Of a stretch of 45,882 nt of DNA, positions 1-45,882 are shown piece after piece. This DNA is from Candidatus Binatia bacterium (GTDB taxonomy: Bacteria > Vulcanimicrobiota > Vulcanimicrobiia > Vulcanimicrobiales > Vulcanimicrobiaceae): the NCBI GenBank assembly GCA_035541935.1, contig DATKMJ010000026.1, forward strand, positions 1 through 45,882, given 5' to 3'. The position numbers were made by a program, and so were the translations under genes. The notes under the pieces are model-generated. The model saw only the letters and a list, made by a program, of their open reading frames with translations, had not been told where the DNA came from and ran no database searches. Each line of letters opens with the position of its first letter. The first letter of the stretch is position 1.

Positions 1-2954
<2,954 letters not shown>

Positions 2955-2967
2955 GAACGGGATCGCG

Positions 2968-4428
2968 CTACGTGGCGAGCTTCGCCTTTACCAGCTCGTT
3001 CACGAGAGCGGGATCGGCCTTGCCACGCGATGCCTTCATCACCTGGCCGACGAGGAAGCCGGCAACGTTGGTCTTTCCTGCCTTATAATCCGCCACGACG
3101 GCCGGGTTCGCGGCGAGAACCTCGGCGACGAAGCCCTCGATCGCAGCGGGGTCGCTCGTCTGCGCGAGACCCTCGCGTTCGACGATCGCCGCCGGCGAGC
3201 CGGCGCCGTCCCACATGCGCGCAAGTAGCTCCTTCGCGATCTTCGAGTTGACGCGTTTCGACTCGACGAGCGCGATCAACTCGGCGAGATGCTCGGGCGC
3301 GACGCGCGACTCCGCGATGGCGACGCCCGTGTCGTTGGCGAGGCGCGAGAGATCGCCGAGAACAAAATTGCTCGACTGCTGCGCGTTGCCCGAGAGCGCG
3401 ACGACGCGATCGTAGTAGGCGCCGAGCGCGGCGCTCTCCACGAGCTGCGTTGCCTGCTTCGCCCCCACGCCATACTCGGCGGTATAGCGCTCGAAGCGCT
3501 CCGAGGGCAGCGTGGGAAGGCCGGTCTTGATCCGCTCGACGTCGGATCGCGAGAGCTCCAGCGGAACGAGATCCGGATCGGGAAAGTACCGGTAGTCGTG
3601 CGCTTCCTCTTTACTGCGCATCGAGTGCGTCACGCCGTTGACCTCGTCCCAGCCGCGCGTCTCCTGCACGACGCGTTGGCCCGCCGTCAGGAGCGCTATC
3701 TGGCGCTCGATCTCGCTCTCGATCGCGCGCTCGACCGAACGGAACGAGTTCATGTTCTTGATCTCGGTCTTCGTGCCGAGCTCGCTCGAGCCGGAGGGGC
3801 GGATCGAGACGTTGGCATCGCACCGTAGCGAGCCTTCCTCCATCTTCACGTCGCTGACCCCGAGAGCCAGGAGCGTGCGCCGCAGCGATGCCAGATAGCC
3901 GACCGCCTCCTGCGCGCTGTGGAGCTCCGGCTCCGAGACGCACTCCATCAACGGGACGCCGGCGCGATTGAAATCGACGAGCGAGTACGAGCTTCCGGCG
4001 ATTCGTCCGTCGCCGGATCCGGCGTGCGTGGATTTGCCCGTATCCTCTTCGAGATGGATGCGCGTCAGCCGGCACTCTTTGATCGTTCCGTCCTCGAGCC
4101 AGTATTTCACGGAGCCGCCGACGGCGAGCGGCATGTCGTACTGCGAGATCTGGTAATCCTTGGGCATATCCGGATAGAAGTAGTTCTTCCGGTCGAACTT
4201 CGAAAACGCGGGAATCTCCGATCCGAAGGCGAGACCTGCGGTGACGATCAACTCGATCGCCTTCGCGTTGGGCACCGGCAGCGCGCCGGGCATGCCCAAG
4301 CAGACCGGACAGATCTTCGTGTTCGGCTCGCCGCCGAACTCGTTGGCGCAGCCGCAGAACATCTTCGAGACCGTCTTGAGCTCGACGTGACACTCGACGC
4401 CGATCACCGCTTCGTACGAAACGCTCAC
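2968..4428 (-). CDS. gatB: Asp-tRNA(Asn)/Glu-tRNA(Gln) amidotransferase subunit B
   Basis: GatB binds misacylated Glu-tRNA(Gln) or Asp-tRNA(Asn), phosphorylates the carboxylate with ATP and accepts ammonia from GatA. The 486-residue product begins with the family N-terminus (SYEAVIGVECHVEL), followed by the zinc-binding cysteines in CGCANEF and CPVCLGMPG, the conserved FDRKNYFYPDMPKDYQISQ block and the YRYFPDPDL block. The helical, YqeY-like tRNA-binding tail occupies roughly the last 150 residues. The start is a GTG at 4426-4428, chosen because it overlaps the gatA stop (GTGA), has AGGAG about 9 nt upstream and begins the conserved domain. The frame stays open further upstream but there only shadows gatA. 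Length is normal. Confidence 0.96.
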   Translation of the reverse strand: MSVSYEAVIGVECHVELKTVSKMFCGCANEFGGEPNTKICPVCLGMPGALPVPNAKAIELIVTAGLAFGSEIPAFSKFDRKNYFYPDMPKDYQISQYDMPLAVGGSVKYWLEDGTIKECRLTRIHLEEDTGKSTHAGSGDGRIAGSSYSLVDFNRAGVPLMECVSEPELHSAQEAVGYLASLRRTLLALGVSDVKMEEGSLRCDANVSIRPSGSSELGTKTEIKNMNSFRSVERAIESEIERQIALLTAGQRVVQETRGWDEVNGVTHSMRSKEEAHDYRYFPDPDLVPLELSRSDVERIKTGLPTLPSERFERYTAEYGVGAKQATQLVESAALGAYYDRVVALSGNAQQSSNFVLGDLSRLANDTGVAIAESRVAPEHLAELIALVESKRVNSKIAKELLARMWDGAGSPAAIVEREGLAQTSDPAAIEGFVAEVLAANPAVVADYKAGKTNVAGFLVGQVMKASRGKADPALVNELVKAKLAT

Positions 4429-5915
4429 GCCCGCGCTCCTTCGAAAGCGGGTTTGCGCGCGAGCGCGTGCTGCGTCGCGCGCTCGTACGCGTGCGCGGCG
4501 CCGAGCAGCAGCGGCTCGCCGAAGAGCGGTGCGCAGAGCTGGAGGCCGATCGGCATCGGCAGGCTCCCGCCCTCCGGCGTCGCCCAGCCGCACGGCACGC
4601 TGAGCGCCGGCAGGCCCGCGAGCGACATCGGAATCGTGTAGTAATCCATGAGGTACATGCTGTACGGATCGCTCTTCGCGTCGAACTCGAACGCGGGACA
4701 ACTCGCCGCGGGGCACGCGATGAGGTCGCACGCCGCATAGGCTCGTTCGAAATCGCGCGCGATGAGCGTCCGCGCCTTCTGCGCGCGGACGTAGTAGGCG
4801 TCGTAGTAGCCGCTCGAGAGCGCGTGCGTGCCGATCAGGATGCGGCGCTTTACTTCGGGCCCAAAACCGGCGGCGCGCGTCTTGTCGTACATCTGCCGCA
4901 CGTCGTCGCCCTCGACTCGCAGGCCGTAACGTACGCCGTCGAACCGCGCAAGGTTCGACGAGCACTCCGCCGGCGCGATCAAATAGTAGGTCGGCAGGCC
5001 GTACTCGGCGGTCGGCAGCGCTACCTCGACGAGTTCGGCGCCGAGTCTTTCGAGATCGCGGTAGGCCGCGCGATAGAGCGCCTCCATCTCGCTTCCGAGC
5101 GGCTTCGGATCGAACTCTCGGACGATGCCGATCCGCAGGCCGCGCAGATCGTCCCGCAGCGCCGTCGCGGTCTTCTCCACCGGCCGGTCGATCGAGGTTG
5201 CGTCCATCGGATCGTACCCAGCCATCGCGTCGTAGGCGAGCGCGGCATCCTCGACCGTTCGCGTCAGCGGGCCGATCTGATCGAGGCTCGACGCGAACGC
5301 GATCAAGCCGTAGCGCGAGACGCGTCCGTAGGTCGGCTTGAAGCCGATGAGATTACAGAACGCGCCGGGCTCGCGAATCGAGCCGCCGGTGTCGCTCCCG
5401 AGTCCGATCGCCGCCTCGTACGCGGCGACGGCGGCCGACGATCCACCGCTCGATCCACCCGGGACGCGACCCGTATCGTATGGATTGCGCGTCACGCCGA
5501 GCGCGGAGTTCTCGCACGAACTGCCCATCGCGAACTCGTCGCAGTTCGTCTTGCCGATCGGAACGGCGCCCGCTTCGATCATCCGCGCGACGGCGGTCGC
5601 CGTGTACGGCGCGATCCAATGCTCGAGGATCTTGCTGCCGCACGTCGTGCGCGTGCCGTCGAGGCACATGTTGTCTTTGACCGCCAGCGGAACTCCGGCC
5701 AGCGGAAGACGCTCGCCGGCGCGCACCCGCTCGTCGACGCGCGCGGCATGCGCGCGCGCGCGGTCTGCGAGCACGGTCAGGTAGGCGCCGATCGTTCCGT
5801 CGGCGCGCTCGACGTGAGCGAGGGTCGCTTCCGCGATCTCGGCCGCGCTGATGCTGCCCGATGCAATGTCGCGCGCGATCTGCGCCGCGCTGCGTTCGAT
5901 CCGCTCGTCGGCCAT
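4425..5915 (-). CDS. gatA: Asp-tRNA(Asn)/Glu-tRNA(Gln) amidotransferase subunit A
   Basis: Amidase subunit of GatCAB. It hydrolyses glutamine and channels ammonia to GatB. The 496 residues contain the amidase-signature Ser-cisSer-Lys triad: Lys80 in PLAVKDNM, cis-Ser155 in the GGSSGGSS loop (153-160) and nucleophile Ser179 in GSDTGGSIREPG. The ammonia-tunnel and C-terminal regions are complete and the length is typical (about 485-490). It lies 3 nt after gatC and overlaps gatB by 4 nt, giving the order gatC-gatA-gatB. An intact GatCAB suggests that this organism makes Gln-tRNA(Gln), Asn-tRNA(Asn) or both by the indirect transamidation route. Which tRNA it serves cannot be decided from this window. 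Confidence 0.97.
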   Translation of the reverse strand: MADERIERSAAQIARDIASGSISAAEIAEATLAHVERADGTIGAYLTVLADRARAHAARVDERVRAGERLPLAGVPLAVKDNMCLDGTRTTCGSKILEHWIAPYTATAVARMIEAGAVPIGKTNCDEFAMGSSCENSALGVTRNPYDTGRVPGGSSGGSSAAVAAYEAAIGLGSDTGGSIREPGAFCNLIGFKPTYGRVSRYGLIAFASSLDQIGPLTRTVEDAALAYDAMAGYDPMDATSIDRPVEKTATALRDDLRGLRIGIVREFDPKPLGSEMEALYRAAYRDLERLGAELVEVALPTAEYGLPTYYLIAPAECSSNLARFDGVRYGLRVEGDDVRQMYDKTRAAGFGPEVKRRILIGTHALSSGYYDAYYVRAQKARTLIARDFERAYAACDLIACPAASCPAFEFDAKSDPYSMYLMDYYTIPMSLAGLPALSVPCGWATPEGGSLPMPIGLQLCAPLFGEPLLLGAAHAYERATQHALARKPAFEGARA

Positions 5916-5918
5916 CGG

Positions 5919-6206
5919 CTACTCCGCGATGATGCGGGGCACGCGAAAGAAGCCGCCCTGCCGCTGCGGCGCCTCCGCGAGGACGCGCTCGCGATCGAGG
6001 CACGGGCGCAAAACGTCGTCGCGCGCGACGTTGCGCGACTCCACGACCTGCGCCGTCGCCGGCACGCTCGCGATATCGAGTTCCGCGAGCGCGTTGACGT
6101 GCCCGAGCAGATCGCCGAGCTGCCGCCCGAAGGTTTCCACCTCTTCGTCGGTTAGTGCGAGGCGCGCCAGCTTGGCGACGTACGCGATGTCGATGCTATC
6201 GGGCAA
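5919..6206 (-). CDS. gatC: Asp-tRNA(Asn)/Glu-tRNA(Gln) amidotransferase subunit C
   Basis: Small structural subunit that wraps GatA and GatB together. The 95 residues match the family in length and layout: N-terminal helices containing VAKLARLALTDEEVE, a central LLGHVNALAELDI segment, then the conserved acidic/arginine stretch ending in GGFFRVPRIIAE, the typical FxVPxII terminus. The start overlaps the end of the rlmD-like gene by 11 nt and the stop is 3 nt before gatA, so it is co-transcribed with both. Nothing is unusual. Confidence 0.95.
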   Translation of the reverse strand: MPDSIDIAYVAKLARLALTDEEVETFGRQLGDLLGHVNALAELDIASVPATAQVVESRNVARDDVLRPCLDRERVLAEAPQRQGGFFRVPRIIAE

Positions 6207-7584
6207 GGTGCGAATACTCCAGTCGAACGAGGATCTCGACGTGCCCCGTCTGCGGAAACATATCGAACGGCTGCACGGTGTCGAGCCGGTAGCCTTTGGC
6301 CACGAGGAACTTGGAATCCCGTGCGAGCGTCGCCGGGTCGCATGAGAGATACCACAGCGTAGGGACGCAAGCGCGCGCGACCGCGCCGAGCGTCACCTCG
6401 TCGCAGCCTTTGCGCGGAGGATCGAGAAAGACGACGGCGGCCTCGCGCAGCGCTTCTTCGAATTTCGGCGTCCCCGCGAGCAACTCGACCCGGCCGGGAT
6501 CGAAGCGCGCCCGCTCGTTGAGGCCGTTCCGGCGCGCGTTCGCGCGCGCCTCGGTCACGGCTTGCGGGCTCTCCTCTATCCCGTAGACCGTCGCGCCGTG
6601 CTTTGCAAAGAAGAGCGCGAACGTTCCGACGCCGCAGTAGAGGTCGAGGATTCTCCCGCCGCCTTCGATCCACGGCTCTATGAAGGCGAAGACCCGCCCG
6701 ACCATCTCGACGTTGACCTGAAAGAACGAGCCGGCTGAGAACCGGTAGAGGACGCCGCCGACGGACTCCTCGATCTCGCCGTCGCCCGCGACGACCGATT
6801 GACGTCTGCCGAGGATCGCGTTCGCGCTCGCGAGATCGAAGGAGTTCGCCACGCCCGCGAGACCGGGGAGATCGCGCAGCAGCGCCGGCGCGGCGCGACG
6901 GACGCTCTCCGAGCGGCGCGCCGTCGTGACGGTCAAGACGCTGCGCTGCGACGCGCCCGCGTTTCGTAGAACGAGATGGCGCGCTTCACCCAGCATCGCC
7001 CGCACCGGCGCTTCGTTTCGCGCTTTGGTTATCGCTTTGAGATCGGCGTCGAGCGGCTCCGCGACCACGGGACAAGCGTCGATCGAAACGACGGCGTGGG
7101 TCCGCTGGCGGTAGAATCCGAGCGACGGCGGATCGGTGCGATCGTCCACGACGAGCGCCATCTTGTTGCGGTAGGCGCGCGGCGTCTCCATGCCGATCGT
7201 CGGCCGCACGTCTACGGCGTGCAGACCGCCGATGCGCTCGAGCGCCTCGCGAACGACGCCTTGTTTCCAGGCGAGCTGGGCCGGATAGGCAAGATGCTGC
7301 ACCTGACACCCGCCGCAGGCGCCGAAGACTGGGCAGAATGGCTCCGCGCGCTGCGGCGACGGCTCGAGGATCTCGACGAGATTGGCTACCGCGTAGCGTT
7401 GTTTGACGGAAGCGACTTTGACGCGGGCACGCTCGCCGGGCAACGCTCCGAAGCAAAAGACGACGATGCCGCCGGCACGGCCGACTCCTTGACCGTTGGC
7501 GAGCAGATCGGTGAATGCGAGCTCGAGTTCGACGCCGATCCGGAGCGCCGTTCCGGCGTTAGGCGCTCTCTCTTTGCTCGTCAA
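6196..7584 (-). CDS. rlmD: 23S rRNA (uracil-5-)-methyltransferase, RlmD/TrmA family
   Basis: SAM-dependent enzyme that methylates C5 of a uridine in 23S rRNA. The 462-residue layout is: N-terminal TRAM RNA-binding domain (about 15-75, with NGQGVGR), a [4Fe-4S] site of CPVFGACGGC form plus a later Cys in DACPVV, a central RNA-recognition domain, the SAM-binding LDLYCGVGTF, the FLDPPRKG motif and the nucleophile-bearing YLSCDPATLARD near the C-terminus. The iron-sulfur cysteines argue for RlmD or RlmCD over TrmA. U747 and U1939 cannot be told apart by eye, so the symbol is provisional. It sits between a 73-residue membrane protein (26 nt overlap) and gatC (11 nt overlap), within a translation-related operon. 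Confidence 0.88.
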   Translation of the reverse strand: MTSKERAPNAGTALRIGVELELAFTDLLANGQGVGRAGGIVVFCFGALPGERARVKVASVKQRYAVANLVEILEPSPQRAEPFCPVFGACGGCQVQHLAYPAQLAWKQGVVREALERIGGLHAVDVRPTIGMETPRAYRNKMALVVDDRTDPPSLGFYRQRTHAVVSIDACPVVAEPLDADLKAITKARNEAPVRAMLGEARHLVLRNAGASQRSVLTVTTARRSESVRRAAPALLRDLPGLAGVANSFDLASANAILGRRQSVVAGDGEIEESVGGVLYRFSAGSFFQVNVEMVGRVFAFIEPWIEGGGRILDLYCGVGTFALFFAKHGATVYGIEESPQAVTEARANARRNGLNERARFDPGRVELLAGTPKFEEALREAAVVFLDPPRKGCDEVTLGAVARACVPTLWYLSCDPATLARDSKFLVAKGYRLDTVQPFDMFPQTGHVEILVRLEYSHLAR

Positions 7585-7780
7585 GCGCCTTGAGCAACGA
7601 GTTCGCTTCGTCGATCAGTTGCTGAATGCGCTGCGACGTCGGATCCTCGCGACGGCCGGCGTTAACCAGGCGCAACGACATGTAGCCGAGCGCCGCGCCG
7701 AGCACGGCGATGCCAACTCCGAAACCGATCCAGAAGAGAATGCGGCGATCGGGCTGCGGCGTCGAATCGGGCGATTCCAT
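7559..7780 (-). CDS. Small single-pass membrane protein, unknown function
   Basis: A 73-residue protein not recognised as any named family. A polar, proline-containing N-terminus (1-13) is followed by one clear transmembrane segment at about 14-37 (ILFWIGFGVGIAVLGAALGY) and a charged C-terminal helix (about 48-73) that could form a coiled coil. Arginines flank both ends of the membrane segment. It appears to be the first gene of the minus-strand operon and overlaps the rlmD-like start by 26 nt, which favours a real translated gene. No function can be assigned. Confidence 0.7.
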   Translation of the reverse strand: MESPDSTPQPDRRILFWIGFGVGIAVLGAALGYMSLRLVNAGRREDPTSQRIQQLIDEANSLLKALDEQRESA

Positions 7781-7850
7781 GGAACCTACGTTCGCGGCGC
7801 CAAGAGGGCCGGACCTGCGGGAACGCTAACGGATGGCGACCGCATCATTC

Positions 7851-7938
7851 GGAGAGGTGGCAGAGCGGTTGAATGTACTCGCTTGGAAAGCGAGCAGAGG
7901 TGATGAGCCTCTCGAGGGTTCGAATCCCTCCCTCTCCG
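7851..7938 (+). tRNA. tRNA-Ser (anticodon GGA)
   Basis: An 88-nt class II tRNA. The acceptor stem pairs GGAGAGG (7851-7857) with CCTCTCC (7931-7937), and the discriminator is G7938. The anticodon stem CTCGC/GCGAG closes the loop TTGGAAA, placing anticodon GGA at 7885-7887, which reads UCC and UCU. The long variable arm around 7895-7912 is diagnostic for Ser/Leu, and the T arm contains GGTTCGAATCC. CCA is not encoded: GAG follows the discriminator. It is divergent from the rlmD/gatCAB/mutS2 operon and is followed by partial copies of its own 3' half. Confidence 0.96.
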
Positions 7939-7955
7939 AGTTTAACAAACGCTTC

Positions 7956-7979
7956 TTCGAACCCGAGAGAGGCTCATCA
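7956..7979 (-). repeat. Inverted partial copy of the tRNA-Ser variable/T arm
   Basis: Read on the minus strand, these 24 bases match tRNA positions 7901-7924 (variable arm into T arm) at 22 of 24 positions. The two differences are adjacent, TC in place of GA. The copy starts 18 nt after the tRNA end. The tRNA 3' half and this inverted copy could also pair as one long hairpin in a read-through transcript. Origin is unknown; a footprint of recombination at the tRNA is one explanation. Confidence 0.85.
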
Positions 7980-8020
7980 GCGCAGCGAGCGCAGCGAGCG
8001 AAGCGGTTCTTAAAACTCGG

Positions 8021-8050
8021 GGCCCCGCGCGGCAACGCCGCGTGGGGGCC
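8021..8050. terminator. GC-rich stem-loop downstream of tRNA-Ser
   Basis: GGCCCCGCGCGGC (8021-8033), loop AAC, then GCCGCGTGGGGGCC (8037-8050). Twelve Watson-Crick pairs and one G-T wobble form, with a single bulged G. No T-run follows, so it is not a canonical intrinsic terminator. It could end or stabilise the tRNA precursor, or belong to the repeat structure around it. Confidence 0.45.
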
Positions 8051-8052
8051 GG

Positions 8053-8083
8053 CTCTCGAGGGTTCGAATCCCTCGCTCTCCGA
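8053..8083 (+). repeat. Direct partial copy of the tRNA-Ser 3' end
   Basis: Thirty of 31 bases match tRNA-Ser positions 7909-7939, including the T arm, the 3' acceptor strand and the discriminator; the only change is C to G just before CTCTCC. No 5' half (acceptor, D arm or anticodon) is present nearby, so this is not a second functional tRNA. The copy lies 144 bp downstream of the original in the same orientation. Such 3'-end duplications are the usual product of tRNA-targeting integrases, so it may be an att-site remnant. Confidence 0.85.
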
Positions 8084-8106
8084 ATTGAGCGAAGCGGTGA
8101 TTTGAA

Positions 8107-8673
8107 ATGTCGAAGAATTGCGGCGTCGTCGGGGTATCCGATCACGGCGGTTGGGCGATTTTGGTGACGGCGACGCGCGACGGCGCGCTTCTCGACCGCC
8201 GCCGGGTGGAGCTCGTCGCCGACGATCTGCCGGCGATTCCCCATCACCACGAAGCGCAGTTGCTACCGATCGACAAAGGGGTAGCGCTGGTCGAGCGGGT
8301 GCGCGCGTCGGCGGAGCGACATGCGGCGCGTGCCTTGGACGCCGTGGCAGCGGTGGTGCCGAAAATCCTCGGCGTTGCGCTGCGCACTCGGCCCGAGCTT
8401 CCGCCCACGATAGCCGAGCGAATACGAGATCATCGAGCGCGCAACGTCGCCGATTGGGTGATGTACCGCAACGCGCTTGCAGCCGCCGCCGAAGCGCGCG
8501 GTTGGCCGGTGTATTGGTACGATCCCAAAAAGGTAACGGATTCGGCTAGCGAAGCGCTCGCCGTTGACTTCGACGCCTACTTTTCAGAGATGCGGGCGGA
8601 GGTAGGGCCGCCTTGGAACGCCGACCACAAGCTCGCCTTCGCCGCTGCGATAACGGCGGCTAGGGCGCGTTAG
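8107..8673 (+). CDS. Hypothetical protein
   Basis: A 188-residue soluble protein that I do not recognise. The N-terminus (GVVGVSDHGGWAILVTA) looks like the first strands of an alpha/beta fold. A possible second conserved block lies in RARNVADWVMYRNALAAAAEARGW, followed by VYWYDPKK and a C-terminal VGPPWNADHKLAFAAAI. There is no signal peptide or membrane segment. The start ATG follows the tRNA-derived repeats by 23 nt with no strong ribosome-binding site. The 3' end overlaps the convergent superoxide dismutase gene by 14 nt. Position beside a tRNA with a duplicated 3' end could mean it arrived by transfer, but base composition looks like its neighbours. Confidence 0.72.
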   Translation: MSKNCGVVGVSDHGGWAILVTATRDGALLDRRRVELVADDLPAIPHHHEAQLLPIDKGVALVERVRASAERHAARALDAVAAVVPKILGVALRTRPELPPTIAERIRDHRARNVADWVMYRNALAAAAEARGWPVYWYDPKKVTDSASEALAVDFDAYFSEMRAEVGPPWNADHKLAFAAAITAARAR

Positions 8674-9274
8674 GGAGCCTAGACTCGCACGCTTTCCAAT
8701 CGAGGTTGGCAAAGAAGGCTTCGATATAGCGACCCTTCTCGGCGGGCTTGTAATCCTTGATGTAGGCGTGTTCCCAGAGATCCATCACGACGATCGGCGC
8801 GAACCCGGCGATATGGCCGTTTTCGTGGTCGCCGATCCAGTGATTCGTGACGCGCCCGTTCGTCGTGTCGCAGTAGGCGATCGCCCAGCCGACGCCGCGC
8901 ATGCCGCCGACGGCTACGAAATCCTTCTTCCACTCGTCGAAGCCGCCGAACGATTCGCCGAGCGCATCGTAGAGCCGGCCGCCGGTCATATCGCCCGGCC
9001 GCCGCGTTAGGTTATCGAAGTAATACTCGTGCAGCCGCATGCCGTTGTACTCAAATCCAAGCCGCCGAACGAGCTCGGCATAGGCGGGGTCGGCGCCCGA
9101 AGCCTTGCCGGCCGCCCGAATCTCGTTCAGGCGTTCGTTCAAGAGGTTCGTATTCTTAACGTAACCTTCGTAGAGTCCAAAGTGCAGCTCGAGCGTCGCG
9201 TCGGAGATCCCGTGCAGTTCGGAGAGATCCCATTTCTTCGGCGCGTACGGCGCCGGGGGCGCATGAAGTGTCAT
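8660..9274 (-). CDS. Superoxide dismutase, Fe/Mn family
   Basis: Converts superoxide to oxygen and hydrogen peroxide. The 204-residue product has the Fe/Mn SOD helical N-domain and alpha/beta C-domain. The four metal ligands are visible as His31 (LELHFGLYEGYV), His82 (RLHEYYFDNL), Asp165 and His169 (VMDLWEHAYIKDY). Metal preference cannot be read with confidence. No signal peptide is present, so it is probably cytoplasmic. It lies downstream of aroE on the same strand with a 45-nt gap, and its 3' end overlaps the convergent hypothetical gene by 14 nt. The sequence MTLHAPPAPYAPKKWDLSEL before the core is a normal SOD N-terminus. Confidence 0.95.
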   Translation of the reverse strand: MTLHAPPAPYAPKKWDLSELHGISDATLELHFGLYEGYVKNTNLLNERLNEIRAAGKASGADPAYAELVRRLGFEYNGMRLHEYYFDNLTRRPGDMTGGRLYDALGESFGGFDEWKKDFVAVGGMRGVGWAIAYCDTTNGRVTNHWIGDHENGHIAGFAPIVVMDLWEHAYIKDYKPAEKGRYIEAFFANLDWKACESRLPNAP

Positions 9275-9319
9275 GGAGTCGCGATACCCGCGCAGCGCGT
9301 GTGCTAAACGCAGCGGCTG

Positions 9320-10057
9320 CTAGGCGCCGGCAACGCGATCGAGATGCGCGAGCCAGAAATCGAAGCTGGCGCGCGCCTGCGCCTCCAGCATCGCGTCGCC
9401 GGGAACGACCTCGCGGCCGAGCCGGCGCGCCAGCGTCGTGCGTCTACCGTAATTAGCGTCCATCACGAGATCGGCGCGGGCGAGCGAATCGACGATCTCT
9501 TGCGGGATCTCCGCCTCGGGCGGAAGCGTGCTGACGACGATCTCCGGCGGGTTCGTGCTCGGCCACGGCCGCGCTTCGAAACGACGGCAGGCCCGATCCG
9601 CCTGCTCGGCGTCGCGGCCCCAGACGAAGGTATAGGCGTCGTTGTCGTGCAGTTCGGCGAGAATCGCGCGCGCCGTCGCGCCGTAGCCGAGCACGCCGAC
9701 GCGTTTCAGCGAGATGGACTCGTCGAGCAGCGCCTCGATGGCGGTGCGCGCGCCGATGCCGTCGGTGTTCGTTCCGACGATCTGTCGCCCGAAGAAGATC
9801 GTGTTGACGGCCTCGGCGCGACGCGCTTCCTCAGTCAGCGTCTCGCAGGCCGCCTCGGCTTCTTCCTTGAGCGGGTACGTGACGTTGCAGCCGGTGTAGG
9901 CTTGCTCGCGCAACCGGCGGATCGCGGCGGCGCCGTCGCCGAGCGGCACGCGGATCGCGACGTAGCTGCCGTCGATCTCGGCTTCGTCTAAGTAGGCGCG
10001 ATGGAGGGCGGGGCTCGCGCTGTGGTCGACTGGGTCGCCGATGACGGCGAGCTTCAC
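9320..10057 (-). CDS. aroE: Shikimate dehydrogenase
   Basis: NADPH-dependent reduction of 3-dehydroshikimate to shikimate in aromatic amino acid synthesis. The 245 residues are somewhat shorter than the usual 270. Substrate-site motifs are DPVDHSASPALH (8-19), catalytic Lys64 in NVTYPLK and Asp99 in TNTDG. The nucleotide-binding loop is VGVLGYGATAR (about 120-130). The start is a GTG at 10055-10057 that overlaps the upstream HAD gene stop in a GTGA, and the conserved domain begins right there. The frame stays open upstream but there only shadows the HAD gene. The FVWGRD strand after the glycine loop is the expected cofactor-specificity region. Call is good; quinate activity cannot be excluded. 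Confidence 0.92.
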   Translation of the reverse strand: MKLAVIGDPVDHSASPALHRAYLDEAEIDGSYVAIRVPLGDGAAAIRRLREQAYTGCNVTYPLKEEAEAACETLTEEARRAEAVNTIFFGRQIVGTNTDGIGARTAIEALLDESISLKRVGVLGYGATARAILAELHDNDAYTFVWGRDAEQADRACRRFEARPWPSTNPPEIVVSTLPPEAEIPQEIVDSLARADLVMDANYGRRTTLARRLGREVVPGDAMLEAQARASFDFWLAHLDRVAGA

Positions 10058-10536
10058 GCGCGGCGTCCCCGCAACATCAACCGCTCGAAGAACCGAAAGA
10101 CGCGGGTTACGGCAAAGTCTTTTAGCTCGATCGGTTCGGTGAGGATCGTGTAGAGACCGCAGAGCTTTCCGCCGAGGACGTCGGTGAAGAGCTGGTCGCC
10201 GACGACCGCGATCTCGCGCCGGCGCATGCGCAGACGCTTTTTCGCCCGCAAAAATCCGAAGGGCAGCGGCTTGAGCGCGTTCGGAAAGCAAGCGACGTCG
10301 AGTTGCGCCGCCAGCCGCTTCACGCGTTCTGAGAAGTTGTTCGAGAGCATGACGATGCGAAAACCGCGATCGTGGGCCCGCGCTACCCAGTCGAGATGCT
10401 CTCGGGTGAGCTCGCTCTCTCGAAAGCCGACCAGCGTGTTGTCGAGGTCGAGGATGAGCCCTCGAATCCCCGCCGCCTCGAGCTCTTCGTGCGATACGTC
10501 GTGGAGACGCGGGGCGAAGCGGTCGGGGCCGAGCAT
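10054..10536 (-). CDS. YqeG-family HAD-IIIA phosphatase
   Basis: A 160-residue HAD hydrolase of the YqeG type. The signature aspartates are Asp30 and Asp32 in LILDLDNTL; motif II appears as IVMLSNN, and the C-terminal acidic motif as VVGDQLFTDVLGG. Family members in other bacteria resemble phosphatidylglycerol-phosphate phosphatases, but substrate cannot be inferred here. In Firmicutes yqeG lies beside aroE, and the same pairing is seen here with a GTGA overlap. I place the start at the ATG 10534-10536 with AGAGG just upstream; an in-frame extension to 10647 is possible but would add a polar tail unlike the family. It is divergent from nrdJ. Confidence 0.88.
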   Translation of the reverse strand: MLGPDRFAPRLHDVSHEELEAAGIRGLILDLDNTLVGFRESELTREHLDWVARAHDRGFRIVMLSNNFSERVKRLAAQLDVACFPNALKPLPFGFLRAKKRLRMRRREIAVVGDQLFTDVLGGKLCGLYTILTEPIELKDFAVTRVFRFFERLMLRGRRA

Positions 10537-10675
10537 TGCCTCTGCGTTGTACCGGTTATCCCCGGTATCCTCGGCCCTGTCCACACGCCCTCCACTCGCC
10601 TGCCCCGCGGCCGGGCGCGTCTCCACCGATTCCCCCGAGATAGCCACAGCACGCCCACAAGGATTTCAGGCCGGA

Positions 10676-10723
10676 CCCCAATATCTTGTGGTAAACGGCG
10701 CGATATGGCACAATAGGTATCCT
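10676..10723 (+). promoter_or_regulatory. Pair of NrdR-like boxes upstream of nrdJ
   Basis: The first 16-mer (10676-10691, CCCCAATATCTTGTGG) matches the NrdR consensus core CwAtATaTwG at nine of ten positions. The second (10708-10723, GCACAATAGGTATCCT) keeps the left half CACAATA and is weak on the right. Corresponding positions are 32 bp apart, the three-turn spacing typical of paired NrdR boxes. A TAGAAT hexamer at 10734-10739 could be the -10 element, which would place box 2 near the -35 region as expected for a repressor. The gene controlled is a ribonucleotide reductase, which supports the reading. Confidence 0.6.
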
Positions 10724-10769
10724 ATCGAAGCCGTAGAATCTCTCGGATTTCGAACGCGTGTTCGATAGG
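10721..10769 (+). repeat. Inverted repeat in the nrdJ leader
   Basis: CCTATCGAA (10721-10729) and TTCGATAGG (10761-10769) are perfect 9-bp inverted repeats separated by 31 nt. The right arm ends just before the GAGGAA ribosome-binding site (10773-10778) of nrdJ. An alternative partner for the left arm is ATAGG at 10713-10717. It may act as an operator or as an RNA stem near the start site. No cobalamin riboswitch motif fits in the short leader. Confidence 0.5.
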
Positions 10770-10784
10770 AGCGAGGAAGCCCGC

Positions 10785-13700
10785 ATGAAGTTTGCGCGTA
10801 CCTATTCTGTCCCCGGCGACCCCTATGCCGGTGTGACGTTCGAGCCGCGAGACTCGCGGATCGTCAATCCCGACGGCTCGGTCATCTTTGAGGCCAAGGA
10901 TGTCATGGTGCCGGCGACCTGGAGCCAGGTCGCCGTGGACGTCCTCGCCCAGAAGTACTGCCGCAAGGCGGGAGTACCGACCGCGACCGTCCGCGTGCCG
11001 GAAGATGGCGTGCCGCAATGGCTTCAGCGCTCGATGGCCGACGTCGAGGCCCTTTCCCGCGACGACCAGTTCGGGGCGGAACGCGACTCGCGCCAGGTCT
11101 TCAACCGCATGGCCGGCTGCTGGACCTACTGGGGCTGGAAGCACGGCTACTTCGACTCCGAGAACGACGCGCAGATTTACTTCGACGAGATGTGCGCGAT
11201 GTTAGCGCGCCAGATCGGTGCGCCCAACTCTCCGCAGTTCTTCAACACCGGCCTGCACTGGGCGTACGGCATTTCGGGACCCGCGCAAGGTCACTGGTAC
11301 GTCGAACCCGCCGATGGCATGGCAATCCCGTCGACCGATACCTACACTCGGCCGCAAGTTTCGGCGTGCTACATCCTCGGAATTGACGACGACTTACTGA
11401 ACGAAGGCGGCATTTTCGACGGCGTCGTGCGCGAAGCGCGCATCTTCAAAGGCGGCTCCGGAAGCGGCGCTAACTTCTCGAAGATTCGGGCGGCCGGCGA
11501 AAAGCTGACCGGCGGCGGAACGTCGAGCGGTTTGATGTCGTTCCTCAAAGTCTTCGATCGCGCCGCCGGTGCGATCAAGTCGGGCGGCACGACGCGGCGC
11601 GCCGCGAAGATGGTCGTGCTCAACGCCGACCATCCCGACATCGAAGCGTTCGTCAACTGGAAAGTGCGCGAAGAGCGCAAGGTCGCCGATCTCGTCATCG
11701 GCTCGCGCGTCTTCGAGCGCCACCTCAACGCGATCATCTCCGCGGCGCACGACACGCGCGTTCCCGACCACGCGCGGCTCGATCCCGCCCTCAACGCGTC
11801 GTTGCGCGGCGCAATTCGCGAAGCGCTCGCCGCCGGCATACCGTCTGGCGCCGCGCAGAACGCGCTCGACTACGCGCGCCAGGGATACACGCATTTAGAG
11901 ATCGAGAAATACGACGTCGGCTGGGATTCCGAAGCATACGTCACCGTTTCCGGCCAGAACTCGAACAACTCGGTGCGCTTGAGCAACGGCTTCTTCGAAG
12001 CGCTCGATCGCGACGAGGATTGGTTGCTGACCGCGCGCACGACCGGCGACGTAGTCAAGCGCATTAAGGCGCGCGATCTGTGGGAGCAGATCGGCCTGGC
12101 TGCATGGCAGTCCGCCGATCCCGGCTTGCAGTTCGACGATACGATCCAAGAGTGGCACACCTGTTCGAACGACGATCGTATCAACGCAACGAATCCGTGC
12201 GTTACCGGCGACGCGCTCGTCGCGACCGCCGACGGACCGGCGCGAATCGCCAGTCTCGTGGGCAAAGCGGCGTTCGTCGTCGGTGCCGACGGTAGGCCCC
12301 ATCTCGTCAACAATATCTTCCCGACCGGAACGAAACCCGTCTATCGTCTTCGCACGAAGGCGGGCTACGAACTCGACCTCACCGCCGACCACAAGGTCTG
12401 GACGGAGAATCGCGGCGACGTACCAGCGTCGGAACTGCAACGCGGCGATCGGATCGCTTTGAGCGGGTCGGGGTTCGGCGCGGTCGCCATCGACACGAAC
12501 CTCGCGCTCGGCATCGGCACGGCTATCGGCGACGGCTGCGTAGCGAATTCAGGCGGTCTCATCATCACCATGCACGAAGACGAATACCCGGTTCTCAGCG
12601 ACATCGCCGGCGCAATCAATCGGGTCAAATCGCAATTCCAGGACGATGGCCGGGCTCGCCGTGCGACGACCGCAACGATTCCCGCGCAGGGCACCGGATC
12701 GCGCATTGCTACCGGGAACCGGCGAGTCGTCGAACTTTTTTCACGCTACGCGGTCCTCGATGCCGGCAGTGCGCAGAAAAAGTTCACCGACGCCGTCTAC
12801 GAGCTCGACCAGCAATCGACGTCGGCGATGCTGCGAGGCCTCTTCACGGCCGACGGCACGGTGGCGAACTATGGATCGAAATCGCAATACGTCTCGCTCG
12901 ACTCTTGCTCGCCGACGCTCCTCAAGCAGGTCCAGCACCTTCTCCTCTCTTTCGGGATCAAGTCAAAACTCTACACCGACCGGCGTACGGAGCTCGTTGC
13001 GTCCTGCCCGGACGGTAACGGCGGCCGCGCCGAGTACCGCGTCGTGCAGATGCACTCGTTGCGCATCTCGCGTACCTCACGTCTTGCGTTCGAGCGCGCG
13101 ATCGGCTTCCATCCGGCCTCGCATAAGGCCCGCGCTCTCGCCGGTCTCAACGCATCGGTGAGCTGCTACTCGGAGCGCCTCGTCGACGATTTTGACTCGG
13201 TCGAACCACTCGGTACCGCTGCAGTCTTCGATCTCACCGAAAACGAGACGCATCACTTCGTAGCTAACGGGTTGCTCGTGCACAACTGCTCGGAATACGT
13301 CTTTCTCGATGACACGGCGTGCAATTTAGCTAGCCTCAATCTCGTCAAGTTCCTCAACGACGACGGCAACTTCGACGCGCAGCGCTTCGCCGACGCGACG
13401 CGCATCTGGACGACGACGCTCGAGATCTCCGTCGCCATGGGACAGATGCCGTCGAAGAAGATCGCCGAGAAGAACCACGGCTATCGCACGCTGGGCCTTG
13501 GCTACGCAAACCTCGGCACGCTGTTGATGCGCATGGGCCTACCGTACGACTCCGAGGAGAGTTTCGGATGGTGCGGCGCCATCAACGCGCTTCAGACCGG
13601 GATGGCGTATCGCACATCGGCAGAGATGGCGCAACAACTCGGACCCTTCGCACGCTTCGAGGCGAATCGCGAGCCGATGCTGCGCGTCATCCGGAACCAT

Positions 13701-16700
13701 CGCCGGGCCGCGTATGCCGTCGATGCGAGCGAGTACGAAGGACTCACCGTGAAGCCGGTAACGCATCAGCCGACGCTCTTCACGCAGAAGACCTGGGCGC
13801 TGGCGCGCAAGATGTGGGACGAAGCGCTCTCGACCGGCGAGGTTGCCGGCTATCGCAACGCCCAGGTCACGGTCACCGCTCCAACCGGCACGATCGGGCT
13901 CGTGATGGACTGCGATACGACCGGCATCGAGCCCGACTTCGCGCTCGTGAAATTCAAGAAGCTCGCCGGCGGCGGCTACTTCAAGATCGTCAATCAATCC
14001 GTCGACGCAGCGCTCCACAAACTCGGCTACTCGCAAGAGCAAATCGAGGCGATCGAGACCTACGCGAAGGGAACCGGAACCCTCGAAGAAGCGCCGCACG
14101 TCAACCGCGCGACGCTGAAAGCGAAGGGCTTCGACGACGCGGCGGTCGAGCGCGTCGAGGCCGCCTTACCGGGCGCGTTCGAACTCGCGTTCGTCTTCAA
14201 CAAGTTCGTGCTCGGCGAGGAGTTCTGCAAAGAGCGGCTCGGGTTGACCGAGGAGCAGCTCAACGACTGGAACTTCTCGATTCTGCGCGATGGTCTTGGC
14301 TTCACGGCGCTGCAGATCGAAGAGGCTTCGGCACACATCTGCGGCCGGATGACGGTCGAGGGCGCGCCGGATCTCAAAGACGAGCATCTCGCGGTCTTCG
14401 ATTGCGCGACGCCCTGCGGGAAGTACGGCACGCGTTACATCCGGCCGCTCGCGCACGTGGACATGATGGCCGCGGCGCAACCGTGGGTCTCGGGAGCGAT
14501 TAGCAAATGCGTCGTCGGCAACACGCTGCTGACGACGGAAGACGGGCTCGTGCGAATCGGATCGCTGCATCGCGGCGAAGCCGAGGACACGTTCCGATCG
14601 GAAGCGCTCGAGGTCGCCTCGCTCAATGGGGCGCGATCGACGGATGCCTTCTACTACGGCGGAGAACGCACCGTTCGCGAAATCCGTCTCCGTTCCGGGC
14701 ACCGCGTCGTCGGAACGCCGAATCACCGCGTCCTCGTCTGCAACGATCGCGGTTTGATATGGCGGCATTTATCGGAAATCGAGCCCGGCGAGTACGTCGC
14801 GGTTCAGTACGGCGACGATATGTGGTCCTCCAGTCCGGCTCGCTTTGATGACTTTCGGCCATCGCCGGCGCACGGCTCGCAAAAGCGAATCGACGTGCCC
14901 GACGCCATGACGTCGGATCTCGCCTTCTTCCTCGGCGCCTACGCCGCCGAAGGGCATACGTCGCGATGCAATTACACGGTCGTCATCACGAACGGCGTCG
15001 ACGTCGTTCTGGAACGGGTTCTCGATGCGGCGCGCGCGGCATTCGGCATCGAAGGCAAAATCCTGCGGGCGCCCGGCAAGTGCCCGGTTATCACATTCGC
15101 CTCGAAGACGTTGGTCGAGTTCCTCGAGTATCTTGGCTGCGGCTCTCGAGCGAGAGAGAAACGCATTCCGGATAGCGTGCTGCGCTCGCCGCGCGAACAC
15201 GTACGGGCTTTTCTCAGCGGGCTATTCCTCGATGCGTACGTCACGACCGGCGCGCTCGCCAAGTGGGCTATCTGTCTCGACTCTCCGGCCCTTCTCGACG
15301 ATCTCCAAGCCGTCCTCACGAACTTCGGCGTCGTTCATAGCCGCATCGAGAAATACAACAAAGAATACGCTAAGTCGTACGGAGAGGTCTATGCGACCGG
15401 ACGGCAGGCGCAGAAGCTTCTAGCCCTCATCGCGTTCCCAGAGCCCGTAAAACTTGCGCGAGCGATGATCCCCCTACACCGCGCCGGAGAAGGGCCGCGA
15501 ATTCGCGGCAAGCACTCGCATCTGCTCGACGAGCGGACTCGAGCGGTTTCCTGGGAGAGCGTGCGTCGCCTCTCGGAGCAGGTCGAGTTGCCGCAATGGC
15601 TCGACGAGATCGTCAACCGCAACCTCCATTTCAGCCCTGTCGACCACGTTGCCGATGCCGGAACGCGAGAGGTTTACGATATCTCGGTTCCCGAGACGCA
15701 CGCGTTCGTCGGTAACGGCATCGTCAACCACAATACGATCAATCTTCCGCAGACTGCGTCGATCGAAGACGTCAAGGAAGCGTATCGCTATTCGTGGGAG
15801 CGGATGATCAAAGCCGTCGCACTCTACCGCGACGGGTCGAAACTCTCCCAACCGCTCGCGGCGAGCTACGACTTCGGCGGCGATGCGACGGGAGAAGAGA
15901 CGGCCACCGCGCCGCAGCCGTTCAACACGCCGCTGCAGATCGCCGAGAAGCTCGTCTACCGCTACATTGCCAAGCGGCGGCCGATGCCGCAGCGGCGCAG
16001 CGGCTACACGCAGAAGGCGACGATCTCGGGCCACAAGGTCTACCTGCGCACCGGCGAGTACGAAGGCGGCCAACTCGGCGAGATCTTCATCGACATGCAC
16101 AAAGAGGGCGCGGCCTTCCGCTCCCTCATGAACAACTTCGCGATCGCGATCTCGCTCGGCTTGCAGCACGGCGTGCCGCTCGAGGAGTTCGTCGAAGCCT
16201 TCACCTTCACGCGCTTCGAGCCGAACGGACCGGTCGTCGGTCACGATCACATCAAGATGGCGACCTCGATCCTTGACTACATCTTCCGCGAGCTCGCGGT
16301 CAGTTATCTCGGCCGCTACGACCTCGCGCACGTGCAGCCGTCGATGCAGATGGATGCGATGGGGCCCGAGGCGCAAGAGGAGTACATCGGCGAGGAAGAG
16401 GCGGGCGTCCACGTTCGTCCGGCCGGCGTCGCCGAGCGGCTCCATCCGGTCAGCGCGCACCTGCATCCGGGAATGGACCCCGAGCCGCCTTCGTCGCACG
16501 CACCGCCCGGCAACGGCGGGAACGGCGGCGCAAACGGTAACGGCGGCAGCAACGGCGGCGCAACCGCTACGGCGGTCGCCACGCTCGCGCGAACCGAAGC
16601 GGTCAACGCGTCGAAGGCCAAGGGCTATACGGGCAACGCATGCTCCGAGTGCGGCCAGCTCACGATGGTGCGCAACGGCGCGTGCGAGAAGTGCGACTCC

Positions 16701-16727
16701 TGCGGAGCGACTTCAGGATGCAGTTAG
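10785..16727 (+). CDS. nrdJ: Class II (B12-dependent) ribonucleotide reductase with two inteins
   Basis: Reduces ribonucleotides to deoxyribonucleotides using adenosylcobalamin to form a thiyl radical. The 1980-residue precursor would yield a 1208-residue enzyme after removal of inteins of 363 and 409 residues. Visible motifs: [15 protein letters not shown] and [15 protein letters not shown] near the N-terminus, redox Cys195 (VSACYILG), the [13 protein letters not shown] loop, the radical-site N-x-C-x-E in NPCSEY (Cys835 in the precursor, 472 after splicing), the partner Cys 11 residues later, and phosphate-binding APTGTIG. After the catalytic barrel comes a Gly/Asn-rich linker (about 1900-1935) and a Cys-rich tail (CSECG...CEKCDSCG) that probably reloads the active-site disulfide. 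The start ATG has GAGGAA at 8-nt spacing; an earlier GTG at 10758 is possible but less likely. No ATP-cone is seen. Confidence 0.97.
12198..13286 (+). other. Intein 1 in NrdJ (363 residues, LAGLIDADG type)
   Basis: The protein-splicing element starts at Cys472 ([14 protein letters not shown]-terminal splice block), has the block B Thr/His in LTADHKVW and ends [12 protein letters not shown], with penultimate His and terminal Asn followed by Cys+1. It interrupts NP|CSEY, so the +1 nucleophile is the thiyl-radical cysteine of the reductase. The central region has two LAGLIDADG-type helices, [11 protein letters not shown] and [10 protein letters not shown], both keeping the acidic residue, so the homing endonuclease may be active. 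All splice-junction residues are intact. Confidence 0.95.
14508..15734 (+). other. Intein 2 in NrdJ (409 residues, LAGLIDADG type)
   Basis: Begins at Cys1242 ([13 protein letters not shown]), carries the block B motif GTPNHRVLV and ends [13 protein letters not shown], with penultimate His and terminal Asn. The +1 extein residue is Thr. It splits the conserved GAISK|TINLP segment of class II reductases. LAGLIDADG-type helices appear as [10 protein letters not shown] and [10 protein letters not shown]; acidic residues remain (Glu and Asp), but both motifs are degenerate. It is longer than intein 1 and shows no close similarity to it, so the two probably arrived independently. Confidence 0.95.
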
Positions 16728-16828
16728 AGCAGGCCGCGATAACGCTGGAGGACGACGCCGTCACGACGAGCGGCCTCGTCCAAACGCGCTCGCGAACGAC
16801 CTCGTGCCGTAACGCTCGGCGCTGACGT

Positions 16829-18757
16829 CTACTCGACGCGCACGATCGCCATCATGCCCGCGTCCTCGTGGAAGAGCATGTGGCAGTGGAAGACGAACGT
16901 GCCGCGCGGCACGTGGCGGAAGTCGAGCAAGATCTTGGTGATGCTGGGAGCGACGAGCGGATAGTTCGGATCGCGTTTGTTCGGCAGCAACCGCCCGACC
17001 GGGACGAAGACCGTATCCTCGGTCAGCGGAATGCCGCCGGGACCGTTCTCCTGAACGAAACTCATCTGATGGATGTGAAATCCGTGCGACTCCATCGTCG
17101 CGTTGATCAGATACCACTCCTCGATCGTCCCCTTCTTTACGACGACGTCGGCATTGGCCGGCACGGTCGCGCCCGCCGGATAGACCGGCCAGAACGGGTG
17201 CTCGCGAAACTGCCGATTCGTCGTGTCGGTGATATAGAAGCCCTGGTGCACCGGGATCTTTCCACTCTTTGGAAAGGCGTACTCGGTGAACGTCAAGGCA
17301 CGGCGACGGATGAGCGAGGGATTGGCTCGCGCGTACGCGACGAGCTTTGCCGCGGGCGTATCGGCGATCGTCGCCGGCACCGGCGAAAAATCGGGCGAAG
17401 GCATCGCAACGGCTGCTCCCGGCGCGTCGGCACGCGTAGAGATCGCCAGCAGATCGTGACGCATCTGGAAGAACGCGTCCTTGCCCTCGCAGAAATGCTC
17501 GGTAGACAGCACGTACTTGCCGCCGGGCGGGATCGTCAGCAGAATATCCGTGCGCGACATCGGCGTCAACATGACGCGGTCCATCGCGATGTACTGTGAG
17601 AGCGGCGCATCCATGTCGCCGGAGACCGGTATGCCGTCGATGCCGACGACGCGCATCTGCGTCACGGTGCCGCTCGCATCGCGCAACTGCATGAATTTTG
17701 GGGAATCCGAGGTCCCGTTGACGATCCGCAGCAGCTGCGTCGTTCCGGGAGCGACGTGCAGCGTTGCGGGCGCGGCAGCCCCATCCACGTCGACGAGCGC
17801 CTCGGAACCAGCGCCGTTGCAGCCGGTCGGATCGAGCGAGAGCCCGCCGCCGCGGATCGGAAAGACGCTCGGCCAGGGTGGAGGATCGAACGGATCGTAC
17901 GGCACCGGCGACCCCGCGGGCAAAGCGGCCTCGTGCGCGATTCCGTCGTTGCCGAGCGCCGTCTCGTCGGGCGCGAAGATATTGTCGACGCCGAACGGGA
18001 TTTGATAGCGCACGACGAGGACGTGATCGTCCTCGGGCGGGAGCTGCGGCCGATCGGGCTCGACGATCCAAGCGCCGTCGAGCCCCGACGAAACTTCGAC
18101 GTCCGACGTGCCGTGCGCGTGCGGATGGTACATGTAGGTTCCCGGCGGCTGGCGCTTCGGGATCGTGATGCGGTACTCGCATGCGTGCATCGGCGTGCTC
18201 AGCGTCGAGAGAAAGATGTTCTCCTCGGACGCCGGCCCTTCGAAACCGTGAAGGTGGATGTTCGTATCTACCGGCGCCATCTGCAGCGGCCGGTCGTCGA
18301 TCGTGTGATTCAAGTAGCCGACGAAGTGCAGCGTCGTCGGCGGCGGCATCGTCATCGGCGCGCAGGCCGGAATCGCCGTCGAAGCGACCGATTCGCCCGG
18401 GCTGCGGCCCTTGAGATCGTTGACGATGCGGAGCGCAAAATGCTCGCCCCGCCGAACGTGGATCGCCGGCGCGACGGTCTCGACTCTCCCGTCGAGCGTG
18501 TAGCGGTAGCAGTATCGTTGGCCGTCGTGATGTACGGCCAGGATCAACTCGTGCTCGCCGTTTGCATCGAGCGGGAGATTCCAGGCGTCAACCTCGGGCG
18601 GCTCGACGACCTCGCGCGACGGCGCGGCCCCGCCGCAGACCGCGACGTGATGGTGGACGGCGGGCGCGGCGCCGCCGGCCCCGCTCGTTCCGGCGAGCAG
18701 CACCCCGACGGCCGCCGCAGCGAGCCACAGAAGGGTCCGGCTTCTAACGCTCTGCAT
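16829..18757 (-). CDS. Exported multicopper oxidase
   Basis: A 642-residue secreted copper oxidase. Residues 1-30 are a Sec-type signal peptide (MQSVRSR then a hydrophobic stretch). The four copper-binding blocks are all present: HLHG 168-171, HPHAHG 211-216, HGFHIH 558-563 and HCHMLFHEDAGMM 624-636, giving the type 1 Cys625 with axial Met635 and flanking ligands for the trinuclear centre. This is a three-cupredoxin, laccase-like arrangement. Substrate is unknown; metal oxidation, phenol oxidation and copper tolerance are all possible. No Met-rich insert typical of CueO is obvious. A GAGGAGG ribosome-binding site precedes the ATG. It is divergent from the Asp-box protein gene with only 49 nt between, so the promoters must overlap. 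Confidence 0.93.
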   Translation of the reverse strand: MQSVRSRTLLWLAAAAVGVLLAGTSGAGGAAPAVHHHVAVCGGAAPSREVVEPPEVDAWNLPLDANGEHELILAVHHDGQRYCYRYTLDGRVETVAPAIHVRRGEHFALRIVNDLKGRSPGESVASTAIPACAPMTMPPPTTLHFVGYLNHTIDDRPLQMAPVDTNIHLHGFEGPASEENIFLSTLSTPMHACEYRITIPKRQPPGTYMYHPHAHGTSDVEVSSGLDGAWIVEPDRPQLPPEDDHVLVVRYQIPFGVDNIFAPDETALGNDGIAHEAALPAGSPVPYDPFDPPPWPSVFPIRGGGLSLDPTGCNGAGSEALVDVDGAAAPATLHVAPGTTQLLRIVNGTSDSPKFMQLRDASGTVTQMRVVGIDGIPVSGDMDAPLSQYIAMDRVMLTPMSRTDILLTIPPGGKYVLSTEHFCEGKDAFFQMRHDLLAISTRADAPGAAVAMPSPDFSPVPATIADTPAAKLVAYARANPSLIRRRALTFTEYAFPKSGKIPVHQGFYITDTTNRQFREHPFWPVYPAGATVPANADVVVKKGTIEEWYLINATMESHGFHIHQMSFVQENGPGGIPLTEDTVFVPVGRLLPNKRDPNYPLVAPSITKILLDFRHVPRGTFVFHCHMLFHEDAGMMAIVRVE

Positions 18758-18806
18758 CCCGCCTCCTCAAGAGGGTTTTCCTTGCACGTCGGCGCGATAA
18801 CGCACC

Positions 18807-21800
18807 ATGAAGCGTCTCCTTACCGCACTGACAGTTCCGCTCTTTCTCCTCATCCCCACCGCCTCCCACGCGGCCGTCGCGCAATCCGCGGCACAGCAAC
18901 TGATGGGCAAGCTCGAGTGGCGCAGCATCGGGCCGTACATTGGCGGACGCGTCGTTGCCGTCGCGGGCGTGCCGAGCCAACGCGATCTCTTCTATATGGG
19001 CGGCGTCCAGGGCGGCGTCTGGAAGAGCACCGATTACGGGCTGACCTGGACGAACATCACCGACGGGAAGATTCCCGGCATCGCCGATCCGATCGGATCG
19101 CTCGCCGTCGCCCCTTCGAATCCGAACGTCATCTACGCCGGCACCGGCGAAGCCGACATCCGCAGCGACTTCGACACCGGCGACGGGCTCTACAAGACGA
19201 CCGATGCCGGAAAGACGTGGTCGTACGCGGGACTGCGCGATACGCATATGATCGCGAAGCTCGTCGTCGACCCGAGCAACCCGAAGATTCTCTACGCGGC
19301 CTCGATGGGCCACGTCTTCAAGCCGAACGCCGAACGCGGGATCTTCAAGACGACCGACGGCGGCGCGACCTGGCGCAAGGTGCTCTTCGTAGACGACAAG
19401 ACGGGCGGGATCGATCTCGCGATGGACTCGCGCGATCGCAACGTTCTCTATGCGTCGATGTGGCAGGCGCAGCGGGTTCCGTGGAAGATGACGAGCGGCG
19501 GTCCCGGGAGCGGCCTGTATAAGACGCTCGACGGCGGCGCGCATTGGACGAAGATCTCGACGAACCCCGGCTTCGCAACCGGCATCCTTGGAAAGATCGG
19601 CATCTCGGTCGCGGCAAGCAACCCGCGCATCGTCTACGCGATCGTGCAAGCGCGCGACGGCGGCGTCTACCGCTCGAACGACGCGGGGGCGACGTGGAAG
19701 CGCGTCAACGGCGAGATGAAACTCCGCCAGCGCGCCTTCTACTACATGGCGATCACCGTCGATCCGACGAACCCCGAGGTGGCGTACGCTCCCCAAGTTG
19801 ACGCGGTCTACAAGACGAAGGACGGCGGTAAGACGTTCACCGAGATCGACACGCCGCACGGCGACAACCACATCATCTGGGTCAACCCGCACGACGCCAA
19901 GCTGCTGCTCGAAGGAAACGACGGCGGCGCGACCGTCTCGGTCAACGGCGGCGACACGTGGAGCAGCGAGGATAACCAGCCGACGGGACAATTCTACCAC
20001 GTCGCGACCGACGACCAGTTCCCGTTCCACGTCTTCGGCGCCTCGCAGGACGAAGGTGCGTTCGAAGGCCCGAGCGCCGCGATCGGCCCGGGCATCGGTC
20101 CCGGCGAGTGGCACAACGTCGCGCTCGGCGAGAGCACGTTCGTCGCACCGGAGCCCGGCTCGCCGTTCGTCACCTACGGCAGCGGGTACTACAGCTCGTT
20201 CGCGCGCTTCGACCGCATCACCGGAGATCTGAAGAACGTCAGCCCCTACCCGCGTTATATGTCCGGCTCGACGCCGGCCGAGACGAAATACCGCTTCGGA
20301 TGGACGCATCCGATCTTCTTCTCGCCGAGCGATCCCCGCGAGCTGCTCGTCGCCTCGCAGGTCGTCTTCTCGTCTACGGATCACGGGCAGACGTGGAAGG
20401 TCCTCAGCCCCGATCTCACCCGCAACGATCCGGCCACCGAAGGCCCGACCGGCGGACCGGTCGATCTCGATCAGACCGGCGCCGAGACGTTTCCCGATAT
20501 CTCGGCTCTCGCCGCCTCGCCGCTCGATCCCGACATTCTCTGGGCGGGCTCGGCAGACGGCCTCGTGCACGTAACGACCGACCACGGCGCACATTGGACG
20601 CTCGTCACGCCGCCGCAACTGCCGCAGTGGACGCAGATCAGTTCGATCGAGCCGTCGCATACGGAGAAAGGCACCGCATATCTAACCGCTTCGCGCTTCA
20701 TGTGGGACGACTACCATCCCTACGTCTACGAGACGACCGATTACGGCGCGCACTGGACGGCGCTGACGACCGGCCTGCCCGCCGATCAGTACGTCTTCGT
20801 CGTTCGGCAGGATCCGCGCGAGCCGCGCCTGCTCTTCGCGGGCACGCGAGCGACGGTCTACGTCAGCCTCGACGGCGGATCGCTCTGGCAACCGCTCACG
20901 CGCAACCTTCCGGGCGTACAGGTCCGCGATCTCGCGATCGATCCGCGCGAAGGCGAGCTTGCCGCGGCGACGCACGGCCGCGCGTTCTGGATCATGGACG
21001 ACATCGCGCTGCTCGAACAGCTCGCGCGCCAGCCCGCGCTCTCCGTTGCAAGCGCGCAGCTCTTCGCGCCCGAAACAGCCTGGCTCTCGCAGGCGTACGG
21101 CGGCGCGAACGTCGGCATCCCGAACTTCGGCGACAACCCGAAGTACGGAGCCTCGGTCTTCTTCAACCTGCCGCCCGGATATAACGGCTCGACGCCGGCG
21201 ACGCTCTCTTTCCTCGACGCGAACGGCGCGACGATTCGAAGCTTCACGCTGCACTTGAAGAAAAAGCACGAGCGCGAGTTGACGCCCGAACAAGAGGAGA
21301 ATCTCGACTCGACCCAAGCGAATCAGCGCGAGCTCGATAAAATCACCGCGGTCTCGCCCGGAACGAACGTCTTCCAATGGAATCTGCGCTACCCGCCGGG
21401 CTACGACGTGCCGGGCTTCCACACGGTCGGCAGCGACGACTGGCCCGACTCGGTCGAAGGGCCGACGGTCGTGCCCGGCAACTACGAAGTCGTCTTACGC
21501 TACGGCGCGACGGCGCTGCGCGCTCCGCTGAGCGTGAAACTCGATCCGCGCCTCCATCCCGCACCCGGCGATCTGGCCGCGCGCTTCGAGCTCGAGACCG
21601 AGATCTTCGATTCGATCGACCGCCTCGATCGCGCGCTCGCGACCGCGCTCGCAGCGAGCCCGAAGTTGCCGCCCGCGCAGCGCGCCCAGGTGCAATCGGT
21701 CATCGCCTCGCTGATCCAGCTCAACATCCACTCGAGCGAGGCCGACCTGATGTATCCGCTGCGGGTTCGCGAGCAGCTCGCGTTCCTGCTCAACTCGCTC

Positions 21801-21908
21801 GAGCCCGCCTATCAAAAGCCGACGCCCGCCGAGTACGCGACGTTCAAAGAGCTCGACGGCGAGGCGTCGGCCGGCGAAGCGAAACTGAAGGAACTGCTCG
21901 CTCAGTAA
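18807..21908 (+). CDS. Secreted beta-propeller protein with Asp-box (BNR/sortilin-like) repeats
   Basis: A 1033-residue exported protein; residues 1-22 form a signal peptide (MKRLLTALTV...SHA). Asp-box motifs of the S-x-D-x-G-x-T-W type recur along the first 700 residues: STDYGLTW, TTDAGKTW, TTDGGATW, LDGGAHW, SNDAGATW, STDHGQTW, TTDHGAHW, TTDYGAHW. These mark one or two large beta-propellers like those of sortilin/VPS10-type proteins and of xyloglucan-active glycosidases. A different domain follows from about 760, with a beta-rich stretch, a charged helix (KKKHERELTPEQEEN) and a helical C-terminus. No glycosidase catalytic pair can be assigned. Many homologues are annotated glycosyl hydrolase without proof, so I avoid that name. 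Convergent with the phosphoesterase gene, 12 nt apart. Confidence 0.88.
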   Translation: MKRLLTALTVPLFLLIPTASHAAVAQSAAQQLMGKLEWRSIGPYIGGRVVAVAGVPSQRDLFYMGGVQGGVWKSTDYGLTWTNITDGKIPGIADPIGSLAVAPSNPNVIYAGTGEADIRSDFDTGDGLYKTTDAGKTWSYAGLRDTHMIAKLVVDPSNPKILYAASMGHVFKPNAERGIFKTTDGGATWRKVLFVDDKTGGIDLAMDSRDRNVLYASMWQAQRVPWKMTSGGPGSGLYKTLDGGAHWTKISTNPGFATGILGKIGISVAASNPRIVYAIVQARDGGVYRSNDAGATWKRVNGEMKLRQRAFYYMAITVDPTNPEVAYAPQVDAVYKTKDGGKTFTEIDTPHGDNHIIWVNPHDAKLLLEGNDGGATVSVNGGDTWSSEDNQPTGQFYHVATDDQFPFHVFGASQDEGAFEGPSAAIGPGIGPGEWHNVALGESTFVAPEPGSPFVTYGSGYYSSFARFDRITGDLKNVSPYPRYMSGSTPAETKYRFGWTHPIFFSPSDPRELLVASQVVFSSTDHGQTWKVLSPDLTRNDPATEGPTGGPVDLDQTGAETFPDISALAASPLDPDILWAGSADGLVHVTTDHGAHWTLVTPPQLPQWTQISSIEPSHTEKGTAYLTASRFMWDDYHPYVYETTDYGAHWTALTTGLPADQYVFVVRQDPREPRLLFAGTRATVYVSLDGGSLWQPLTRNLPGVQVRDLAIDPREGELAAATHGRAFWIMDDIALLEQLARQPALSVASAQLFAPETAWLSQAYGGANVGIPNFGDNPKYGASVFFNLPPGYNGSTPATLSFLDANGATIRSFTLHLKKKHERELTPEQEENLDSTQANQRELDKITAVSPGTNVFQWNLRYPPGYDVPGFHTVGSDDWPDSVEGPTVVPGNYEVVLRYGATALRAPLSVKLDPRLHPAPGDLAARFELETEIFDSIDRLDRALATALAASPKLPPAQRAQVQSVIASLIQLNIHSSEADLMYPLRVREQLAFLLNSLEPAYQKPTPAEYATFKELDGEASAGEAKLKELLAQ

Positions 21909-21920
21909 CGCCGCGCGGCG

Positions 21921-23309
21921 CTACTCGGTATCGACGGGCTTGTTCGACGGCGGCTCGTGCAGGAAGCGCGAGCGCGAATACTTCGTGCCGAACGGCGTGA
22001 ACGGGCGCGGCTTCTGCGTGAAGTCGAAGGCATCGTCGATGCTCGTCGAACGCTCGTCGCTGTAACCGTCGCGCGTCGCCCCGAGATAGGGTAGATCGAA
22101 GGCCTCTTCGATGAACTTCAGGATGCTGCCGTATTCGTACTGCGTGTGCGAGACGTATCCCGCACCCGACGGGCCCTTGCGCGCGTACGGGGAGATGATC
22201 AAGCAGGGCACGCGGATGCCCAAGCCGCGGTAATCGAGCTGTGGCGGCGGCGCGTTGTCGTACCATCCGCCCCAATCGTCCCAAAGGACGACGATCGCCG
22301 ACGAGTCCCAATACGAGCTCTCGCCAACCGCGTTGACGATCGATGCGACCCACGACGGCCCGGCATCGCTCTTCGAAGCGGGATGATCTGAGTCTTCGAC
22401 GCTCGGCGAGACCCAGCTGACCGAGGCGAGGTTTCCGTCCGAGGGGTCGGTGAGAATCGTCGTCTGGGGAACGATGATGTTTCTGTTCCAGTCCGGACCG
22501 TCGCGCACGTACTTGATCGCTTCGTACGGCTCCCACATTCCCGCGCCGAGAAGCATCGTCGCGTAATACTTCCACGAGACCCCGGCGTTGTCGAGGAGCT
22601 GCGCCATCGTTTTGAACTGATCGAAACACGGGAACGGCCCTTTCCACGCGTGCTCGACTCGATTCGGCGTTAAGATCGAACTGAGCGTGCCCGGCGGGGA
22701 GTCGCAGTCGTCGGGGAAGGCGCTGGGAATATCCACCTCGGCCTTCCTCGGCGTGACGTCGTCGGTGCCGGCGATCAGCGTCAGGTGCGCGGTGAAGCTC
22801 CCGCCGAACTCGGTCGGATACATCGCATCCGCGAGCACGTATTGGTTTGCCATGTCCCAGTACGGCCGTACGAGCGAACGCTTCACGTAGGCGTACGCTA
22901 AGTAGCGGCCTTTCTTGTTCTGCCCGAACTGGTAGAAGCCGTCCATCTTCCCGTTGTCCCAGCCCGTGATCGCAGAATGCCAATCGTGGACGATGTCGGG
23001 CCCATCGAACGTGATCGGCTGCAACGCCACGGTCTTTCCATTCGCCGAGCCTTTCAACGGCGCATTCGCTCCGGGATAGCCGGCGAAGAAGTTTTCGAAG
23101 CTTCGATTCTCTTGAATGACGACGATGACGTGCTTGATGTATTTGTGCACGGGGTTGCCCGCGGCCGCCCTCGCAAGCGGCAAGGCGCCGATGCCGCTTC
23201 CGGGCGCGCCGGCGCCGGCGCTGCAGCCCGCGAGCGCCAGCAAAGCAAGCGCCGTTACGAGCGGCGGCGTGAAGGCCCCGGCAACCGAGCGTCGTACGAG
23301 CGAAACCAT
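21921..23309 (-). CDS. Phosphoesterase-family lipoprotein (phospholipase C / acid phosphatase-like)
   Basis: A 462-residue lipoprotein of the alkaline-phosphatase superfamily, in the group containing bacterial phospholipase C and AcpA. A lipobox LALAGC places the lipidated Cys at residue 29. The family N-terminal motif HVIVVIQENRSFENFF follows at once. Further family blocks are the GGSFTAHL segment with a likely nucleophile and the metal-site region VVLWDDWGGWYDNAPPP near the C-terminal third. Substrate (phospholipid or phosphomonoester) is unknown. The start is uncertain: ATG at 23309 is used here, but ATG 23333 and GTG 23363 are also in frame. The chosen ATG shares the tetramer CATG with the divergent gene's ATG. 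Confidence 0.85.
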   Translation of the reverse strand: MVSLVRRSVAGAFTPPLVTALALLALAGCSAGAGAPGSGIGALPLARAAAGNPVHKYIKHVIVVIQENRSFENFFAGYPGANAPLKGSANGKTVALQPITFDGPDIVHDWHSAITGWDNGKMDGFYQFGQNKKGRYLAYAYVKRSLVRPYWDMANQYVLADAMYPTEFGGSFTAHLTLIAGTDDVTPRKAEVDIPSAFPDDCDSPPGTLSSILTPNRVEHAWKGPFPCFDQFKTMAQLLDNAGVSWKYYATMLLGAGMWEPYEAIKYVRDGPDWNRNIIVPQTTILTDPSDGNLASVSWVSPSVEDSDHPASKSDAGPSWVASIVNAVGESSYWDSSAIVVLWDDWGGWYDNAPPPQLDYRGLGIRVPCLIISPYARKGPSGAGYVSHTQYEYGSILKFIEEAFDLPYLGATRDGYSDERSTSIDDAFDFTQKPRPFTPFGTKYSRSRFLHEPPSNKPVDTE

Positions 23310-23937
23310 GACGGCACGCCTGCATACCTGCATGTTTTTCGTCTTGGCCGCGGCGCTGGTCACCGCCTGCGCGCAGCGCGTCTCGACGCTGCCGGCCGCA
23401 CCGCAAAGCCTCGCCGTCGCAGATCTGCGGCCGCCGAAATGCGACGGTCAGAAAGATACGAAGCAGTACGCGTCGCTGACCGTGACGCTCTCGACGTCGG
23501 GCGGAAAATTCTGCATCCCCGAATACCGCGGCTTCGGCGGTTCGGTCAAATATCCGAGCGCGAACCCGTCGGTGCAGCTCTCGTTGATCAGCAGCACGAA
23601 GAATTACGACGGCATGCCCGAGCTTGGCTCGGGCACCGCGATCTTCTACCTCCAGCTCGCGCTCTCGGGCGGAACGAGCTTCGGCTCGAACGCTCGCGCC
23701 GGCGGCGGACTTACGTCGAAGAAGATCGCTCCGGGCAAAGCGTACACTGCCTACGGCCAAGCCGTCGTCGACGGCTTTAAGGTAAACTTCGGTCCCTGTT
23801 ACTCGACCGCAACGAAGGGCAAGTACGGCGGCGTGCTCGGCGGCATCGGGTCGCTGCTCAAAGATCAGGACGTTCCCGTCGCTGCAACGGGCGTCATCGA
23901 AATCTACGAAGGCCGGCAGACCAGCGAGGAGTGCTAG
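23308..23937 (+). CDS. Hypothetical lipoprotein
   Basis: A 209-residue predicted lipoprotein of unknown function. The N-terminus has a short basic region, a hydrophobic stretch (FFVLAAALVTAC) and a lipobox with Cys at about 21. The mature part is rich in Ser, Gly and Thr and looks beta-stranded; it contains FCIPEYRGFGGSVKYPS and ends with VPVAATGVIEIYEG. No domain is recognised. The start could be ATG 23308 or ATG 23332. Both lie within CATG tetramers that are also start codons for the divergent phosphoesterase. The stop codon overlaps the convergent lhr stop (TAG at 23935-23937 against the minus-strand TAG at 23934-23936). Presence beside a phosphoesterase lipoprotein hints at a shared envelope role but is weak evidence. 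Confidence 0.75.
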   Translation: MTARLHTCMFFVLAAALVTACAQRVSTLPAAPQSLAVADLRPPKCDGQKDTKQYASLTVTLSTSGGKFCIPEYRGFGGSVKYPSANPSVQLSLISSTKNYDGMPELGSGTAIFYLQLALSGGTSFGSNARAGGGLTSKKIAPGKAYTAYGQAVVDGFKVNFGPCYSTATKGKYGGVLGGIGSLLKDQDVPVAATGVIEIYEGRQTSEEC

Positions 23938-26900
23938 GCGACCGCCTCGGGCAAGATGATGCCGGCGAGATTGAGCGGATCGTAAGCGCCGAGCCGCACC
24001 GGCTCGCCTTCCGTTCCGCCGCGCCGCGCCGCGCGCAGCGCGTCGACCGCCTCGGGCAGCGCGAACTGCTCCCCGACGAAGCCCGCGACGAAGCGCCCGC
24101 CGCGAATCTCGCCGCGAGCCTCCATCCGGCGCAGCGCAACGAGCAACTCGCGCCACGGCGGCGCGAGCGCTTCGCGCGCGATAACGTCGCGAAAGACCAC
24201 GCCCCATCGCGCGAGGAGACGCCGCGCGAACGCATCGCGGTCTATGCCCTCGGTCGCGGCTTGCAGTAGCGTCCACCGTCCGCTCGACGAACGAGGTCGC
24301 GCTCGCAGTCCTTTCTCGCCCAGCCGGCGCTTCGCATCGCTGAGGGAGCGGAGCGCGTCGAAGCCGTCGGCCGTCACCAATCCTGCCGCAACGAGCTGCC
24401 AGAGCGCCTCTTCCACTTCGCTGGGCAACCGCTTCGTCGCGCGCACGATCTCCGCGAAGAACGGCGCGTGCAGCGTCGAGATCGTATCGAGCACGTCGCA
24501 CGCGGCGTGCGTTAGCCCGCCGCGATCGCTCTCGCGCATCACGATCAGCTCCTCGGCGTTCGCGCGCAAGAAGAGCGCGATTGGCGCGAGCCGCGTCGGG
24601 CGAACGCGGCCGCGCTCGCCGGGTCCGAGCTCGAGAGCGGGGTGCGGCGTCAAGCGCCCCCACATCACGTCGCCCGCGTAGCAGAGCCGGTCGAGATACT
24701 CGGGGCGATAGCCGGCGACGCGCGCCGGCAGGATTCGCTCTTCCCACGCGAACGCGGGAATCTCGTAACCTTCGAGCTGCCGCACCACTTGCAGCGTGCC
24801 GTCGAGCCCGTGGAGGCGCGAAGCCGGCGCGACGTGCTGCCAGCGCTGCAGGAAGGTAACGTACGCGGCGGCCGGTACCGGTTCGATCTCGCGCCGCAGC
24901 GTTCCGATCGTCAGCCGGTGTATCCGCGCGAGCACGCGCCGATTGCACCATTCCTCGGCGGCGGCGCCGGCGTTGAAGCGTCCGCGCAAGACTTGGCCCT
25001 GCGTCTCGAGGCGCAGCAGCGCCGCCTCGACGCTCGCCGCATCCACGCCAAGCCGCTCCGCGAGCGCCGGAATCGCGAACGGCCCGCTGCATTCCAGCCA
25101 GCCGCGTACGATCTCCGTCACCGCCTCATCGCGATCCGCAGAGGTTCCGTACGCCGCGCGCGCGATCTCCGAGCGTTCCGCACACGTCCACTTCCCTTCC
25201 ACCACGTACGCGCGGCGGTCGGCGACGAGCTCGTCGAACCACGCGCTCCAAGCCGGTACCGGCGGAACGACGACGAGCGAGGTCAGTGCGTCGTGGAGCT
25301 CGTCGGCATCCCGCACGACGGGCCACGACTCGGCTGCGACCTGCTCGATCGCGGATTGGTCGAGAATGCCCGCGCCGTCAACGTCGTCGCGCAGCGAACG
25401 CCGCAGCTGCACGGCGCGCGTCCGGCGTTCCTCGAGGGGCGCGTCGTCGAGAAAAGCGTACGGATTCGCGTTGAGGATCTCGTGGCAGAACGGCGACGGC
25501 TCCGGCGTGTCGATCGCGACCGTGCGGATGCCGCCGTTTTCGACCGCGCGGAGCACGCCGAGCAATCCATCGAGGTCCATCGCCTCGTGCAGACAGTCGC
25601 CGATCGTCTCGCGCACGAGCACGTGATCGGGGATGCGAATCGGACCGGTGAGGTTCTCCGGGCACGCGGCCTGATCGGGGAAGACGGCGGCGAGCAGGTC
25701 GTCGGCCCGCATGCGCAGGAGCTGCGGCGGCGTCTTGCGGCCGTTGCTGAAGCGGAGGATCGCAAGCGCCCTCGCCGCGTTCCAGCGCCAGCGCGCCGCG
25801 AACATCGGGGCGGGCAGCAGCGCCTGCGTCAGCGTCTGTTCGACGCTCGCCGATTTCACGAACTCGAAGACGACCTCGAGCGGAAAGGCGTGCTGATCGC
25901 TGAGCGAGAGCACGAAGCCGTTGTCGGTTGCCGCCGCCTGCAGCTCGAGATTGAACGACCGGCAGAACTTTTTGCGCAGCGCAAGCCCCCACGCGCGGTT
26001 GACGCGCGCGCCGAACGGCGTGTGCAGGATCAACTGCATCCCGCCGCCCTCGTCGAAGAATCGCTCCGCGACGATCGTCCTCTCCGTCGGAACGACGCCG
26101 AGCACCGCCTTGCCGGCGCGCACGTACGCGACCGCCTGCTCGGCGCCCGCGGCATCGAGCGCGCACTCGCGCTGCAGCCACTGGGACGCCGAGGCGTCGT
26201 CGCGCTCGTCAATGGCGGCGCGCACGCCGCAGACCTCGCGCGACAGCTCGATCGTTCGACCTAATCCCTCGCCGTTCCAGAACGGGATCGAGGGCGGCGC
26301 GCCGTGCGCGTCCTCGACGCGGACGACGCCCGCCGAGACGCGTCGCACCTTCCACGAGTTCGTGCCGAGCAGAAAGATGTCGCCCGCCATGCTCTCGATC
26401 GCGAAATCCTCGTCGAGCGTACCGACGATCTGCCCCTCGGGCTCGACGACGACGTTGTAGTTTGCGGTATCGGGGATCGCGCCGCCGCAGGTGATCGCGG
26501 CCAGACGCGCGCCGCGGCGGGCGCGCAGGCGCCCGTTGACGCGATCGTAGTGGAGGAACGTTCCGCTGCGACCGCGCGAGGTCGCGACGCCGTCGGCGAG
26601 CATCGAGAGCACGTCCTCGAAATCGCCCCGCTCGAGGTCGCGATACGAAAAGGTGGAGCGAACCGTCTCGAAGAGGGCGTCGGCCTCCCACTCCCGCTGC
26701 GCGCACGCGGCGACGATCTGCTGTGCCAGAATGTCGAGCGGCGCCCGCGGTATCCGCAGCGCGTCGAGCGCGCCGCCGCGGATCGCGCGAACGAGCGCGG
26801 CGCACTCGAGCAGTTCGTCGCGCGTCGTGACGTAGAGAATCCCTTTCGGCTTCGCGCCGACCCAGTGCCCCGAGCGCCCGATACGTTGCAGCGCGACGGC

Positions 26901-27959
26901 GATCGCGCGAGGCGACCCAAGCTGCACGACGAGATCCACGTGGCCGATGTCTATCCCGAGTTCGAGCGATGCCGTCGCCGCAACGGCGCGCAGCTCGCCG
27001 CTGCGCAGGCGGCGTTCGACGTCGAACCGCGTCTCGCGCGAGAGGCTGCCGTGATGCGGCATTACGAACCCCTCGCCCAGACGTTCGTTGAGCGCGAACG
27101 CTACGCGCTCGCTCATCCGCCGCGTCGCGACGAAGACGAGCGTCGTGCGATGGTTGCGGATCTGCTCGGCGACGCGGTCGTAGATCTCGCTCCACATCTC
27201 GCCGCTCGCGACCGGGCCGAGCTCGTCGGAGGGAACTTCGACCCTAATCTCCATCTCGCGGCGGTGGCCGACGTCAACGATCGTCGCCCGCTCGCTGAGG
27301 AATTCCCCAACCTGCTCGATCGGACGGACCGTTGCCGAGAGGCCGATTCGCTGCGGTTTGCGGCCGCTCTCGCGAACGACGAGGTCGTCGAGCCGCGCGA
27401 GCGTGAGCGCGAGATGCGAGCCGCGCTTATCCCCCGCCATCGCGTGGATCTCGTCCACGACGACGGTCTCGACTGCGGCAAAGAGCGGCTGCGCCCGCTC
27501 CGAGGTCAGCAAGATGTAGAGCGATTCGGGCGTCGTCACCAAGACGTGCGGAGGATAGCGAAGCATCTGTCTGCGCTGCGAGGGCGTCGTGTCGCCGGTA
27601 CGCACCGCCGTGCGGATCGGCGCGAGCCTCTCTCCGCGCGCTTGGGCGAGGGCGACGAGCTGCCCGAGCGGCTTCTCCAAGTTCTCGCGCACGTCGTTGG
27701 TCAGCGCCTTGAGCGGCGAGACGTAGACGACCAGGGTCTGCTCGGGGAGCATTCCCTCCGCGGCGCGCTGCACGAGACCGTCGAGCGCGAGCGTGAAGGC
27801 CGCGAGCGTCTTTCCCGATCCCGTCGGCGCTGAGATCAAGACGTCGTCGCCCGCTCGGATTGCCGGCCAGCCGCGAACCTGCGGTTCGGTCAGCGAGCCG
27901 AAGGCCGCGCCGAACCATTCCCGGACGAGCGGATGGAAATGCTCGAGCATCGCCCTCAT
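23934..27959 (-). CDS. lhr: Lhr-family ATP-dependent helicase
   Basis: Superfamily 2 DNA helicase of the Lhr type, implicated in repair of crosslinks and other damage. The 1341 residues show Walker A APTGSGKT (44-51), DEIH (169-172) and LSATVRPIEQ in the first RecA domain, then ATASLELGIDIG and QRIGRSGH in the second, followed by the winged-helix and beta-bundle that complete the Lhr core (to about 850). A long C-terminal extension of about 450 residues includes YVTFLQRWQHV and further winged-helix-like stretches, as in bacterial long-form Lhr proteins, though E. coli Lhr is longer (1538). Start ATG at 27957-27959 has AGGGTGG upstream; a second ATG follows at 27950. The frame is open far upstream only as a shadow of the divergent S9 peptidase gene. 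Stop overlaps the lipoprotein gene's stop. Confidence 0.93.
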   Translation of the reverse strand: MRAMLEHFHPLVREWFGAAFGSLTEPQVRGWPAIRAGDDVLISAPTGSGKTLAAFTLALDGLVQRAAEGMLPEQTLVVYVSPLKALTNDVRENLEKPLGQLVALAQARGERLAPIRTAVRTGDTTPSQRRQMLRYPPHVLVTTPESLYILLTSERAQPLFAAVETVVVDEIHAMAGDKRGSHLALTLARLDDLVVRESGRKPQRIGLSATVRPIEQVGEFLSERATIVDVGHRREMEIRVEVPSDELGPVASGEMWSEIYDRVAEQIRNHRTTLVFVATRRMSERVAFALNERLGEGFVMPHHGSLSRETRFDVERRLRSGELRAVAATASLELGIDIGHVDLVVQLGSPRAIAVALQRIGRSGHWVGAKPKGILYVTTRDELLECAALVRAIRGGALDALRIPRAPLDILAQQIVAACAQREWEADALFETVRSTFSYRDLERGDFEDVLSMLADGVATSRGRSGTFLHYDRVNGRLRARRGARLAAITCGGAIPDTANYNVVVEPEGQIVGTLDEDFAIESMAGDIFLLGTNSWKVRRVSAGVVRVEDAHGAPPSIPFWNGEGLGRTIELSREVCGVRAAIDERDDASASQWLQRECALDAAGAEQAVAYVRAGKAVLGVVPTERTIVAERFFDEGGGMQLILHTPFGARVNRAWGLALRKKFCRSFNLELQAAATDNGFVLSLSDQHAFPLEVVFEFVKSASVEQTLTQALLPAPMFAARWRWNAARALAILRFSNGRKTPPQLLRMRADDLLAAVFPDQAACPENLTGPIRIPDHVLVRETIGDCLHEAMDLDGLLGVLRAVENGGIRTVAIDTPEPSPFCHEILNANPYAFLDDAPLEERRTRAVQLRRSLRDDVDGAGILDQSAIEQVAAESWPVVRDADELHDALTSLVVVPPVPAWSAWFDELVADRRAYVVEGKWTCAERSEIARAAYGTSADRDEAVTEIVRGWLECSGPFAIPALAERLGVDAASVEAALLRLETQGQVLRGRFNAGAAAEEWCNRRVLARIHRLTIGTLRREIEPVPAAAYVTFLQRWQHVAPASRLHGLDGTLQVVRQLEGYEIPAFAWEERILPARVAGYRPEYLDRLCYAGDVMWGRLTPHPALELGPGERGRVRPTRLAPIALFLRANAEELIVMRESDRGGLTHAACDVLDTISTLHAPFFAEIVRATKRLPSEVEEALWQLVAAGLVTADGFDALRSLSDAKRRLGEKGLRARPRSSSGRWTLLQAATEGIDRDAFARRLLARWGVVFRDVIAREALAPPWRELLVALRRMEARGEIRGGRFVAGFVGEQFALPEAVDALRAARRGGTEGEPVRLGAYDPLNLAGIILPEAVA

Positions 27960-28019
27960 ATTCCACCCTAACCGCAACCCACCCGGGGAGCGTGGCAGCG
28001 CGACCCGAAGCCCGCTCCG

Positions 28020-29993
28020 ATGCAGGGCCTCTTGCTCGCTGCGCTCGTCCTCGCGCCCCTCAGGGTCGAAGATATGGCGCGGATCGTCGACCTCGAGGAG
28101 CCGGCGATCTCTGCCGATGCGACGCGCGTCGCGCTGATCGCGATCGCGCAGGACGCCGCACGCGCCGCCTATGTCAACCGCCTGATCGTCGTCGACGCAA
28201 GGAGCGGACGCAGCCGCATCGTCGTTGACGGCCGGGACGTCGCGGTCCCGCGCTGGTCGCCGCGTGGCGCCGACCTCGCCTACATCGCCCGGCCACCGGG
28301 CGGCGAGGTCGCGCAGCTCTTCGTGCGCTCGGCCGGCGGCCATACCGCGCAGCTCACGCACGCGAGCGGCGACGTGATCGACGCGGTTTGGAGTCCCGAC
28401 GGCCGCGAAATCGCGTACGTCGCCGCGGAGACGGCGCCGGCGTCGACGTTCTTTTACGCCGGCGACAACGACTACACGGCGACCGCGCTGACGCCGCCCG
28501 ATCATCTCTGGGTCGTGCCGGCGACGGGCGGGCGCGCCCGGCGGCTCACGAGCGGCTCGTGGACGATCGCGCCAACCGATCCGGGCGGCATCTTCTCGCC
28601 GCAGATCTCGTGGACGCACGACGGCCGCGCAATCGCGTTCACGCGCGTCGAGAACACCTTCAGCGGCGACGACGAGCGGTCGACGCTCTGGGAGATCGAC
28701 GTCGCGAGCGGGGCGACGCGCAAACTGACGGCTCACCCGGAGTTCGAGCTGACGCCGTCGTTCTCGCCCGACGGGTCGCGCTTGACGTATCAATATCCGC
28801 TCGGCGGCGATTACAACGCCGAGATGACGCTACGCGTCGTGTCCGCCGGCTCAGACCGTGCGTTTGCCCCCGATTTCGATCGCAACGTCGCCGGGACGGT
28901 CTGGTATCCCGACGGACGGCTCTTGGTCTGCGCGAGCGACGAGACGCAGAACGTCGTCTGGACCGCGGACGCCGGCGGCGCGATGACGCGTTTGCCGCTT
29001 GGCGATCTCCACGCCGTCTGCGATCCCTACTCGAGCAGCACGTTCGATTCCGGGATCGCGGCGTCGATCGCGCGCGACGGCGCGATCGCGTTCCTCGCGT
29101 CGAACGCGAGCAGCGGCCGCGAGCTTTACTATCTCGCTCCCGGCGCTGCCGCCCCGCGGCGGCTGACCCATTTCAGCGACTTTCTCTCGCGCGTCGCGCT
29201 CGGCAAGATGGCGCAACTCGACTGGACCGGACCCGACGGCTTCCACGAGGACGGGGTCGTGACGTGGCCGCCCTTCTTCGATGCAAACGGGTCGAAGAAA
29301 TACCCCGTCGTGGTGATGATTCACGGCGGCCCGGGGCTCTCGAGCACGCGTGACTTCGCGTACGAATACTGGCCGCAGGCGCAGATCGTCGCCTCGCACG
29401 GCTACGTCGTGCTGCAGCCAAACTATCGCGGAAGCGACAACCTCGGCAACGCGTACATGACTGCAATCGTCCGCGACACCGTTGCCGGGCCGGCCGCCGA
29501 CATCCTCGCGGGCTTGTCGGCGCTCGAGCGCCTCCCCGGCGTCGACGCGACCCGCGTCGCCGTCGAGGGCTGGTCGTACGGCGGCGAACTGACGTCGTGG
29601 CTGATCGGACACGATCACCGCTGGCGTGCCGCGATATCGGGCGCCGCGGTGAACAGCGAGTTCGAAGAGTACAACCTCTCGACGTCCAACGTGCAGGACC
29701 GGTTCCCGCTCGGAACGTCCCCCTACACCGGCGACGGCTGGCGCGTCTACCAAGAGAACTCGCCGATCACGTACTACGCGCAGATTACGACCCCGACGCT
29801 GATCTGGGGGACGACGGGAGACCCGGTCGTTCCGATCACGCAATCCTACGCGCTCTACCACGCGCTGACCGACAACGGCATCCCGGTGGTCTTCGCCGTT
29901 TTCCCAGCCTCGACGCACGGACCGGCCGACCCGCGGCAGACCGCCGCGCTGACCCGGCTCTGGCTCGACTGGCTCGACCAGCACCTGCGGTAA
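28020..29993 (+). CDS. S9 family serine peptidase (acylaminoacyl/dipeptidyl peptidase type)
   Basis: A 657-residue peptidase. An N-terminal hydrophobic stretch (MQGLLLAALVLAPL) could be a short signal peptide. Residues about 25-380 form a TolB/WD40-like propeller with SADATRVAL, SPRGADLAYI, SPDGREIAYV and SPDGSRLTY repeats. The C-terminal alpha/beta hydrolase has the oxyanion segment VVVMIHGGPG, nucleophile Ser519 in GWSYGG, Asp601 in TGDPVVP and His633 in STHGPADP, a complete triad. Acylaminoacyl-peptidase and DPP IV-like enzymes share this architecture and cannot be separated by eye. The gene diverges from lhr across 60 nt, and msrA follows 41 nt downstream on the same strand. Confidence 0.92.
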   Translation: MQGLLLAALVLAPLRVEDMARIVDLEEPAISADATRVALIAIAQDAARAAYVNRLIVVDARSGRSRIVVDGRDVAVPRWSPRGADLAYIARPPGGEVAQLFVRSAGGHTAQLTHASGDVIDAVWSPDGREIAYVAAETAPASTFFYAGDNDYTATALTPPDHLWVVPATGGRARRLTSGSWTIAPTDPGGIFSPQISWTHDGRAIAFTRVENTFSGDDERSTLWEIDVASGATRKLTAHPEFELTPSFSPDGSRLTYQYPLGGDYNAEMTLRVVSAGSDRAFAPDFDRNVAGTVWYPDGRLLVCASDETQNVVWTADAGGAMTRLPLGDLHAVCDPYSSSTFDSGIAASIARDGAIAFLASNASSGRELYYLAPGAAAPRRLTHFSDFLSRVALGKMAQLDWTGPDGFHEDGVVTWPPFFDANGSKKYPVVVMIHGGPGLSSTRDFAYEYWPQAQIVASHGYVVLQPNYRGSDNLGNAYMTAIVRDTVAGPAADILAGLSALERLPGVDATRVAVEGWSYGGELTSWLIGHDHRWRAAISGAAVNSEFEEYNLSTSNVQDRFPLGTSPYTGDGWRVYQENSPITYYAQITTPTLIWGTTGDPVVPITQSYALYHALTDNGIPVVFAVFPASTHGPADPRQTAALTRLWLDWLDQHLR

Positions 29994-30034
29994 GCAGCCT
30001 CATCCGCCGGCCGCCTTGGAGCGTTATAGGTAAC

Positions 30035-30670
30035 ATGAGACCGACACTCTGCGCCCTGCTCCTGCTCGCCCTCGCCGTCGCGCCCGCAGCCTCGGCACGC
30101 GCCGCCACCCCCGTGACGACCGAGCGAGTCGTGCTTGCAGGCGGCTGCTTCTGGGGAATGCAGCTCGTCTTCGAAAACGTGCGCGGCGTGCAATCCGCGG
30201 TCGCCGGATACGCCGGCGGCAACGCCGGTACCGCGCAGTACGAGACGGTCAGCACCGGTGCGACCGGGCACGCGGAGTCGGTCGAAGTCGTTTACGATCC
30301 CGCGAAGATCTCGTTCAAGCAGCTGCTCGACGTCTATTTCCTCGTCGCGCACGATCCGACCGAACTCAATCGCCAAGGTCCCGATGAGGGAACGCAATAC
30401 CGCTCTGAGATCTTCTACACGACCGCGTCGCAGCGCAGCGAGGCGCTCGGCTACATCGTTAATCTCGATCGCAAGAAGGTCTATCCGTCGAAGGTCGTCA
30501 CGATCGTCGCACCGCTACGCGGATTCTATAAGGCGGAGGCGTACCATCAGGATTACGCGGTGCATAACCCGCAGAGCCCGTACATTGCCGTCAACGATCT
30601 GCCGAAGCTGCAGCGGCTGCGCGAGAAGTATCCGGAGCTAGTCAAACCCAACGCCCCGACGTTTCAGTAG
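30035..30670 (+). CDS. msrA: Peptide-methionine (S)-S-oxide reductase, exported
   Basis: Repairs methionine-S-sulfoxide in proteins. The 211-residue product begins with a signal peptide (about 1-24, with a hydrophobic core ALLLLALAVAPAASA), then the catalytic motif GGCFWG with Cys38. Downstream family blocks are SAVAGYAGG, GHAESVEVVYDP, FFxxHDPT-like LVAHDPTELNRQGPD, GTQYRSEIFY and AEAYHQDY. The signal peptide points to an extracytoplasmic repair enzyme, unlike cytosolic MsrA. No MsrB domain is fused. Start chosen for AGG with 5-nt spacing and because earlier in-frame codons shadow the S9 gene. It could be co-transcribed with the peptidase; no regulatory site is evident. Confidence 0.95.
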   Translation: MRPTLCALLLLALAVAPAASARAATPVTTERVVLAGGCFWGMQLVFENVRGVQSAVAGYAGGNAGTAQYETVSTGATGHAESVEVVYDPAKISFKQLLDVYFLVAHDPTELNRQGPDEGTQYRSEIFYTTASQRSEALGYIVNLDRKKVYPSKVVTIVAPLRGFYKAEAYHQDYAVHNPQSPYIAVNDLPKLQRLREKYPELVKPNAPTFQ

Positions 30671-30685
30671 CGCCCCTCGCCACAC

Positions 30686-30702
30686 GCGCCGCTTCGCGGC
30701 GC
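30686..30702. terminator. Stem-loop between convergent genes
   Basis: GCGCCGC, loop TTC, GCGGCGC: a perfect 7-bp stem between the convergent msrA and hypothetical genes, able to act on both strands. No T-run follows. The flanking text (CTCGCCACACGC before and CTCAGGATGAC after) resembles dispersed intergenic repeats seen in many high-GC genomes, an impression that needs the whole genome to test. Confidence 0.5.
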
Positions 30703-30713
30703 CTCAGGATGAC

Positions 30714-31619
30714 TTAGAGCGGCGCGTTGGCCGCGTTCGCCGCATAGGAGCGGGGGTCGAAGTACCAGTCCGGCAGCGACTGTGGGAACGTGATGTCGTT
30801 GAAATTGTAATCCACCGTCGCATCGCGCCCCAGATAATCGGCGTCGGCTTGATAGGTGGGCTCTCCGTGGATCTGCGTCACGACGGGGATGCCGTTCATC
30901 ATCGTCAGCGTTACCGTGAAGAGCATCGGATAGACGTGGTTGCCGTCGCCTTCCTCGTAGAGTTTGTCGGTCGCGACGACCTTCTGTAGCTCGAGCGTCT
31001 TCGCGTCGACGTAGAGTTCCCGCAAACGGTTGCGATCCGGATCGCGGCGGGCCTGCAGGCTCACGTGAATCTGGCTGCCTTCATTGGCAACGCGGGTCAC
31101 GCGATAGTCGAACTCGCCGAGCACGGTGACGCTCGCGATCACCGGTGGGAGCGATCCGGTCGGTTCGGGCGTCGGAACGAACTCGCGCGGGCTCGTGTGC
31201 GGGTGCGCCGGCGCCGGCTCGAAGAGGTCGGCCGTCGGCGGACCCGGATCCCACGGTTCGTTGAACGATGGCCGGAGAAACTCGAGCGTTCCGCGCGACG
31301 ATCCGTGATAGACGCGCCGCCCGAGGGCCGCGCGGTCGTAGGTGCGGCACCAGATGTGATACGTGTAACTGTCGAGCAGGTCGGGGTATCCGTCGTCGAG
31401 GGTCTGCTTCCGAACGAGCGTATAGGTGACGTACGGCGGCGGCGGACGATGCGACCGGAACTGGCGGCGGATCTGGTAGAGCAGCCGTTCCGGTGAGGGC
31501 AGCGGCACCGGCGTCGCCGATGTCGCCGGCGAGACCGCCGCGTGCGGAGTCGCGGTAGCAAACCAGACGATGCCTAGGAAGAGCGCGGCGCCGAGCGCCG
31601 CGCGCGGAAGGCTCGTCAG
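30714..31619 (-). CDS. Hypothetical exported protein, probable CTG start
   Basis: A protein of unknown function, 301 residues if translation begins at CTG 31617-31619. The first ordinary start in frame is a GTG at 31506-31508, giving 264 residues, but the 37 codons before it encode a convincing signal peptide (basic/hydrophobic [20 protein letters not shown]). The CTG overlaps the stop of the upstream SDR gene (CTGA), mirroring the GTGA and ATGA junctions used elsewhere here, and AGGATGG lies about 9 nt upstream. The mature part has a Pro/Thr-rich segment (about 125-155) and a beta-rich domain with [16 protein letters not shown]. No catalytic motif is recognised. The start assignment is an inference. 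Confidence 0.75.
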
Positions 31620-32380
31620 CGCGGCGCCATCCTGATCGCGCCGTCGAGGCGTATCACCTCGCCGTTGATCATCTGGTTCTCGACGATGTGCCGCGCGAGC
31701 GCAGCGTACTCCGCCGGCTTGCCCAGGCGCGATGGGAACGGGACCTGCTTGCCGAGCGACTCGCGCGCGGCCTCGGGCAGTCCCGCGAGCATCGGGGTAT
31801 CGAAGATGCCGGGGGCGATGCTCGCCACGCGAATCTGATGCTGCGCGAATTCGCGCGCCACCGGTAGCGTCATGCCGACGACGCCGCCCTTCGAGGCGGA
31901 GTACGCGGCTTGGCCGATCTGCCCGTCGTAGGCGGCGACGGAGGCAGTGCAGACGATGACGCCGCGGTCTTCGCCGGGCGGCACCGCGCGCTCGATCATC
32001 TTCGCCGCGGAGAGCCGGATGACGTTGAACGTGCCGATCAGGTTCACCGCGATGACCTTCGCAAAATGGTCGAGCGGCTGCGGCCCTTCGCGACCGATGA
32101 CGCGTTCGGCGGTCGCGATCCCGGCGCAGTTGATCGCGCCGTGCAGGCTGCCGAACTTCTCAACCGCCAGCTTTACCGCGTCGCCGACCTGTCCGGCATC
32201 GGTCACGTCGGTGCGCGCGAAAGCGACCGCCGTTCCGAGCTCTTTGGCCAGATCCGCGCCGCGTTCGTTGACGTCGCAGATCATGACGTTGGCGCCGGCG
32301 CGCGAAAACTCGGTGGCGCACGCGGCTCCCAGGCCGGACGCGCCGCCGCTAATCAAAAACGTGCTCCCTTGTAGTTGCAT
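31616..32380 (-). CDS. SDR-family dehydrogenase, 3-hydroxyacyl-CoA dehydrogenase type 2-like
   Basis: A 254-residue classical short-chain dehydrogenase. The NAD-binding loop is GGASGLG (12-18), Asp36 in MICDVN suggests NAD(H) preference, NCAG is at 84-87, and the catalytic triad is Ser147, Tyr160 and Lys164 (YSASK). The segments [14 protein letters not shown] and [15 protein letters not shown] strongly resemble the HSD17B10/3-hydroxy-2-methylbutyryl-CoA dehydrogenase group, which acts in branched-chain amino acid and fatty acid breakdown. No beta-oxidation partner is adjacent. The downstream hypothetical gene is coupled through a 4-nt overlap. Confidence 0.9.
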
Positions 32381-32436
32381 CTCGCGTCCTACACTCTCGC
32401 GAGGGCGATATCCTGGATTGACGAATCAACACTCCG

Positions 32437-33342
32437 GTGCCTAGGAGGCTTCTACTCGTCGCGCTCGTCGCGTTCGCCATAGGCGCCGCTTGGTGGCTGC
32501 TGCGCCCGCTGCCGCACCTTCGGGTTGCGACGGTGCAGAGGCCGCCCACGCCGCACCCGGCCGCGACGATCGCGCGGTCGCTCGCCACGCCGGCGCCCTC
32601 GCCGGCGCAGACGCCGACCTCGCACGCAACGGTCCCGCCGACCGCTCTCCCGACCGGTTCGCCGAATCCGCACGCTCCGAGGCTGGCGCTTATCGTGGAC
32701 GACTGCGGCCAATGGATCGATACCGAACGGGGCTTCATCGCACTCGACATTCCAATCACGCTATCGGTCCTGCCCGACGTTCCCTATACCGGCGAGATCG
32801 CGCGCGAGGCCGGCGATGCCGGAAAGGGCGTCATGCTCCACCTTCCGATGGAGACGCTCTCCGGCCTCAACCCCGGACCTGGAAAAGTAACGACCGAGAT
32901 GACCGACGCGCAGATCGTCTCGCAGGTGGAGGCCGATCTCGCGCAAGTTCCGTTCGCGCGCGGGGTTAACAACCATGAGGGCAGCAAAGCCTCTGCCGAT
33001 CCGCGCGTCATGAAGGCCGTCCTCGGCGTCCTCGCCCAGCGCGGCGACCTCTTCTTCGTGGACTCGCGCACGAGCAGCGCATCGGTCGGCGAGGAGACGG
33101 CGCGTTCCCTCGGCGTCCCCACCGCGTCGCGCGACGTCTTTATCGACAACCGCGCGGAGGTTGCCTACACGGAAGCGCAACTGCTCGACGCGGCGGCGAT
33201 CGCGAAGCGAACCGGCAGCGCGATCGCGATCGGCCATCCGCGGCCGACGACCCTCGAGGCCGTGCGCGCGCTCGTCCCGCGTCTCGAAGCGGAGGGCATC
33301 GACTTCGTGCTCGCGCAAGATATCGCAACCAACGCACGCTGA
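32437..33342 (+). CDS. Divergent polysaccharide deacetylase (YibQ family), membrane-anchored
   Basis: A 301-residue member of the divergent polysaccharide deacetylase family. An N-terminal signal-anchor (about 3-22) is followed by a Pro/Thr/Ala-rich linker (30-78). The catalytic-like domain then shows LALIVDDCGQW, ITLSVLPD, GVMLHLPMETL, NNHEGSKASAD, FFVDSRTSS and IAIGHPRPTT, corresponding to the family's usual DDLG, HLPME, NNHMGS, FLDSRT and IGHP blocks. The active function of this family is poorly defined; a cell-wall or exopolysaccharide role is likely. The start is a GTG at 32437; the AGGAGG next to it falls inside the coding region. It heads a short plus-strand pair with the next gene. 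Confidence 0.9.
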   Translation: MPRRLLLVALVAFAIGAAWWLLRPLPHLRVATVQRPPTPHPAATIARSLATPAPSPAQTPTSHATVPPTALPTGSPNPHAPRLALIVDDCGQWIDTERGFIALDIPITLSVLPDVPYTGEIAREAGDAGKGVMLHLPMETLSGLNPGPGKVTTEMTDAQIVSQVEADLAQVPFARGVNNHEGSKASADPRVMKAVLGVLAQRGDLFFVDSRTSSASVGEETARSLGVPTASRDVFIDNRAEVAYTEAQLLDAAAIAKRTGSAIAIGHPRPTTLEAVRALVPRLEAEGIDFVLAQDIATNAR

Positions 33343-33375
33343 GCGGAGGTACCACGTGGCAGAAAGGCGGGAACC

Positions 33376-34212
33376 GTGAACGTTGCATTCTACGGAGCGG
33401 GCATGCTCGGCTCGGCGATGGTCCGCGCGATGCTCGCGCGCGGTCTCGAGGTCCGCGTCTGGAACCGCTCGCCGCAGCGCGCGCAGGAGCTCGAAGCATA
33501 CGGCGCGCGTTTCCTTGCCGACGCGGCCGAGGCCGCGCGCGGTGCGGAGCGGATCCATCTCTGCCTCAACGACGACGCGAGCGTCGATTCGGTGATCGAT
33601 GCGGCACTCGCCGGCATAGACGCCGCGAGCCCGATCGTGGATCACACGACGGTCTTGCCGCAACGCGTGGCCGAGCGCGCCGCGCGCCTGACCGAAGCCG
33701 GCTACTCATTTCTCCACGCCCCGGTCTTCATGGGTCCGCCGATGGCGCTCGAGTCCACCGGCGTCATGATGACCTCCGGCGACCGCGCGCTCTTCGAGCG
33801 CGTGCGCCCCGGGCTCGAGCAGATGTGCAGCGACCTGCGCTATCTCGGCGAGCGCCCCGACGCCGCCGCGATCTATAAGCTCATGGGCAACGCGATGATC
33901 CTCGCCGTCGTCGGCGGCATCAACGACATGCTGCGGATCGGCGAGATGCAAGGCCTCTCGCGCGAGCAGGCGTACGAGCTCTTCGAATTCTACGATCCAA
34001 GCGGACAGGTGCGAGGCCGCGGAAAACGGATGGTTGCGGCCGACTACGAACCCGCCTGGCGCCTCACGATGGCGCACAAGGACGCCGTGCAGATGCAAGG
34101 CGCCGCGCACCACGAACGCCTTCCGGTGATCGACGCGATGGAGGCGCTGATGCGCAACGTTGCCGACCGAGGACTGGGAGATCTCGATCTCGCTGCGGTC
34201 GCCGCGCGTTAA
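33376..34212 (+). CDS. NAD(P)-dependent oxidoreductase, 3-hydroxyisobutyrate dehydrogenase family
   Basis: A 278-residue beta-hydroxyacid dehydrogenase. The N-terminal Rossmann motif is YGAGMLGSAM (6-15), the cofactor-contacting VWNRS at 28-32 suggests NADP, and catalytic Lys168 lies in KLMGN. The substrate motif, usually DAPVSGG, appears here as APVFMGPPMALESTG (115-129), a departure that could mean an unusual substrate. The C-terminal helical domain is complete. The start is GTG 33376, 33 nt after the deacetylase gene. The stop TAA overlaps the convergent stalk-domain gene in TTAA. The substrate cannot be named. Confidence 0.87.
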   Translation: MNVAFYGAGMLGSAMVRAMLARGLEVRVWNRSPQRAQELEAYGARFLADAAEAARGAERIHLCLNDDASVDSVIDAALAGIDAASPIVDHTTVLPQRVAERAARLTEAGYSFLHAPVFMGPPMALESTGVMMTSGDRALFERVRPGLEQMCSDLRYLGERPDAAAIYKLMGNAMILAVVGGINDMLRIGEMQGLSREQAYELFEFYDPSGQVRGRGKRMVAADYEPAWRLTMAHKDAVQMQGAAHHERLPVIDAMEALMRNVADRGLGDLDLAAVAAR

Positions 34213-34718
34213 GGCGGAGTCGTGCTGCTTCCCGGCGGCCGAGCCGGCGCGAGCGGCAGCGGCGTCCTTCGCGGCATCGGCGAGCCGGTCCAGATCGGGC
34301 GTGGCGTCGGCGATTCCATCGGCGTGAATACGGCGTTCGGCGCGACCGAAGGCGCGGCCGGATCGAACGGCGTCGGCGACGCGATCGCGCCGCGCGTCGA
34401 GGTCGAGACGGTCAGGCGTCGCGCGCCGGCATCGTAGCGCACCGACGCTCCGAGCGCGCGCAGAGGCGGCCCCGCGGCAACGTATGCGGCGTCGAGCTGG
34501 CCCGCGAGCGAGGGCGGCAACGCGACGCGCACGCGCCGCTCTCCGCGCTCGAGCACGAGCGTCGCTCCGTCGAGCCAGAAACGGTCGGCGACGCGCGTCA
34601 GGAGCGGGCTCGCCGTCGCGTAGACGCGTCCGTTCGCGACGTACGCGCGCACGTAGGCGGCGAGTGGGCGCCCGTCGAGCAGGACGGTAACTGGAGCTCC
34701 CGGTGGGAATAGCGGCAC
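34209..34718 (-). CDS. Stalk-domain protein (copper amine oxidase N-terminal-like)
   Basis: A 169-residue protein with two copies of the short beta-rich stalk domain usually annotated as copper amine oxidase N-terminal domain: VTVLLDGRPLAAYVRAYVANGRVYA... and LERGERRVRVALPPSL...ALGASVRYDAGARRLTVST. The C-terminal 60 residues are a Pro/Thr-rich tail. No copper oxidase catalytic domain is present, which is normal for these modules; they often sit on cell-surface proteins. No signal peptide is evident from the GTG start at 34716-34718, so the export route is unclear or the true start is elsewhere. It is divergent from the BrkB-family gene with 23 nt between. Confidence 0.72.
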   Translation of the reverse strand: MPLFPPGAPVTVLLDGRPLAAYVRAYVANGRVYATASPLLTRVADRFWLDGATLVLERGERRVRVALPPSLAGQLDAAYVAAGPPLRALGASVRYDAGARRLTVSTSTRGAIASPTPFDPAAPSVAPNAVFTPMESPTPRPIWTGSPMPRRTPLPLAPARPPGSSTTPP

Positions 34719-34741
34719 GTTCCCACGATATACCGCCTGGA

Positions 34742-35569
34742 ATGCAGCGACTCATTTCCGCGTTTCGCGAAGCCCTCGTCCGCTTCGCCCGCGACGGCTG
34801 TGCCTTCCACGCTCAATCGGTTGCCTTCAACGCGATCTTCGCGCTCTTCCCGTTGGCCGTGCTCGCGATTAGCGCGATTACGTACCTTCTCCCGGTCGCA
34901 CCCTATCGCGCGGTCGCCTTTTTGAACACGCTCTCGCCGACGCTGCACGACTATCTCGTCACCAACCTCGCGACCTACATCTACGGGCGCGGCATCTCGA
35001 GCCTCATCGCGCTCCTATTTCTGCTGTGGTCGGGAAAGAATCTCTTTCTCGGACTTGCGTACGCGCTCGACCGCGCGCTCAACGTGCCGAAGGGACGGCC
35101 GCTCGTCCACAATCTGCTGCTCTCGTTCGTCATGCTGCCGGTCACCGGAATCGTGCTTCTCATCGCGCTCGCGCTGCCGATCGTGCTCGCGATCACGTTT
35201 CACGTCGCCGGGATCCACGATCCGCGGCGCGTGACGCACATCCTCGCCTATCTCCTCTCGATCGCCCTCGTCTTCATCGTCGCGGTCGTCCTCTACCGGT
35301 GGCTCCCGAATCGCGCCGTAACCTGGGCCTTCGCGCTGCGCGGTGCGGCCGTCGTCGCGATCGCGTGGCCGATCGTCCAGTACGCGTTCGCCGAATATCT
35401 CACGCATGTGGACTTCACGCACATCTACGGCGCGCTGACGGCGCCGCTCGTCTTGCTGCTCTGGTTCTACTGCATCGGATCGATCTTTCTCTTCGGCGCC
35501 GAGTACAGCATCGCGTGGCCGACCGGACATCCGGCACCGCTCCCCGAAGAGTCGGCCGTCGATGATTGA
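34742..35569 (+). CDS. YihY/BrkB-family inner membrane protein
   Basis: A 275-residue polytopic membrane protein. About six hydrophobic segments can be seen: near 27-55 (AIFALFPLAVLAISAITYLL), 88-105, 130-160, 175-200, 208-230 and 238-260. The N-terminal helix FREALVRFARDGCAFHAQSVAFNAIFALFPL and the C-terminal ALTAPLVLLLWFYCIGSIFLFGAEY are family signatures. Despite the older name ribonuclease BN, members have no established nuclease function. The start ATG (34742-34744) avoids overlap with the divergent gene; an upstream GTG at 34703 is less likely. The end overlaps the next gene by 8 nt. Confidence 0.92.
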   Translation: MQRLISAFREALVRFARDGCAFHAQSVAFNAIFALFPLAVLAISAITYLLPVAPYRAVAFLNTLSPTLHDYLVTNLATYIYGRGISSLIALLFLLWSGKNLFLGLAYALDRALNVPKGRPLVHNLLLSFVMLPVTGIVLLIALALPIVLAITFHVAGIHDPRRVTHILAYLLSIALVFIVAVVLYRWLPNRAVTWAFALRGAAVVAIAWPIVQYAFAEYLTHVDFTHIYGALTAPLVLLLWFYCIGSIFLFGAEYSIAWPTGHPAPLPEESAVDD

Positions 35570-36581
35570 CGTGACCTCGCTGCGCCGCCTTTGCGGGCTG
35601 GCCCTCATCTGTGCCTCGCTCTTCTTCGCCACCGCCGTGGCCCCGGCGCCGACCCCCACGCCGCCGCCGGCGCCGACGCCGGCGCCGCCCGCGCTCTCGC
35701 AGCAGCCGGTCGTGATGATCTACCCGTTCGACGTGCAGACCGGCGCCGACGCGCGGATCGGTCAGGCGATCGCGCAGATCCTCGGGCAGGAGATGAGCGC
35801 TGCGGGCGGCATCACGGTGCCGCCGGTTCCGCAGGGTGTCAAACGCGCCGACTTTCTCGAGAACGCGCGCGCCGCGCACGCAGATTTCTACATCAGCGGC
35901 TACGTGACGCCCGTGGGCGACAGCGCCGCCGTCGTCGAGCAGGTCGTCAGCGTAGACAGCGGCGTCATCCTCTTCTCGCAGACGGCGCAGGTCACGAGCG
36001 TGGCCGACGTCGCGTCGCAGTCGTTGCTCGCGCGCTCGGAGATTCTGACCTTCCTCGGACGCGGAACGCAGAACGTCGGCGCGCAAGCCTCGAACTCACC
36101 GGCGCCCTCGTCGACCAACGGCGCCCAGGTGCCGATCCAGGGCATCGGCAGCATCGTCAACTCCGTCTTCAAACACAAGGGCGGCAAGACGCCGACGCCC
36201 GCGCCGGTCGTCAAACCCTCGCGCGGCGTCATCGTCGCTCCCGTTACCGCCTCGGGCTCCGTCGTTCCGGCCGATCTCTCCAATGCGGGCCACGAACTCT
36301 ACTTCGCGCTCAACGGCTATTACAACGCACAGCTTACGGCGGTAACGACGCCGGTCGCCACGTCGGCCGAGACGATCTGCGGCGAAAACCGGAACAACTC
36401 GATCGCGACCGGGACGCTCGCGGAGAACGGTCGCGGAAAGACCGCGTTCACGTTCACCCTGACGCTGTATACGTGCTTCGGCGCCGTGCTCGGTCGCCAA
36501 TCCGGCACGGGCCCGTCGATCAAGAGCGCCGTCGACGCCGCGGCCGCCGCGTACGCGAAGGCCCACCCCGACAACGATTAG
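35562..36581 (+). CDS. Exported hypothetical protein
   Basis: A 339-residue protein of unknown function. A signal peptide (about 1-25) is followed by a Pro/Thr/Ala-rich segment (27-45). Residues 48-165 resemble the small alpha/beta domain found in TolB-like and CsgG/FlgO-like proteins (VVMIYPFDV, IGQAIAQILGQEM, DFYISGYVTPVG), but the match is too weak to name. After a second low-complexity linker (about 168-225) comes a C-terminal domain with two Cys (ETICGE and LYTCFG) that could form a disulfide. The ATG overlaps the end of the BrkB-family gene by 8 nt, so the two are probably co-expressed. Convergent with rimM, 9 nt apart. Confidence 0.78.
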   Translation: MIDVTSLRRLCGLALICASLFFATAVAPAPTPTPPPAPTPAPPALSQQPVVMIYPFDVQTGADARIGQAIAQILGQEMSAAGGITVPPVPQGVKRADFLENARAAHADFYISGYVTPVGDSAAVVEQVVSVDSGVILFSQTAQVTSVADVASQSLLARSEILTFLGRGTQNVGAQASNSPAPSSTNGAQVPIQGIGSIVNSVFKHKGGKTPTPAPVVKPSRGVIVAPVTASGSVVPADLSNAGHELYFALNGYYNAQLTAVTTPVATSAETICGENRNNSIATGTLAENGRGKTAFTFTLTLYTCFGAVLGRQSGTGPSIKSAVDAAAAAYAKAHPDND

Positions 36582-36590
36582 CGCCGCGCG

Positions 36591-37088
36591 CTAGAGCAAT
36601 CCCGCGGGCGGATCGATGACGATCCGCCGGCGATCGAGGGCGATCTCGCGCACGATCGCGGCGACCATCGGCACCATGCGCCCGGCGACGACGAGCATGT
36701 CGCTCGCCGGATAATGCTCGACGCGCTCCACGCGGCCGTAGTTCGTGCCGTCCACGCCGAGAACGTCGCATCCGGCGAGGTCTTCGTCGAGATACTCGCC
36801 CTCGCGCAGTTCGATCCGCTCGCGCGGCGCGTAGAAGGCCGCGCCGACGTATGCCTGCGCCGCCTCGGCGCTCCCGACGCCCTCGATCCGCACGAGAAGG
36901 CGTCCTTTGTGCGGGCGCGCTTCCGCAATCTCTACCTCGCCCGAGCCGGCGTCGCGCGCGCAGCGAAATCGGGCCCCCTTGAAAAAGAGCGTGCGACCCG
37001 CACTGCTCGGATCGCACTTCAACTCTCCGCGAACGCCGAATATCCCGGCGATTCGTCCGACGATTACGTCGTCGTCACTCGGCGTCAC
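36591..37088 (-). CDS. rimM: Ribosome maturation factor RimM
   Basis: Binds ribosomal protein S19 and assists 30S head assembly. The 165 residues contain the family N-terminal barrel motif VGRIAGIFGVRGELK and the C-terminal PRC-barrel with EYLDEDLAGCDV and SDMLVVAG. Length is normal. The start GTG (37086-37088) overlaps the khpA stop as GTGA. In many genomes trmD and rplS follow rimM; here the operon ends, and the next gene is convergent. Confidence 0.94.
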   Translation of the reverse strand: MTPSDDDVIVGRIAGIFGVRGELKCDPSSAGRTLFFKGARFRCARDAGSGEVEIAEARPHKGRLLVRIEGVGSAEAAQAYVGAAFYAPRERIELREGEYLDEDLAGCDVLGVDGTNYGRVERVEHYPASDMLVVAGRMVPMVAAIVREIALDRRRIVIDPPAGLL

Positions 37089-37570
37089 CCCGGGCTTGTC
37101 GAGGGGCCGTCGTCGGGCCCTTCGGCCGCCTCTTCGCTATCGAGGATGTCGACCGAGACGCGTCCCTCGGCGGTGGCGCGCACGACGGTACGCAGCGCTT
37201 GCGCGACGCGCCCGCTGCGGCCGATCACCTTCCCGAGATCCTCGGGATCGACGACCAGCTCGATCACCGGTTGCGCCTGCTCGTCTATGAAGAGCTCGAC
37301 GGTGACGGAGTCGGGCTTTGCGACCAGTTTGCGCGCGAGAAAGCCGAGCAACTCGGTCGCGCGTCGATGCCCGGCCCACGGATCGCCTGCCGAGGTCCGC
37401 GGGCGCGACTCGCGGCGCGGCGGCCGGGCCGATCTGGGAGCCGGCTCTTTGCGCGGGGCGTACTCTTTTCGCGGCGCCGGCTCTTTACGCGCGATGGGCT
37501 CGCCACGCGCTATGGGTTCGTCGACGACCGTCTCGCTGAAGAGACCGAACTCGTCGTCGAACGCGCTCAC
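37085..37570 (-). CDS. khpA: KH-domain RNA-binding protein KhpA with N-terminal extension
   Basis: Small KH-domain RNA-binding protein of the KhpA/YlqC group. The family is normally about 75-80 residues; this one is 161. The C-terminal part (about 70-150) holds the KH domain, starting [21 protein letters not shown] and carrying the GxxG loop in [12 protein letters not shown]. The first 65 residues are a Pro/Arg/Lys/Glu-rich extension with imperfect units of the form EPxxRK ([29 protein letters not shown]). The extension is basic and probably disordered, so it may add RNA contacts. GTG start and both junctions are 4-nt GTGA overlaps with rpsP and rimM. No alternative start lies close to the KH domain. 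Confidence 0.88.
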
Positions 37571-37866
37571 GACGCCTCACCCTGCGCGCTGCGCGGCTTG
37601 CGCTTCGTGGTCGGAATCGGGCCGCGCTCCATGATTCCCTTCTCGGCGAAGAGGCGCCGCACCGTGTCGGACGGTTGCGCACCCTTTGCCAGCCACTCGC
37701 GCGCCTTCGTCTCGTCTACCACGACGGTTCGCGGCTCCGTACGCGGATTATAGTGTCCTAGGATCTCGATGAATCGCCCGTCGCGCGGCGCGCGGGCGTC
37801 GGATACGACGAAGCGATACGTCGGTTGTTTCTTCGCGCCGATCCGGCGCAGTCGGATTCGTACCAT
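37567..37866 (-). CDS. rpsP: 30S ribosomal protein S16
   Basis: Small-subunit protein needed for 30S assembly. The 99 residues open with the family signature [20 protein letters not shown], followed by [16 protein letters not shown] [19 protein letters not shown] and an [11 protein letters not shown] segment. The last 20 residues are a variable basic tail. It lies 10 nt after ffh and overlaps khpA by 4 nt. The ffh-rpsP-khpA-rimM order is a widely conserved arrangement. Confidence 0.97.
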
Positions 37867-37876
37867 TCTCCCGTTC

Positions 37877-39193
37877 TTATCTACCGAGCCGCTTGCTGCG
37901 GCTCAGATGCTTTGTCATTTGGCGTGCCTGATCGAACTGCTTGACGAGCCGGTTCACGTCGGAGACTTGCGTCCCCGATCCGCGAGCGATTCGCTTGCGA
38001 CGCGATCCGTTCAGGACGTCCGGATTGCGCCGCTCTCCCCGCGTCATCGAGCAGATGATCGCTTCGACCTTCGTGAACTCGCGCTCGGGAATCTCGAAGT
38101 TCTTCGGTAGCGCCTTCGAGAGCCCGGGGATCATCTTCAGGACGTCGTTGAACGATCCAAGCTTGCGCACCTGGCGCATCTGCTCGAGGAAATCGTCCAA
38201 GGTGAAGGATTGCTTGAGGATCTTCTCCTCTAACCTTTTTGCCTGCTCTTCCGAGTAGATGCTCTGCGTCTTCTCGATGAGGGTCAGCGCATCTCCCATT
38301 CCGAGAATGCGCGATGCCAGCCGCTCGGGATAGAACGGCTCGAGCGCCGAGAGCCGCTCGCCGACGCCGACGAATTTGATCGGCGCTCCGGTGACGCTGT
38401 GGATCGAGAGCGCCGCGCCGCCGCGCGAGTCGCCGTCGAGCTTCGTGAGGACGACGCCCGTGATCGCGAGCCGGTCGTGAAAGCCCTTCGCGACGTTCGT
38501 CGCCTCTTGCCCCGTCATTGCGTCCGCGACGAGCAGAATCTCGCAGGGCTGCGCGATCGTCTTGATCGTCGCGAGTTCCTCCATCAGCAGCTCGTCAATC
38601 TGCAGCCGGCCGGCGGTGTCGAGGATCACCGTCGAGATGCCGAGCCGTTTCGCCTCGGCGATGCCGTCGCGCACGATTTGCACCGGGTCGCCGCTATCGT
38701 CTGCGAAGACCGGCAGCCCGATCTGCTTGCCGAGCGTCTTCAGTTGGTCGATCGCCGCGGGGCGATAGACGTCGGCGGCGATCAGCATCGAACGCCGCCC
38801 CTGTTCTTTTAATCGAAGCGCGAGCTTCGCCGCCTGCGTCGTCTTGCCGGAGCCCTGCAGGCCGACGAGCATGAGAATCGACGGCGGCGCGTCGGAGAAG
38901 TGCAGCCGCGCCTCTCCCGCGCCGGTCGGCGGACCGAGCAACTGCACCAATTCGTCGTAGACGATCTTGAGGATCGTCTGCGCAGGGGTCAGGGATTCGA
39001 GAACGTTCGCGCCGACGGCGCGCTCCTTGACGCGCGCCGTGAACTCCTTGGCCGCGCCGAGCGAGACGTCGGCTTCGAGCAACGCGACGCGAATCTCGCG
39101 CATCGCGTCGTTAACGTCGCCTTCGCTAATCCGCCCTCGTCCGCTCAGGCGGTCGAAGATCGATTCGAGGCTACGTTGGAGTTGATCGAACAA
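37877..39193 (-). CDS. ffh: Signal recognition particle protein Ffh (SRP54)
   Basis: GTPase that binds signal sequences with SRP RNA and targets ribosomes to the membrane receptor FtsY. The 438 residues comprise the N domain (1-90, with ALLEADVSL), the G domain with [26 protein letters not shown] and GVGERL, and the Met-rich M domain (about 300-430) with the RNA-binding [10 protein letters not shown] motif. The start appears to be TTG at 39191-39193, 3 nt after acpP: the conserved N-terminus MFDQLQRSL begins there and no ATG or GTG lies nearby. No clear ribosome-binding site is seen, so translation may rely on coupling to acpP. ftsY and the SRP RNA gene are not in this window. Confidence 0.96.
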
Positions 39194-39196
39194 CGG

Positions 39197-39451
39197 CTAC
39201 GAGGGCGCCGACGAGCCGGCCGTCGCCTCGTCGATGCGCTTGACCGCATCGCCGACCGTCTTGATCTTCTCCGCTTCCTCGTCGGGGATGTCGATGTTGA
39301 ACTCCGTCTCGAACGCCATCACCAGCTCGACCTGATCGAGTGAATCGGCGCCAAGGTCGTCGGTAATCGAGGCTTCGGGCGTCACTTCCGACTCGTCGAC
39401 CCCGAGTTGCTCGACGATGATCTTCTTTACTTTATCGAAGGTCGTGGACAT
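39197..39451 (-). CDS. acpP: Acyl carrier protein
   Basis: Carries growing acyl chains on 4'-phosphopantetheine. The 84-residue acidic protein has the attachment Ser37 in the [12 protein letters not shown] motif and the typical four-helix pattern, with [17 protein letters not shown] near the end. The start is ATG 39449-39451 with AAGGAAACGAG just upstream; an in-frame ATG 15 nt earlier is less likely because it would place the ribosome-binding site inside the protein. It follows fabG by 15 nt and is followed by ffh, where fabF would be expected in many genomes. Confidence 0.97.
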
Positions 39452-39466
39452 CTCGTTTCCTTTCAC

Positions 39467-40213
39467 TCACATCAGGATGCCGCCGTCGACCACGAGGGTT
39501 TGCCCGGTGATGTATCCGGCAGCGTCGGAGCAGAGGAAGGCCACCGCTCCACTGACGTCTTCCGGCTTCCCGGCCCGGCCGAGAGCGGCTTGCTTAATCA
39601 AAAACTCCCTTGCGGCGTCCGGCATCTTCTGCGTCATGGCGGTCTCGATAAGACCCGGCGCGACGGCGTTGACTCTTATATTCCTCGAACCCAACTCCTT
39701 TGCCAGCGATTTGCAGAGCCCGATCAGCCCGGCCTTCGAGGCCGCGTACGCCGCCTGGCCGGCGTTCCCCGTCAATCCGACGATGCTCGACATCAGCACG
39801 ATCGACCCCGAGCGCTGCTTCATCATCGGCTTGGCGACGGCGCCGCAGAGATGGAACGCCGACTTCAAGTTCACGTCGAGCAGATGATCGACGGTCTCCG
39901 GCTTGAGGCGCAGCAGGAGCGCGTCGACGGACTGCCCCGCGTTCGCGATCGCAAAATCGAGCCGTCCGAATCGCGCGAGTACTTCGTCGACCACGCGCTC
40001 GACCGCGGCGCGATCCGCTACATCGCCGGCATAGACTTCGGCAACCGCGCCCGGACGCGAATTCGCGCAGAGTCCCGCGGTCTCGGTAAGCGCGGCGACG
40101 TCGCGCCCCATCAGCGCGACGTCCGCGCCGTCGCGCGCGAACTCGATTGCGATCGCCCGTCCGATGCCGCGGCTCGCGCCGGTGATCAGCGCGACCTGCG
40201 ATCCGAATCTCAT
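39467..40213 (-). CDS. fabG: 3-oxoacyl-[acyl-carrier-protein] reductase
   Basis: NADPH-dependent reduction of beta-ketoacyl-ACP in fatty acid elongation. The 248 residues have the cofactor loop TGASRGIG (11-18), NAG at 91-93, catalytic Ser143, Tyr156 and Lys160 (YAASK), and the C-terminal [16 protein letters not shown] characteristic of FabG. The ATGA overlap with fabD and the placement just before acpP confirm that this is the fatty-acid synthesis enzyme and not a generic SDR. Motifs and length are normal. Confidence 0.96.
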
Positions 40214-41163
40214 ACGTTTGCCTCCGCCGGCGCGTCGAGCAGCGCCTGCAGTCTCTCGACGCCGCCAAAATCGCTGACGACGATCGTCGCCGGCGCACCG
40301 GCCATCCGCTTCATCAGCGCGCCGAGCACGTTGCTCGCACCGAACTCCACGACGAGGCCGGGCGTGTATTCGAGAATGCGCTGCGCCGTGTCGTGCCAGC
40401 GCACCTCGTCGACGACCGAACGAATGAGGTTTCGTTTGATCGTCGCGACGTCGCGGTAGGGCCGGCCATCGACGTTTGAGATCACGTCAATATTCGGCAT
40501 CCCAAAATCGCTTGCTTCGACGACGGCGCGCAGCGGTTCGAGAGCGGGCTCCATGAGCTCGCTATGCCAGGCGCCCGAGACGTTGAGCGCGACGACGCGC
40601 TTTGCGCCGGCGTCGAGCATCGCCGCGGCCGCCGCCTGCACTGCATCGTAATCGCCGCTGATGACGATCTGCGTCGGCGAATTGAAGTTTGCCAGGCCGA
40701 CGCGCCCGCCGAGATTCGCGCGCTCGCGCTCGAGCACACCGCGCACCTGCTCGGCCTCCAGGCCTAACACTGCCGACATGCCGCCGCGCGCGATCCGCGC
40801 CGCCGCTTGCATCGCTCGCCCGCGCTCGGCAACGATGCGCAGCGCCTGTTCGAACTCGAGCGATCGCGCGATGACGAGGCTGCAGAGCTCTGCAAACGAA
40901 TGGCCGGCCGTGACGACCGGTTCGAGCCGATCGCCGACGGCGGCGTAGAGCGCCAGATTCGTCGTGAAGATCGCCGGCTGGCTGAACTCGGTCTCGCGCA
41001 GCCGCTCCTCGGGACCGTTGCGCTGCAGTGCGAGCAGATCGTAGCCGAGGACGAGCGCCGCGCGGTCGAAGAGTTCTCTCGCGCGCTCCGAGCGTTCGGC
41101 AACCTCGCAGCCCATGCCGACGCACTGGGAGCCCTGGCCGGGAAAGACCGCGGCGACGCGCAT
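40210..41163 (-). CDS. fabD: Malonyl-CoA-acyl carrier protein transacylase
   Basis: Transfers malonyl from CoA to ACP to supply elongation units. The 317 residues start with [16 protein letters not shown], contain nucleophile Ser89 in AGHSFAEL (the family's GHSxGE, here with Ala replacing the usual Gly), and His200 in SGAWHSELM. The GlnPGQGSQ oxyanion region (about 9-13) is intact. Start ATG 41161-41163 overlaps the fabH stop in TGATG and is where the conserved domain begins. The GHSFAE variant is worth noting but does not remove a catalytic residue. Confidence 0.95.
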
Positions 41164-42152
41164 CACGCCGCCCACCGCCATGCGACGGCTCCCCATGAGA
41201 GGCCGCCGCCGAAGGCAACGAAGACGACGAGGTCGTCGGGCTTGAGCAACCCCGCGCGCACCGTCTCGGAGAGCGCGAGCGGAATCGACGCAGCCGACGT
41301 GTTGCCGTACTCGGCGATGTTGACGATCACTTTATCTTCGGGCAGTCCCAAGTAGCGCGCCGTCGCGTCGATGATGCGGCGGTTCGCCTGATGCGGAATC
41401 AGATACGTGACGTCGGATTTCCTCAGGTTGGCTTTGCGGAGAACGCTGTCGGTTGACTCGACCATCTTGGTGACGGCGAGCTTGAACGTTTCGGGGCCGG
41501 CCATGTGAATGAGGTGGACTTTCGCATCGAGCCCGGCATGGTCGATCGGGCGGCGCGCTCCGCTGCCGTGCGCGTAGAGCAGGTCGGGGCGGCTGCCGTC
41601 GGCCCCGAGATCCGAAGCGAGAAAGCTGCTCTCTTCCGAGCTCTCGAGGATCACCGCGCCCGCGCCGTCGCCGAAGAGGATCGCAGTCGAGCGATCGTCC
41701 TTATCCAGAATCTTCGAAAGCGTCTCCGCGCCGATCAGCATGATGCGGCGGTAGACGCCGGAGCGTATCAAGCCGGATGCAACGGTCAAACCGTAGATGA
41801 AGCCGCTGCAGGCGATCTCGATGTCGAACGCCGGCTTATCGGTGACGCCGAGATGCGAGGCGACCAGACAGGCGGTGGCCGGGAAGAAGTAATCGGGGGT
41901 GACGGTGGCGACGATGAAGCAGTCGATGTCGTTGGGCTGCAATCTCGCATGCGCGAGGGCCGCGCTCGCCGCGGCGGAGGCCAGATCGCTCGTTCCTTCT
42001 TCTTCGGTAGCCCAGTGGCGGCGCTTCATCCCCGTGCGGGTCGTGATCCAATCGTCGGATGTGTCCAGCCAGGCTTCGAGATCGTGATTCGTGATGACGC
42101 GCGGCGGCGCGTAGTGGCCGACGCCGACGATCTTCACCCCAGTGGCGGGCAC
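41163..42152 (-). CDS. fabH: 3-oxoacyl-ACP synthase III
   Basis: Initiates fatty acid synthesis by condensing acyl-CoA with malonyl-ACP. The 329 residues keep the catalytic triad Cys115 (IEIACSGFIYG), His254 (IPHQANRRI) and Asn284 (EYGNTSAAS). The N-terminal ITNHDLEAWLDTSDDWITTRTGM is a strong family signature, and the C-terminal FGGGLSWGAV closes the fold. The start is a GTG at 42150-42152, 1 nt after the rpmF stop. plsX, which often sits between rpmF and fabH, is absent. Starter-unit preference (acetyl or branched) cannot be judged from sequence by eye. Confidence 0.96.
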   Translation of the reverse strand: MPATGVKIVGVGHYAPPRVITNHDLEAWLDTSDDWITTRTGMKRRHWATEEEGTSDLASAAASAALAHARLQPNDIDCFIVATVTPDYFFPATACLVASHLGVTDKPAFDIEIACSGFIYGLTVASGLIRSGVYRRIMLIGAETLSKILDKDDRSTAILFGDGAGAVILESSEESSFLASDLGADGSRPDLLYAHGSGARRPIDHAGLDAKVHLIHMAGPETFKLAVTKMVESTDSVLRKANLRKSDVTYLIPHQANRRIIDATARYLGLPEDKVIVNIAEYGNTSAASIPLALSETVRAGLLKPDDLVVFVAFGGGLSWGAVAWRWAA

Positions 42153-42153
42153 T

Positions 42154-42348
42154 CTAGCCGGCCGACTCGTCTTGCATCTTAACGACTTGCCGGCCCTTAT
42201 ACGTGCCGCAACTCGGGCAAGCGAAATGCGGCCGCTTCGGCTGGTGACACTGCGGGCATTGCACGGTGGTCACCGCGCCCAGCTTCCAGTTGGCGGCGCG
42301 GCGGCTGCGAGTCTTGCTGCGAGGCGTCTTCCACTTTAGATTCGCCAC
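42154..42348 (-). CDS. rpmF: 50S ribosomal protein L32
   Basis: A 64-residue zinc-ribbon ribosomal protein. The N-terminus MANLKWKTPRSKTRSRRA is the family pattern (usually AVPKRKTSKSR) and the zinc ligands are CPQC and CPSC. The last ten residues form a short acidic tail. It follows the DUF177 gene by 25 nt and precedes fabH by 1 nt, the common DUF177-rpmF-fab arrangement. Confidence 0.95.
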   Translation of the reverse strand: MANLKWKTPRSKTRSRRAANWKLGAVTTVQCPQCHQPKRPHFACPSCGTYKGRQVVKMQDESAG

Positions 42349-42373
42349 ATCGGTCTCCGTCTTACGAGCAGTA

Positions 42374-42844
42374 TTATAAAGATTGCACGCGGTCGCACGG
42401 ACATTCGCCCAGATTGCGGTTCGCCCCGCAACTCGCGCAGAGTCCCTTGCATTCGGGGCTGCAGCGCAGACCCATCGGCAAGGCAGCGAGGACGCTCTGC
42501 GCCGCCAGGTCGGCGACGTCGAGCCGCTCCCCGGTCAGCACGTTGCTCTCCCCGAACGGGTCGACCTCGCGTCCCCGCGAGGGATCGAGCCGCTCATCCA
42601 CGTCGACGTGGATCGTGCGGTCCACGTCTTCCAAGCATCGGTCGCACTCGCCGTGAGCCCGCACGTCAACGGTGCCCTCGACGACGAGCATCCGGTCGGC
42701 TTGGCGCAGTTCCAGCTGCACGCGGGCCGGTTCCGGAAAATCGAGTCCTTCGAACGGCGCGATTCGCACCTCGTCGGAGACCACCATGAGCTGGCGGCTG
42801 CCGGCGAGGAGGCCGCCGATATCGACCCAATGCGAACGATCCAT
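42374..42844 (-). CDS. DUF177 (YceD) family protein
   Basis: A 156-residue protein of the YceD/DUF177 family, found beside rpmF across bacteria and linked in E. coli to 23S rRNA accumulation. Visible are the ECDRCLEDV Cys pair (about 91-98), a central acidic region and the C-terminal SPECKGLCASCGANRN plus ECPCD, a likely zinc site. Start chosen as ATG 42842-42844. An earlier ATG at 42881-42883 lies inside a leader hairpin and would add a Gly/Cys-rich stub unlike the family. First gene of the fatty-acid/ribosome operon. Confidence 0.9.
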   Translation of the reverse strand: MDRSHWVDIGGLLAGSRQLMVVSDEVRIAPFEGLDFPEPARVQLELRQADRMLVVEGTVDVRAHGECDRCLEDVDRTIHVDVDERLDPSRGREVDPFGESNVLTGERLDVADLAAQSVLAALPMGLRCSPECKGLCASCGANRNLGECPCDRVQSL

Positions 42845-42868
42845 CAGAAGTAGTCCACCGCAACATGA

Positions 42869-42891
42869 GACCCCGCCAACCAAGCGGGGTC
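42869..42891 (-). promoter_or_regulatory. Hairpin in the leader of the DUF177-rpmF-fab operon
   Basis: On the minus strand GACCCCGC, a 7-nt loop, then GCGGGGTC form a perfect 8-bp stem. It lies between the predicted transcription start (about 42901) and the DUF177 ATG (42844), covering about 23 of 57 leader bases. It has no trailing T-run. It could be an attenuator, a protein-binding site or a stabilising 5' structure. Confidence 0.55.
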
Positions 42892-42907
42892 GCCGCGGAC
42901 CTTTGCC

Positions 42908-42936
42908 ATTCTAGAACCCGTACCCAGGCTTGTCAA
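42908..42936 (-). promoter_or_regulatory. Sigma-70-type promoter for the DUF177-rpmF-fab-acpP-ffh operon
   Basis: On the minus strand, TTGACA (42936-42931) is a perfect -35 element, followed by a 17-nt spacer and TAGAAT (42913-42908), one mismatch from the consensus TATAAT. Start of transcription would be near 42901, giving a leader of about 57 nt. This is the strongest promoter-like sequence found in the window. Confidence 0.78.
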
Positions 42937-42966
42937 ACGCCATGCCAGGGGGATAGAAGCCCTGCC

Positions 42967-43632
42967 ATGAGCATCGATCCCATCGCCTCGAAGCTCGCCT
43001 CGGAGGGCGTGGCCTACGCCCCGCAGATCGCCGGCGCCGCCCGCCGGCACGGGCTCGACCCCGGTTTGCTTGCCGCCGTGGCAGCGCAAGAGACCGGCGG
43101 CCCCGATACCAACGCGGGCCACAACGAGGTCGGCGACGGTGGCCACGGGCGCGGCCTCTTCCAGATCGACGACCGCTGGCATGCGTTCGCCTCGACTCCC
43201 GCGGCGATGGACCCGGGCGCCAACGCCGATTACGCGGCCGGGATGATCTCCGGCTTGCTCAAGCGCTACGGCGGAAACGTTCGCTCTGCGCTCTCCGCCT
43301 ATAATGCCGGCTCCCCCACGGCGACCGGCACGAGAACCCGCTGGTCCGACGGGAGCGATCTCTCCTACGCCGATTCCGTGCTGCGCCACTACCAACGCCT
43401 CACCGGCGGCCCCGCACAATCCTCGGAATCGACGCAATCGACCGCAATTGCCGAGTCGGGCAGCGAGATCGCCTCAACCGGCGTGCTGCGCGCTCGGGCA
43501 CAGCGCCTTCCGTTCGTGGCGCCGATCGCTGCCTCCGCACACCAAACGCGGCCGAATTCTGCGAATTACAGCCGAGCCGCGACCGATTACGTCGCCCTCT
43601 TCAACGACGACACCGACGAGAACAACTCGTAG
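42967..43632 (+). CDS. Lytic transglycosylase (SLT domain) without signal peptide
   Basis: A 221-residue protein with a Slt/lysozyme-like domain at about 17-150 that would cleave peptidoglycan. Catalytic Glu42 lies in AAVAAQETGG, the GHGRGLFQID segment matches the family's GxxGLMQ block, and ALSAYNAGS matches its AYNAG block. No signal peptide or membrane segment is present, so export would need another route or association with an envelope machine. The C-terminal 70 residues are low-complexity and end NYSRAATDYVALFNDD..., a tail shared with the next protein. The start ATG has no strong ribosome-binding site; GGGGGA lies about 15 nt upstream. First of four plus-strand genes, divergent from the DUF177 operon. 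Confidence 0.85.
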   Translation: MSIDPIASKLASEGVAYAPQIAGAARRHGLDPGLLAAVAAQETGGPDTNAGHNEVGDGGHGRGLFQIDDRWHAFASTPAAMDPGANADYAAGMISGLLKRYGGNVRSALSAYNAGSPTATGTRTRWSDGSDLSYADSVLRHYQRLTGGPAQSSESTQSTAIAESGSEIASTGVLRARAQRLPFVAPIAASAHQTRPNSANYSRAATDYVALFNDDTDENNS

Positions 43633-43649
43633 AACAGGAGAAAAACACC

Positions 43650-43961
43650 GTGTCATCCCTCCCTTCGATCGAAGGAACGATCTCCGCCAAACCGCTCGGC
43701 AACACGCTCTGCGGCGCGCTCGGCGGCACGCTGCGCGGCGCTCCGGGAGGCGCGAGCGGCACGCTTCGCGGGGAATCGCCCGATTCGCCCGAGAGCGCCG
43801 CGGTCGCCGAGCTCGGCAATCTCATCAACTCGCTCGGAACGCTCTCCTCACAGGCGCAAAGCCTCCCCCTGAGCGCTCCGACGCTCCCGCAACTGCCGCA
43901 GAACCAAAGTTATCGCCCGCAGGCGACCGATTACACGCAGCTCGCCGACGAGTCGAACTAA
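43650..43961 (+). CDS. Small hypothetical protein with shared motifs
   Basis: A 103-residue protein I do not recognise. The N-terminus is a Gly-rich stretch (about 15-40) with LGNTLCGALGG, which resembles LGNAIGGALGS in the next protein. A helical segment (about 48-70) and a Pro/Leu-rich stretch follow. It ends SYRPQATDYTQLADESN, closely like the transglycosylase's tail. Start GTG 43650 has AGGAG with 8-nt spacing, and the gene follows the transglycosylase by 17 nt. No signal peptide is seen. Function unknown; the shared sequences suggest binding to the same partner as its neighbours. Confidence 0.78.
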   Translation: MSSLPSIEGTISAKPLGNTLCGALGGTLRGAPGGASGTLRGESPDSPESAAVAELGNLINSLGTLSSQAQSLPLSAPTLPQLPQNQSYRPQATDYTQLADESN

Positions 43962-43980
43962 AGAGTAAAGGAGCGACGAC

Positions 43981-44313
43981 ATGGCATTCCTGCTTCCCGT
44001 CCTCGAGGGACTCGGTTCCGGCCTGCTCGGCAACGCGATCGGCGGCGCGCTCGGAAGCGGCGTCGCCGGCAACGCCGAGAACTCCGCGATGAACGCGCTC
44101 AACTCGCAAGACGAACAGTTTCAGTTGAGCATGTACGCTTCGGAGCTCCAAAACCAAGAGCAACTCCAGATGCAATCCGAAGTCTTCGATCAAATGATGG
44201 ACGAGCGCAGCGAGAACATGCGCGAGGTGGATACCCTCCGCAACGTCGACATGGCGCAGCGCAAGATGGACGACAGCATTACGAAGAAGTTCATCCAGTC
44301 GATCACCGAATGA
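43981..44313 (+). CDS. Small glycine-zipper/helical hypothetical protein
   Basis: A 110-residue protein. Residues 9-31 form a Gly-zipper-like hydrophobic helix (LEGLGSGLLGNAIGGALG...) that could insert in or oligomerise at a membrane. Residues 42-108 are a long, strongly helical, charged and Gln/Met-rich stretch, consistent with a coiled coil. General resemblance to small filament- or rod-forming secretion proteins is noted, but no family can be assigned. A clean AGGAG ribosome-binding site precedes the ATG, and the stop overlaps the next gene (ATGA). It shares the LGNxxxGALG block with the preceding protein. Confidence 0.78.
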   Translation: MAFLLPVLEGLGSGLLGNAIGGALGSGVAGNAENSAMNALNSQDEQFQLSMYASELQNQEQLQMQSEVFDQMMDERSENMREVDTLRNVDMAQRKMDDSITKKFIQSITE

Positions 44314-44525
44314 TCGCACCGCTTCTCTCGACTCGCACCGAGCGCACCACGACGGGGCGCGGCACGACCGCCGCGCCCCGCGTCGCGGCCGCGCATCAGG
44401 CGTTCGACGACGAGGCGGCCGAGCGCGCCGAGATTCTCCGCGAGCACGAGGTGCTGCAGCTGCTGCTCATGGAGTTCCTCAAGAACGAGGACGAGATCAT
44501 GAAGAAATGGATCGCGCTTATCTAA
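44310..44525 (+). CDS. Small helical hypothetical protein
   Basis: A 71-residue protein of unknown function. A Thr/Arg/Ala-rich N-terminus (1-28) leads into a single charged amphipathic helix (about 30-70: AFDDEAAERAEILREHEVLQ and on) likely to form a coiled coil or to bind another helix. It overlaps the preceding gene by 4 nt (ATGA), so it is probably made in a fixed ratio with it. No domain is recognised. Last gene of the cassette; a strong hairpin follows within 5 nt. Confidence 0.75.
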   Translation: MIAPLLSTRTERTTTGRGTTAAPRVAAAHQAFDDEAAERAEILREHEVLQLLLMEFLKNEDEIMKKWIALI

Positions 44526-44529
44526 GGGA

Positions 44530-44558
44530 GATGGGGGTGCGTCGGGACGCACCCCATC
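44530..44558. terminator. Hairpin after the four-gene cassette
   Basis: GATGGGGGTGCGTC (44530-44543) pairs with GACGCACCCCATC (44546-44558), a 13-bp stem with one bulged G and a tight loop. It lies between convergent genes and could stop transcription from both sides. No T-run is present on the plus strand, so intrinsic termination is not certain. Confidence 0.6.
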
Positions 44559-44575
44559 GCCTCACGACGGGTCCG

Positions 44576-45882
44576 CTAAAGGGCGTTGGCTAGAGCCCAC
44601 CCCTGCGGAGCACCGATACCCGCTGCTTGATTGTACTGCGTAGGGCTGCACGAGTATCCCCCGTTATTGCCCGACGTGCACGGCGTGTAGTACGTGCTGT
44701 AGCCTGTCTGCGAGAAGAGGCTGTAAATCGTCGGATCGATCCAGCCTAGCTTTGCCGAGTGAAGCTCGTTTGCTTCGAGAATCAGCGCCACTGAGGCCGG
44801 CGAGGACCAGGACGTGCCTAAGTATTCGCCCCATTTGCCGCCCGTGTAGACAGCAACGGGATAGAACGGCAGCGAGATGTCGGGCTGATTGCGGCCCGAC
44901 GTAATCATGCCGGTGATCCCGCTCTGGTAGCTCGGCAGCGCGAAGACGGTCGATACGCCGCCGCCGCCGGAGTAACCGTCGACGTTGCCCATCGTCACCG
45001 TTTCCAGAACGCCCTGGCTGGTGTCGGTGAAATCGATCCCGCCGATCGATGAGAAGTACGGGTCGCCGGCCGGTGCGCTAACCCCTTTGCCTCCGCATTC
45101 GTTGCTGCCCGAGTCACCGCTCGACGCCGAGAACTCAACGCCCTCCGAAGCGCCTTGCTCCGCGATGGAATTCGTCGAGTCGTCGAACGAAACGTCGCTC
45201 GATTCGCATCCGCCGAAGGAAGAGTTTACAGCCGTGGCTTTGCCGTCGGTCAACACTTGGTTGTACGTATCCTCTATGTGTTGATCGGTTAGGGATCCCA
45301 TATCGTATACGATGATGTTCGCTCCGGGAGCCAATCCGGAAATGGTTTGTACGTCGAGGTCCGTCTCGGCATCGTCGCCGTGGCCGCCGCCGTCGACGGA
45401 TTCATTGGTGACCGTGCCGGTCTGCGTGACGCCGGAGGCGGATAGGTAGGTCGCGAGATAGCTCGTGTTCACCGGGTCGTCGATTGCGACGGCAGCCGTA
45501 TACCCGGCGCCGTTGCATCCGTGCTGCACGGGGAAGTCAAACGGCTTGGCGACGCCCGTGGCCAGCGTTCCGGAGGAGTTCGTAAGAGGTCCGTTGTCCG
45601 CCGGGGCACCGTTGCATCCGCTGCTAGGCGTCGACGTCGGAGTCGGAGTTGGAGTCGGAGTTGGAGTCGGAGTTGGAGTCGGCGTTGGAGTCGGAGTTGG
45701 AGTTGGAGTCGGAGTTGGAGTCGGCGTCGGAGTCGGCGTGGGTGACGGACTCGCCGTTGGCGTGGGCGACGGAGACGGAGACGGAGATGGCAACGAGTTA
45801 TGCCGCGGCTTTGTCGCTGCGACGGTGCGGACGACGGTCAAGCTATTTATTGAGATGTCGCGAACGAGGGTTGCGATCGATT
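44576..45882 (-). CDS. Sedolisin (S53) family peptidase with Thr-Pro linker, 5' end outside window
   Basis: Subtilisin-fold serine-carboxyl peptidase, active at low pH in the known members. The catalytic Glu and Asp are in AETDLDVQ (Glu and Asp four apart), the oxyanion Asp in SSGDSG, and the nucleophile Ser in [12 protein letters not shown]-terminal pair of Cys (TPCTSG, YSCSP) may form a disulfide. The first 60 visible residues are a linker of repeated Ser/Thr-Pro. The frame stays open to base 45882, so the N-terminus, including any signal peptide or prodomain, lies outside. A TTG at 45839-45841 is the only start-like codon in the visible end and would leave no signal peptide. An extracellular enzyme is likely. 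Confidence 0.9.
45630..45792 (-). repeat. Tandem repeat encoding the Thr/Ser-Pro linker
   Basis: Short repeat of GGAGTC, GGAGTT and GGCGTC-like hexamers on the plus strand, which read as alternating Thr-Pro codons on the minus strand. Units vary mainly at the third codon position, so the protein sequence is more regular than the DNA. The array is prone to slipped-strand length change in multiples of 6 bp, which would alter linker length without shifting frame. Confidence 0.9.

Follow-up and report, generated by a model that had tools for sequence, protein, structure and literature searches.

The lytic transglycosylases IagB, EtgA and IpgF are small SLT enzymes whose cutting of peptidoglycan makes way for a type III apparatus; they carry a Sec signal peptide and are encoded in the type III locus. 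In EHEC, l0045 is reported to be critical for type III secretion (PMC2912269). How flagella are related to injectisomes is a long-standing question for which there are few living intermediates, the main example being the non-flagellar systems of the Myxococcales, in which FlgBC and FliE are absent (Abby and Rocha 2012, PMC3459982). Here we compare with these systems a cassette found in a stretch of 45,882 nucleotides (the window) from a genome of the class Eremiobacteria, phylum Eremiobacterota (G000; 2.4 Mb in 71 contigs), together with an export cluster encoded elsewhere in the same genome.

The transglycosylase cassette and its distribution

An earlier note on this DNA described a four-gene cassette at 42967-44525 in which the last two ORFs overlap by 4 nt, and this arrangement was borne out. 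All four ORFs lie on the + strand and are judged coding by a codon-usage gene caller; they are named SLT, P2, P3 and P4 and are listed here with the adjoining operon.

41163..42883 (-): yceD-rpmF-fabH... operon, a conserved neighbour whose synteny identifies the cassette site within family f1 (same flank in relatives)
42967..43632 (+): SLT, predicted 221-aa lytic transglycosylase with a goose-lysozyme/SLT fold over residues 1-148 and a disordered, Pro/Ala-rich acidic tail
43417..43629 (+): SLT tail homologous to P2, C-terminal end YSRAATDYVALFNDDTDENNS, identified by BLASTP and a tail profile
43650..43961 (+): P2, 103 aa with a GTG start, its C-terminal ~60 residues an apparent copy of the SLT tail
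43981..44313 (+): P3, 110 aa, with a Gly/Ala-rich, mildly hydrophobic N-terminus and one long conserved helix
44310..44525 (+): P4, 71 aa, paralogous to the C-terminal helix of P3, its start overlapping the P3 stop by 4 nt

The cassette is divergent from the yceD-rpmF-fabH operon, and a convergent gene lies on the opposite strand beyond its other end. The window also contains a 421-aa ORF (44576-45841, -) with a long PT-repeat N-terminus and no Pfam match, and a 1980-aa class II ribonucleotide reductase ORF (10785-16727) with intein splicing and LAGLIDADG domains. The gene order, which the earlier note had singled out for checking, holds for SLT, P3 and P4: these are intact, in the same order and orientation, in 50 of the 66 loci examined, and several of the remaining loci end at contig ends. 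The cassette is conserved and vertically inherited, with the SLT-P3-P4 trio as its core and P2 as a genus-specific addition.

SLT matches PF01464 with an E-value of 1.7e-9 and a score of 37.7 bits, against a curated cut-off of 21.3. The catalytic E42 and the GLFQI and AYN-G motifs (G63-x-F65-Q66 and A111-Y112-N113-x-G115) are invariant or nearly so across 14 SLT homologues. The AF2 model has pLDDT values above 90 over most of the domain and below 50 in the tail, and its best Foldseek matches are goose-type lysozyme, MltF and Slt/Slt70 (probability 1.00), with TM scores of only 0.4-0.5 because one third of the model is disordered. Judged by domain score, motifs and lysozyme-like fold, SLT is a family 1 (SLT) lytic transglycosylase, with catalysis predicted. 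As the earlier note had stated, it has no signal peptide; none was found in 13 relatives either, and the N-terminus is non-hydrophobic in every homologue checked. Solitary SLT homologues with normal signal peptides, which the note held to speak against a multi-protein system, were not found among the homologues examined.

The resemblance between the ends of SLT and the 103-aa protein proved stronger than first claimed, extending beyond the ATDY motif as true homology over about 65-70 residues (BLASTP 9e-10) that is conserved within the genus. Given homology of this length, P2, which is restricted to the genus and has an N-terminus that differs between relatives, looks like a detached, stand-alone copy of the SLT tail. 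A profile of the tails matches SLT and P2 only, two proteins per genome, solely in the window's genus. Conservation of the tail in close relatives is partial: it is kept in the genus and lost in most of the family. Since the trio persists without the tail in other genera, we rejected the proposal that it acts as a general export signal. The LGNxxxGALG block that had seemed common to the 103- and 110-aa proteins is a chance resemblance in Gly/Ala-rich sequence (BLASTP E 0.06), because the P2 N-terminus varies between relatives. Thus, in the proposed chain of shared modules the link from SLT to P2 stands and that from P2 to P3 falls, and the real second link, which the earlier note missed, joins P3 to P4.

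P3 and P4 are paralogous through a C-terminal helix of ~55 residues (hhalign probability 98.7, E 2e-16) with the common pattern F-x7-SE-MRE-x3-LRD-x2-M-x2-RK-DD-I-KxFI-x-I, and P4 shows the pattern E-RAE-RE...K-EDEI-KKWI-LI. The AF2 model of P3, which is of low confidence (pTM 0.21), places helices at residues 5-24 and 28-109; the Gly-rich, mildly hydrophobic N-terminus is near or under the usual transmembrane hydrophobicity. The dN/dS of P3, 0.03-0.07 within one genus, indicates that it is a functional protein. Searches of Pfam, NCBIfam, PHROGs and PDB sequences gave no match for P3. Identification of P3 or P4 as a known T3SS needle, inner rod (SctF/SctI) or translocator was rejected, Pfam, NCBIfam and PDB sequences having yielded no match, as was identification of P3 as a phage protein, with no PHROG match and two viral-contig matches that look like prophages integrated into P3.

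In a survey of 107 genomes of the phylum, each at least 85% complete, P3 was present in 72, all of them in families f1, f2 and f3 of the class Eremiobacteria, and was not found in families f4-f14. The trio SLT-P3-P4 occurs in f1, P3-P4 in f2 and P3 alone in f3, where it adjoins rpmE at the loci inspected; where P4 occurs, in f1 and f2, it follows P3. Relatives in a public genome collection are labelled Eremiobacterota or simply bacteria, and the single Proteobacteria label among them is probably a mistake. Prophages or phage-like elements were observed inside P3, near the QRK-D codons, in G008 (L103, L104, L105), G014 (L101), G009 (L102) and G087 (L054), and two IMG/VR contigs (L122 and L123) likewise have a phage-like element inside P3. 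Two of the inserted elements carry large serine recombinases, and the P3 gene seems to have served repeatedly as an attachment site for phages.

The export cluster and its fate relative to the cassette

The suggestion in the earlier note that the enzyme might serve an envelope-spanning apparatus, with type III systems among the precedents, was made from a window devoid of apparatus genes. An apparatus of the type III kind is present in the genome outside the window, as a single cluster on a separate contig (C22; L041 6493-18794). This contains a 72-aa FlgB-like ORF (without a Pfam match and named from its position), an FlgC-like gene (Flg_bbr_C, 3e-6), FliE (2.6e-7), a FliF-FliG_M fusion, FliH and FliI; then another SLT enzyme, an unknown, FlgFG-like, FliM-like and FliN-like genes and FliP; and finally an MTHFR gene, FliQ, FliR, FlhB and FlhA. 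All eight type III export components (FlhA/SctV, FlhB/U, FliP/R, FliQ/S, FliR/T, FliI/N, FliF/J and FliN/Q) are therefore in one cluster. G000 has no Flagellin_N match and no match to the FliG torque domain, FliG_C, its sole FliG part being the partial FliG_M fused to FliF; FliG_C is also absent from 16 of the 24 relatives tested. Among the cluster genes there are none for the MotAB stator, the hook protein FlgE, hook-associated proteins, the secretin SctC or the needle SctF.

The cluster-type FlhA proteins of families f1, f2 and f3 group together in a clade specific to the class (100% support), distinct from the flagellar FlhA present as an additional copy in some of these species, and the range of this clade matches the groups with P3. 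In f3 the cluster FlhA is closely followed by SecD-SecF. The absence of flagellin and FliG_C, together with a separate class-wide FlhA clade, indicates the presence in the class of a second type III-type system that is ancestral and motorless. Vulcanimicrobium alpinus, which has been cultured, is reported to have neither flagella nor a flagellin gene (PMC9758169). One genome consisting of a single 3.5 Mb contig (G096) carries both cluster and cassette. Within the open-access literature, as far as our partial coverage of it extended, we found no paper describing an Eremiobacterial motorless system.

Several further features of these loci were observed. The MTHFR (metF-like) gene lies between fliP and fliQ (L041 13840-14736), an arrangement shared by G013, G084 and G085, and it remains where the cluster is deleted. 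In place of the SLT gene that belongs to the cluster, G084 and G085 have a gene of ~545 aa (L231 10838-12466; L234 9975-11615; L230 4363-6006), which by Pfam is an aspartyl (retropepsin-like) protease in G085 and G087 and in G087 outlasts the loss of the cluster. Genomes G044, G048, G050, G104 and others of families f5-f12 encode many proteins, up to about 10 per genome, whose match to FlhA is confined to its C-terminal cytoplasmic half (FHIPEP ~320-656).

The cluster, which is sited between DUF3810 and MTHFR/SecDF, has been deleted at the syntenic site in four genomes (G080, G081, G082 and G087) and has decayed to FliP and FliN remnants in a fifth (G021); neither FlhA nor an intact FliP was found elsewhere in these five genomes. 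The cassette is readable in three of them and each has a lesion: a nonsense codon in SLT (G080); a proline in P3, unique within the conserved helix among 76 P3/P4 copies and at a position occupied by Leu or Ile in the other 75, with SLT and P4 intact (G082); and a prophage-like insertion inside P3 together with a frameshift in SLT (G087). P3 was not found in G021 and G081, but their contigs end at the locus. Lesions were present in 3 of the 56 cluster-keeping genomes with a readable cassette, or 8 of 56 if lineages without SLT are counted. Two of the three are prophages in P3 (G008 and G014); the other is the sole true deletion in a closed locus, in G007, where FlhA persists with SLT truncated and P2-P4 lost, which shows that the cluster can outlast the cassette, at least temporarily.

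Fisher tests, with small counts and with shared ancestry ignored, gave p-values from 0.0006 (strict, with the leucine-to-proline change counted) to 0.07 (loose, with it left out), and 0.017-0.07 whenever this change, which was judged a lesion after the fact, was omitted; G070 (87% complete) was counted as cluster-bearing though only flagellar copies were found in it. A strict comparison of P3 and FlhA presence and absence was uninformative and was set aside, because most of the 'missing' P3 genes reflect contig ends or an absent fabH locus. These gene-level comparisons are suggestive of cassette decay accompanying loss of the export cluster. The earlier note thus emerges with its observations partly confirmed and its interpretation partly supported, in that an apparatus exists and its loss goes with damage to the cassette.

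Possible functions of the cassette

We tentatively favour, as a reading somewhat short of probable, that SLT opens peptidoglycan while P3 and P4 act as exported proteins or structural components, all serving the motorless export system. The trio, with P2, would be an accessory module to a motorless type III exporter that derives from a flagellum, is ancestral to the class Eremiobacteria and is encoded at a separate locus. In this mechanism the export gate FlhAB-FliPQR and the FliHI ATPase would export a short rod of FliE, FlgB-like, FlgC and FlgFG-like proteins, and the signal-less SLT would cut peptidoglycan, letting the rod or what comes after it cross the wall. The paralogous, all-helical P3 and P4 would be exported or membrane-side subunits that surround the rod or extend past it, as adaptors or filament-like elements, and P2 would be a spare SLT tail peculiar to the genus. 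A link between cassette and cluster is favoured by a genome that encodes an export system yet lacks flagellin and FliG_C, by the common range of P3 and the cluster FlhA clade, by the damaged cassettes of cluster-less genomes, and by the best NCBIfam match of SLT being the type III transglycosylase IagB (1.1e-7, below the cut-off). Against it, the cassette never adjoins the cluster in the loci inspected, G007 has FlhA but no longer a whole cassette, SLT and P4 are intact in the cluster-less G082, P3 and P4 match no needle, rod or translocator family, and the cluster has its own SLT gene in the window's genus, so a second is not obviously needed; the class-wide presence of both could also reflect plain vertical inheritance alone.

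The main rival, which we consider unlikely, is that the cassette works in the envelope independently of the export system, with P3 and P4 building a helical assembly at the membrane by which SLT is positioned or set free for wall remodelling, growth or lysis, possibly by a holin-like route. The position of the trio beside a housekeeping operon and never beside export genes would be explained in this way, as would the intact SLT and P4 of G082 without a cluster and the retention of FlhA without a cassette in G007. A Gly-rich, mildly hydrophobic P3 N-terminus might likewise suit a membrane role, but its hydrophobicity is near or under that usual for transmembrane segments. Moreover, P3 occurs in f2 and f3 without an adjoining SLT, implying that it does more than carry this enzyme, and all three readable cassettes of cluster-less genomes are damaged.

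The remaining explanations are improbable. A domesticated phage DNA-ejection or tail-tip module, with SLT resembling the internal virion protein gp16 and P3/P4 resembling ejection proteins, would account for the match of SLT to PHROG 342 (internal virion protein with an endolysin domain, 1.1e-10) and to further lytic tail families of phages, and for a T7 core protein among its Foldseek matches; however, SLT domains are widespread, P3 and P4 have no PHROG match below 0.04, the only two viral-contig matches are the apparent prophage integrations into P3, and the locus is vertical and syntenic across a family. The equally improbable idea that SLT and P2 are antibacterial wall-cutting effectors delivered to other cells, with P3 and P4 as cytoplasmic chaperones or adaptors, fits a signal-less enzyme whose disordered acidic tail is duplicated as P2 and a pair of small helical proteins, but no immunity gene is seen in the cassette, the tail is restricted to the genus, and P3 is far more conserved and widespread than SLT, opposite to what an effector-chaperone pair would show.

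Returning to the export-linked reading, a broader version of it, which we regard as rather doubtful, is that the class made an ancient and independent conversion of a flagellum into a non-motile export device, keeping the rod while losing motor and filament, with the home-grown paralogues P3 and P4 as external or filament-like subunits and with its own signal-less wall-cutting enzyme. The link between cassette and cluster is testable in the cultured relative V. alpinus, which comes from a volcanic ice cave, the group otherwise consisting of uncultured soil bacteria.

Comparison with known systems

SLT resembles the type III-associated transglycosylases in that IagB is its closest NCBIfam family, but its score of 31.5 bits lies below membership (equivalog cut-off, 208 bits), and it differs from them in having no Sec signal peptide and in being encoded on a different contig from the export cluster. 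The T7 internal virion proteins, or ejectosome, also combine an SLT domain with helical companion proteins that cross an envelope, whereas P3 and P4 have no sequence relation to phage proteins and the cassette is chromosomal and vertically inherited.

On its gene content, the companion cluster is neither a flagellum nor a standard injectisome. It shares with the bacterial flagellum the core export genes, rod proteins and C-ring FliMN, but has no flagellin or FliG_C, and its FlhA falls in a different clade from the flagellar FlhA proteins within the class. In contrast to the standard injectisome (NF-T3SS), it keeps the rod genes FlgC-like and FliE. It resembles the non-flagellar systems of the Myxococcales in having an export core without motility genes, flagellin or the FliG torque domain, and differs from them in retaining FlgC, FliE, an FlgFG-like protein and the FliF-FliG_M fusion. 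If our proposal is correct, the Eremiobacterial system would be a second and different intermediate between flagella and injectisomes, motorless and filament-less with rod genes and candidate accessory proteins, and present across a whole bacterial class.
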